Assembly: GCA_002070455.1 (NCBI GenBank)
Contig: MWDG01000016.1
Span: forward strand, 1-43,801
DNA: 43,801 nucleotides
Direction: 5' to 3'
Source: Deltaproteobacteria bacterium ADurb.Bin151
GTDB lineage: Bacteria; Desulfobacterota; Syntrophia; Syntrophales; Smithellaceae
Position numbers and translations under genes: made by a program. Below are positions 1-43,801 of the stretch, piece by piece; position 1 is the stretch's first letter, and the number at the start of each line of letters is the position of its first letter. The notes beneath the pieces were generated by a model. The model was not told where the DNA came from. It worked only from the letters and a program-made list of their open reading frames with translations, and ran no database searches.

Positions 1-26
1 CCCTTTCCTTAAACATCGTTAAAAGC

Positions 27-41
27 GGACATATCATGTGC
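27..41. promoter_or_regulatory. Possible operator, near-palindrome GGACATATCATGTGC
   Basis: A 15-base imperfect palindrome lies about 190 bases before the lipoprotein gene at 232. A copy matching at 14 of 15 bases lies at 3234-3248, before another exported protein gene. The shared sequence and its symmetry are visible. A role as a regulator binding site is inferred. The rest of 1-231 is AT-rich, with an AAAGGA ribosome-binding site just before the gene and nothing else I can assign. Confidence 0.25.
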
Positions 42-231
42 TACAAAATAGGACTTTTCTATTTGCTACTAACAGTCTTTTATTGATTTGTGTTGAATAG
101 ATAATGAATGATATTGAAAATTCCAAAATAATTCAATGCTATATTGTTTTGCTTCTGGTCGTTTAAATTGAATGCTGATATTTATTTAATATATACCTTG
201 CCAATATTATCTTTTAAAGGAATGACGAACC

Positions 232-792
232 ATGATGAAAAATTTTTCCACAGCACAGATGTTATGGCTTAAGAGTGTTCTCGCATTCTTTCTGGTCATA
301 TTTGTAACGGGCTGTGGCAGCTATTTCAATTTTATGACTAAAAAACAGAAACTATCGAAGGCCTTCAGCAAAGAACAAAGCGCCGACTTGCTCATGCAGC
401 TGGCACCGGAGGATGCCTATCTCTTTCTTGGCGAGCTTCACTTCAACAGGTTACCTAACGGCCCCATTCTGCTTGTGGCAGTGACTGACAAGTTCAGTGA
501 AAGAGAGATCTCTGCACTTTCCCCCATTCAGATGCCTCTGGATTATTATCAAATCCACCTGCATGAAGGGACTTATGAACTGTATTCTTTTGCCGATGTT
601 GACGGTAACTGTTATTTTGAATCGCATGAAATGGTGGGGAAAATGCCGGTGCCTATTACAATAGCAGACGAAAAAGTGCATTTGGCCGCTTACAAGAGCT
701 ACGGATTCAATGCATCACATGTCGGCATATTGAACAATGAAAAAGCGCGGGAAACCTTTTACGGAGTGTTATCAGATCTTGACAAGAATTGA
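232..792 (+). CDS. Putative outer-membrane lipoprotein with an EF-hand-like loop
   Basis: This 186-residue protein begins with a lipoprotein signal: a hydrophobic stretch at residues 15-26 and the lipobox V-T-G-C with the acylated Cys at 28. Gly follows the Cys, which does not favour inner-membrane retention. The mature part is soluble. Residues 122-133 read D-V-D-G-N-C-Y-F-E-S-H-E and match the spacing of a calcium-binding EF-hand loop (D at 1, D at 3, N at 5, E at 9 and E at 12). The preceding G-T-Y-E-L-Y-S-F-A segment resembles small beta domains found in front of secreted hydrolases, but no hydrolase follows. It may be a free-standing version of that domain. AAAGGA lies about 11 bases before the ATG. 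The gene stands alone and its function is unknown. Confidence 0.7.
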   Translation: MMKNFSTAQMLWLKSVLAFFLVIFVTGCGSYFNFMTKKQKLSKAFSKEQSADLLMQLAPEDAYLFLGELHFNRLPNGPILLVAVTDKFSEREISALSPIQMPLDYYQIHLHEGTYELYSFADVDGNCYFESHEMVGKMPVPITIADEKVHLAAYKSYGFNASHVGILNNEKARETFYGVLSDLDKN

Positions 793-1010
793 TTTATTTT
801 TGAAATAATTGAAAGCTAAAGAAAAAAAATGGAGAATATTTTACAGGTGCGTAAAATATGAATTGAGGAGTCTTGACACCTGTCTTTCATAATGCTGGTT
901 TTCCAGTGGCTTCAATGTCTCCTGCCAAGAAATAGCCGGTATAGCGTTTTCGTAATACACACCCTGAATATAAGAGGTGTGTCGCTGGATAAACGTTTTT
1001 CGAATAGCCG

Positions 1011-1406
1011 CTAATCGAAATAGTCCCGCATGTCATTCGGAATCGCGTCCTTGTCGACCTGAAAGAGCTCGATGAGCACATCATCCGGCGCGGGAACCAT
1101 GATATATTTCCAGACGCCGATATTTGTAATGCCCTTTTTGAATGGCACGTTCATGGCTTTGAGTTTTTCCAAAACGCCGTTGATGTCGTCGGTCTGTATT
1201 CCGAAATGATGAATGCTTCCCCTTCCTGAAAATGAGGGAACCTGATCATAGAAATGAATGCGGCCCGTTCCGACACGCATAAAGACGTTTCTGGCTCCCG
1301 CCATGTTTTCATCGAGGACAACTTTGCCGCCGAAAGCATCCCGGTAAAACGCCAAACTTTTTTCAATATCTGATGCAAACAGATGAACATGATGAACATG
1401 GTTCAT
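1011..1406 (-). CDS. VOC (glyoxalase/bleomycin-resistance fold) family protein
   Basis: The protein of about 131 residues opens with H-V-H-L-F-A-S-D-I-E-K-S-L-A-F-Y-R-D, the standard first beta-alpha unit of the vicinal oxygen chelate fold. The second half has I-H-H-F-G-I and ends with V-L-I-E-L-F-Q, giving metal-ligand-like His and Glu residues at both repeats. Members bind a divalent metal and act as isomerases, dioxygenases or binding proteins; the substrate here cannot be read. I chose the ATG at 1406. It overlaps the TAA of the upstream hydrolase gene (TAATG) and has GGAG about 8 bases upstream, inside that gene. The overlap implies translational coupling, so the two proteins probably serve one small pathway. 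An in-frame ATG at 1427 would add seven residues. Confidence 0.85.
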   Translation of the reverse strand: MNHVHHVHLFASDIEKSLAFYRDAFGGKVVLDENMAGARNVFMRVGTGRIHFYDQVPSFSGRGSIHHFGIQTDDINGVLEKLKAMNVPFKKGITNIGVWKYIMVPAPDDVLIELFQVDKDAIPNDMRDYFD

Positions 1407-2296
1407 TAGATCGCTCCTTTCTTCCATTCATCCTTAACCGCAGACCAGATCTCCGGCCAGGCTGCTTCGTTTTTGCGCCTGAACAGGTCCTGATGGCCAA
1501 GCGTTTTGACACCAAGTTCTTCGGGCCGCCGGAGGCGGATCTCGTGTTTTGCGCAGGGCATGAATTCCAGAAACTGCCGCGCGCATTTGAGTTTAGTCAT
1601 TGGATCGTCTGTGAAGACAAAAGAAATGACCCTCGCTTTGATGTCATTAAAGTAATGCGGCTGCAACCTGTTGGCCAGCTCGCTACGGAAATATTCGCCT
1701 TTGTGCGACCAACGGCGCCAGGTACGGAAGGCTCCGGCCGGCAGGGTGGAACCGCCCCACAAACCACCTGCGGGAATGTATCCCTTCATCGCCAGCTTCA
1801 TCGGCCCATAAATCCACCAGAAAAAAAGATCAAGAAACTGCTGTTTCGGAAAACGATGCGACCACCAAGTTCCAAATCCGACACCAATGAAGACATGGCG
1901 CGCGATCTTGTCGTGGTTGGGCATAAAGCCGACCAGGTGCCCGCCGGCGCTGTTGGCGATATGAATAACAGGAATGCCGGGCACGGCGGCGATCAGCCGG
2001 TCGAGTGCCGCCGCCATGTCCAGGCGTCCCCAATCCGGGAAATCCGTTTTGAATGATTTTAGACTTTTCGGAACCGAGGTCCCGACGCCACGGTAGTCGT
2101 AGAGGAAACAGGCTGCGCCGCACGCGGCACCGTACCTCGCGAAGGGGAGATAGAAATCTCTGGGAAATCCGGTTGCCGAAGAGATCAGCACCGCCGCCTG
2201 CGGTCGATCGGGAAGCAATAATGTACCCGCAAGCTCAAACCCGTCCGCCGCTGAAAAAGTCACTTCAGTCTCCATAGTTTTATTCACATCATTCAT
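1406..2296 (-). CDS. Predicted alpha/beta hydrolase
   Basis: This 296-residue cytosolic protein has an alpha/beta hydrolase layout. An early strand and oxyanion-loop region (A-V-L-I-S-S-A-T-G-F-P-R) leads to the nucleophile elbow I-A-N-S-A-G-G, in which Ala-Asn replaces the usual first Gly of G-x-S-x-G. A late acidic site is F-T-D-D-P and a C-terminal His is in L-G-H-Q-D. It resembles the 'predicted alpha/beta hydrolase' group COG4757, whose substrates are unknown. A Trp/Phe-rich lid region lies around residues 140-185. It is the first gene of a two-gene unit with the overlapping VOC gene. No strong ribosome-binding site precedes 2296; an in-frame ATG at 2275 is an alternative. Confidence 0.8.
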   Translation of the reverse strand: MNDVNKTMETEVTFSAADGFELAGTLLLPDRPQAAVLISSATGFPRDFYLPFARYGAACGAACFLYDYRGVGTSVPKSLKSFKTDFPDWGRLDMAAALDRLIAAVPGIPVIHIANSAGGHLVGFMPNHDKIARHVFIGVGFGTWWSHRFPKQQFLDLFFWWIYGPMKLAMKGYIPAGGLWGGSTLPAGAFRTWRRWSHKGEYFRSELANRLQPHYFNDIKARVISFVFTDDPMTKLKCARQFLEFMPCAKHEIRLRRPEELGVKTLGHQDLFRRKNEAAWPEIWSAVKDEWKKGAI

Positions 2297-2507
2297 AGCC
2301 GATGCTTAAAATGATCCTCAATGATTTTTCTTCTGTCTGATCATCCAGATGGATTCGTTTTCCAGCCTGAATGATCAATCATCCGCTGGGAAATTCGGGA
2401 ATTATGAGTAACCGATGTAACATGATAAATACCAGTCGGATAATGAGTCTGATGATTCGTTTTCATAGAATTGTTTTTATTATTTTGCATTTTTCAATTA
2501 TCCAGAC

Positions 2508-2539
2508 AAAGACCCGGAAGGTATTCCCACCGGGTCTTT
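2508..2539. terminator. Symmetric hairpin terminator between two minus-strand genes
   Basis: A perfect 10-bp stem (AAAGACCCGG paired with CCGGGTCTTT, 2508-2517 and 2530-2539) has a 12-base loop. It lies about 70 bases past the end of the secreted-protein gene at 2612, so it probably ends that transcript. The T tracts are short on both strands, so efficiency is uncertain. The rest of 2297-2611 is AT-rich and shows no gene. Confidence 0.6.
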
Positions 2540-2611
2540 CTAAATGATGTGAAACTAACATTTCAGTGATCAGGTCAAAACTTCTGTTGACCCCAGGCAT
2601 TTGCAGAAACT

Positions 2612-3202
2612 CTAACGATAGTTGCACCAGTCAACACATCGGCGTTCTTCTTCCTTCGCCTTTCTTTCACAACGTCGCTGGTATCCGGGTTTTGAATGTT
2701 CTCTGCATCCGGTCAGAGTGGCCTCAAAATCGTCACGACAGCGATCGATACAATGGCCGCGATGGCCGGGAGGAGGAGGACCTGGTTCGTGATAACCGCG
2801 ATCAGGGGATGGATGTTGACCGGGATATTCTACTTTAAAACGGTTACGGGCTGAGACCAGGTATCCGCCAGATCTGTAATTATAATATGCCCGTACCTCA
2901 TACCTTCCCGGTCGCGGGGATCTAAAAGTCAGTACACCCTGCCGAGCTCCCGCGGGAATATACTGGAAGTCTCCGGCTTCCGTATCCGGCGCGCCTACCG
3001 GCACGATACATATCCAATCATTTGAATAGCCTGGCGCATTGAAAAAACGCACCCGGATATCCTCGCCCTGATAGACACGCTGATCCGTTTCGATCCACGG
3101 TTCACCACCGGCAGCCAGTGCCGTCTGGCAGCAAAAAACCATGATCATTAAAATGATTAACGCAGGAATTGACCTAATTTTTTGACTGGTTGTTGTCATC
3201 AT
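2612..3202 (-). CDS. Secreted protein with Ig-like domain and symmetric six-Cys tail
   Basis: The start at 3202 is set by AAGGAGG about 7 bases upstream and by the signal peptide it creates (M-M-T-T-T-S-Q-K, then a hydrophobic run ending A-L-A-A). The mature protein has two parts. Residues of about 32-125 form a beta-rich domain (I-E-T-D-Q-R-V-Y-Q-G-E-D-I-R-V, later G-R-Y-E-V-R-A-Y-Y-N-Y) like Ig-type domains attached to secreted enzymes. After a Pro/Gly-rich linker, the last 46 residues are charged and helical. They carry Cys 151, 155, 166, 178, 189 and 193, spaced x3, x10, x11, x10, x3, a mirror-symmetric pattern suited to a disulfide-clamped helical hairpin. The role is unknown; periplasmic or outer-surface location is inferred. 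Confidence 0.75.
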   Translation of the reverse strand: MMTTTSQKIRSIPALIILMIMVFCCQTALAAGGEPWIETDQRVYQGEDIRVRFFNAPGYSNDWICIVPVGAPDTEAGDFQYIPAGARQGVLTFRSPRPGRYEVRAYYNYRSGGYLVSARNRFKVEYPGQHPSPDRGYHEPGPPPPGHRGHCIDRCRDDFEATLTGCREHSKPGYQRRCERKAKEEERRCVDWCNYR

Positions 3203-3233
3203 CGTTATCCTCCTTGTTTGATAATCTCGATAA

Positions 3234-3248
3234 GGACATATTATGTGC
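3234..3248. promoter_or_regulatory. Possible operator, near-palindrome GGACATATTATGTGC
   Basis: Six of the seven mirrored positions around a central T are complementary. The site lies about 30 bases before the start of the six-Cys secreted protein gene (3202, minus strand), where it could overlap the promoter or leader. It differs at one base from the sequence at 27-41. A regulatory role is inferred. Confidence 0.3.
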
Positions 3249-3437
3249 ATTGTCCATTAAATCGTTTATTGAACTATTCACACTTGTACTTTAACGAAAT
3301 ACCACAAAAAGAAATGTCTGAAACCATTTGTCACAACAAGATCAAATTATTGTAAGTATTATAATACCGCTTCCAACATTTTCATAATATTATTTTCCAG
3401 AATAATTAACGCAAAGTCAAATTATGAAGGATTGGCA

Positions 3438-4523
3438 TTATTTATTACCTTTCCCCGTGACTTTTTTTGTAGTTCTGAAATTCCCCGAAAGAAAAGAATG
3501 CACCATTTTCTTGAGGTTTTCATGATCACAAAAAAATGAAAAGTGTCCGCACGCTCCGTTCAGTTCGAGAATGTCCGCGTGAATGAGACAGGCAAAAGTT
3601 CTTGTCTCTTTTATGCTCTGTATCTGATCCTGTTCAGCACTGATAACGAGGCATTTTGCCCGGGCTGCCTCTGCTGCCTTTACACGGGAACCGCCAAAAT
3701 TTTTCAGAATATCATGATTCATAATGGCCCGAACCTGTGATGCCCAGTTGGCCGCGTCATACAGGACAAATTTTTCCTGTTCACCGGCTAGAAAGGTTGA
3801 AAAACCGGAGGGGCTGGTATGTTCCGTTCGGTAATCACGGGTCCAGACCTGCATGACATGAAGAGGAGTCAGTGCCTTCATGGCCTCCCGGCTTCCCTTG
3901 CACTCTGCAATGTTCTCGAGTATGCCCAGCTGCGCTGACCAGAAAAGCATTTCGTGGGAAGTGTTCCAGGGACCTCCGAGAATTGGAATACACCGATCCA
4001 TAAATGTGGGATAGGAAACCAGCCACTCAAATGTCTGCATGCTTCCCATAGAAATTCCCGCCACGGCATAGACATGTTGAATATTCATCTTTTCAGTCAG
4101 CAGAAAATGCTGGGCCCGGACCATATCGCGGATACTGAAATGCGGAAAGTCTTGACCCGGCTGGTGCTGACTGTTAGACGGCGATGATGAAACTCCATTC
4201 CCGAATGAATCCATGGCAATAATGAAATATTTTGAGCTGTCAAAGAGTTTGCCCGGCCCGATGAATCCTAAAGCGAACAGTTCTTTTGATGTTCCGGCAA
4301 GCCAGGTCGGAACCAGAATGATATTTGACTTTTGGGCATTCAGGGTCCCGGCTGTAAGGTAGCCAAGACGGCAATCGCGAATGACGCTTCCGTTGTCCAG
4401 CTGGAAATCACCCAGGTTAGCGTATTGGACAGAGTCGTTCGCCAGGGTATTGCTTCCTGCTAAAAAAACAAACGTTAATAATACTAATACATGAAGGCGT
4501 ATTTCTTTGACATGGCAAGGCAT
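3438..4523 (-). CDS. Exported alpha/beta hydrolase of the MetX (homoserine acetyltransferase-like) family
   Basis: The start at 4523 follows AGAGGGTGA and gives a clear signal peptide (basic n-region, then L-H-V-L-V-L-L-T-F-V-F-L-A-G, cleavage near T-L-A-N). The mature part shows the MetX/homoserine O-acetyltransferase layout: L-G-Y-L-T-A-G-T-L, the nucleophile elbow G-I-S-M-G-S-M-Q, a late Asp in S-A-E-Q-D-Q-I and the catalytic His in G-A-C-G-H-F-S. Genuine MetX works in the cytosol on homoserine and acetyl-CoA. An exported relative cannot see acetyl-CoA, so hydrolysis of an ester or amide is more likely; this is inference. No methionine genes are nearby. It begins 37 bases after the stop of the GGDEF-EAL gene and could be co-transcribed with it. 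Confidence 0.8.
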   Translation of the reverse strand: MPCHVKEIRLHVLVLLTFVFLAGSNTLANDSVQYANLGDFQLDNGSVIRDCRLGYLTAGTLNAQKSNIILVPTWLAGTSKELFALGFIGPGKLFDSSKYFIIAMDSFGNGVSSSPSNSQHQPGQDFPHFSIRDMVRAQHFLLTEKMNIQHVYAVAGISMGSMQTFEWLVSYPTFMDRCIPILGGPWNTSHEMLFWSAQLGILENIAECKGSREAMKALTPLHVMQVWTRDYRTEHTSPSGFSTFLAGEQEKFVLYDAANWASQVRAIMNHDILKNFGGSRVKAAEAARAKCLVISAEQDQIQSIKETRTFACLIHADILELNGACGHFSFFCDHENLKKMVHSFLSGNFRTTKKVTGKGNK

Positions 4524-4560
4524 TTTGTATTCACCCTCTTTTGGTCCGATTTCAACGGAA

Positions 4561-7500
4561 TCATGGATTGCCTTTATCCGGAATACGTAATATGGATGCA
4601 AGATCTTCTGCGATCATCGGCTTGTAGAAGTAGTAGCCCTGGATTTCATAGCATAAATTTTCTTTCAGGAAGGCCAGCTGCTCTTCGGTTTCCACTCCTT
4701 CAGCCACTACATTGAGGCCAAGCGTTCTTCCAAGCTGTAAAATGATTTTGATAATGCCCTCATCTTTAATGTTTTTTGCGATACCGCGGATAAATTGCAT
4801 GTCTATTTTAATTCGGTCAACCGGCAGGTCCTTCAAACGGCCGAGGGAAGAATAATCAGTCCCAAAATCATCAATAGACAGAGACACGCCGAGTGCTTTC
4901 ATTTTATTCATCGTGCTGATCACATAATCCGTATCATGTGCTCCCAGACTTTCTGTAACTTCTAATTCCAAATAGCTTGGTTTTAACTTCGTTTCCCGCA
5001 ATACCCTGTCAACAATATCGACGATATTCGGATTGTAGAATTGTTTCACTGAAAGATTCACGGCTACTCTCGCAGGCTTGAGTCCCTGATTTTGCCATTC
5101 CATGTTCTGACGACAGGCAGTCATAAGCACCCACTCGCCAATGGAATGAATAAGACTTGTTTTTTCCGCAAGGGGAATAAACCTGCCCGGGGGGATGATT
5201 CCCTTGCGGGGATGCTGCCAGCGAATCAGGGCCTCCGTTCCGATGATTTCAAGGGTATGGGGATTCACTTGGGGCTGATAATTCAAAAACAGCTCGTTTC
5301 TTTCAAGAGCCCGGTACAGGCTGTTGGTCAGTTCCATATTGTCCAGAACTTCCTTCTTCATTTCGACTGTACAAAATGAGAATCTGTTTTTGCCCTTGCT
5401 TTTGGCTTCATACATGGCCATATCCGCATGCTTGATGAGTTCGTCCGTATTTTCACCATCAAAAGGGAAGACAGCGATTCCGGCGCTGGCGGTAATAAAA
5501 AACTCCTGGCCTTTTATGGTGATCGGTTGATCGAAAACACTCATGATTTTTTTCGCTGATTCCTGGATATCTTTTATATCGGGAATCTGCTGCAGCATGA
5601 CGAGAAATTCGTCCCCGCCGAAACGGGATACGGTATCGTATTCCCGCACGCGTGCCGAAAGCCTTTCCGCTATCTGAACGAGCATTGCATCTCCCCCGTC
5701 ATGTCCCATGGTATCATTGACAGACTTGAAGGAATCAACATCAATAAATATAACACTGATGAGTTTTTCTGTACGCATTGCCAGACTGATGGCCTGTTTC
5801 AGCCGGTCAGTAAGAAGCGCACGGTTTGGCAAGCGGGTCAAAGGATCATAGTAGGCCATGTAGTTGATTGCTTTTTCAGACTCCACCTGGCGTAAAGCAT
5901 CCGATAATAGATTCCCCAGTACCTTGATCATTTCCCGATGGTCCTGGTCCCATTCCCTTGAACTTTGAATTGCCTCAAATGCAATATATCCAACGACAGT
6001 ATCGATGCCGGTCAGTTTCACAATGATCAGGGATTTGATCTGCCTGTTCCTCAGAGACTCTTTGTCCGGCATTGCACCGGGTTGAAGTTTTTCCGTATCA
6101 TGAATGTGAATATACCCTGTATTGTCGATCTGATCTTTGACCCCTGGCAGGGCCAGAATTGTCTGATGGTCTTTTCGGTCAAGGGTGGAGGGAATTCCGG
6201 CGTTACACCATTCATGGGAGTGCACCAGCTGATGGTTGTCTCCGGAATACATGAATAAACCGGTCCGGTCCGCCTGAAAATGACTGCCGCACTGATGCAG
6301 CATTTCATTGATGATCCTATCGATATTATCCTGACCGGCATCAACAAATTGAGCGGAAATGCCTGCAAGCAATTTCTGGAGCTTGACCTGTTCTTCATTT
6401 TTCGTCAGCCGGTGGAAGTAAATGCGGTTAATATATAAAGCAATCCAAATGAAGACACCAAAAAGAGCTATTCGGAAAACATGGTTTGCAACACCAATCT
6501 TCACAGTCTGTTCCGGCAATGTCATCCATATCCAGAAAAGCGTCAGGAAAGTGGCGACGCTTACCATGTATATTAATCTTTTCTGACGGAATAAAATGGA
6601 TACCAATACAAAAACGAGGGGTAACGCCCAGAAGGTAAGATGATCGTCAACAAAGCTAAGTACGATTAAAGGGATTGACAACGTCACCAGGATATTCAGC
6701 AGTAAATCTTTGACATCCTGTTTAATCTTGAACTTCTGAATTACCTGCAGGGAGACTCCCAGGGCGATAAGCAATAAGGTCTTCGGCAGGGACAAAATAA
6801 AGGACTTTCCATGAATGAAATTATGTATGGCAAAGTATAGAAAAGCACCCAGGATGCATATCCGGGTCAAATACAGGTAAAGCTTGGATTGGCTGGCTTC
6901 ACTCAGAATCTGACCTTCCTGCGGCACAGTGTTTTTCGATTCCGGAGCCATTAAACCATATTTGATGATGCAATAATACATTGCCGTGATCGGTATCAGG
7001 ATGATCAAAGGAGCGAGCTGGGGAAACTTGAATGAAAAGTAATAATTGATCACAAATTCTGTCAGGGTTCCAATCACAATAGCTAAGGCATAAGAAACGA
7101 CGATCAAGTACGCCTGCTTCTTGATCACACGCTCTTTTGATGACCAGCCCCAGTGAAAAAACAGGCCGATAATCAGCAGAGAAAACACAATGTAATAGAT
7201 ATTGAACATCACGTCCCAGCCAGAAGTGGGCCGGACATTCACCCAGCCGGCATATGTGTACTGCAGGACATATCTTTTCACCGCTAGAGGGCTATAAAGA
7301 CTGAAAACAAAGACATTCACAGCAGCGGGAAGATAGATAAACGCATAGATCCATTTCTTCCTGAGCACATCTTGTCTTCCAGTCAGGCAAAGAGTGTAAT
7401 GGAGGAGAATACTGTATAATGTCCCCCACCCTAATGCGGCGACCCTTCTCCAGTTGAGACTCATATCATATGAAATTGCCGAGTTGGCCATCGAGAAGGA

Positions 7501-7650
7501 AAATGCCCATACGCACAGGGTCAGACAGAGACAAAAAAAGAGCCGGTGTATGGTGGAAGAAGGATTGAGCCTTATCACGTAAATGCCCAGCATGTAGTAC
7601 ATGACTACGGCAAGAAAAAACAGCAGCGAAATAAGGCTTGGTAAAGACAT
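4561..7650 (-). CDS. Membrane GAF-GGDEF-EAL cyclic-di-GMP signalling protein
   Basis: This 1029-residue protein has an N-terminal seven-helix region (about 5-235) like the sensor found on some histidine kinases, and a second membrane block (about 255-415). A GAF-like domain (about 430-585), a GGDEF domain (about 595-755) and an EAL domain (about 775-1020) follow. The cyclase site is intact (R-F-G-G-D-E-F), with an inhibitory I-site R-E-Y-D five residues before it. The phosphodiesterase site has E-A-L-I-R-W, E-V-T-E-S, I-K-I-D and A-E-G-V-E-T. Loop 6 reads D-D-F-G-T-D-Y-S-S, with Asp where Gly is common. Both activities are therefore possible. It is probably inner-membrane. AGGA lies about 12 bases before the ATG. 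Confidence 0.9.
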   Translation of the reverse strand: MSLPSLISLLFFLAVVMYYMLGIYVIRLNPSSTIHRLFFCLCLTLCVWAFSFSMANSAISYDMSLNWRRVAALGWGTLYSILLHYTLCLTGRQDVLRKKWIYAFIYLPAAVNVFVFSLYSPLAVKRYVLQYTYAGWVNVRPTSGWDVMFNIYYIVFSLLIIGLFFHWGWSSKERVIKKQAYLIVVSYALAIVIGTLTEFVINYYFSFKFPQLAPLIILIPITAMYYCIIKYGLMAPESKNTVPQEGQILSEASQSKLYLYLTRICILGAFLYFAIHNFIHGKSFILSLPKTLLLIALGVSLQVIQKFKIKQDVKDLLLNILVTLSIPLIVLSFVDDHLTFWALPLVFVLVSILFRQKRLIYMVSVATFLTLFWIWMTLPEQTVKIGVANHVFRIALFGVFIWIALYINRIYFHRLTKNEEQVKLQKLLAGISAQFVDAGQDNIDRIINEMLHQCGSHFQADRTGLFMYSGDNHQLVHSHEWCNAGIPSTLDRKDHQTILALPGVKDQIDNTGYIHIHDTEKLQPGAMPDKESLRNRQIKSLIIVKLTGIDTVVGYIAFEAIQSSREWDQDHREMIKVLGNLLSDALRQVESEKAINYMAYYDPLTRLPNRALLTDRLKQAISLAMRTEKLISVIFIDVDSFKSVNDTMGHDGGDAMLVQIAERLSARVREYDTVSRFGGDEFLVMLQQIPDIKDIQESAKKIMSVFDQPITIKGQEFFITASAGIAVFPFDGENTDELIKHADMAMYEAKSKGKNRFSFCTVEMKKEVLDNMELTNSLYRALERNELFLNYQPQVNPHTLEIIGTEALIRWQHPRKGIIPPGRFIPLAEKTSLIHSIGEWVLMTACRQNMEWQNQGLKPARVAVNLSVKQFYNPNIVDIVDRVLRETKLKPSYLELEVTESLGAHDTDYVISTMNKMKALGVSLSIDDFGTDYSSLGRLKDLPVDRIKIDMQFIRGIAKNIKDEGIIKIILQLGRTLGLNVVAEGVETEEQLAFLKENLCYEIQGYYFYKPMIAEDLASILRIPDKGNP

Positions 7651-8013
7651 TCTTTATAGAATTCCTGTGGCAATTATTTTCGACCCGAAAATACTTTTGT
7701 GCGAACAAATGCCATGATCCGCAGATGCTGTTTGGTAAGTTCTTTGTAAAGACTCACTTTTTTTAACTATGCATAAGGGGGTTTTGCCTGTCAAGGAAAT
7801 CATATCATTATGTCATCACGCAAACCTTTTCAGCGCAGGAAAAATTGCACTGCACCGCCTTTTCGAAGCAGGACAAATCATGTCAGGGCATCCGGCACAT
7901 CTTTCCCGCACACACAGGATCATCAATAGCCGTCTCTTTGCATAAGGTTGACAGATACTCTGCCCGATATTACTAATTGCACAAATGTTAGTCTTTTTAA
8001 AAAAATTCACAAA

Positions 8014-8148
8014 TGATGAAAAACGTTGTATGTATGTTGACATCGATTATCCGCTGGAACCAGAATACATGGCGGCAGATGGTTTCCATCCCCGCCCCCA
8101 TGCCTGTTCCTTATGGGCCCGGCATCTCGCTGTCATGATCCACGACAG
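8014..8148 (+). pseudogene. C-terminal remnant of an SGNH/GDSL hydrolase
   Basis: The plus-strand frame encodes Y-V-D-I-D-Y-P-L-E-P, then M-A-A-D-G-F-H-P, then W-A-R-H-L-A. This is the typical end of an SGNH esterase, including the block V D-x-x-H that supplies the catalytic Asp and His. No GDS nucleophile block lies upstream: the frame is closed by a stop at 7949-7951, and other frames of 7700-7985 show nothing matching. Downstream the frame runs on into the CYTH gene. It looks like a decayed or deletion-truncated gene. The rest of 7651-8202 holds the EAL-gene leader (minus strand) and a consensus-like TTGACA at 7948 without a convincing -10 box. Confidence 0.6.
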
Positions 8149-8202
8149 GCTGGATCAGAAGGAGAAAAAAACAATGACGATATCTATTCATAAAGGTAGC
8201 TT

Positions 8203-8670
8203 ATGCCTGTTGAAATTGAACGCAAGTTTCTTGTAACAGGCAACGCATGGAGGCCCAGCAAAGGCATCCGGATTTGCCAGGGATACGTGAACCGTGATAA
8301 AGAAAGAACCGTTCGTGTGCGCCTTGCTGGTAAAAAGGCTTATCTGACCGTTAAAGGCCCGACAAAGAATATAACTCGAGACGAATATGAGTACGAAATA
8401 CCGCTTGAACATGCTGAAGAAATGCTCAGACTTTGCGACGGGCCAATTATCGAAAAGGACAGATATACAGTGAATTATAGCGGGCTCCGCTGGGAGATCG
8501 ATGAATTCTGCGGAAAAAACAAAGGCCTCATTTTGGCCGAACTGGAGCTGCAAAGCCCTGACCAGGCGTTTGAACACCCGGTTTGGCTTGGGCAGGAAGT
8601 CACCGATGACCCGCGATACTTTAATTCCAATCTGTGCATGCAACCTTACAGCAGATGGAAAATTCTTTAA
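8203..8670 (+). CDS. CYTH domain (triphosphate tunnel metalloenzyme) protein
   Basis: This 155-residue protein begins M-P-V-E-I-E-R-K-F-L-V; the E-x-E-x-K signature at the N-terminus defines CYTH proteins. Alternating charged strands follow (V-R-V-R-L, A-Y-L-T-V-K-G, Y-E-Y-E-I-P, W-E-I-D-E-F, L-A-E-L-E-L), forming the beta tunnel that binds a triphosphate and divalent metals. Bacterial relatives are mostly inorganic triphosphatases, with a few class IV adenylate cyclases. At this length, with no CHAD domain attached, a small triphosphatase is likeliest. The spacer to the SGNH remnant is short. AAGG lies close before the ATG. Confidence 0.9.
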   Translation: MPVEIERKFLVTGNAWRPSKGIRICQGYVNRDKERTVRVRLAGKKAYLTVKGPTKNITRDEYEYEIPLEHAEEMLRLCDGPIIEKDRYTVNYSGLRWEIDEFCGKNKGLILAELELQSPDQAFEHPVWLGQEVTDDPRYFNSNLCMQPYSRWKIL

Positions 8671-8782
8671 AGCGGACCGCGGAACCCTTCCCTAGCTGCT
8701 TATGGTAAGGCCAATGGAAACCGTCCAATGTGCATTTTCTTCCAGGACATTGATACGAATAATTTAACAAAGGAGTATGCCC

Positions 8783-9484
8783 TTGAAAAAATTACTGATT
8801 GCTGTAGTGATGATTGCTTTACTGGCCCCCGGATGCGCGTCTTCACAAAAGTTCTCCGTCGAAGAGCAGTTCAAAAAAAGCTTCCCCAAAAACACTTATG
8901 AAACATTTTCGGAAACTTCCCTGAAGGGTGTTTATGAGGTCTATAACGGGAAACAGGTTTACTATTATCTTCCCGTGAATGATGTTCTTTTGCTGGGAAG
9001 CATTGTTACAAAAGACGGGAAAAATCTGACACAGGAGAGCAACTCAAAAAAAATGGCCGCCCGACTGGCCTCGCTGCCGCTGGACAAAGCCCTGAAAATC
9101 GGAAACGGAAAAACAACCGTTGTGGAATTCATTGATCCGAACTGCCATTACTGCAAATTATCTTTCGACTTTTTCAATAAGCGTAAAAAAGATGTTACGT
9201 TGCATGTATTTTTCTACCCCCTGTCCGAAGATTCGGAAAAGAAAATCCGACATATTTTATGTTCAAAAAACATGGAACAATCTTTCAACGAAGTTTTGGG
9301 AGGTAAACTGCCTGGAAACGCCCGTCTCAATTTATGCAGCGATAAGAATGCTGAAGAAATGCTGAGAGCGCACATCAACGCTGCATCAAAAATTGGTGTC
9401 CGGGGAACGCCATTGCTGTATATCAAAGGCCAGGTTGTACCGGGCTTTGATCAGCCTGTGATTGAAAAACTTTTAACCGAATAA
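8783..9484 (+). CDS. DsbC-like thiol-disulfide isomerase lipoprotein
   Basis: A lipoprotein signal ends at L-A-P-G-C. The N-terminal part (K-G-V-Y-E-V, V-Y-Y-Y-L-P, then N-L-T-Q-E) resembles the DsbC/DsbG dimerisation domain. A thioredoxin fold follows, with active site F-I-D-P-N-C-H-Y-C-K and the cis-proline loop V-R-G-T-P. DsbC proteins shuffle wrong disulfides in the periplasm; here the protein would be membrane-anchored. A TTG start at 8783 is preferred because AAGGAG then sits 7 bases upstream. The ATG at 8777 is only one base from that site and would add two residues. A cytochrome c gene follows 18 bases later, so the protein might keep CxxCH cysteines reduced or correct periplasmic thiols. 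Confidence 0.85.
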   Translation: MKKLLIAVVMIALLAPGCASSQKFSVEEQFKKSFPKNTYETFSETSLKGVYEVYNGKQVYYYLPVNDVLLLGSIVTKDGKNLTQESNSKKMAARLASLPLDKALKIGNGKTTVVEFIDPNCHYCKLSFDFFNKRKKDVTLHVFFYPLSEDSEKKIRHILCSKNMEQSFNEVLGGKLPGNARLNLCSDKNAEEMLRAHINAASKIGVRGTPLLYIKGQVVPGFDQPVIEKLLTE

Positions 9485-9502
9485 ACGGGAAGGGGGTTTT
9501 TT

Positions 9503-9763
9503 ATGATGAAATCAATTGCGTTTTCGGTAAGCAGCATCTTTTTATTTGCCTTGTGTGCTGAAACGGTTTTTGCACAGCCTGCAGGCAAAGCGATTGTTGA
9601 CAATGCCTGCACAACATGTCACGGAATAAAAAAAGTGACCGATGCAAAGAAAAACGCCGCTGAGTGGGAAATCACGCTGGACCGTATGATTAAAAAAGGT
9701 GCGAAGGTGAAACCACAAGAGCGTGCCGCCGTTTTGCAATATCTAAAAACATTGAATCAATAA
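9503..9763 (+). CDS. Small monohaem c-type cytochrome
   Basis: This 86-residue protein has a signal peptide cleaved near residue 24 (V-F-A-Q) and one haem-binding motif, C-T-T-C-H, at 36-40. Its mature size of about 62 residues is small for a class I cytochrome c. A Met in L-D-R-M-I-K-K-G could be the sixth iron ligand. It would be a periplasmic electron carrier. The gene has a GGAAGGGGG site upstream and is co-transcribed with the DsbC-like gene. A terminator follows within 5 bases of the stop. Confidence 0.9.
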   Translation: MMKSIAFSVSSIFLFALCAETVFAQPAGKAIVDNACTTCHGIKKVTDAKKNAAEWEITLDRMIKKGAKVKPQERAAVLQYLKTLNQ

Positions 9764-9767
9764 ACAC

Positions 9768-9808
9768 AAACGGCTGTCTTTTTGTAAAAAAAGAGACAGC
9801 CGTTTTTT
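9768..9808 (+). terminator. Rho-independent terminator after the cytochrome gene
   Basis: A 12-bp perfect stem (9768-9779 with 9794-9805), a 14-base loop and a run of six T (9803-9808) immediately follow the cytochrome c stop. The minus-strand T tract is poor, so it mainly stops plus-strand transcripts, although it also faces the end of metG. Confidence 0.85.
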
Positions 9809-9892
9809 CCGGTAAGAAAATCGGTTGGTCCGGAGCTGCAATCATGAGGATGATACTGTCCCGATCAAACCGTTCCTTTCGTCTTATACACC

Positions 9893-11788
9893 TTAACGGA
9901 CTTTGGACCCCGTTTTGGGTTCCCGGTCAAAACCAATCAGTGTCAGACCCTGGGCAGAATCCGTCGCCAGCAGCATACCGTGCGATTCGACCCCCATTAG
10001 CTTGGCCGGTTTTAAATTGGCCACAACAATAATGGATTTACCCACAAGTTCTTCTGGTCTATAATCCTTGCCGATTCCCGCAACGATTGTTCTTTCTTCC
10101 CCGATATCGATGCGCAGCTTGATCAGTTTGCTGGATTTGGGAACGGCTTCCGCCGCCAGAATTTTTGCAACACGAAGGTCCACTTTCGTAAATTCATCAT
10201 ATTCAATTTCCGGCTTGAGTTCGACCGCAGGTTTCTTCGGCGCTGGCGGCGTCTGCTGATCCGGATTGACACGTGGAAACAACGAGTCCCCTCGGGAGAG
10301 CGCGGCGCCCGCAGGCAACGGTTCATTCTTACGAATGACGTCCAAATTGAATGGTTGTGCCTCACCCAAACCGATCTGGCCCATGATCTTCTGAGCTGCC
10401 TGCGGCATGAACGGGGAAAGCAAAATGGCGGTGTTGCGCAGCACTTCGAGAAGCCGGTACATAATGGCAGACAGTTTCTCCCGGTTACCCGGATCTTTGG
10501 CCAGGGACCAGGGTTCGTTTTCAACAATGTATTTATTGGCGGTGCTGATCAATTCCCAGATGGCCATCAGGGCTTTATGTAGAGTCATATCGGCAAAAGA
10601 AGTCTCTACTTCTGTTTCCGCTTTAAGTGCCGCTATCTGTAAACTCGGTTCCTGATCCGGTGACAGCGGGTCGGGAATTTTCCCGTCGCAATATTTAATG
10701 GCCATGGTCACTGTCCGGCTGAGTAGATTACCGAGGTCATTGGCCAAATCGGAATTGAGGCGCGCGACAAAGGCCTCTTCGGAAAAATTGGAATCCAGTC
10801 CGAAGACCATATCCCTCAGCAGGAAATAGCGAAAAGCATCCAAACCGTACTTATCCTTCAAATCCAGCGGCCGGACAACATTGCCGAGACTTTTGGACAT
10901 CTTGCTCTGATCAGAATTCCAGTAACCGTGGACATTCAGGTGCTGATAAGGCTGGATACCCGCGGCTTTGAGCATGGTCGGCCAGTAAATGCCGTGCGGT
11001 TTTAAAATATCCTTGGCGATCAGATGCTGGGCATGGGGCCAGAATGTTTTAAAATGATCGCCGTCCGGATAACCAAGCGCTGTCACGTAGTTGATCAGTG
11101 CATCAAACCAGACGTAAGTGACGTATTTGTCATCAAAAGGAAGTGTGATCCCCCACTCGAGGCGTGTCTTGGGGCGGGAAATGCAGAGATCTTCCAGGGG
11201 ATCGCGCAGAAAAGCCAGAACTTCGTTTCGATACCTCTCCGGCCTGATGAAATCCGGGTTCTCCTGGATATGCCGGATCAGCCAGTCCTGGTATTTGCTC
11301 ATGCGGAAAAAATAATTGCTTTCCTTGCGATGCTCCGGAACCGTTTGATGGTCGGGACACTGTCCGCCCACCAGTTCTTTTTCCATGTAGAATCGTTCAC
11401 AGCCGACACAATAGAAACCTTCATAAGAACCAAAATAAATATCGCCCGCATCATAGACTTTCTGCAGGATGAAACGAACGGTCTCCATGTGATTCGCATC
11501 GGTCGTGCGGATGAAATAATCGTTGGTTACGGCCAGCTGGGGCCACAGGCTGCGGAACTGCAGGCTGATCCCGTCCGCGTACTGCTTGGGGCTGATTCCC
11601 GCCTTTTGTGCAGCTTCGGCAATTTTATCGCCGTGTTCATCCGTACCGGTGACAAAAAAAGTTTCGTGTCCAGCCATGCGGGCGTACCGGGCCAGAACGT
11701 CGGCAACAATGGTTGTATAGGCATGTCCGATATGTGGTGACGCGTTGACATAATAAATGGGTGTAGTGATATAAAATGGTTTGGTCAT
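9893..11788 (-). CDS. metG: Methionyl-tRNA synthetase
   Basis: Charges tRNA-Met with methionine in the cytosol. The 631-residue protein has the class I signatures: the HIGH motif as H-I-G-H at 19-22 and K-M-S-K-S near residue 300. Between them is a zinc knuckle (C-V-G-C and later C-P-D-H). The anticodon-binding helical domain lies at about 360-490. A C-terminal Trbp111/EMAP-like tRNA-binding domain (about 530-631, D-L-R-V-A-K-I-L) usually mediates dimerisation. The gene is last in tmk-holB-ricT-metG, 16 bases after ricT. No strong terminator for this strand is visible; the hairpin at 9768-9805 is the nearest. Confidence 0.97.
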   Translation of the reverse strand: MTKPFYITTPIYYVNASPHIGHAYTTIVADVLARYARMAGHETFFVTGTDEHGDKIAEAAQKAGISPKQYADGISLQFRSLWPQLAVTNDYFIRTTDANHMETVRFILQKVYDAGDIYFGSYEGFYCVGCERFYMEKELVGGQCPDHQTVPEHRKESNYFFRMSKYQDWLIRHIQENPDFIRPERYRNEVLAFLRDPLEDLCISRPKTRLEWGITLPFDDKYVTYVWFDALINYVTALGYPDGDHFKTFWPHAQHLIAKDILKPHGIYWPTMLKAAGIQPYQHLNVHGYWNSDQSKMSKSLGNVVRPLDLKDKYGLDAFRYFLLRDMVFGLDSNFSEEAFVARLNSDLANDLGNLLSRTVTMAIKYCDGKIPDPLSPDQEPSLQIAALKAETEVETSFADMTLHKALMAIWELISTANKYIVENEPWSLAKDPGNREKLSAIMYRLLEVLRNTAILLSPFMPQAAQKIMGQIGLGEAQPFNLDVIRKNEPLPAGAALSRGDSLFPRVNPDQQTPPAPKKPAVELKPEIEYDEFTKVDLRVAKILAAEAVPKSSKLIKLRIDIGEERTIVAGIGKDYRPEELVGKSIIVVANLKPAKLMGVESHGMLLATDSAQGLTLIGFDREPKTGSKVR

Positions 11789-11804
11789 GATGGTTAACGA
11801 CTCC

Positions 11805-12569
11805 TTATGAATCCACTTTTTTCTGACTCATTTTCCGTGTGCCTGCCGTTTGATGTTTTTCCTGCGCCTGCCCGTCCGAATTTTGCGCGGCTGCGGCTTT
11901 TGCCTCCCGGGCGGTTTTCTTTGTCCCCGCGTATCCTTCATGCTCAAAAGAAAGACAGCACATCAGCCTTCCACATAAGCCAGAGATTTTTTCGGGATTA
12001 AGCGACATGCTCTGCTCTTTGGCCATTTTTACGGTCACCCGGTCAAGATTCTGCAGAATTCCCGCGCAGCAGACCGTCCGGCCGCAAACCGCAAGGCCTT
12101 TGACGATTCTCGCTTCCTGACGGGCGCCGATCTGTTTGAGTTCGATCCTGGTTTTGAATCTGGCGACCAGGTCCTTCACCAGCTCACGGAAATCCACGCG
12201 CGAATCCGCGGTAAAGTAAAAGATCATTTTACTTCTGTCGAAAAGGCACTCAACGGTTATCAATTTCATAACCAGGCCTTTTTCGGCAATTTTTCCCATG
12301 CAATATTTCCGGGCTTCTTCTTCGAGCATTTCCAGCTCTTGTCTGACCCGCAAATCATCCGCGGTAACCTTGCGGACAACACTTTTCAGATTGGGAGGCA
12401 CTTCTGACGGTTGACATCGAAGGACATCCGTTACGACCGTTCCCATGGCAACGCCATTATCCGTATTGACCAGTACCTGATCATCCTTGTGCAGAATCAG
12501 ATCAACCGCGTTAAAATTGTAAATTCTGCCTTCTTTTTTAAATTTTATTCCGATGATGTTGGTCAACAC
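11805..12569 (-). CDS. ricT: PSP1-domain protein RicT (YaaT)
   Basis: This 254-residue cytosolic protein has the PSP1 domain. The core carries the family's cysteines: C-G-R-T-V-C-C in the middle, then L-C-G-R-L-M-C-C. In Bacillus, RicT (YaaT) forms an Fe-S-containing complex with RicA and RicF that affects RNase Y processing and sporulation phosphorelay flow. Neither partner is in the window, so the role here is less clear. The tail after residue 215 is Ala/Lys/Gln-rich and probably disordered. Its position between holB and metG matches the Firmicute order. The frame starts with M-L-T-N-I-I-G-I-K-F, the family's usual first strand. Confidence 0.92.
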   Translation of the reverse strand: MLTNIIGIKFKKEGRIYNFNAVDLILHKDDQVLVNTDNGVAMGTVVTDVLRCQPSEVPPNLKSVVRKVTADDLRVRQELEMLEEEARKYCMGKIAEKGLVMKLITVECLFDRSKMIFYFTADSRVDFRELVKDLVARFKTRIELKQIGARQEARIVKGLAVCGRTVCCAGILQNLDRVTVKMAKEQSMSLNPEKISGLCGRLMCCLSFEHEGYAGTKKTAREAKAAAAQNSDGQAQEKHQTAGTRKMSQKKVDS

Positions 12570-12591
12570 ATTGAAATCCTGATTTTTATTT

Positions 12592-13572
12592 TTACATGTG
12601 AAGCTTAAATGCCATTGCTTCCAATGTCAACGATTTGTTCACATTCATTTCCATCATTTCCCCTGATTTTTCAATAATGGATAGATTTTCCAGAATCTGT
12701 TCGCCCCGCAGGCGTTCTGCAAGAGAGGACACAACCGAAAGCTCATCGGCATTGATGATCATTCCGGTTTTGCCCGTTTCTTTATACACCAGCGCGTCCC
12801 GAAAATAGGTACCGAGAATTTTTAGTCCCTGCCTGACTTCCTTTTTATCCTGGCCCAGAAAAGACGCGAGGGCAAGCAGCCTCATCGGATCACTGCCGCC
12901 CGCGGCGGACAGAAGACGACCCAGTTCGGACCGAAACGCTATCAACTCTTCCGTGTTTAACTCGATCGCCCGTCCGATCGAACCGCCGGAAAGGAGCCCC
13001 AGCATGCCGGATCTGGAGGGATCCATTTGCATCTTTTCGGTCAAAAAACTTGCAACGGTTTCCGCTGTGAGCGGACTGAAGCGAACCTGCTGGCATCGCG
13101 AAAGGATGGTTTGAGGGAGCCAGTAGGGGCGTGAGGTCACCAGAAAGATGATATTGGCATCCGACGGCTCCTCAAGTGTTTTTAAAAGAGCGTTGGCCGA
13201 CTGTTCATTCATTTTATCCGCATCATCGATGATCACCATACGTCGTCGGCCTTCCAGAGGCTTGAACGTCATCATCTGCTGGATATTTCGGATGGCATCA
13301 ATGCGGATGAACTGCTCCCGCGTTTCCAGAAGGTGAACATCCGGATGATTGCCGGAAATCATTTTTCGGCAGGATGGACATTCACCGCAGGAATCATGGA
13401 ACCGGTCCGGGTTTTCACAGTTGAGCGCCTGTGCGAATTCCAGCGCCAGTTTTTTCTTGCCGATGGCATTCGGTCCGCTGAAAATATAAGAATGCCCGAC
13501 TCTCTTTTGAGCCATAGCTTTTTGCAGCATTTCGACTTGCTTTTTATGACCGTATAGTTCCGTAAAAGACAT
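12592..13572 (-). CDS. holB: DNA polymerase III subunit delta'
   Basis: Part of the clamp loader that places the sliding clamp on primed DNA. The 326-residue protein begins with the AAA+ domain: a P-loop-like G-P-N-A-I-G-K-K-K, a zinc-binding C-G-E-C-P-S-C region, a Walker B region with I-D-D-A-D-K-M, and L-L-K-T-L-E-E-P, the delta'/DnaX signature. The C-terminal third is the collar domain. The P-loop has Ala-Ile before the Gly-Lys, consistent with the weak or absent ATPase activity typical of delta'. It lies 24 bases after tmk and 22 bases before ricT in one operon. Confidence 0.95.
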   Translation of the reverse strand: MSFTELYGHKKQVEMLQKAMAQKRVGHSYIFSGPNAIGKKKLALEFAQALNCENPDRFHDSCGECPSCRKMISGNHPDVHLLETREQFIRIDAIRNIQQMMTFKPLEGRRRMVIIDDADKMNEQSANALLKTLEEPSDANIIFLVTSRPYWLPQTILSRCQQVRFSPLTAETVASFLTEKMQMDPSRSGMLGLLSGGSIGRAIELNTEELIAFRSELGRLLSAAGGSDPMRLLALASFLGQDKKEVRQGLKILGTYFRDALVYKETGKTGMIINADELSVVSSLAERLRGEQILENLSIIEKSGEMMEMNVNKSLTLEAMAFKLHM

Positions 13573-13596
13573 AAGGAAATGATATCATTTTGAAGC

Positions 13597-14244
13597 TTAT
13601 CTTTGTTGATTGATAAACGCCATGACATGCCGGCAGACGTCAGCAGCAACTTCGTCCACAGAACGCGCTGCATCAATGACCTGAAAACGCCCTGGATCCG
13701 ACGAACAGATTTTCAGGTAACCCTGCCGCACGCGGTTGTGAAAATCAATTTTTTCTTTTTCAAAGCGGTCGGCTACCGATGGATCCTTGAGTTGGGCATC
13801 ACGGCGGCCGGCCCTTTGCAGTCCCGTTTCCACCGGCAAATCAAAAAGCAGGGTTAAATCGGGCTTTAATTGCTGTGCGCAATAATCATTAACGGTTTTG
13901 ATGAAATGAAAATCAAGCCCTCTCCCCGCCGCCTGATAGGCAAATGTCGCATCGGAGAAACGATCACACAAAACATGTTTCCCGTCATTCAGCGCCGGCC
14001 GGATGACTTCTCTCACATGCTGCGCGCGCGCCGCGAAAAACAGGAACAACTCCGTCTCCGGACACATAGCCTGATGGCCGCGGTCAAAAAGGATGTCACC
14101 GATTTTGCGTCCGATGGGGGTCCCCGAGGGTTCCTGCGTCAGGATCACGGGAATATTTTTGCCGTTCAGGTATTCTCCCAGACGCCTGAGCTGCGTTGAT
14201 TTGCCGGAACCTTCGACACCTTCAAAGGTAATGAATTTGTTCAT
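13597..14244 (-). CDS. tmk: Thymidylate kinase
   Basis: Phosphorylates dTMP to dTDP for DNA synthesis. The 215-residue protein starts M-N-K-F-I-T-F-E-G-V-E-G-S-G-K-S-T with the P-loop at 9-16. It has a D-R-F base-binding motif (C-D-R-F-S-D-A-T-F-A-Y-Q) and the Arg-rich lid R-A-G-R-R-D. The ATG at 14244 puts the P-loop at the family's usual place; an upstream in-frame ATG at 14286 would add 14 residues without homology. It is the first gene of the operon leading to metG. The 106 bases between this start and the terminator at 14351 presumably hold its promoter, but no consensus boxes stand out. Confidence 0.96.
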   Translation of the reverse strand: MNKFITFEGVEGSGKSTQLRRLGEYLNGKNIPVILTQEPSGTPIGRKIGDILFDRGHQAMCPETELFLFFAARAQHVREVIRPALNDGKHVLCDRFSDATFAYQAAGRGLDFHFIKTVNDYCAQQLKPDLTLLFDLPVETGLQRAGRRDAQLKDPSVADRFEKEKIDFHNRVRQGYLKICSSDPGRFQVIDAARSVDEVAADVCRHVMAFINQQR

Positions 14245-14350
14245 GGATCGCTCTCTTAAAGTCAAGGGGCGTATGGTTCGGGACAAGACTTTTTCCTTCT
14301 TCCAGACTCATCTTAAAAAAAAGATTCCATCCTGAAATATTTACGGTATG

Positions 14351-14397
14351 AAAAAAACAAGGGAAAGATCCGCCGCGCCAAACGGATATTCCCCTTG
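14351..14397 (-). terminator. Rho-independent terminator ending the isoprenoid/Fe-S unit
   Basis: On the minus strand a stem of about 15 bp with a few mismatches (14383-14397 with 14358-14372) and a 10-base loop is followed by seven T (14357-14351). It lies 20 bases past the ferredoxin stop and so closes the long unit that starts at xseA, insulating tmk. Confidence 0.85.
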
Positions 14398-14417
14398 AAA
14401 TGATCTTCTGAATGAAA

Positions 14418-14654
<237 letters not shown>

Positions 14655-14876
14655 CTAGACAGAAACGACTTCCTTCACGGAAGGCACCTGCTGTTTGATG
14701 ACCTTTTCGATGCCCATTTTTAATGTCATTTGCGACATCGGACAACCATGGCATGCGCCGGTCAATTTTACACTGACCACGCCGTCTGCCGAAACATCAA
14801 CCAGTTCAACATCGCCTCCGTCTGCCTGCAGGGCCGGCCGGATCTTGTCTATCGCTTTTTGTACCTGCTCTTTCAT
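14655..14876 (-). CDS. NifU C-terminal-domain (Nfu-type) Fe-S cluster carrier
   Basis: This 73-residue protein is a single NifU-C domain. It has the signature G-G-D-V-E-L-V-D-V near residue 20 and the cluster-binding C-H-G-C at 42-45, followed by P-M-S-Q-M-T-L. Stand-alone Nfu proteins hold a [4Fe-4S] cluster between two subunits and pass it to target enzymes. No IscU, IscS or SufB is nearby. It lies 46 bases after a lipoprotein gene and before the ferredoxin gene, in a unit with the [4Fe-4S] enzyme IspH, a plausible client (inference). Confidence 0.93.
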   Translation of the reverse strand: MKEQVQKAIDKIRPALQADGGDVELVDVSADGVVSVKLTGACHGCPMSQMTLKMGIEKVIKQQVPSVKEVVSV

Positions 14877-14922
14877 AATGCCTCCATTTTCAACGTTTTG
14901 TTATCAATTTGCCCCTTACAAA

Positions 14923-15516
14923 TCAATGTGGCATTTTATTAATTAAATCAATGATGACTGAACGCGCAATTCTTGACATATCCGATTTGACCAGCATGTA
15001 TCTTTCTCTTTTATTGTGGGCCGCCCTCCACATGATTTTCCCCGTGGCCGGATCAATCAACTTCACTCCAATGCTTGCATTAGCATAATTTTTTTCTTTT
15101 TCAACTGTATAACGCCATTCTTCAACCGTAACAAATAAAAAAGCATCAGCATCAATCAGCTGACTGATCTTTCCGCTCAGCTCGGGATCGGAGTAGTTGA
15201 GCGTATTGAGTTTGGAAATGTAGTCCGTAACTAACTGACGTAATTCATTATTAGACTGAATCTGGCTGTTTAAGCTTGCCGTATCGATAACGCTTGTAAA
15301 CCATTTTTTTGCCGCCAGTTCAGCAGGGACGATCTTTTCAACAGGATTACGGGCTTCTTCATAGGAACCGACGGAAACCGGAAACACGGCAACTTTCCGG
15401 GGATGATAATCTGTTGCATCCGTATCCAGCTGGGAAAAACGCAACCCGCCGCAGGCGACAACCAGCAGGACAGAAATGATCAGGACGAACCAGATACAGA
15501 ATTTCCCTATTTTCAA
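14923..15516 (-). CDS. Putative lipoprotein, DUF799/GNA1162-like
   Basis: This 197-residue protein has a lipoprotein signal (M-K-I-G-K-F, a long hydrophobic run, lipobox V-V-A-C). The mature part has K-V-A-V-F-P-V-S-V near its start, a central D-A-D-A-F-L-F-V-T-V strand and a late V-K-L-I-D-P-A-T-G-K-I-M-W-R-A-A. That layout is shared with outer-membrane lipoproteins of the DUF799/GNA1162 kind and with CsgG-type folds. The function is unknown. It lies 34 bases after ispH::ubiA on the same strand and is probably co-transcribed. Nothing links it biochemically to isoprenoid synthesis. Confidence 0.7.
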   Translation of the reverse strand: MKIGKFCIWFVLIISVLLVVACGGLRFSQLDTDATDYHPRKVAVFPVSVGSYEEARNPVEKIVPAELAAKKWFTSVIDTASLNSQIQSNNELRQLVTDYISKLNTLNYSDPELSGKISQLIDADAFLFVTVEEWRYTVEKEKNYANASIGVKLIDPATGKIMWRAAHNKRERYMLVKSDMSRIARSVIIDLINKMPH

Positions 15517-15550
15517 TGTTCACTCCTTTCATCTGCCTCACAGCGTAAAT

Positions 15551-17281
15551 TCAGACTAGCGCAAACCAGCATAAAACAGCAAAACCGGCAATGATATAAA
15601 TAGTTTCCAGGAGTCCTTCAATGGTTGCACCCGAAAGCCCCGACCTTCTATCACAAAGTTGGAAACAAATCCATATATATAATAATGGTATAATCAGGAA
15701 GATACTTATGGCCGAAGTCCATCCCGCCCAGAAAGAAATTAATAAGATACACAATAATATCAATAAAATAACTTTCAACAGCGTCTGCGTCTTTTCCTTG
15801 CCAATGACAACGGGAATGGTTTCCCGGCCAAGGAGTTTGTCGCTTTGAATGTCCATAATATCCGACATGGATGATCGGATGAAGACCAGGACAAATGTAA
15901 AAACAAAAGCAACCGCCATTTTAGTATTGAAATACCGGGGATCATTCAAGGCTGGCAGGACAGCCGTAACCATTCCCCATGCCATCGCCGTGGAAAAGTT
16001 TTTTGACCCGGGAATGTCCTTCAATCTTTGAAACCGCCAGCCGTCGGGAAGAATTTTCATGTTGTACAATCCACCCGCCAGCGACATAAAAAATAAAACC
16101 CCGAAAGAAAGAGGGCTGTGCGAGAACGACAGGAGCAGGGCAATCATCAGGGAAATCATGGCCGCAAGAAAATATATTCTCTTATGGCGCAGGTAGGATT
16201 TTTCACGGAAAGAGCCGATTAATTCCGAATGCTTGCTGCTCATCAGCCGGTTCAGCACGTGCATGGCATAAACAAACAGGGAAGCAAGCGCAATGGACGA
16301 AAAAGAAACGGGAATCTCCTGCAACAGCATACATGCCCAGGCAAGACAGCCGGCGCCCAGGGCGGAATAAAAATCCGTCCGTACAGCCCATAGCCAGAAT
16401 TTGAGGATCTTTGACCATCCTGGATGTGGACTGACTTGATTTTCCGCAATACAGTCCATGACCTGATCTATAATCCAGTTCGGTGTGGACGCCCCGGCAG
16501 AAACACCGACGCTCCTGTAGCCGGCCATGTCAAGATTCCTTATCTCTTGGGCTGTTTCAATATGGAAGGCAGGCACATTCTGTTTTTGAGCCAGGGCAAC
16601 CAGACGGCAGGTATTGGCGCTGTTTTTACCGCCGACCACAAATAAGGCGTCCATTTCTCTGGCAAGGGCAATGATTTCCTCCTGCCTTCTTTCCGTGGAT
16701 GAACATATGGTATTGAAAACCACAATCTGCGGGTTGGTTTCTTTAATTTTCTCAACAATCCGGTCGTAATGGTCCGCATCCTGGGTGGTTTGAGCCACAA
16801 TGCAAACCTTGTCCATGGGTGGTAATTTTTCCACATCCTCCAGCGTTGAGACGATAATCCCACTGTTTTTCGTATAGCCCCAGAGACCGTCCACCTCCGG
16901 ATGTTCACGGTCTCCGACTATGATGACGGTGTAGTTCAACGCCGTGTGTTTCTTGATGATGGCCTGCACGTAGCCGACCTTCGGACAGGTGGCGTCAATG
17001 ATTCTGACGCCACTTTCTTTGATTTTCTTTCTTTCATCCGGTGCAATTCCGTGCGCCCGGATGATCAGAATGGCGTTTTTGCGGTCTTTGATTTCATCAA
17101 GACTGCTGATGGCCGTAATTCCCCGTTTCTTCAGCAGTTCAATCGTTTGGGGATTGTGAATCAGCGGACCGTAAGTATATATTTTTCTGGTTGTTTCGTG
17201 CTGGGCAACATCCAAAACGGTGTCCACCGCCCGGCGTACCCCCATGCAAAACCCGGCTGTCTTGGCAAGCTTGATTTCCAT
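15551..17281 (-). CDS. ispH: HMBPP reductase fused to a UbiA-type prenyltransferase (IspH-UbiA)
   Basis: Residues 1-282 are a complete IspH, the last MEP-pathway enzyme, making IPP and DMAPP from HMBPP. The three [4Fe-4S] ligands are Cys 12, 99 and 193; the catalytic Glu lies in R-E-H-P (126), with S-x-N at 221-223 and S-A-G-A-S-T-P near 262. A short linker leads to a UbiA-like membrane domain (about 290-576) with about eight helices. Its second Asp motif is intact (D474, D477, D481, then G-R-E-T-I-P). The first motif is degenerate: N344 remains but the expected Asp positions are Arg or Ser (N-R-L-M-S-S-K-H). The fusion could tether IspH to the membrane or pass prenyl units to an acceptor. 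The start abuts the tlyA stop (TGA-ATG). Confidence 0.93.
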   Translation of the reverse strand: MEIKLAKTAGFCMGVRRAVDTVLDVAQHETTRKIYTYGPLIHNPQTIELLKKRGITAISSLDEIKDRKNAILIIRAHGIAPDERKKIKESGVRIIDATCPKVGYVQAIIKKHTALNYTVIIVGDREHPEVDGLWGYTKNSGIIVSTLEDVEKLPPMDKVCIVAQTTQDADHYDRIVEKIKETNPQIVVFNTICSSTERRQEEIIALAREMDALFVVGGKNSANTCRLVALAQKQNVPAFHIETAQEIRNLDMAGYRSVGVSAGASTPNWIIDQVMDCIAENQVSPHPGWSKILKFWLWAVRTDFYSALGAGCLAWACMLLQEIPVSFSSIALASLFVYAMHVLNRLMSSKHSELIGSFREKSYLRHKRIYFLAAMISLMIALLLSFSHSPLSFGVLFFMSLAGGLYNMKILPDGWRFQRLKDIPGSKNFSTAMAWGMVTAVLPALNDPRYFNTKMAVAFVFTFVLVFIRSSMSDIMDIQSDKLLGRETIPVVIGKEKTQTLLKVILLILLCILLISFWAGWTSAISIFLIIPLLYIWICFQLCDRRSGLSGATIEGLLETIYIIAGFAVLCWFALV

Positions 17282-18031
17282 TCAGTCCGTTTTCCGTGCC
17301 AGAATAAAAAATTCTTTGTTGCCTGCCGGCCCCATCAGGCGGGAATTGCAGGTGCCTTCTACTTCCAGCCCCATTGACCGGCAGGATATGCGGATCTCCT
17401 CCAGAACGCGTTCATGAACCGTCGCGTCATCCACCACGCCGTTTTTGCCGACCTCTTCTCTCCTGGCTTCAAACTGCGGCTTGATGAGCGCAAGGATCCC
17501 GGCATGAGCAGACAAAAGAGGAATCAGGGCGGGAAGGACCGTCTTCAATGAAATAAATGAAACATCAATTGTGGCCAAAGTCGGTATCTCATCAAGATCG
17601 TGACCGTCGTAGTGACGGATGTTGGTGCGTTCAATGACGACCACGCGCGGGTCCGACCGCAGTTTCCACGCCAGCTGGCCATAGCCGACATCGACGGCGT
17701 ATACTTTCCGCGCCCCCGCCTGCAAAAGGCAATCCGTAAAACCTCCCGTGGACGCCCCGACATCCATAACGACATGTCCTGATACTTCAAGTGAAAACCA
17801 GTCCAGTGCACCCTTTAACTTCAGACCGCCGCGGCTGACATAGGGATTGTCTTCTCCCCTGACCTGAATGTCTCCGTCCGGCATCACCTGCGTACCGGCC
17901 TTATCCACACGGACGCCATCAATACATATTGCACCGGTCATGATCAAGGCCCGGGCTTTTTCCACCGTGGAGGCAATGCCGCGCTCCACCAGCAGTGCGT
18001 CCAGGCGGATTTTTTTGCCGCGTTTATCCAT
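17282..18031 (-). CDS. tlyA: TlyA family rRNA 2'-O-methyltransferase (hemolysin A-like)
   Basis: The 249-residue protein has an N-terminal S4 RNA-binding domain (R-L-D-A-L-L-V-E-R-G, residues about 9-70) and an FtsJ-type methyltransferase domain. Its SAM site is M-D-V-G-A-S-T-G-G-F-T-D. Characterised TlyA proteins methylate ribose 2'-OH groups in 16S and 23S rRNA with S-adenosylmethionine; the haemolysin name is historical. The order dxs-tlyA is common next to xseA/xseB/ispA in bacteria. The ATG lies inside the end of dxs (8-base overlap) and the stop touches the ispH start, so translation of all three is probably coupled. Confidence 0.94.
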   Translation of the reverse strand: MDKRGKKIRLDALLVERGIASTVEKARALIMTGAICIDGVRVDKAGTQVMPDGDIQVRGEDNPYVSRGGLKLKGALDWFSLEVSGHVVMDVGASTGGFTDCLLQAGARKVYAVDVGYGQLAWKLRSDPRVVVIERTNIRHYDGHDLDEIPTLATIDVSFISLKTVLPALIPLLSAHAGILALIKPQFEARREEVGKNGVVDDATVHERVLEEIRISCRSMGLEVEGTCNSRLMGPAGNKEFFILARKTD

Positions 18032-19946
18032 GATGTTTTACGGAGTCGTTCAGGAGCAACATTTCTTTTGCGGCCCGGAAAATGCCTTCTTCATCAAGAC
18101 CATGCAAGGAGCGCAGCTCAGCCTGGGTTGCGTGTTCGACAAACTCATCGCGAATGCCCAATCTTCTGACCGTCACGCTGGTCATGCCTTCGCGGGCAAG
18201 CAATTCCAAGATCGCGCTGCCGAATCCGCCATCAAGGACATTTTCCTCGACTGTCAGCAGTTTATGGGTAGACGCAGCCGTCTCCAAAATCAGTTCCGCA
18301 TCCAGCGGTTTGATAAAGCGGGCGTTGATGACTCTCACCCCGAACCCTTCCGCCTCCAGTTTCCGGCCTGCGGCCAGTGCCGGATGAACGGTGCAGCCCA
18401 CGGCGATGATCGCGAGATCCGACCCTTCCTGCAGCACCTCGCCGCGGCCCAGGGGCAATACGGATAGTTCATCATTCAAAGGCACGCCAACGCCTTTGCC
18501 ACGCGGATATCGAATCGACACGGGAGAGCCGCATCCGACGGCCGTTTTGAGCATGTGCCTGAGTTCATTTTCATCCTTCGGGGCCATCATGATAAGGTGC
18601 GGAAGATTGCGAAGATACGAAAAATCAAACAGCCCCTGATGGGTCGCCCCGTCTTCTCCCACAATGCCGGCACGGTCAATGGCAAAGACCACGGGCAGTT
18701 TCTGCAGACAGACATCGTGAAGGATCTGATCGTAGGCTCGCTGTAAAAACGTGGAATAGATCGCCACGACAGGCAGCAGACCTCCGACGGACAGGCCGGC
18801 TGCAAAAGTGACAGCGAGCTGTTCGGCAATGCCTACATCGAACAGACGCTCAGGAAACCTCTTCCGGAATTCATCCAGGCCAGTGCCCTCGCACATGGCG
18901 GCCGTCACCGCGACAATCCGGGAATCCGACTCAGCCAGATCGATGAGTGTTTTCCCGAAAATCTGTGTGTAGGAAGGGATCGCACTTGCAGAAGAAACCG
19001 CGAGACCGGTTTCCACATCAAACGGCGCGACTCCATGATACGTCGGTGAATTGTCCTCCGCGAATTTATACCCCCGGCCTTTTTGCGTAATGACGTGCAC
19101 CAGGACCGGTCCTTCCAGCTTTTTGACGTTTTCAAAATTTTTAATCAGATAATCCAGGCGATGGCCTTCCAGCGGCCCGACATAGGTGAAGCCGAGTTCC
19201 TCAAACAGGGCTCCGGGAACGACAAACGTTTTGACGGATTCTTCGATTTGCCGGGATATCTTGACAATCTGTTCACCGACACTGGGAATGCTTCTGAGAA
19301 AATTTTTCAATTCTCCCTTGAATCTGGTAACCCGATCACCCGTCATGACCCGGTTGAGATAGGACGACATGGCGCCGACATTGGGCGAAATGGACATTTC
19401 ATTATCGTTTAAAATGATAATCAATCCTTTGTCGCGGTCTCCCGACCAGTTCAGGCCTTCAAAAGCCATGCCTGTAGTCATGGAGCCGTCACCGATGACC
19501 GCAATGGATTTTTTCTTCCCCCCCCTGAGGTACTCTGCCTCGGCAAAAGCCGCTGCCGCCGCTATGGACGTTCCACTATGTCCAACATTAAAGGAGTCAT
19601 AGATGCTTTCTTCCCTTTTGGGAAATCCGCTGATTCCGCCCCGGCAGCGCAATGTGGAAAACCGATTCTTTCGGCCGGTGATAATCTTGTGCGCGTAAGC
19701 CTGATGGCCCACGTCCCAGATGAGCTTGTCTTGGGGCGTATTGAAAACATAATGGATCGCCAAGGTCAGTTCCACCGTCCCCAGGGACGACGCCAGGTGA
19801 CCACCGGTGGATGCGACCGTATGGATGATCAAATTGCGGATTTCCTGCGCTAGCGTATTGAGTTCAGCAACATTGAGACTGCGGATATCAGAAGGATCGT
19901 TGATATTCGGTAATATACTATAATCAACCGTTTCCAGTGGCTTCAT
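18024..19946 (-). CDS. dxs: 1-deoxy-D-xylulose-5-phosphate synthase
   Basis: First enzyme of the MEP pathway; condenses pyruvate and glyceraldehyde 3-phosphate with thiamine diphosphate. The 640-residue protein has the early W-D-V-G-H-Q-A-Y-A-H-K segment, the ThDP/metal motif G-D-G-S-M-T-T-G...N-D-N-E-M-S-I-S, the central pyrimidine-binding domain (F-D-V-G-I-A-E-Q with the activating Glu) and the C-terminal transketolase domain. The ATG at 19946 gives the family's normal start and follows AAAGG. An in-frame ATG at 20024 would add 26 unrelated residues and overlap ispA. It lies 16 bases after ispA and overlaps tlyA. Confidence 0.97.
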   Translation of the reverse strand: MKPLETVDYSILPNINDPSDIRSLNVAELNTLAQEIRNLIIHTVASTGGHLASSLGTVELTLAIHYVFNTPQDKLIWDVGHQAYAHKIITGRKNRFSTLRCRGGISGFPKREESIYDSFNVGHSGTSIAAAAAFAEAEYLRGGKKKSIAVIGDGSMTTGMAFEGLNWSGDRDKGLIIILNDNEMSISPNVGAMSSYLNRVMTGDRVTRFKGELKNFLRSIPSVGEQIVKISRQIEESVKTFVVPGALFEELGFTYVGPLEGHRLDYLIKNFENVKKLEGPVLVHVITQKGRGYKFAEDNSPTYHGVAPFDVETGLAVSSASAIPSYTQIFGKTLIDLAESDSRIVAVTAAMCEGTGLDEFRKRFPERLFDVGIAEQLAVTFAAGLSVGGLLPVVAIYSTFLQRAYDQILHDVCLQKLPVVFAIDRAGIVGEDGATHQGLFDFSYLRNLPHLIMMAPKDENELRHMLKTAVGCGSPVSIRYPRGKGVGVPLNDELSVLPLGRGEVLQEGSDLAIIAVGCTVHPALAAGRKLEAEGFGVRVINARFIKPLDAELILETAASTHKLLTVEENVLDGGFGSAILELLAREGMTSVTVRRLGIRDEFVEHATQAELRSLHGLDEEGIFRAAKEMLLLNDSVKHHG

Positions 19947-19962
19947 TTGTTTCGATAAACCT

Positions 19963-20862
19963 TTACGATTTTCTGTCCATGATGTAACGGGCAATAACCC
20001 TGAGCGGCAGCGCGCGCGAATCAAAAGCCTCTATGGCGGCAGCAGCTGCTTCAATATGCTCAGCCAGTTTGGCCCTTGCATTCTCGATCCCCAGCAGCGA
20101 CGGATACGTGACTTTTCCCGATGCGACATCACTTCCGGTTTTTTTGCCCATAAGACTGCTGTCGCCTTCCACATTGAGAATGTCATCGGCAATTTGAAAA
20201 GCAATGCCCAGATGACTGCCATACACATTCAGGGACTGGATCTTCTCGTCGTTCGCGCCGGCCAGAATCGCCCCGGCTTTCACTGCCACGGCAATCAGGG
20301 CACCTGTCTTGAGCCGGTGGGTGCATTCCAGACCCTCAAAATCAGGGGAATGATTTTCCGCCCGGATATCCAGCGCCTGCCCACCGACCATTCCCGCGAC
20401 GCCCGCAGCGGTGGCGATTTCGTGAATGACAGCCAGACGCTTTTCCGCCGCCAGACGGACTTTTTCCATACGGGACAGCAGCACGAAAGCTTCCGTTAAA
20501 AGCGCATCCCCTGCCAGAATCGCCAACGCTTCACCGAACACCTTGTGGCTGGTTGGTTTTCCCCGGCGAAAATCATCATTATCCATCGCCGGCAGATCGT
20601 CATGAATCAGGGAATAGGTATGGATCAACTCCAGTGCACAGGCGAACGGCATGGCTGGCGCAAGATCACCGCCGCATGCCTCGAGCGCCGCCAGGCAGAG
20701 AATCGGCCGGATCCTTTTTCCTCCTGCAAATACACTGTAATGCATAGCGGTGTGCAAATCATGTGGAACACCACCTTCATCAGGAAGATAGCGCCGAAGA
20801 GCTTCATCCACAATTTTCTGACGGTCACTTAAATACGCTTCAAGAAAATCCTCGTTATTCAT
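19963..20862 (-). CDS. ispA: Polyprenyl (farnesyl/geranylgeranyl) diphosphate synthase
   Basis: Chain-elongating trans-prenyltransferase acting on DMAPP and IPP. The protein of about 299 residues has the first Asp-rich motif D-D-L-P-A-M-D near residue 88 and the second D-D-I-L-N near 235, which bind magnesium and the allylic diphosphate. It also has G-G-K-R-I-R-P-I near 48 and Q-A-L-D-I in the middle. Product length (C15 or C20) cannot be decided from sequence alone. I prefer the ATG at 20862, with AGGA 11 bases upstream; the ATG at 20874 has no spaced ribosome-binding site. Either start overlaps the end of xseB. Confidence 0.95.
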   Translation of the reverse strand: MNNEDFLEAYLSDRQKIVDEALRRYLPDEGGVPHDLHTAMHYSVFAGGKRIRPILCLAALEACGGDLAPAMPFACALELIHTYSLIHDDLPAMDNDDFRRGKPTSHKVFGEALAILAGDALLTEAFVLLSRMEKVRLAAEKRLAVIHEIATAAGVAGMVGGQALDIRAENHSPDFEGLECTHRLKTGALIAVAVKAGAILAGANDEKIQSLNVYGSHLGIAFQIADDILNVEGDSSLMGKKTGSDVASGKVTYPSLLGIENARAKLAEHIEAAAAAIEAFDSRALPLRVIARYIMDRKS

Positions 20863-21088
20863 CGTTTTCTTCATCCTGAAAGTTTTTTTTCTGCAGCGAA
20901 TTTTCTTTTTCCAGAAGCTGCTCGACGCGGCGCTGGGTCTCGTCCAGTTTTGCTGAACAAAAGCGGATCAGCCGAATTCCTTCTTCGAAGGACTTAAGCG
21001 CCGAATCCAGCGGCATGTCCCCTCGCTCCATATCCCTTACTATATTTTCCAGTTTTTCCAAAGCGTCTTCAAACTTTTCTTTCGCCAT
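20855..21088 (-). CDS. xseB: Exodeoxyribonuclease VII small subunit
   Basis: A 77-residue helical protein with the family pattern F-E-D-A-L-E-K-L-E-N-I-V, then M-P-L-D-S-A-L-K-S-F-E-E-G-I-R-L and C-S-A-K-L-D-E-T-Q-R-R-V-E. Several copies bind XseA to form exonuclease VII, which degrades single-stranded DNA from both ends. It starts 6 bases after the xseA stop and overlaps ispA, the usual arrangement. The highly charged Lys/Glu tail is typical. Confidence 0.95.
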   Translation of the reverse strand: MAKEKFEDALEKLENIVRDMERGDMPLDSALKSFEEGIRLIRFCSAKLDETQRRVEQLLEKENSLQKKNFQDEENDE

Positions 21089-21094
21089 GATTTT

Positions 21095-22426
21095 TTACTC
21101 CCCCTGAATTTTTTCCACCCTTGCATGGAAAGAGCCTTCAGCCAACTGAATGCCCACTCTTTCATCCAACGACAACTCCCCGGCTTGACGGATAATCTTG
21201 CCTTCCGGCAAACTGCGCGTGATGCTGTATCCTCTTTGCAGCACGGCAAGCGGGTTCAGGGAAGAAAGAAGGGATGAACTTTTATTCAACCGCGCCTCTC
21301 GCTCCCTGAAATAACGATCCCAGCTGTTTACAATGTCTTTCTCCAGAGAACCAAGAAAGATTCTACGCTCCCGGACATGTTTTTGCGGATTCTGATTCTG
21401 TAACCCCTGAGTGAGGTGTTCCATCCTGCTTTTTAAAGTCTGGATATTGTACGTTGCGGCGCGCCTTATTCTTTCGCTGAAATCATCCAGACGAATCGAA
21501 TAATCAGTGATAAAACGGCGCGGGTCCCGGAAACGGGCCTTCAGAGAAACCATCCGGTCTTTTCGATCATCAAGATGACGGCGCTCGGCAGCCGCCAGCC
21601 TCCGCTTAAGATCGCAGAGGGTTTCCAGCAACTCCTTTTTGCGGGGAACCAACAGCTCCGCCGCCGCGGAAGGTGTGGGAGCACGCAAGTCCGCCACAAA
21701 ATCACAGATTGTAAAATCGGTTTCATGGCCGACGGCCGATACAACGGGAATGGACGACTGAAAGATTTCCCTTGCAAGGGCCTCATCGTTGAAGGGCGCC
21801 AAATCTTCGAGAGAACCGCCTCCCCGCGCGACAATGATCACATCCACCCCGCCGAAGGAATGCAGGTTGCGCAGCGCGGAAATGATTTCACCGGCCGCCT
21901 CCGTTCCCTGAACACGAGCAGGTGCGATCAGAATATTCACGGACGGAAACCGGCGGCGCGTAATGTTCAGAATGTCACGGATCACCGCACCCGTTGGCGA
22001 AGTCACAACACCAATGCAACGGGGCAGAAACGGTAGTGCTTTTTTAAAAGACGGGTCAAACAAACCCTCAGCCGCCAATCGTGCCTTGAGCTGTTCAAAC
22101 GCTTTCTGCAGCGCGCCCACCCCCTGAGGCTCCACGGATTCCACAATAAGCTGGTATTCACCGCGGGGGGGATAAGTACTCAATCGCGCCCGGCACAAAA
22201 TTTTCAGCCCGTCTTCGAGATCAAATTTTACAGCGCGCTGGCCGTACTGGCGAAAATAAACCGCCCGAATCTGGCTTTTGTCGTCCTTCAGCGTGAAATA
22301 AACGTGGCCGGACGGGGGACGGCGCAAATTGGAGACTTCACCTTCCACCCAGAGGGATCCGAAGTTATCTTCAAGAAAGGTTTTAATAAGATCGTTCAGT
22401 TGCGAAACTGTCAGAATGTCTTTCAT
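21095..22426 (-). CDS. xseA: Exodeoxyribonuclease VII large subunit
   Basis: Catalytic subunit of the single-strand-specific exonuclease VII. The 443-residue protein starts with an OB-fold domain (L-W-V-E-G-E-V-S-N, then G-H-V-Y-F-T-L-K-D). The central catalytic domain has G-V-V-T-S-P-T-G-A and A-R-G-G-G-S-L-E-D-L, then A-V-G-H-E-T-D. A long coiled coil (about 265-390) follows, and the C-terminus carries V-L-Q-R-G-Y-S-I-T. It is the first gene of the minus-strand unit that runs to the ferredoxin. The 237-base gap to the divergent diguanylate cyclase gene presumably holds its promoter, but I cannot place it confidently. Confidence 0.96.
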   Translation of the reverse strand: MKDILTVSQLNDLIKTFLEDNFGSLWVEGEVSNLRRPPSGHVYFTLKDDKSQIRAVYFRQYGQRAVKFDLEDGLKILCRARLSTYPPRGEYQLIVESVEPQGVGALQKAFEQLKARLAAEGLFDPSFKKALPFLPRCIGVVTSPTGAVIRDILNITRRRFPSVNILIAPARVQGTEAAGEIISALRNLHSFGGVDVIIVARGGGSLEDLAPFNDEALAREIFQSSIPVVSAVGHETDFTICDFVADLRAPTPSAAAELLVPRKKELLETLCDLKRRLAAAERRHLDDRKDRMVSLKARFRDPRRFITDYSIRLDDFSERIRRAATYNIQTLKSRMEHLTQGLQNQNPQKHVRERRIFLGSLEKDIVNSWDRYFREREARLNKSSSLLSSLNPLAVLQRGYSITRSLPEGKIIRQAGELSLDERVGIQLAEGSFHARVEKIQGE

Positions 22427-22543
22427 CCGCCAAACCCTGCATCATGAACTAGCAGATATTAAAAGGGATGACAAGTTTGAATTCCGCACCAGCAAAATTT
22501 CATAATGAATCTGTCAAATACATCATTGTTTTAAGGTTTTTCA

Positions 22544-22572
22544 TTGACACAAAAAACTCATCAACATATACT
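22544..22572 (+). promoter_or_regulatory. Sigma-70-type promoter of the diguanylate cyclase gene
   Basis: TTGACA at 22544-22549, a 17-base spacer and TATACT at 22567-22572 make a near-consensus housekeeping promoter pointing at the gene starting at 22664. Transcription would start near 22579, leaving a leader of about 85 bases. Confidence 0.8.
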
Positions 22573-22596
22573 GCAGGCCAAAAATTGCTTTTCTCA

Positions 22597-22613
22597 AGTC
22601 GACGGAATCGACT
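22597..22613 (+). other. Small hairpin in the diguanylate cyclase leader
   Basis: AGTCGA (22597-22602) and TCGACT (22608-22613) form a perfect 6-bp stem with a five-base loop CGGAA, inside the predicted 5' leader. It is not followed by a T run, so it is not a terminator. It does not match the conserved core of c-di-GMP riboswitches. Its role is unknown. Confidence 0.4.
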
Positions 22614-22663
22614 GCGAATGTGAGTAATAACAGGTCTCTGTCGCCTCCGTCCTCAAACCGCTT

Positions 22664-23839
22664 ATGAACAATGAAACCGGAAATGATGTTTTGTTGAACG
22701 GGGCATCCCGTTTTTCTTTTACCCCGAAAGATGACCCGGATCAGGCGCTGCGGATCCGCCGTTTATTCATGGCGTCAATCGCCTACGTCTTGAACGCCAG
22801 TCTGGCTTATTTTTCCTATCTGGCGGGCATCACGGAGTGGCCGGCCATCGTTGGTTTGATGATCATCATACCGGTAGTCAATATTGTCTTCTACATCGTC
22901 ATCCGCACAGGGCTCAACCTGAACTTTGCTGATCCCAGCCTGACATTTGCACAAATGTGCGCCGCCATCCTCACCATAATGTATGTAATGTATTATGCAA
23001 ACGAATCGAGGGGTTTGCTGCTGCTGATGTATGTCATTATGATGTTGTTCGGAATCTTTCGTCTCAATACCCGCGATTTCTTCCTGATCAGTATCTTAAC
23101 ACTGCTGACCTACGGAGCTGACATTGTCCTCCTGTACATCTTCCGTCCTGAAGGGGTAAACTTCCGTAATGAATTTCTCCAATGGATTGTACTGGCCATC
23201 GTCATGATCGACTTTTCGTTCATCGGCGGTTATATCAGCTCCCTTCGGCGAAACCTGAGAACCAGCCACTCTGAGCTGAAAAAAACCGTCGAGAACCTCA
23301 ATATCAGTCAATCAGAACTGGAGAAGTCCCTTGCGATCATCCAGGAAATAGCAATCCATGACGAACTGACAGGATTTTATAACCGCCGTCATCTCATGGA
23401 GCTCCTCGAAAATGAAAAGAATCGATCCCTTCGCGGAAACAGCACCTTTACAATTGCAATGCTCGACATTGACCATTTCAAACAAGTAAACGACACCTAC
23501 GGCCACCAGGCGGGAGATGAAGTGCTGCGGAGGATCAGCGCGGCTATTAAAAATACCATGCGAAACACGGACTTTTGCGGACGGTATGGCGGGGAGGAGT
23601 TTGTTCTGGTCCTGATTCAGACGGACCTGAAAGAGGCCATGATCTGCGCGGAGCGGATGCGGACCAATATCGAAAAATGCCGGTTCCCCGATATCGGAGA
23701 CGGTTTCAGGATTACCGCTTCGATCGGCCTGTCACAATACCAGATGCGGGAAGAAATTGACACCATGATAGCCAGGGCCGACCGGTCCATGTACCGCGCT
23801 AAAGAAGGCGGCCGTAACCGATTGGAATGTGAGGCATAA
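22664..23839 (+). CDS. Membrane-bound diguanylate cyclase
   Basis: Makes cyclic-di-GMP from two GTP. The 391-residue protein has about six membrane helices between residues 32 and 190, a short coiled coil (195-225) and a GGDEF domain (about 232-390). Its active site is R-Y-G-G-E-E-F near residue 309. An inhibitory I-site R-N-T-D lies five residues before it, so product inhibition is likely. The metal and GTP loop L-D-I-D-H-F-K-Q-V-N-D is intact, so the enzyme should be active. The membrane part senses an unknown signal. No good ribosome-binding site precedes the ATG. It has its own strong promoter and diverges from xseA. Confidence 0.92.
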   Translation: MNNETGNDVLLNGASRFSFTPKDDPDQALRIRRLFMASIAYVLNASLAYFSYLAGITEWPAIVGLMIIIPVVNIVFYIVIRTGLNLNFADPSLTFAQMCAAILTIMYVMYYANESRGLLLLMYVIMMLFGIFRLNTRDFFLISILTLLTYGADIVLLYIFRPEGVNFRNEFLQWIVLAIVMIDFSFIGGYISSLRRNLRTSHSELKKTVENLNISQSELEKSLAIIQEIAIHDELTGFYNRRHLMELLENEKNRSLRGNSTFTIAMLDIDHFKQVNDTYGHQAGDEVLRRISAAIKNTMRNTDFCGRYGGEEFVLVLIQTDLKEAMICAERMRTNIEKCRFPDIGDGFRITASIGLSQYQMREEIDTMIARADRSMYRAKEGGRNRLECEA

Positions 23840-23879
23840 CCGTCGTTTTACCTGTCCTGCCAAAGGAGAACATGCAAAC

Positions 23880-25238
23880 ATGTCCGATAAATATGATCTG
23901 ATTGTCGTTGGCGGAGGCCCGGGAGGCATGGAGGCAGCCCAAACGGCGGCTCAAAAGAAAAAGCGCGTCCTTATTATCGAAAAAAACGGCTGGGGCGGCA
24001 CCTGTGCTCATCGCGGCTGCATCCCCACAAAAGCGCTGCTTTCCAGCAGCAAATCCTACATGGAATTGAAAAAGCTCAAACGATTCGGCGTCCACGTTGA
24101 CGGCACCTCCGTTGACTTCATGGCCATGAAAAAACATCGCGATCAGATGGTTAAAATCGCAGCCATGGGTGCGCAAAAAGGACTTGCCGACGCGCAGGTG
24201 GAAGCAAAATCGGGAACAGGCGAAATTCTCTCTCCCTGCGAAGTGCAATTGATTGAACCATCCGGTCAAAGTCAGCTTCTCGAAACAAAGAACATCCTTA
24301 TCGCCTGGGGGTCGGAACCGCAGTTTTTACCGGACATCCAAACTTCGGAACGGATCATGACTTCGGACGGCATTCTTGACTTGACCACCTTACCTTCAGG
24401 TATGATTATTGTCGGCGGAAGTTTCATCGGCGTCGAATACGCTACGGTATTTGCGGAACTCGGTGTCAAGGTGATTCTAGTGGAACTGCTGGACCGTATT
24501 TTGCCCCAGGAAGATGAAGAAGCCGCGGAATTTCTTACCCAGGAACTGGCCCGTCTGGGAATTGCCGTCCACACATCAACAGAGCTCATCAGTCTGAAAG
24601 AATCCGAAGCTGGCGTTGTGATGCAGGTACGAAAAAACAGCGAAACCATGGAGATGCGTTCCGGATGCGCCCTGCTTTGCACGGGAAGAAACCCCCTCCT
24701 GCATAGGACTGAACTCGACAGGCTGGGAATCGAATACGGCCGCGCAGGAATCAAGGTGGATAAAAACATGATGACGACCGTCCGGGGCATTTATGCCGCG
24801 GGCGATGTCACCGGCGGAATGATGCTGGCGCATCGCGCGGCCCGGCAGGCCAAAGCCTCCGTCGAACATATGTACGGTGGAATTGGCAATCTTTACAACG
24901 AAAATTTTATTCCGTCAGTTGTATACAGCCATCCGCAGATTGCCAGAGTCGGCTACACCGAGGAACGCGCCAGGAAGGAAGGCTTATCCATTGAAACCAT
25001 CAGGTCGCCCTATAGCGCCAATATTATCGCACGGACAGAACTGATGGGTCAGGGTTTTGTCAAGGCTGTTTTTCACCAGGATAAAATCATCGGTGCGGTC
25101 ATCCTGGGAGACCTCGCAGCCGATCTCATTTCCGGGCTTGCCCTGGCGGTTGCCAGTCAGCTGACCCGAAAACAACTGCGATCCTGGGTCATACCGCACC
25201 CGACGCTCAGTGAAATTTTTGTACCGCTCTTTGGTTGA
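23880..25238 (+). CDS. lpdA: Dihydrolipoyl dehydrogenase (lipoamide dehydrogenase)
   Basis: FAD-dependent oxidoreductase that re-oxidises dihydrolipoyl groups with NAD. The 452-residue protein has the FAD site G-G-G-P-G-G (11-16), the redox disulfide C42 and C47 in W-G-G-T-C-A-H-R-G-C-I-P-T-K, an NAD-binding region around V-G-G-S-F-I-G-V-E-Y, and the catalytic His-Glu pair in I-P-H-P-T-L-S-E. The ATG at 23880 follows AAAGGAG by 11 bases and puts the FAD loop at the usual position. No E1, E2 or glycine-cleavage gene is nearby, so its partner complex is encoded elsewhere, or it serves another disulfide substrate. It starts 40 bases after the cyclase gene. Confidence 0.9.
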   Translation: MSDKYDLIVVGGGPGGMEAAQTAAQKKKRVLIIEKNGWGGTCAHRGCIPTKALLSSSKSYMELKKLKRFGVHVDGTSVDFMAMKKHRDQMVKIAAMGAQKGLADAQVEAKSGTGEILSPCEVQLIEPSGQSQLLETKNILIAWGSEPQFLPDIQTSERIMTSDGILDLTTLPSGMIIVGGSFIGVEYATVFAELGVKVILVELLDRILPQEDEEAAEFLTQELARLGIAVHTSTELISLKESEAGVVMQVRKNSETMEMRSGCALLCTGRNPLLHRTELDRLGIEYGRAGIKVDKNMMTTVRGIYAAGDVTGGMMLAHRAARQAKASVEHMYGGIGNLYNENFIPSVVYSHPQIARVGYTEERARKEGLSIETIRSPYSANIIARTELMGQGFVKAVFHQDKIIGAVILGDLAADLISGLALAVASQLTRKQLRSWVIPHPTLSEIFVPLFG

Positions 25239-25348
25239 AGGCAGGAACGCTCCGTGCTGACCGATATGGTCAATGCATGGATAGCCTGGATCCTCCTTTT
25301 TAAGGAAGACCATGCTCCGCCCTGTGAGAACAGCTTTCCGGGATGGTT

Positions 25349-25540
25349 TTATTTTGACGGTTTCAGACGGTTGTCCATACCGGTAAATCCGCAGTCCGGC
25401 TGGTAACAGGTCACGTTCAGAAACTCACATTTCTGCTTGCAAGACGGACAGACCTGCGGTGGCTGCAACTCAACAACGGTGTTTCCGCAATTGCTGCATT
25501 TCCAAGTATTTTCAGGAATGGTTGTTTTGTTTTCCGGCAT
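25349..25540 (-). CDS. Rubredoxin-like / zinc-ribbon small protein
   Basis: A 63-residue protein starting M-P-E-N-K-T, with W-K-C-S-N-C-G and V-C-P-S-C-K-Q-K-C. The two C-x2-C pairs are about 16 residues apart, as in rubredoxin-type iron or zinc sites. A further C-Y-Q-P-D-C-G-F-T-G near the end adds two more cysteines, which classical rubredoxins lack. The start at 25540 is chosen because AAGGAG then lies 8 bases upstream; the ATG at 25546 is too close. Iron (electron transfer) and zinc (structural or nucleic-acid binding) are both possible. It diverges from queF. Confidence 0.75.
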   Translation of the reverse strand: MPENKTTIPENTWKCSNCGNTVVELQPPQVCPSCKQKCEFLNVTCYQPDCGFTGMDNRLKPSK

Positions 25541-25575
25541 GTTCATGTCTCCTTTCTGATTTGTGCTTAAATTTA

Positions 25576-25597
25576 GCATAAAATCATTGTTTTATGC
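25576..25597. promoter_or_regulatory. Perfect inverted repeat between rubredoxin-like gene and queF
   Basis: GCATAAAA (25576-25583) and TTTTATGC (25590-25597) are separated by six bases in the gap between two divergent genes. It could be an operator or a leader hairpin for the minus-strand gene, lying 36 bases before its ATG. The symmetry is seen; the function is inferred. A weak promoter-like pair, TTGAAA (25625) and TAAAGA (25648) with 17-base spacing, points toward queF. Confidence 0.3.
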
Positions 25598-25688
25598 GAA
25601 GTATTTTCGTTTAGACGATTAAACTTGAAATTATTGGCAACTTTCGGTAAAGAAATTCACTATTTTGAGTTCAGGGGAACTTCATTTC

Positions 25689-26099
25689 ATGGCTGGCAAA
25701 ACAAAATCAAATGATCTGAAAGGCTTGACGCTTTTGGGGGAAAAAATAAGACCCGTTCGCAAACTGGAAACTTTCCCCAATCATCACAGTCGCGACTACA
25801 CGGTGACGCTCTCCACCGACGAATTCACCTGTGTATGCCCGAAAACCGGTCAGCCCGATTTTGCCAGCATTACCATCCAGTATATTCCCCACAGGAAGAT
25901 CGTCGAATCGAAATCACTGAAATTATACCTGTGGTCTTTCCGCAACGAGGGTGTTTTTCATGAACATGTTACCAACATCATCCTTGAGGATCTGGTGGCC
26001 GCCCTCCATCCACGCTGGTGCAGGGTCAGCGCAGAGTTCGCCGTGCGCGGCGGCATCGCCATCAAGGTCGAGGCGGAATATCAAAACAAAAAAGAATAA
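25689..26099 (+). CDS. queF: NADPH-dependent 7-cyano-7-deazaguanine reductase
   Basis: Reduces preQ0 to preQ1 in queuosine biosynthesis. The 136-residue protein is the short, single-domain (YkvM-type) form. It has the family motif V-C-P-K-T-G-Q-P-D-F: Cys 50 is the nucleophile that forms the thioimide and Asp 57 the proton donor. E-S-K-S-L-K-L-Y-L is the substrate/NADPH region, and a C-terminal His-containing strand follows. The ATG at 25689 is chosen over an in-frame TTG at 25665. carB begins 26 bases later, so the two are probably co-transcribed. No other que genes are in the window. Confidence 0.95.
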   Translation: MAGKTKSNDLKGLTLLGEKIRPVRKLETFPNHHSRDYTVTLSTDEFTCVCPKTGQPDFASITIQYIPHRKIVESKSLKLYLWSFRNEGVFHEHVTNIILEDLVAALHPRWCRVSAEFAVRGGIAIKVEAEYQNKKE

Positions 26100-26125
26100 A
26101 TCTGCAAAACAGATGAAAGGATCTT

Positions 26126-29100
26126 ATGCCAAAACGTGAAGACATTAAAAAAGTATTGATTATCGGCTCCGGCCCGATTGTCATTGGACAGGCCTGTGAA
26201 TTTGACTATTCAGGGACACAGGCTTGCAAGGCTCTGCGTAAACTGGGTTATCAGATTATCCTGGTCAATTCCAACCCGGCGACAATTATGACCGACCCCG
26301 GCATGGCCGATGTGACGTATATTGAACCCCTCAACGCTCAAACGATCACCGAAATCATCGAGAATGAAAAGCCGGACGCCATTTTGCCGAACCTCGGCGG
26401 GCAGACCGGCCTGAACCTGACGTCAGAATTGTACAAACTCGGCGTTTTGCAGAAACACAATGTAAAGGTCATCGGGGTACAGGTAGACGCCATTGAAAGG
26501 GGCGAGGACCGGATCGCATTTAAAGAAACCATGAACAAGCTGGGAATTGAGATGCCCAGAAGCAAGCCCGCAACCTCTGTTGAAGAAGCGGAAAAAATCG
26601 CCGCCGAGATGGGTTACCCGGTGGTGGTCAGACCTGCCTATACGATGGGCGGCACCGGCGGAGGAATTGTGTATAACCTCGAAGAATTGAGGCTGATCGC
26701 CAACCGCGGCATATCCGCGAGCCTCATCGGTCAGGTCCTGATTGAGGAATCCGTCATCGGCTGGGAAGAACTGGAGCTTGAAGTTGTCCGTGATGCAAAA
26801 AACAACATGATCACGGTCTGCTTCATCGAAAACGTCGACCCGATGGGTGTTCACACCGGCGACTCCTATTGCACGGCGCCAATGCTTACAATTTCCGAAG
26901 ATACCCAGAAGCGTCTTCAGAAATACTCGTACGACATCGTGGAAGCCATCCAGGTGATCGGCGGAACAAACGTCCAGTTCGCGCATGATCCCAAAACGGA
27001 CCGAATTGTCGTCATTGAGATCAACCCGCGCACATCCCGGTCATCCGCGCTGGCTTCCAAGGCAACCGGTTTCCCGATCGCTCTGATTTCCTCCATACTG
27101 GCGACGGGAATCACCCTGGATGAAATCCCCTACTGGCGTGAGGGGACACTGGATAAATACACTCCGTCGGGCGATTACATCGTGGTTAAATTCGCGCGGT
27201 GGGATTTTGAAAAGTTCCCCGGTTCGGCCGATAAACTGGGCACACAGATGCGAGCCGTGGGCGAAGTCATGAGCATTGGCAAGAATTACAAGGAAGCCCT
27301 GCAGAAAGCGATTCGCTCCCTGGAGAAAAAGCGCTACGGCCTGGGCTTTGCAAAAGATTTCAACACCAGATCGCTGGATGAGCTGATGGAGATGCTTAGC
27401 GAACCGTCCAGTGAGCGGCAGTTTATCATGTACGAAGCGCTGCGCAAGGGCGCTTCCGTGGATGCCCTTCATACCAAAACCTTCATCAAAAAATGGTTTA
27501 TCGAACAAATGAAGGAGCTCGTCGAACTGGAAGAAAAAATCCTTGCATGTAAGGGCCGGCCTCTGCCAAACGATCTTTTGATCCAGGCCAAAAAAGACGG
27601 ATTTGCTGACCGCTACCTCTCGCAGATTCTGGACATTCCTGAAGAAAACATTCGTAAACAGAGGCTGGGCACAGGCATGGCAGAGGCGTGGGATGCCGTA
27701 CCGGTCAGCGGCGTCGAGGATGCAGCTTATTATTACTCTACATACAACGCACCGGACAAGGTCGGCGTCAGCAAAAACCGCAAGATCATGGTTTTGGGTG
27801 GAGGCCCGAACCGTATCGGCCAGGGAATTGAATTTGACTACTGCTGCGTGCATGCGGCATTTGCCCTGCGCGACGAAGGCATCGAATCCATTATGGTCAA
27901 CTGCAACCCGGAAACCGTATCGACCGACTATGACACATCCAATAAACTGTACTTTGAACCTTTGACGACGGAAGACGTTTTGAGCATATACGAAAAAGAA
28001 AAACCCGAAGGCGTGATCGTCCAGTTCGGCGGTCAGACGCCGTTGAACATCTCGGCGGAGCTGGCGAAAGCCGGAGTGAAAATCATCGGCACCTCGCCGG
28101 AAACGATTGATCTTGCCGAAGACCGTGACAGGTTCCGGGTAATGATGGACAAACTCGGAATTCCCATGCCCAAATCCGGAATGGCCAGCAACCTGGAAGA
28201 TGCCCTCAAAGTGGCGGGAGAAATCGGGTATCCGTTGATGGTTCGTCCCTCTTATGTTCTGGGCGGCCGGGGGATGGAAGTGGTTCATGATGAAGAAATG
28301 CTTCGCCGATATGTAACTTCCGCCGTCGATGTTACACCGGACCGCCCCATCCTGATCGACAAGTTTCTGGAAAACGCCATTGAAGCGGAAGCCGATGCCA
28401 TTTCCGATGGAACGGATGCCTTTGTTCCCGCAGTCATGGAGCATATCGAACTGGCCGGTATCCATTCCGGCGATTCCGCCTGCGTGATTCCGCCGATCAG
28501 CATACCGGCGCGACACATTGACACAATCAACGAATACACCCGGAAAATCGCCATTGAATTCGGTGTTGTCGGCCTGATGAACATCCAGTACGCCATCGCC
28601 AATGACATCGTTTACATCCTGGAGGCCAATCCACGCGCCTCGCGCACTGTGCCGCTGGTTTCCAAGGTCTGCAATGTTTCGATGGCAAACCTTGCCACAC
28701 AGATCATGCTGGGCAAGAAGTTGAAAGACCTGAATTTGAATAAAAAAATATTCCATCACTACGGTGTCAAGGAGGCCGTTTTCCCGTTCAATATGTATCA
28801 GGAAGTCGATCCGGTGCTGGGGCCGGAAATGCGCTCCACGGGTGAGGTACTGGGCCTTGCGGATTCTTTTGGACTGGCCTATTACAAGTCGCAGGAGGCC
28901 ACTGGACAGAGCCTTCCCACGGAAGGGACCGTGCTGATTACGGTGGAAGAAAAAGACAAAGGCGGCATTTTGGAAGTGGCCCGCGCATTTTCCAAAATCG
29001 GTTTCAAGATTATCGCTTCGGAAGGAACACACCTGTTTTTTGCCGGTCATGGCGTCGCTTCAGAGCGTATTTTGAAAATGCATGAAGGACGTCCCAATAT

Positions 29101-29326
29101 CGTGGACGCCATCAAAAACGGTGAAATCCATCTGGTTATCAACACGCCGGCCGGTCGTTTGAGCAAATACGATGATTCCTACATCAGAAAGGCCGCCATA
29201 AAATACAAGATCCCCTATATCACAACGGTTTCGGCGGCTGTGGCGGCTGTAAAAGGCATCGGCGCTTTCCGGCAGGGACACGGCCGGGCAAAATCCCTGC
29301 AGAGCTACCATAAGGAGATTAAATAG
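26126..29326 (+). CDS. carB: Carbamoyl-phosphate synthase large subunit
   Basis: Uses two ATP, bicarbonate and ammonia (from CarA) to make carbamoyl phosphate for pyrimidines and arginine. The 1066-residue length is normal. Two homologous ATP-grasp halves (about 1-400 and 550-940) each begin with I-G-S-G-P-I-V-I-G-Q or G-G-G-P-N-R-I-G-Q-G-I-E-F-D-Y. Both contain the glycine loop after R-P (R-P-A-Y-T-M-G-G-T-G-G and R-P-S-Y-V-L-G-G-R-G) and E-x-N-P-R metal sites. The C-terminal part (940-1066) is the MGS-like allosteric domain. AAAGGA precedes the ATG. carA is not in the window. A strong terminator follows 35 bases after the stop. Confidence 0.98.
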   Translation: MPKREDIKKVLIIGSGPIVIGQACEFDYSGTQACKALRKLGYQIILVNSNPATIMTDPGMADVTYIEPLNAQTITEIIENEKPDAILPNLGGQTGLNLTSELYKLGVLQKHNVKVIGVQVDAIERGEDRIAFKETMNKLGIEMPRSKPATSVEEAEKIAAEMGYPVVVRPAYTMGGTGGGIVYNLEELRLIANRGISASLIGQVLIEESVIGWEELELEVVRDAKNNMITVCFIENVDPMGVHTGDSYCTAPMLTISEDTQKRLQKYSYDIVEAIQVIGGTNVQFAHDPKTDRIVVIEINPRTSRSSALASKATGFPIALISSILATGITLDEIPYWREGTLDKYTPSGDYIVVKFARWDFEKFPGSADKLGTQMRAVGEVMSIGKNYKEALQKAIRSLEKKRYGLGFAKDFNTRSLDELMEMLSEPSSERQFIMYEALRKGASVDALHTKTFIKKWFIEQMKELVELEEKILACKGRPLPNDLLIQAKKDGFADRYLSQILDIPEENIRKQRLGTGMAEAWDAVPVSGVEDAAYYYSTYNAPDKVGVSKNRKIMVLGGGPNRIGQGIEFDYCCVHAAFALRDEGIESIMVNCNPETVSTDYDTSNKLYFEPLTTEDVLSIYEKEKPEGVIVQFGGQTPLNISAELAKAGVKIIGTSPETIDLAEDRDRFRVMMDKLGIPMPKSGMASNLEDALKVAGEIGYPLMVRPSYVLGGRGMEVVHDEEMLRRYVTSAVDVTPDRPILIDKFLENAIEAEADAISDGTDAFVPAVMEHIELAGIHSGDSACVIPPISIPARHIDTINEYTRKIAIEFGVVGLMNIQYAIANDIVYILEANPRASRTVPLVSKVCNVSMANLATQIMLGKKLKDLNLNKKIFHHYGVKEAVFPFNMYQEVDPVLGPEMRSTGEVLGLADSFGLAYYKSQEATGQSLPTEGTVLITVEEKDKGGILEVARAFSKIGFKIIASEGTHLFFAGHGVASERILKMHEGRPNIVDAIKNGEIHLVINTPAGRLSKYDDSYIRKAAIKYKIPYITTVSAAVAAVKGIGAFRQGHGRAKSLQSYHKEIK

Positions 29327-29357
29327 GCTATTAGACTGTAGGCTGTTAGGCTAAGAG
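29327..29357. repeat. Short TAGGCT/TAGACT unit array, copy 1
   Basis: Right after the carB stop the sequence reads as iterations of GGCTATTAGACT, GTAGGCT, GTTAGGCT, leading into the GGGAACGGTC hairpin at 29361. A similar arrangement is found at 29873-29939 before prfC. It looks like a degenerate intergenic repeat family. Whether more copies exist elsewhere cannot be seen from here. Confidence 0.5.
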
Positions 29358-29360
29358 GCG

Positions 29361-29388
29361 GGGAACGGTCAAGGACCGTTCCCTTTTT
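29361..29388 (+). terminator. Rho-independent terminator after carB
   Basis: GGGAACGGTC (29361-29370) pairs perfectly with GACCGTTCCC (29374-29383) around a three-base loop, followed by five T. It stops the queF-carB transcript and ends exactly at the stop codon of the convergent DUF2007 gene. The minus strand lacks a T tract. Confidence 0.88.
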
Positions 29389-29594
29389 CATTTTTCAAGA
29401 AATCCGGCTTCTTGTAAAATATCTTTGACGCGTTGGGCCTGGTCATCCTGAACCAGCAGGCGGGCATATGCGCCGGCGGCAACCAGCATATTTGAGTTTT
29501 CGCCCTGAAAATAATAGTGGATATCTTCCGAGTCGAGGATCGATTTGATAAGAGCAATATCTCCGGGATTATAGGTGGAATAAACCTCTATCAT
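29388..29594 (-). CDS. DUF2007-family putative signal-transducing protein
   Basis: A 68-residue protein starting M-I-E-V-Y-S-T-Y-N-P-G-D-I-A-L-I-K-S-I-L-D-S-E-D-I, matching DUF2007, a small ferredoxin-like-fold family. The later Y-F-Q-G-E-N-S and L-V-Q-D-D-Q-A-Q-R-V-K-D-I-L segments are also typical. The family is described as possibly signal-transducing, but no biochemical role is established. The ATG at 29594 has AAGGA 6 bases upstream; the TTG at 29600 is too close to that site. It is a single gene convergent with carB. Confidence 0.85.
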   Translation of the reverse strand: MIEVYSTYNPGDIALIKSILDSEDIHYYFQGENSNMLVAAGAYARLLVQDDQAQRVKDILQEAGFLEK

Positions 29595-29872
29595 TTTCAA
29601 TCCTTACGGAAAAATACAAAAGCAAAGGCCCCCTGGTGTAGTGTTTCAGCAAAAGCTTGCCTACCTTTATACCCGATATGACAAGATAACAAGGAGGCAC
29701 CACAAGAGACTGCCCTCATACTTTGAATAATGCCACGGTTTTGTTCACTTTACCACTGAATTTGTTTTGGATATTTATGAAATATCCCGGAATGTAATCC
29801 CAGCTAAGCCGGAAACGGAATTTCTTCGCGATTGACATCAGTGAATTTATTGGTTAAGAGGCGACTCTCTCA
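29595..29872. other. Gene-free intergenic stretch before prfC
   Basis: No convincing coding frame is present. It contains a perfect 8-bp inverted repeat with a three-base loop (GGATATTT/AAATATCC, 29769-29787). A weak promoter candidate, TTGACA at 29832 and TAAGAG at 29855 with a 17-base spacer, points toward prfC. The leading part presumably carries the promoter of the DUF2007 gene, which I cannot place. Confidence 0.4.
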
Positions 29873-29939
29873 AAAGGCTATAGGTTTTCAGGCTGTAGAC
29901 TATTAGGTTGGTTTGGGGTGAACGGTTGAAACCGTTCAC
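29873..29939. repeat. TAGGCT-type unit array with GAACGGTT hairpin, copy 2
   Basis: GGCTATAGG, CAGGCTGTAGACTATTAGG and then a perfect hairpin GTGAACGGTT/AACCGTTCAC (29918-29939) parallel the array plus GAACGGTC hairpin found after carB. Here the hairpin ends 20 bases before the preferred prfC start, with no T run after it. It might influence prfC translation or only be a repeat remnant. Confidence 0.5.
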
Positions 29940-29958
29940 ACTATTTATGGGGGTTATT

Positions 29959-31545
29959 TTGAGTAAAGGAATGCAAAAAGAAATCGAACGGCGGCGCACC
30001 TTCGGGATTATCAGCCATCCCGACGCAGGGAAAACAACACTGACAGAAAAGCTTCTCCTTTTCGGCGGCGCGATTCAAATGGCCGGCGCGGTGAAAGCCC
30101 GCAAGGCATCAAAGCATGCCTTGAGCGATTGGATGTCCATCGAAAAGGAACGCGGTATCTCCGTTACATCGTCCGTCATGAAGTTTGAATATGCCGGCTG
30201 CGAAATCAACCTGCTGGACACCCCCGGTCATCAGGATTTTTCCGAAGACACCTACCGCGTGCTCACGGCGGTGGACAGCGCGTTGATGGTGATCGACGGC
30301 GCAAAAGGTGTGGAAACGCAAACGCAGAAGCTCATGGAAGTCTGCCGCCTGCGCAACACGCCTATTATCACTTTCATCAATAAGCTGGACCGTGACTGCC
30401 TGGCGCCTCTGGATATTTTGTCTGATATCGAAGACAAACTGCAGATTGAATGTTCTCCCCTTTCCTGGCCCATTGGCATGGGTAAACGTTTTAAGGGAGT
30501 CTACAACCTTTATGATAAAAAACTGCATCTGTTCACACCGGGCAAAAGCAGGCGCACGGAAGACGGCCTGGTCATCAATGACCTGTCCGATCCTATGCTC
30601 GATGAACTTCTGGAGAGCCAGGCCCGCGAACTCCGCGAGGAGATCGAACTACTGGAGGGCGCAGCCAATCCTTTTTCTATCAAAGAATATTTAAAAGCAA
30701 GCCAGACACCGGTTTTCTTCGGCAGCGCCATCAATAATTTCGGTGTCCGGGAACTGCTTGATGCCTTTGTGGAAATTGCACCGCCTCCGGTCCCGCGCCA
30801 GACAACAACCCGTCAGGTCAGCCCCGATGAAGATGATTTTTCCGGCTTTGTTTTTAAAATTCAAGCCAACATGGATCCCGCACACCGTGACCGGATTGCT
30901 TTTTTACGTATCTGCTCCGGCAAATTTCAGCGTGGTATGCACGTCATGCAACACCGCATCGGCAAAGAAGTTTCCCTGTCCAACGCGACCATTTTCATGG
31001 CACAGGACCGGACCAATGTAGAAGAAGCCTATCCAGGCGACATCATTGGTATTCACAATCACGGCACCATCAAGGTCGGTGATACCTTTACACAAAAAGA
31101 ATTGCTCAAATTCACCGGCATCCCGCATTTTGCCCCGGAACATTTCTGCCGTGTACGGCTCAAAGACCCGCTCAGGATCAAGCATCTCCAAAAGGGACTG
31201 ATTCAGCTTTCAGAAGAGGGCGCTATTCAGGTCTTTAAGCCTTTGTGGGGGTCAGACAATATTCTGGGAGCTGTCGGAGCACTGCAATTTGATGTAACCA
31301 TGTCGCGTTTGAAAAACGAGTACAGCGTTTACGCAGACTACGAAAAAACCGATTACGCCGCCGCACGCTGGGTAACATCGGAGGATGCGGGGAAAATGGA
31401 AGACTTCCAGAAAAAGAATATGACGAATCTGGCAATGGACACGGAAGGCAATCTGGTTTATCTTGCACTGTCCGAATGGCGCCTTTCCCATGTCATGGAA
31501 CAGTGGCCGCAGATTAATTTTCATAAAACCATGGAAAAGAGCTGA
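29959..31545 (+). CDS. prfC: Peptide chain release factor 3
   Basis: GTPase that removes RF1/RF2 from the ribosome after termination. The protein has G1 S-H-P-D-A-G-K-T-T, switch-region [10 protein letters not shown]3 D-T-P-G-H-Q-D-F and G4 N-K-L-D-R-D, then domains II and III ending near W-P-Q-I-N-F. A TTG start at 29959, with a G-rich run upstream, gives 528 residues, close to the 529 of E. coli RF3. The N-terminus [15 protein letters not shown] aligns well with the family. ATGs at 29947 and 29971 are alternatives. A terminator follows. Confidence 0.95.
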
Positions 31546-31563
31546 AACGATTGTCTTCATTGA

Positions 31564-31605
31564 AATCCGGATCATTCGTCGCAAGGATGATCCGGATTAT
31601 TTTTA
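31564..31605 (+). terminator. Rho-independent terminator after prfC
   Basis: AATCCGGATCAT (31564-31575) and ATGATCCGGATT (31587-31598) form a perfect 12-bp stem with an 11-base loop, followed by ATTTTTAT. It lies 19 bases past the prfC stop. Confidence 0.85.
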
Positions 31606-31727
31606 TGCGTAGTCCCAAATCGGCCACGACCCGTTTTTCGATTTTTCCGCGGGTTTCTCCGATCATTCTTTTTTCATAAAAGGATAATTTTCCCGGCGTG
31701 AATCGGACGGGCAGAAAACCTCTTAAC

Positions 31728-31756
31728 TTGTCCCTCGGTTTATGGTATTTTATAAA
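31728..31756 (+). promoter_or_regulatory. Promoter of the hybrid histidine kinase gene
   Basis: TTGTCC (31728-31733), a 17-base spacer and TATAAA (31751-31756) form a good sigma-70-type promoter. A leader of about 115 bases runs to the ATG at 31878. Confidence 0.65.
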
Positions 31757-31793
31757 AAAGAAAAAGATAGATCAATCGCGCAGGTTACCCCGG

Positions 31794-31824
31794 TTGAAAT
31801 CAGTTTTCAGAAACCTGATTTCAA
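31794..31824 (+). other. Perfect 10-bp inverted repeat in the kinase leader
   Basis: TTGAAATCAG (31794-31803) and CTGATTTCAA (31815-31824) flank an 11-base loop, within the predicted leader and about 38 bases past the -10 box. No T run follows, so it is unlikely to be a terminator. A regulator site or an RNA hairpin affecting translation are both possible. Confidence 0.45.
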
Positions 31825-31877
31825 ATGTCTGTTTGTCAGTTACTTGACGCAGTTTAATCTCAATCGGAAAAGAAAAA

Positions 31878-33872
31878 ATGAACAAACAGAAAAATCTGAA
31901 AACAGATAAAAAATCTATCGCCGAAACACCTCTCCAGCCTTTTACCGACAATCCCGTAGGCAAACCGCAAAACAAAGCGATTCTGCAAACCCCGATGAAC
32001 AGCGAAGAATACTATCGGGCTCTTTTTGAGCACACGGCAACAGCCAACATGATTCTTGCCGAGGATATGACTGTCCTGTTCGTCAATGAAAATTTCGAGA
32101 AAATGATGGGGTATTCCAAGGAAGAAGTAGAAAATAAAATGTCCTGGACGAAATTTGTCGTGAAAGAAGATGTGGAGATCATGAAACAACGGCACATGAT
32201 ACGGAGAATAAGCCCCGAATCCGTTCCGCCGACTTATGAATTCAGGGGACCGACAAAAACAGGGGAAATCCGGCACTTCTTCCTGAGTGTGGCCATGATC
32301 CCCGGCACCCGGAACAGCGTAGCGTCTCTCTTTGATATCACCGATCATAAAAAAGCTGAAGAAGCCGTCAGGCACAGCGAAGAACGCTTCAAGGACATGG
32401 CCAGACTTCTGCCAGAAACGGTTTTTGAGACCGATATGAACGGAAAAATCACCTTCGTAAATGAACTTTCCTTTGCCCGCTTCGGTTTTACACCGGCTGA
32501 TTTGGAAAGAGGGTTATACATTCAGGATGTTCTTGCTCCTCAAGAACACGAACATTTGCAGACCGTTATTCAAGATGTTGTCCGTGGGGAGCGGCTTGCG
32601 CTGAGAGAGTATCTTGCGCAGAAAAAAGACGGGACGACATTTCCGGCCCTGGTGCGCAGCACAGGCATCTTTAAGGATGGAGAACCTGTGGGCATCAGAG
32701 GATTTCTGATCGATATTTCAGAAAAGAAAGCCCTCGAGGACCAGCTCCTGCGTGCGCAGAAGTTGGAGGCCATCGGCACGCTCGCCGGGGGCATTGCCCA
32801 TGATTTCAATAATCTTCTGATGGGTATTCTCGGAAATCTTTCCATTATGCTCATGCACATGGATACCACTCACCCGTTCTATGACCGGCTCAAGATCATG
32901 GAAGATTACGTCCACAGAGGATCGAATCTTACACGGCAATTGCTGGGATTTGCCCGCGGAGGCAAGTACGAGGTGCGCTCCACGGACCTGGGCAAATTCG
33001 TTATCCGAAGCGCGGAAATGTTTGGCAGAACGAAAAAGGATATTTCCATTCACAACAGGATCGGCAATTCTCTGTGGCATGTGGATGTTGATCGCGGCCA
33101 GATGGATCAGGTACTGCTCAACCTTTTTGTAAACGCGTGGCAGGCCATGCCCGACGGCGGCAATCTCAATATATCTGTAGAAAATGTCGAACTGAGCAAA
33201 AAGGACATGTCCGCCCTGGGCGCGCCCCAGAAAAGATTTGTAAAGCTTACCGTGTCCGACACCGGGATCGGCATGGATGAAAACACTAAATCCCGTATTT
33301 TTGAACCTTTCTTTTCCACCAAGGAACAGGGGCGAAACACAGGAATGGGCCTGGCTTCCGTTTATGGAATTATCAGAAATCACAGCGGTTACATCCAGGT
33401 AGAGAGCAAACCGGGCATCGGGACATCATTCATGATCTACCTTCCGCCATCGAATCATAAGGCGGAAGAAGAACTGAAAACAGACAGCCGGATTCACAAG
33501 GGCGTGGAAACCGTTCTGCTGATCGATGATGAACAGATGATTATTGAGGTTGCCTCCAGAATGTTGGAGGAGCTTGGTTATAAAGTTCTGAGCGCTACCA
33601 GCGGGAAAAAGGGTATCGATATTTTTCAGAACAGCAAAGAAAAAATAGATCTGGTCATCCTGGACATGATTATGCCGGGACTGAGCGGCAAAGAAACCTT
33701 TGATATTCTCAGGCTGAAAAATCCCATTTTGAAGGTTCTGCTTTCCAGCGGCTTCAGCGTGGACAGCCAGGCAAAAGATATCATGGCCGCGGGCTGCAAA
33801 GGTTTTATCCAGAAACCCTTCACCATGGCACAGCTCTCAAGAAAACTGAGAGAAATTCTTGACCATGATTAA
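31878..33872 (+). CDS. PAS-PAS hybrid sensor histidine kinase with C-terminal receiver
   Basis: This 664-residue protein has no signal peptide or membrane helix, so it senses in the cytosol. Domains in order are PAS (about 45-165), PAS (about 170-285), HisKA with the phospho-His in G-G-I-A-H-D-F-N-N-L-L near 302, and HATPase (about 400-525). The HATPase has N box N-L-F-V-N-A-W-Q-A-M, G1 D-T-G-I-G-M and G2 G-M-G-L-A-S-V-Y-G. A receiver (about 543-660) has the phospho-Asp in L-V-I-L-D-M-I-M-P-G and Lys in Q-K-P-F. This is the NtrB-like hybrid type common in deltaproteobacteria. The output response regulator is not adjacent. The MFS permease gene begins 9 bases after the stop. Confidence 0.93.
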   Translation: MNKQKNLKTDKKSIAETPLQPFTDNPVGKPQNKAILQTPMNSEEYYRALFEHTATANMILAEDMTVLFVNENFEKMMGYSKEEVENKMSWTKFVVKEDVEIMKQRHMIRRISPESVPPTYEFRGPTKTGEIRHFFLSVAMIPGTRNSVASLFDITDHKKAEEAVRHSEERFKDMARLLPETVFETDMNGKITFVNELSFARFGFTPADLERGLYIQDVLAPQEHEHLQTVIQDVVRGERLALREYLAQKKDGTTFPALVRSTGIFKDGEPVGIRGFLIDISEKKALEDQLLRAQKLEAIGTLAGGIAHDFNNLLMGILGNLSIMLMHMDTTHPFYDRLKIMEDYVHRGSNLTRQLLGFARGGKYEVRSTDLGKFVIRSAEMFGRTKKDISIHNRIGNSLWHVDVDRGQMDQVLLNLFVNAWQAMPDGGNLNISVENVELSKKDMSALGAPQKRFVKLTVSDTGIGMDENTKSRIFEPFFSTKEQGRNTGMGLASVYGIIRNHSGYIQVESKPGIGTSFMIYLPPSNHKAEEELKTDSRIHKGVETVLLIDDEQMIIEVASRMLEELGYKVLSATSGKKGIDIFQNSKEKIDLVILDMIMPGLSGKETFDILRLKNPILKVLLSSGFSVDSQAKDIMAAGCKGFIQKPFTMAQLSRKLREILDHD

Positions 33873-33881
33873 ATCTTCCTT

Positions 33882-35168
33882 ATGCATCATAAACTTAGCT
33901 ATCTTCAATACCGCACCTTGATCTTTGCTATTCTCGGAACCGCTTACATCCTCGTTTTTTTTCACAGGCTGGCTCCCGCGGTTGTGGCAGTGGACATGAT
34001 GGCCGATTTAAAAACCGGAGGCGCGTTGATGGGGATTCTGGCTTCCGCGTATTTTTACCCTTACGCACTGATGCAGATTCCCGCCGGTCTGCTCTCCGAC
34101 TCGTGGGGGCCACGCAGGTCCATCGTCTTTTTTTTCACGATTGGAGCTGCCGGATCCATTGCTCTGGCCTTAACACACACCGTGGAGACGGCGATTGCCG
34201 CGCGGGTATTTGTGGGACTGGGGGTGGCGATGATTTTCATCCCGACACTTAAAATTTTGACCCACTGGTACGAGCGGGACAAGTACGTCCATATGAGCGG
34301 CCTTTTAATGTCGTTGGGTGGTGTCGGAGCATACACTGCGTCCATGCCTCTCGCGCTCATGAGTGACTCGATTACCTGGCGCGGCAGCATGATCGTCATC
34401 GGAATATTGACGCTGATCCTGTCGGGCCTGGTCTGGATTGTAGTGCGCGACACTCCGGAACAGGCAGGTTTTCAGCCGATCAACCCCTGTGCCCCCGACC
34501 GTTGCGAAGAGCAGGAAATCAGCCTTTTCCGCGGGATCATCATGGTATTGAAACGCCTGCAATTCTGGCCGATGGCGATGTGCACCTTTTTCGGATCTCT
34601 GGTAACGTTTAGCTTTACGGGCCTCTGGGGCGGTCCTTTTTTCATGCACGTCTACGGGATGACCCGGACACAGGCAGGCGCTGTTTTATCGGCAATGGCC
34701 ATCGGCATGATTATCGGGGCACCGGCGATGAGCTGGCTTTCCAACCGGGTGTTCCATTCACGGAAAAAAGTTTTGGCGTTAAGCCAGTTGGGCGGCCTGT
34801 GCGTCTTTGCGCCCCTTGCTTTTTTTACCGGTGATTTTTCCGAAACAGCACTCTACATCTGGTGTTTCACTTACAATTTTTTTATGTCCAGCCTGGTCGT
34901 TGTCGGGTATTCCACCATCAAGGACTCTTTCCCGATACAAATTTCCGGAACTGCCACGGGCACTTTGAATATTTTCCCTTTTGCCGGGGCCCTGGTGGGC
35001 CAGCCGCTCATCGGATGGTATCTGGACTCTGTCGGAGCTATCAACGGACAATATCCCGTGGATGCATATTCAACCGCATTCAAAATGTGTCTTCTCTGCC
35101 TTCTGGCAGCGTTCATCGCCAGCCTGATGGTCAAAGAAACTTTCCCGAAGAAACCGCTTTCCGATTAA
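33882..35168 (+). CDS. MFS transporter
   Basis: This 428-residue inner-membrane permease has about 12 helices in two halves and a charged central loop (about 195-225, D-R-C-E-E-Q-E). The helix 2-3 loop has G-L-L-S-D-S-W-G-P-R-R-S, the major-facilitator signature. The F-F-H-R-L-A-P-A-V-V near the start is typical of anion:cation-symporter-like MFS proteins and glycerol-phosphate or sugar-acid permeases. The substrate is unknown. The gene starts 9 bases after the kinase stop with no visible ribosome-binding site, so it is likely translated by coupling. The kinase might sense the transported compound (inference). Confidence 0.88.
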   Translation: MHHKLSYLQYRTLIFAILGTAYILVFFHRLAPAVVAVDMMADLKTGGALMGILASAYFYPYALMQIPAGLLSDSWGPRRSIVFFFTIGAAGSIALALTHTVETAIAARVFVGLGVAMIFIPTLKILTHWYERDKYVHMSGLLMSLGGVGAYTASMPLALMSDSITWRGSMIVIGILTLILSGLVWIVVRDTPEQAGFQPINPCAPDRCEEQEISLFRGIIMVLKRLQFWPMAMCTFFGSLVTFSFTGLWGGPFFMHVYGMTRTQAGAVLSAMAIGMIIGAPAMSWLSNRVFHSRKKVLALSQLGGLCVFAPLAFFTGDFSETALYIWCFTYNFFMSSLVVVGYSTIKDSFPIQISGTATGTLNIFPFAGALVGQPLIGWYLDSVGAINGQYPVDAYSTAFKMCLLCLLAAFIASLMVKETFPKKPLSD

Positions 35169-35269
35169 GGTTCACCGATGGATTAAAAAGGCTCAAAAAA
35201 GCATAAGCAAATGATTCCTTTTCACTGTTTTTCACGGCATTTTTCTTCTTTTATAACCTCATTTGCCTT

Positions 35270-35299
35270 TTGACTAATTGAGACAAATTGTGATATTTT
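35270..35299 (+). promoter_or_regulatory. Candidate promoter upstream of hflX
   Basis: TTGACT (35270-35275) and TATTTT (35294-35299) are separated by 18 bases, in the AT-rich gap after the MFS gene. The predicted start of transcription lies about 30 bases before the inferred beginning of hflX. Confidence 0.4.
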
Positions 35300-35337
35300 T
35301 TCAAATATGGAACTCATGAAGGCAGGGGCGGCTAACC

Positions 35338-37005
35338 ATCAATAAGATATTCGGCAATACATCAGGGCTGCGTGCCCAGCAAATCAAATCTCTGGAACGT
35401 CTTTATCGCCGTGGCATCCCTCCGGAAAGCATTCTCAGCAATGAACTGGCCCGGGAATTGTCCTTTCTTTCCAGTGCTCTCAACCGCCAAATCGGTCTGC
35501 TGATCAACCGCAAAGGTGAAATCAGCATGGTCATTCTCGGAGACCACAAGGGCATATTTATTCCCAGCCTTGACATCTTCCGCGCAGCCTCTACACGGTT
35601 CAAAGGCCTGCGCTTGATTCACACACATTTAGACGGCGAAACGCTTTCCCCTGAAGACATGACAGACTTGTCGCACCTCAGACTGGACATGATCGGCGCG
35701 CTGCAGGTCTGTGAAGACGGCTCTCCCGGAAAACTTTTCTGGGCCCATTTGATTCCGGAAAATCCGCAGGGAAATTATTGGCTTATCCATGAACCACAGG
35801 AGCCTCACCGCCTCGATCTGAATTTTCTTTCTTTCATCATCGCGCTGGAAGATGAATTTGCCAGGCAGCAAAAAACCCGAAAAATTGAAGCAACGGAAAA
35901 AGCCATTCTCGTGCGGGTCGAAAAAAATCCTCTTGCCGGCGCGGAAGCTTCTTTGGAAGAGCTCCGGCAATTGGCAGAGACCTGCGGTGTGGCCGTTTTC
36001 GACAGCCAGATTCAATATCGGCCGCAGCCGGACCCGAGGTATCTTGTCGGCAGGGGCAAATTATCGGATATTGATCTGCGGGCCACACAAATCGGCGCAA
36101 ATCTGCTGATCTTCGACCACGAACTGACCCCTGCACAGGTCCGTTCCATCAGTGATTTCACAGGGTTGAAAATTCTCGACCGGACGCAGGTGATCCTGGA
36201 CATCTTCGCGCACCGCGCCCACAGCAGGGAAGGAAAGATACAGGTGGAGCTCGCTCAGCTCAAATATCTGCTGCCCAGGCTGATGCATAAAGACACATCC
36301 CTGTCCCGCCTTGCCGGCGGCATCGGCGGCGTGGGTCCCGGCGAAACCAAACTGGAAATTGACCGACGACGCGTTCGTGAACGCATCAATCGCCTGGAAA
36401 AGGATTTAAAGGACATCACGAAATCACGCGGACAGCGCCGGGGAAGGAGGAAGCGATCGGGACTGCCCGTGATTTCTATTGTTGGTTACACCAACGCGGG
36501 AAAATCGACGTTGCTCAACACCCTCACGCAAAGCACTGTTCTGGCGGAGGACAAGCTCTTTGCCACATTGGACACGAAAAGCGCCAGACTGCGCTTTCCG
36601 CGCGATACGGAGGCGGTCATTACGGACACAGTCGGTTTCATCCGCAAACTGCCCCGAGAACTTTTCAGCGCCTTCCGGGCAACACTCGATGAACTCCATG
36701 AAGCTGATTTGCTTTTGCACGTCATCGACATCAGCAATCCCCAATTTGAAGAACAGGTTGCAGCCGTTGAAAACATCCTGGAAGAACTCGAAATATCCGG
36801 GAAACCATGCATCCGGGTCTTTAACAAAGCCGACCGCTTTAAGGACAGGGAATTGCTGGCTGATATCAGCAAACGATATAATGCCGTTGCTGTTTCCGCC
36901 CTGGATAAAAACTCTCTTTTCGGGCTTTTGGAAAAAATCGAAGCGGCACTGCCCAATACAAACTTTTCAGGAAAGCCTTTTTGTGCTAGGGAAGAAGAGA
37001 TTTGA
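35338..37005 (+). CDS. hflX: GTPase HflX, with no canonical start codon at its conserved N-terminus
   Basis: Ribosome-associated GTPase that splits or rescues stalled ribosomes. The protein has the HflX N-domain, G-R-G-K-L-S-D-I, the glycine-rich S-R-L-A-G-G-I-G-G-V-G-P-G-E-T-K linker and a G domain: G1 G-Y-T-N-A-G-K-S-T, G3 D-T-V-G-F-I-R-K-L and G4 N-K-A-D. The reading frame before the first canonical start (TTG at 35458) still encodes the family's typical N-terminus, I-F-G-N-T-S-G-L-R. The frame is closed by a TGA at 35317, and no ATG, GTG or TTG lies between. An ATC at 35338 with AGGGGCGG upstream is where an ATG would be expected. Either a rare start, a mutation or a base error explains this. 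Confidence 0.9.
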   Translation: MNKIFGNTSGLRAQQIKSLERLYRRGIPPESILSNELARELSFLSSALNRQIGLLINRKGEISMVILGDHKGIFIPSLDIFRAASTRFKGLRLIHTHLDGETLSPEDMTDLSHLRLDMIGALQVCEDGSPGKLFWAHLIPENPQGNYWLIHEPQEPHRLDLNFLSFIIALEDEFARQQKTRKIEATEKAILVRVEKNPLAGAEASLEELRQLAETCGVAVFDSQIQYRPQPDPRYLVGRGKLSDIDLRATQIGANLLIFDHELTPAQVRSISDFTGLKILDRTQVILDIFAHRAHSREGKIQVELAQLKYLLPRLMHKDTSLSRLAGGIGGVGPGETKLEIDRRRVRERINRLEKDLKDITKSRGQRRGRRKRSGLPVISIVGYTNAGKSTLLNTLTQSTVLAEDKLFATLDTKSARLRFPRDTEAVITDTVGFIRKLPRELFSAFRATLDELHEADLLLHVIDISNPQFEEQVAAVENILEELEISGKPCIRVFNKADRFKDRELLADISKRYNAVAVSALDKNSLFGLLEKIEAALPNTNFSGKPFCAREEEI

Positions 37006-37025
37006 ACTTCAAGCGGGAAAAAATA

Positions 37026-38996
37026 ATGAAACTGACGCGCATCACGATTATCCTGGTCACTGTATTATTCTTTACAAACAATCTTTCTGCAGAAGAGCAA
37101 CTTTTAACCATTATCCATACCAACGATATGCATTCTCATGTCCAGGGTTTTTCTCCGGAAATCGATTACCGGCCATTTGCCATTGATGAGGACAAGACTT
37201 TAGGCGGCTGGTCGCGTGTTGCCACGGTGATCAAAAATATAAAAAAGGAAAGGTTTCAACCGGTTCTGGTTGTTGACGCGGGCGATTACACGATGGGATC
37301 TCTTTTCCACATGCTCAATCGGGAAGAGGCTTTTGAACTGCGTCTGCTTTCGGCAATGGGTTATGACGTTGTCACGCTGGGCAATCATGAATTTGATCTG
37401 AAGCCCGCGGGGCTCGCCGCCACATTAAAAACCGTAAAATTGAGAGGGCCCGTCCCGCAGATTGTTTTTGCCGGCGCAGTGTTTGACCGCAAAAATCCGA
37501 TCCTGGCTTCGCTTGAAAACGCATTTTTGGAAGCGGGCGTGAAAAATTATACAGTTCTGGAACGCGGCAAAATCAGGATCGGCATTTTCGGGATGCTGGG
37601 AAAAGACGCTATTGAAGTGTCACCTTTCGCCAAACCCCTGACATTTCGTGATCCCGTCGATGTCGCGCGCGACATGGTGGATGTGCTTCGCAACAGGGAA
37701 AAAGTGGATCTGGTCATCTGCCTGTCGCACGGCGGCCTGAACGACGATCCCAAAAAATCCGAAGACGAACTGCTGGCGCGTAAAGTCAAAGGCATTGACG
37801 TTATCGTGAGCGGACACACGCATACCAAACTGGACAAATCCATCAACGTGAACGGGACCATCATCGTTCAGGCCTGGTGTTACGGAAAACAGGTTGGGGT
37901 TCTGGACATTGCCGTAAACAGCGGCAAAGTCCAGTTGAAAAAATACACCGTTGTCCCGGTCAACAGTTCGATAGCAGGGGACGAAAAAATTCAAGCGATG
38001 ATCGACGCCTTTAAGCAAATGATCAACCGCCGTCTGCTGGCTCCCGCTCGTTTATCTTACGATCAGGTCATCGCGGAAACAAAATTTGATCTCAGCATCC
38101 GGAACGATGAATCGCCGCTGGGCAATCTGCTGGCGGATTCCATCCGCTGGTATGTCAATTCCGTTGATTCAGACATCAATGATCCTTCGAGCCGCGTGGT
38201 GGTGGCCGTGGAATCCAACGGCGTTATCCGTGACGACCTGCTTCGGGGCGTAACCGGGAAAGTTACCGTGGGCGATCTTTTCCGAACAATTCCCCTTGGA
38301 ATCGGCGTGGACAACACCATGGCCTATCCGCTGCTTTCCTTTTATCTGTATGGATATGAACTGAAAAAAGCCCTGGAGATCCTGACCAGCATCAGACCCA
38401 TCAAGGGGGATGATTATTATCTGCAGATCTCCGGTCTTCGTTTCACCTACAATCCGCGACGGATCATTTTTGACCGTGTAACCGATATTGAGACAGGTTC
38501 TGAAGAGGAAGGATATCAGCCGCTCGATTACAGCAAATCAAACAAAAAATTGTATCGGGTGGCGGCCAATATCTATAATGCTTCTTTCCTGAAACTTGTC
38601 GGGAGTTTCACTTACTCCATGCTGGAAATCGTCCCGAAAGATAAAAACGGCAGGCCTCTTGCAAAATTATCGGCGGCGCTTGTGGACGGCAACAAATCGC
38701 TTCCTGGCATTCAGGAACTCAAAGAATGGCAGGGTGTCATTCAATACGTCCGGTCTTTCCCGGATACGAACGTCAACGGACTTCCGGATATCCCCGAAAA
38801 ATACAGAGGCAAACTGGGGCGTATTGTGGAAAAGCCAAGCATCAATCCGGTCAATCTTGTTTCCAGGGGATCTGAACCGACGATCATTGTTCTGGCGGCA
38901 ATTGGCCTTGTTGCATTTTTGCTTATCATGACGGTCATGCTGATTCTTCTTCGAAGAAAGGCAAAAAAAGCCGGCATCTCTGTCTACAAAAGATAG
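37026..38996 (+). CDS. Exported 5'-nucleotidase / metallophosphoesterase family protein with C-terminal membrane anchor
   Basis: The 656-residue protein has a signal peptide (cleaved near N-L-S-A-E). The N-terminal dinuclear-metal phosphoesterase domain has H-T-N-D-M-H-S-H (31-38), D-A-G-D-Y-T-M-G-S, G-N-H-E-F-D, S-H-G-G and G-H-T-H-T. A 5'-nucleotidase C-terminal substrate domain (about 340-560) follows. A single membrane helix near 625-648 ends in R-R-K-A-K-K, so the enzyme faces the periplasm from the inner membrane. UshA-type relatives hydrolyse nucleotides or UDP-sugars. The ATG at 37026 gives the signal peptide; an in-frame TTG at 37002 overlaps the hflX stop. It is probably co-transcribed with hflX. 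Confidence 0.9.
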   Translation: MKLTRITIILVTVLFFTNNLSAEEQLLTIIHTNDMHSHVQGFSPEIDYRPFAIDEDKTLGGWSRVATVIKNIKKERFQPVLVVDAGDYTMGSLFHMLNREEAFELRLLSAMGYDVVTLGNHEFDLKPAGLAATLKTVKLRGPVPQIVFAGAVFDRKNPILASLENAFLEAGVKNYTVLERGKIRIGIFGMLGKDAIEVSPFAKPLTFRDPVDVARDMVDVLRNREKVDLVICLSHGGLNDDPKKSEDELLARKVKGIDVIVSGHTHTKLDKSINVNGTIIVQAWCYGKQVGVLDIAVNSGKVQLKKYTVVPVNSSIAGDEKIQAMIDAFKQMINRRLLAPARLSYDQVIAETKFDLSIRNDESPLGNLLADSIRWYVNSVDSDINDPSSRVVVAVESNGVIRDDLLRGVTGKVTVGDLFRTIPLGIGVDNTMAYPLLSFYLYGYELKKALEILTSIRPIKGDDYYLQISGLRFTYNPRRIIFDRVTDIETGSEEEGYQPLDYSKSNKKLYRVAANIYNASFLKLVGSFTYSMLEIVPKDKNGRPLAKLSAALVDGNKSLPGIQELKEWQGVIQYVRSFPDTNVNGLPDIPEKYRGKLGRIVEKPSINPVNLVSRGSEPTIIVLAAIGLVAFLLIMTVMLILLRRKAKKAGISVYKR

Positions 38997-39048
38997 GAAT
39001 CTGTCTTAGCCGGCTGAATCACGATTTTGTAAATAACTGAGGTTTTTT

Positions 39049-39609
39049 ATGGACAAAGAATTTATTCAAATCCGCTGGCACGGAAGGGGCGGCCAGGGCG
39101 CCATCACCGCGGCCAAGATTGTCGCCTCTGCGGCCTTTACCTCCGGGTATGATGGAGTGGTCATGGCGCCGACCTTCGGCACCGAACGCAGGGGTGCGCC
39201 GGTCATGACGTCTCTGAAAATTTCCAGAACAAAAATTTATGATTTATCACCAATTGAAACCCCGGACATTGTCGTTGTCCTGGACCATCTCCTTCTGAAA
39301 GAAACAGATGTCACACACGGCCTCAAAAAAGGCGGCATCATTGTTTTAAACACTCCCATGGCTTTTGAATCATACAGCTTTACAGATTTCAAACTGGCCA
39401 GCGCGGACATTACGGCCATTTCCGTGGAGGCGGGACTTCCTCACGGGATGGTCAACACCGGAATGATCGGGTCGCTGGAAAAAGCAACGAACCTGCTCGG
39501 AATGGACCTCCTGATCAAATGTATTGAAGAGGAATTCAGCAGCAGAAAACCACAGAAAAATTCTCTGGCTGCAAGAATTGCTTACGAACGAACCCGGGTC
39601 GGAGGTTGA
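39049..39609 (+). CDS. porG: Pyruvate (2-oxoacid):ferredoxin oxidoreductase gamma subunit
   Basis: The 186-residue subunit has the family's opening, I-R-W-H-G-R-G-G-Q-G-A-I-T-A-A-K, and then F-G-T-E-R-R-G-A-P-V-M-T. These residues contact CoA and the neighbouring subunit in the 2-oxoacid oxidoreductase complex. It works with the delta, alpha and beta subunits encoded next to oxidise a 2-oxoacid to an acyl-CoA while reducing ferredoxin. The order gamma-delta-alpha-beta is the standard four-subunit arrangement. TGAGG precedes the ATG, and delta starts 2 bases after the stop. Confidence 0.93.
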   Translation: MDKEFIQIRWHGRGGQGAITAAKIVASAAFTSGYDGVVMAPTFGTERRGAPVMTSLKISRTKIYDLSPIETPDIVVVLDHLLLKETDVTHGLKKGGIIVLNTPMAFESYSFTDFKLASADITAISVEAGLPHGMVNTGMIGSLEKATNLLGMDLLIKCIEEEFSSRKPQKNSLAARIAYERTRVGG

Positions 39610-39611
39610 AA

Positions 39612-39920
39612 ATGGGCACTCGAAATTATCGAAGGAAAACATCGCACAGTGAGCATGGCCCCGGGGACGGCGGAAGAACCGGATCCTGGAGGGTGGAACG
39701 CCCGGTGCTTGACCAGAGCCTCTGCATTCCCTGTAAAAGAAACAAGGAAGCCTGCTTTATCTGCTGGCTGTTCTGCCCGGAAATCGTCATTTCGCGCACG
39801 ATCCCTCCGCGAGTTGACCTTGAATACTGCAAAGGCTGCGGGATCTGTGCGGAAGAATGCCCTACCAAGGCGATCACCATGGTGGATGAAGCAAAATTTT
39901 CAGAAGAAGACAAGGAGTAG
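39612..39920 (+). CDS. porD: Pyruvate (2-oxoacid):ferredoxin oxidoreductase delta subunit, variant first cluster
   Basis: This 102-residue ferredoxin-type subunit carries electrons from the ThDP site to external ferredoxin. The second cluster motif is standard (Y-C-K-G-C-G-I-C-A-E-E-C-P). The first is unusual. The expected C-x2-C-x2-C-x3-C-P has Lys where the first Cys should be, but two further cysteines lie upstream: Cys 38, 41, 48, 51 and 55, spaced x2, x6, x2, x3. One of Cys 38 or 41 may take the missing place. The start at 39612 has GGAGG 6 bases upstream, within the porG stop region. Five bases separate it from porA. Confidence 0.92.
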   Translation: MGTRNYRRKTSHSEHGPGDGGRTGSWRVERPVLDQSLCIPCKRNKEACFICWLFCPEIVISRTIPPRVDLEYCKGCGICAEECPTKAITMVDEAKFSEEDKE

Positions 39921-39925
39921 CGGTC

Positions 39926-41125
39926 ATGCATATTATCGAAAATGGAAACACGGCAGCCGCTCTGGGTGTTAAACTTTGCCGTGCCAGTGTCATCGCGGCC
40001 TATCCCATCACCCCACAGACCCCGCTGACAGAAAAACTCTCCGAATACGTTGAACGCGGCGACATGAAGGCGGAATATATCCCCGTTGAAAGCGAACATT
40101 CTGCTCTTGCCGTATGCATTGCTGCTTCGTCGGCGGGCGCCAGGGTTTTCACGGCCACCAGCGCCAACGGGCTTCTTTACATGCACGAACAGGTCCAGTG
40201 GGCATCCGGCGCGAGACTGCCTATCGTAATGTGCGTGGTCAACCGGGCGGTCGGCGCGCCCTGGAACATCTGGAACGACCAGCAGGACTCCATTTCCCAG
40301 CGCGACACGGGCTGGATACAGATATACTGTGCGGACCACCAGCAGATTATCGATGCCGTCATAAAGGCTTACTGGATCGCGGAAAAAGTAAGCATCCCCA
40401 TTATGGTCTGCTACGACGGATACATATTGTCTCATACCTTCATGCCTTTCGATCTTCCGGACCAGAAAACGGTTGATGCCTTTCTGCCCCCGTTTAAGCC
40501 TGATTACGCGCTCAGGCCTGAAGAACCGGCCAATCTCAACACCGTGACCCTCCCGGATGTGCGCCTCGACGTCCGCGGCGAACTGGCCCACAGCTACATG
40601 GAAATCCGGTATCTGCTGCAGGAAGAACTGCGCACAACGCTCGACGTGGCGGCAGATGCAGAAAAAAGGTTTGCCGAAATATTTGGCCGGCAAAGCGATC
40701 CGTTTATCGAATCCTACCGGTGTGACGATGCTGACTGTGTCGCCCTGGGGTTGGGGTCCCTGACCTACCAATTGAGGGTATCCGTGGATGCGCTGAGGAA
40801 AGAAGGCATCAAGGTTGGCGTCATGGGCCTGCGCTTCTACCGGCCTTTCCCGGACGAAGCCATCGCCGGGGCATTGAAAGGGAAAAAATCTGTTGTCGTT
40901 TTTGAAAAGGCGCTCAGTTACGGCTACGAAGGGGCGCTTACATCGGATTTAAAATCCGCCCTTTATGAACACCTGGCGGGGACGGGCACGCTCCCGTCCA
41001 TTCAGAATTTCATTGCGGGCATTGGCGGGCGTGACATTCGGACAGACGATTTGACAAAAATGTTCAGGGCAGCGACCCATGGCAGGGTTTCCAAAGAACC
41101 CCTCTGGATCGGCTTGAAACTATAG
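39926..41125 (+). CDS. porA: Pyruvate (2-oxoacid):ferredoxin oxidoreductase alpha subunit
   Basis: The 399-residue subunit contains the pyrimidine-binding half of the ThDP site. Strong PorA features are A-A-Y-P-I-T-P-Q-T near the start, V-E-S-E-H-S-A-L (the activating Glu region), F-T-A-T-S-A-N-G-L, I-W-N-D-Q-Q-D-S, R-D-T-G-W-I-Q and P-I-M-V-C-Y-D-G-Y. The A-P-W-N-I-W-N-D segment resembles pyruvate-type rather than 2-oxoglutarate-type enzymes, so pyruvate or a small 2-oxoacid is likeliest. It ends 9 bases before the beta gene, in one operon. Confidence 0.93.
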   Translation: MHIIENGNTAAALGVKLCRASVIAAYPITPQTPLTEKLSEYVERGDMKAEYIPVESEHSALAVCIAASSAGARVFTATSANGLLYMHEQVQWASGARLPIVMCVVNRAVGAPWNIWNDQQDSISQRDTGWIQIYCADHQQIIDAVIKAYWIAEKVSIPIMVCYDGYILSHTFMPFDLPDQKTVDAFLPPFKPDYALRPEEPANLNTVTLPDVRLDVRGELAHSYMEIRYLLQEELRTTLDVAADAEKRFAEIFGRQSDPFIESYRCDDADCVALGLGSLTYQLRVSVDALRKEGIKVGVMGLRFYRPFPDEAIAGALKGKKSVVVFEKALSYGYEGALTSDLKSALYEHLAGTGTLPSIQNFIAGIGGRDIRTDDLTKMFRAATHGRVSKEPLWIGLKL

Positions 41126-41134
41126 GAGAGACAA

Positions 41135-42037
41135 ATGCAGATCAAAACCACTATTTTAAGTTTGCCGACAGAGGAATTTGTTCACCCTGGAACCCGGGCA
41201 TGCACCGGCTGCGGATTGGCCATTGCCTACCGGGTGGGCCTCAAAGCCCTGGGGAAAGACACCATCCTGGTTGTACCCCCCAGCTGCCTTACCGTGCTTC
41301 AGGGCCTTTTTCCTGTGGCCTCGACGAAACTTCCCAGCCTGAATGTAACCTTTGCCTCAACGGCTGCCGCCGCCACAGGCATTTTAGCCTCTCTCAAAAC
41401 AAAGGGCAATGACCATACCGCGGTTGCCGCCTGGGCAGGCGACGGCGGAACCGGTGACATTGGTTTGCAGGCTTTATCCGGCGCGGCGGAGCGCGGCGAC
41501 AACTTTATCTACTTCTGCTACGACAACGAAGGTTATATGAACACGGGCGCCCAGAGATCAGGAACTACGCCGATTGGCGCCATAACCGCCAACACACCTT
41601 TCAAGGGCAAGCTCCAGCAGAAAAAAGATGTGCCGGCCATCATGGCGGCGCATAAATTGAGCTACGTTGCCGCCTGCTCGGCGGCTTATCCGCTGGATCT
41701 TTACGACAAGATCAGGAACTGTCTGCATCTGCCGGGAACCAAATATTTCCATATTCACATTCCGTGTCCGCCCGGATGGGGTTATGATCCGCGCTATGGA
41801 ATCAAAATCGGAAGGCTGGCTGTCGAAACCGGGTATTATGATCTTTACGAAATCGTCAATGGGCAATTCAAATTGACGGCCGCCTCCGAAAAGCTGATTG
41901 AAAAACGCAAGCTGGTGCCGGTTCATGAATATTTCCGGACTCAATCGCGCTTCAGGCTTCTTACTGATTCTCAAATTGCAGAGATCCAGAGGCAGATCGA
42001 TGAAAAATGGAAAGGGTACTACAAACAGGAAGAATAA
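41135..42037 (+). CDS. porB: Pyruvate (2-oxoacid):ferredoxin oxidoreductase beta subunit
   Basis: The 300-residue subunit binds the ThDP diphosphate and a [4Fe-4S] cluster. Visible sites are R-A-C-T-G-C-G (Cys 23 and 26), W-A-G-D-G-G-T-G-D-I (ThDP/metal) and D-N-E-G-Y-M-N-T-G with R-S-G-T-T-P-I-G-A. C-P-P-G-W-G-Y and G-R-L-A-V-E-T-G-Y-Y follow near the end, as in PorB. The match to PorB patterns supports pyruvate as substrate, although branched or aromatic 2-oxoacids cannot be excluded. GGAGAG precedes the ATG. No clear terminator follows; 42038-42232 shows no gene. Confidence 0.94.
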   Translation: MQIKTTILSLPTEEFVHPGTRACTGCGLAIAYRVGLKALGKDTILVVPPSCLTVLQGLFPVASTKLPSLNVTFASTAAAATGILASLKTKGNDHTAVAAWAGDGGTGDIGLQALSGAAERGDNFIYFCYDNEGYMNTGAQRSGTTPIGAITANTPFKGKLQQKKDVPAIMAAHKLSYVAACSAAYPLDLYDKIRNCLHLPGTKYFHIHIPCPPGWGYDPRYGIKIGRLAVETGYYDLYEIVNGQFKLTAASEKLIEKRKLVPVHEYFRTQSRFRLLTDSQIAEIQRQIDEKWKGYYKQEE

Positions 42038-42232
42038 TTTGCCCTGACCGGGGGTTGCCCTTTTTCCAGCAGATGATTTCCCGAATCCAAAGGACACCTG
42101 CTAACCTTGCAAAAACAAAATGACCTTCGTTAACAATGACCTTGCCTGTTTTTTTTAGCCTGTTTGGCTGATGGCATGCTGTGGCGATATAAAACCGGTC
42201 TCATCACGATAAGACACTGAATGCAGCTAATG

Positions 42233-42943
42233 TTATTTTTTCTCGTGGGGAAATGTTAACCCGCCTCCATAAAATCCGATCACGGACACGATGACAGCCA
42301 TGGAAAGAAGGAGCATCAAATAAATAATAGCTTCTTTCCCGCCAAGAGCAAAAGCCTCGGGAGACAGAATCCGCCAGAGAAAGGCAATGATGGCAACCGC
42401 CAAAAGAATAAAAGAAAAATAAATTTTAATGCGCACGGGTTTCATGGGTTTTGCCTGATAATTGACCCACCATGTTAAAAAACCGGTAGCGATCGAAGGC
42501 GGAATAAATAGAATATCGGCTCCCAGGCAATGAAAAGCCGTCGTTTCAAATGCTTGCATGCCTGTAAGAATAAAGAGAAGATAGAAAAACAAGGGAACAA
42601 TCGAAAATACCATGGGAAAATGAACGATCATGGGGTGCGGGTGCCGCCGTAAAAAAGGCACCCTCTCCATCAACATTTCCAGAGAATCAGGCAAATATTT
42701 TTCTGCGGCCTTTTTCTTTAATACCCCGACCTGCGGATATTTGTCCAGCACCTCTGTCCCGTGAGGTGCGGCTGAAATGTCAGAGGTAAGATCAGTGCCA
42801 GCCTGATGGCGTTTCATGTGAGTTCCTGTTTTCCACAGCTTGCTCGCACTGACATCAATAACTTTATCCCCATGAGCTATGAAACAGGGTCTGCCATTCT
42901 TGCCATCAAACGTCGACAATGATTCCAAATCGAATTCTTTCAT
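42233..42943 (-). CDS. Cytochrome b5-like domain fused to a DUF2231-type membrane domain
   Basis: Residues 1-75 form a short cytochrome b5-like haem domain: F-D-L-E-S-L-S-T-F-D-G, V-I-D-V-S-A-S-K-L-W, then T-H-M-K-R-H-Q-A-G-T-D-L-T and A-A-P-H-G-T-E-V-L, where the His residues could bind haem. After a linker, residues 95-236 contain about four membrane helices beginning H-P-H-P-M-I-V-H-F-P-M, the signature of DUF2231, whose His residues could bind a second haem. A small membrane haem protein that passes electrons is a reasonable inference. AGGATAGG lies 5 bases before the ATG. It is a single gene facing the Por operon. Confidence 0.82.
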   Translation of the reverse strand: MKEFDLESLSTFDGKNGRPCFIAHGDKVIDVSASKLWKTGTHMKRHQAGTDLTSDISAAPHGTEVLDKYPQVGVLKKKAAEKYLPDSLEMLMERVPFLRRHPHPMIVHFPMVFSIVPLFFYLLFILTGMQAFETTAFHCLGADILFIPPSIATGFLTWWVNYQAKPMKPVRIKIYFSFILLAVAIIAFLWRILSPEAFALGGKEAIIYLMLLLSMAVIVSVIGFYGGGLTFPHEKK

Positions 42944-43057
42944 AACAGCCTATCCTGACAATGTGATATTGATTATGTACTCCTTCATTACCGTACATGT
43001 GAACATCAGATCGTAAGCTCAATCTACACTGCTTTTAAAGCGTTCAACACGCACTCC

Positions 43058-43393
43058 TTATTTGATCATCACCAGCAGCATTTTGTACTTTGTCATGGCT
43101 TTAAGAGCATGGGGCTTATGGGCCGGCATAATGATCATTTCACCTTCCTTGACCGAATAGGGCTTGTGATCGATGGTAATTTCGGCTTCACCTTCAAGCA
43201 GGAAAACCACTGCATCAAAAGGAGCGGTATGTTCACTCAATCCCTCCCCCTGATCAAAAGCAAACACAGTCATCGTTCCTGCCGGTTTCCTGATGATTTC
43301 CCGGCTGACCACAGAATGGTCCTGATAGGCCGCCAGGTCCTTAAGTTTTATAACATCGGTTAAATTTCCTATTTGGATGAAGTCCCCCGTCAT
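43058..43393 (-). CDS. Cupin-domain protein
   Basis: This 111-residue single-domain protein has the two cupin motifs: S-E-H-T-A-P-F-D-A-V-V-F-L-L-E-G-E-A-E-I and G-E-M-I-I-M-P-A-H-K-P-H-A-L. The His and Glu residues form a metal site in a beta barrel. Such small cupins bind ligands, sense or isomerise small molecules; the specific role is unknown. AAGGAG lies 6 bases before the ATG. The gene stands alone, 114 bases upstream of the cytochrome b5-DUF2231 gene on the same strand, and could be co-transcribed with it. Confidence 0.88.
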   Translation of the reverse strand: MTGDFIQIGNLTDVIKLKDLAAYQDHSVVSREIIRKPAGTMTVFAFDQGEGLSEHTAPFDAVVFLLEGEAEITIDHKPYSVKEGEMIIMPAHKPHALKAMTKYKMLLVMIK

Positions 43394-43638
43394 CGTATTC
43401 TCCTTTCCTGCCTTAATCAGAAATTACAAATAAAGAACTCCGTTGTTTAAAATAATAAATAATCCGTTCAAAAGGATTTGTATTAACTTACGTCAAAAAT
43501 TGAATCATTACAAGGAAGAAAAAGAAGTGACCGGCGCCACGGGTCCCTTTTATGCCCAATGAAATTAAATGCTTTTCAAAAGATCTTCTTTCATTGATCC
43601 TGTATTAATTTTTCTACTTCATAAAACAGGAAAATTTG
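43394..43638. other. Gene-free stretch between cupin gene and tRNA promoter
   Basis: AT-rich with no supported coding frame. It should hold the minus-strand promoter of the cupin gene, but only weak boxes are seen. The right end leads into the tRNA promoter. Confidence 0.4.
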
Positions 43639-43667
43639 TTGACATAAAAAATCAATCGCATTATAGT
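43639..43667 (+). promoter_or_regulatory. Strong promoter of tRNA-Gln
   Basis: TTGACA (43639-43644), a 17-base spacer and TATAGT (43662-43667) are nearly consensus. A GC-rich stretch (CCCCCGCTCG) lies at the predicted transcription start, as is common for stable-RNA promoters with a discriminator. The tRNA begins about 55 bases further on. Confidence 0.85.
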
Positions 43668-43726
43668 CACCCCCGCTCGAAACGGGTATCATCCGAAAGA
43701 GTAAAGCGTTTTCAATGTGATCCTGC

Positions 43727-43800
43727 TGGGGAATCGTTCAATGGTAGGACGCCGGACTCTGACTCCGTTAATCAAGGTTCGAATCCTTGTTCCCCAGCCA
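43727..43800 (+). tRNA. tRNA-Gln (anticodon CUG)
   Basis: The sequence folds as a full cloverleaf: acceptor TGGGGAA with TTCCCCA, D arm GTTC/GGAC, anticodon loop CTCTGAC giving CUG (reads CAG), and T arm CAAGG-TTCGAAT-CCTTG. It ends GCCA, so the CCA is encoded. The U1-A72 end pair and the overall sequence resemble known bacterial tRNA-Gln. The lowest pair of the anticodon stem is C-U, a small irregularity. The window ends one base later. Confidence 0.95.
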
Positions 43801-43801
43801 A

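Follow-up and report, generated by a model that had tools for sequence, protein, structure and literature searches.

The hflX gene of Deltaproteobacteria bacterium ADurb.Bin151 almost certainly begins at an AUC codon, as judged by comparison with related genomes. The codon lies at position 35338 of the window (the whole stretch of 43,801 nucleotides that was analysed, contig MWDG01000016.1). Taken as a whole, the best explanation is that this AUC is a real start codon, kept weak by selection and, like that of infC, probably read through IF3; we consider this combined explanation likely. Hereafter AUH denotes AUC, AUU or AUA, and NUG denotes the canonical class of ATG, GTG and TTG. The features of the region are as follows.

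35270-35275, forward strand: TTGACT, a putative -35-like hexamer for a promoter of sigma-70 type immediately upstream of hflX (consensus match only).
35292-35297, forward strand: putative -10-like hexamer GATATT, with a 16-nt spacer and a TG before it (consensus scan).
35307-35345, forward strand: 12-codon frame MELMKAGAANHQ with ATG at 35307, a second in-frame ATG at 35316 and TAA at 35343-35345, which overlaps the hflX start in another frame.
35319-35328, forward strand: G-rich, Shine-Dalgarno-like stretch AAGGCAGGGG (from the sequence, and from the purine peak of the AUH relatives at about -12 to -8 before the start codon).
35338-35340, forward strand: ATC, the almost certain start codon of hflX (AUH at the aligned column in 173 of 213 distinct starts).
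35338-37005, forward strand: hflX, long form, 555 codons plus stop if begun at the ATC (frame and profile matches).
35338-35877, forward strand: N-terminal domain of HflX, residues about 1-180 (to 200), with a putative JAMM/MPN-like fold (predicted structure).
35458-35460, forward strand: TTG, the first canonical in-frame start codon, rejected as the start (conservation and predicted fold).

The protein read from ATC 35338 is an HflX, with a TIGR03156 score of 453.1 bits (cut-off 216.75) and the Pfam domains GTP-bdg_N, GTP-bdg_M and MMR_HSR1. An earlier sequence-only reading had held that its frame lacks ATG, GTG and TTG from the TGA at 35317 to the TTG at 35458, and reading of the codons confirmed this: after the TGA (35317-35319), the codons from 35320 to 35457 include none of the three. 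The earliest canonical start in the hflX frame is thus TTG 35458, which is codon 41 counted from the ATC; an in-frame stop lies 7 codons upstream of the ATC, with no NUG in between. The same reading had placed the ATC downstream of a G-rich Shine-Dalgarno-like run, and AAGGCAGGGG was indeed found at 35319-35328. By eye this stretch is poorer than in most relatives and of middling quality. The promoter consensus scan before hflX gave 2 overlapping matches, against a mean of 0.2 in shuffles; with a sigma-70-like promoter at 35270-35297, the hflX leader would be short. RNA folding of the leader (35304-35390) was no better than in shuffles (z 0.78).

The hflX loci were collected from 59 related genomes, from contigs of named genomes, from order, class and phylum searches and from extra stretches, which gave 245 loci. 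The named-contig scan yielded 31 loci, 30 of them titled Smithella, Smithellaceae, Syntrophaceae or Deltaproteobacteria and one Tissierellia. The searches used the GTDB groups, which place Smithella in Desulfobacterota; in the NCBI taxonomy, Smithella is within Thermodesulfobacteriota. One incomplete locus (L013) was removed, as were 31 loci that duplicate another from -30 to +60; this left 213 distinct starts, the window included. The short-form locus L059 stands outside the 245; also outside the counts are L425, a few order-level places and partial or second matches (e.g. G015 C70, G008 C24, G142 C1 and G108 C69). The phylum search matched 177 of 198 genomes, and 104 distinct long-form starts outside the order were read among the matches listed.

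The codon aligned with 35338 was ATC in 99 starts, ATT in 47, ATA in 27, ATG in 7, GTG in 4, TTG in 3 and another codon in 26, and AUH therefore stood at the exact column in 173 of the 213, window included, which exceeds chance. No NUG occurred between the upstream in-frame stop and codon 5 in 136 of the 213 starts (the stop was not reached in 6). A strict classification covered four codons before to three after the aligned codon, and any NUG within that range made a start NUG-possible; 175 starts were AUH-only, 35 NUG-possible and 3 neither. The AUH-only class included all 35 starts of the family, 66 of 72 from other members of the order, 72 of 104 from other members of the phylum, and both of those from two further contigs. 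Among the 56 families outside the order (family numbers were hand-copied from the phylum search table), 41 had at least one AUH-only member and 33 were exclusively AUH-only; 15 had none. AUC initiation had been one of three possibilities offered by the sequence-only reading, where it was called rare. The initiation itself is supported by these comparisons; the rarity is not, since no other start type is as common as AUH among the long-form hflX genes of the phylum. The upstream neighbours of hflX vary among the relatives, and no conserved operon was found.

From the alignment, the aligned AUH codon is judged to be the hflX start and not an internal isoleucine. In the AUH rows, pairwise identity within the family was 5-8% at codons -12 to -6, with 1-8 stops per column. 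At codons -4 and -3, where the Shine-Dalgarno stretch lies, it was 56% and 26% within the family and about 20% beyond it. Downstream of the aligned start codon, protein conservation was high. Starts were also called by Shine-Dalgarno fit with a caller blind to codon identity, which resolves about one codon; the alignment was given more weight. Only 107 of 204 loci had their best fit at an AUH codon, owing to that resolution, and in 164 of the 204 the fit fell within one codon of the aligned column; 9 more loci had no fit. On the window it picked the codon two before ATC 35338.

A tree was built with FastTree from some 87 residues after the start, the first eight omitted. For so short a tree, with no tested support, the change counts are rough minima. 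By parsimony, the third base of the ATN codon underwent a minimum of 46 changes within the set A, C and T, against only 4 to or from G; at the four-fold sites of codons 6-90, G makes up 28.6% of 9728. These indicate that the codon is free within AUH and kept away from AUG. For the three-way start class (AUH-only, NUG-possible or neither) the minimum is 25 changes, which means that NUG starts arose repeatedly, often at a neighbouring codon. Together with the 15 of 56 families without an AUH-only member, these changes suggest that a canonical hflX start is tolerated in many lineages. Low yield is quite probably the trait under selection, and AUH, conserved over much of the phylum, is probably kept because its weakness is useful. 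Conservation in most of the relatives examined suggests that the weak hflX start would be a built-in brake, not an error.

Two other genes were read as controls. In frr, the ribosome recycling factor gene, 29 of 30 loci have a NUG no more than three codons away from the start given by the alignment; in the thirtieth (L359), an ATG lies just beyond three codons. The infC gene of the window genome starts with AUH, namely GGGGAGGTGCCAT-ATA. Of 50 infC loci, 44 had the motif and 6 had none, and at least one of the 44 (L257) was matched at the wrong place and counted as NUG-possible. Under the strict rule, 26 of the 44 were AUH-only, 14 NUG-possible and 4 neither; 12 of the NUG-possible loci also had an AUH, and their NUG was mostly a GTG inside the Shine-Dalgarno sequence. 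One infC locus (L265, genome G181) has neither NUG nor AUH before the motif, and an in-frame CTG after its Shine-Dalgarno sequence is a possible start. Genomes G153 and G190 combine an ATG hflX with an AUH infC (L261 and L260), so the start types of the two genes are not strictly linked.

Other groups of hflX were also compared. Long-form hflX mostly has NUG in the phylum to which the Tissierellia genome (G338) belongs: 17 of 21 loci with the N-terminus in one set and 26 of 29 in another, overlapping set. Four genomes of that phylum have AUH without NUG (L286 ATT, L287 ATA, L302 ATC and L303 ATC); these may be scattered gains, or the starts may have been lost elsewhere. Short-form hflX of the window's phylum was sampled in 28 loci; L396 and L400 had no usable start, and L425 proved to be a long form at a contig edge. 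A NUG within 15 codons before the conserved domain was present in 21 of the 28, and the seven others are L395, L397, L398, L399 and L401 (family f59), L412 and L416. The five f59 loci have an ACG at Shine-Dalgarno distance; L398 and L401 share an identical upstream stretch, and in L397 and L399 the whole open frame is without NUG. The start also looks like ACG in three long-form loci of family f34 (L159, L180 and L181). In L412 and L416, the 22 and 70 codons, respectively, that precede the conserved domain contain no NUG; L412 has an in-frame CTG at Shine-Dalgarno distance, and CTG or other weak starts are possible for both.

The following mechanism is proposed. The Shine-Dalgarno-like stretch would position the 30S subunit at AUC 35338, and the initiator tRNA would pair with two of the three bases, so that HflX would begin with (formyl)methionine. 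The weak codon would keep the ribosome-splitting GTPase scarce. By analogy with infC, where IF3 rejects non-NUG starts, it might also make hflX translation dependent on IF3, and the output of HflX would then rise together with that of IF3 whenever there is too little IF3 for the free 30S subunits. IF3 keeps the ribosomal subunits apart. Since both hflX and infC start at AUH, both would be made under this shortage, and a 70S-splitting factor and a subunit-separating factor would rise together. The lack of NUG, the position and conservation of the codon, the scarcity of G at its third base and the AUH of infC in the window genome are observed; initiation at the AUC, its low yield, its IF3 dependence and the physiological link are inferred. 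Reading through IF3 is probable, by extension from other genes; whether control of HflX through IF3 levels matters in the cell is an even call. A more tentative proposal, which we hold at somewhat less than even, is that hflX and infC form a pair under one translational gauge in most of the phylum, with selection mostly blocking the one-base change to AUG at hflX. With a non-NUG start kept in most of a phylum, the gene of the ribosome-splitting GTPase would stand beside infC as a further ribosome-cycle gene governed by the fidelity of start-codon choice, and one could test directly for a control loop that links IF3 to the splitting of ribosomes.

The strongest competing explanation is that AUH is only a fixed low-yield start, which would keep HflX scarce in all conditions with no sensing of IF3; it is the less likely account, yet a serious one. 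Such a start has been proposed for E. coli pcnB (cited in PMC1780047 and PMC13009471). The ACG codons at Shine-Dalgarno distance in the f59 short forms and the f34 long forms also point this way, as any weak codon may do; if these are starts, it is weakness that has been kept and not the AUH sequence itself. Against this, IF3 discriminates against non-NUG starts generally, and some IF3 dependence is therefore mechanically expected.

Several known systems resemble the proposed one. According to PMC5472188, IF3 represses non-NUG starts, infC uses this repression for autocontrol, and only a small number of bacterial non-NUG starts that are conserved have been characterised. The infC gene, with AUU, AUC or AUA (ATA in the window genome), shares with hflX an AUH behind a Shine-Dalgarno sequence and a product that acts on ribosomal subunits; however, the factor that discriminates is IF3 and not the hflX product, and hflX would therefore be controlled via the level of another protein and not by autocontrol. 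In Streptomyces sigR a non-canonical start also serves as an IF3-sensitive brake on a regulator; the codon is GTC and not AUH, and repression by IF3 through it has been shown by experiment for sigR (PMC5472188). The AUU of E. coli pcnB is likewise a yield-limiting AUH start, in a different gene with another function (cited in PMC1780047, where it is printed pncB, and among the references of PMC13009471). The yield of AUA and AUU starts in S. aureus is about 10% of that of AUG, and for ccpN up to 30% in rich medium, according to PMC13009471. The same paper describes ccpN (AUA) and cvfC1 (AUU) as conserved AUH starts found by initiation profiling; cvfC1 is conserved among Staphylococci and ccpN is shared with B. 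subtilis, whereas the hflX set is spread over a phylum. An AUU start has been suggested for lepA, also a ribosome GTPase gene, which needs it for full length; two species are named there, and that text does not mention HflX (PMC1780047). Splitting of the 70S ribosome is known for other HflX proteins (PMC12493154, and the title of PMC4770234). The window protein belongs to the same HflX GTPase family (TIGR03156), and differs in an additional N-terminal domain of about 180-200 residues and in its AUH start.

Like the infC-type AUH genes, hflX has no NUG near the N-terminus, an AUH behind a Shine-Dalgarno sequence and a varying third base. It would thus join an already known class of conserved AUH-start genes. 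No publication on the hflX start codon was found in a literature search judged by title and the start of the abstract; few subscription papers were covered, and such an absence is weak evidence.

Very unlikely is an explanation by the short frame upstream, in which ribosomes would start at ATG 35307 or 35316 and shift +1 into hflX, or in which the frame would act by stop-and-restart coupling. A nine-codon frame at 35316-35345 had been noticed before; it is present, as the tail of the 12-codon frame that opens at ATG 35307. The three closest species (L002, L003 and L016) have a recognisable counterpart and a less perfect Shine-Dalgarno stretch. The TAA overlaps hflX codons 2-3, and a stop just after the AUC makes stop-and-restart coupling possible. 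An ATG in the frame of this short stretch within 61 bases before the start is found in 32 of the 213 loci; however, its distance differs among the 32, and the 181 others are without it and most are nevertheless AUH. The short frame thus does not explain the general AUH pattern, and a frameshift was rejected as the general explanation. Many short frames end alike because codons 1-3 often spell ATCAATAA, and no slippery site of a familiar type was recognised. Coupling could supplement initiation at the AUC, but would not substitute for it.

Still less likely is translation from TTG 35458, with the preceding 40 codons as an untranslated leader. This TTG is the first canonical in-frame codon, and a gene finder limited to ATG, GTG and TTG would choose it or a later one. 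Residues 1-40, however, are conserved as protein and belong to the predicted fold. Across 29 aligned HflX proteins, G6 and G10 never vary, and L11, Y23, P29 and R39 occur in at least 90%; in the predicted model residues 1-40 are folded, with block pLDDT values of 78, 90, 87 and 92. A start at TTG 35458 was rejected, as strand 4-6, helix 13-24 and a portion of helix 35-48 would be lost. The sequence-only reading had named, as a point against the upstream start, relatives whose hflX opens at the counterpart of 35458; none was found among the 213, and the conserved sequence sets in at the ATC. Where no earlier NUG exists (136 loci), the position of the first NUG varies, with a median at codon 44 and a range of 8 to 134. 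By inference, annotation with ATG, GTG and TTG only would truncate the HflX proteins of these bacteria, that of the window by 40 residues, and would break an N-terminal domain that the Pfam and NCBIfam models do not match.

Least likely of all is a sequencing error or a recent start-codon mutation in the window genome, as the sequence-only reading had also offered: one assembly by itself could not exclude either, but each of the 35 distinct starts of the family, the window among them, is AUH, and starts are AUH-only in 175 of 213 overall, from different species and across much of the phylum.

The N-terminal 180-200 residues have no match of their own among the Pfam or NCBIfam models. Their predicted fold is most like that of JAMM/MPN proteins, with weak scores. 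The first three PDB structure matches are or look like JAMM/MPN proteins; a COP9 signalosome chain and P. furiosus JAMM1 are among the matches, and RadC, AMSH and AF2198 are found further down; a single match has E below 0.001 (5.1e-4), and the query TM-scores are 0.25-0.33. A literature search judged by titles gave no publication on HflX with JAMM. The window domain contains the motif HTHLxGExLxxxD, with HTH...D at residues 95-107, and H95, H97 and D107 are invariant in 29 sequences. The spacing is one shorter than in the JAMM/MPN metal motif HxHx7SxxD, and the S position varies. The full motif spacing, HTHPSGDxRLSxxD, is found in L286, L291 and L292 of another phylum.
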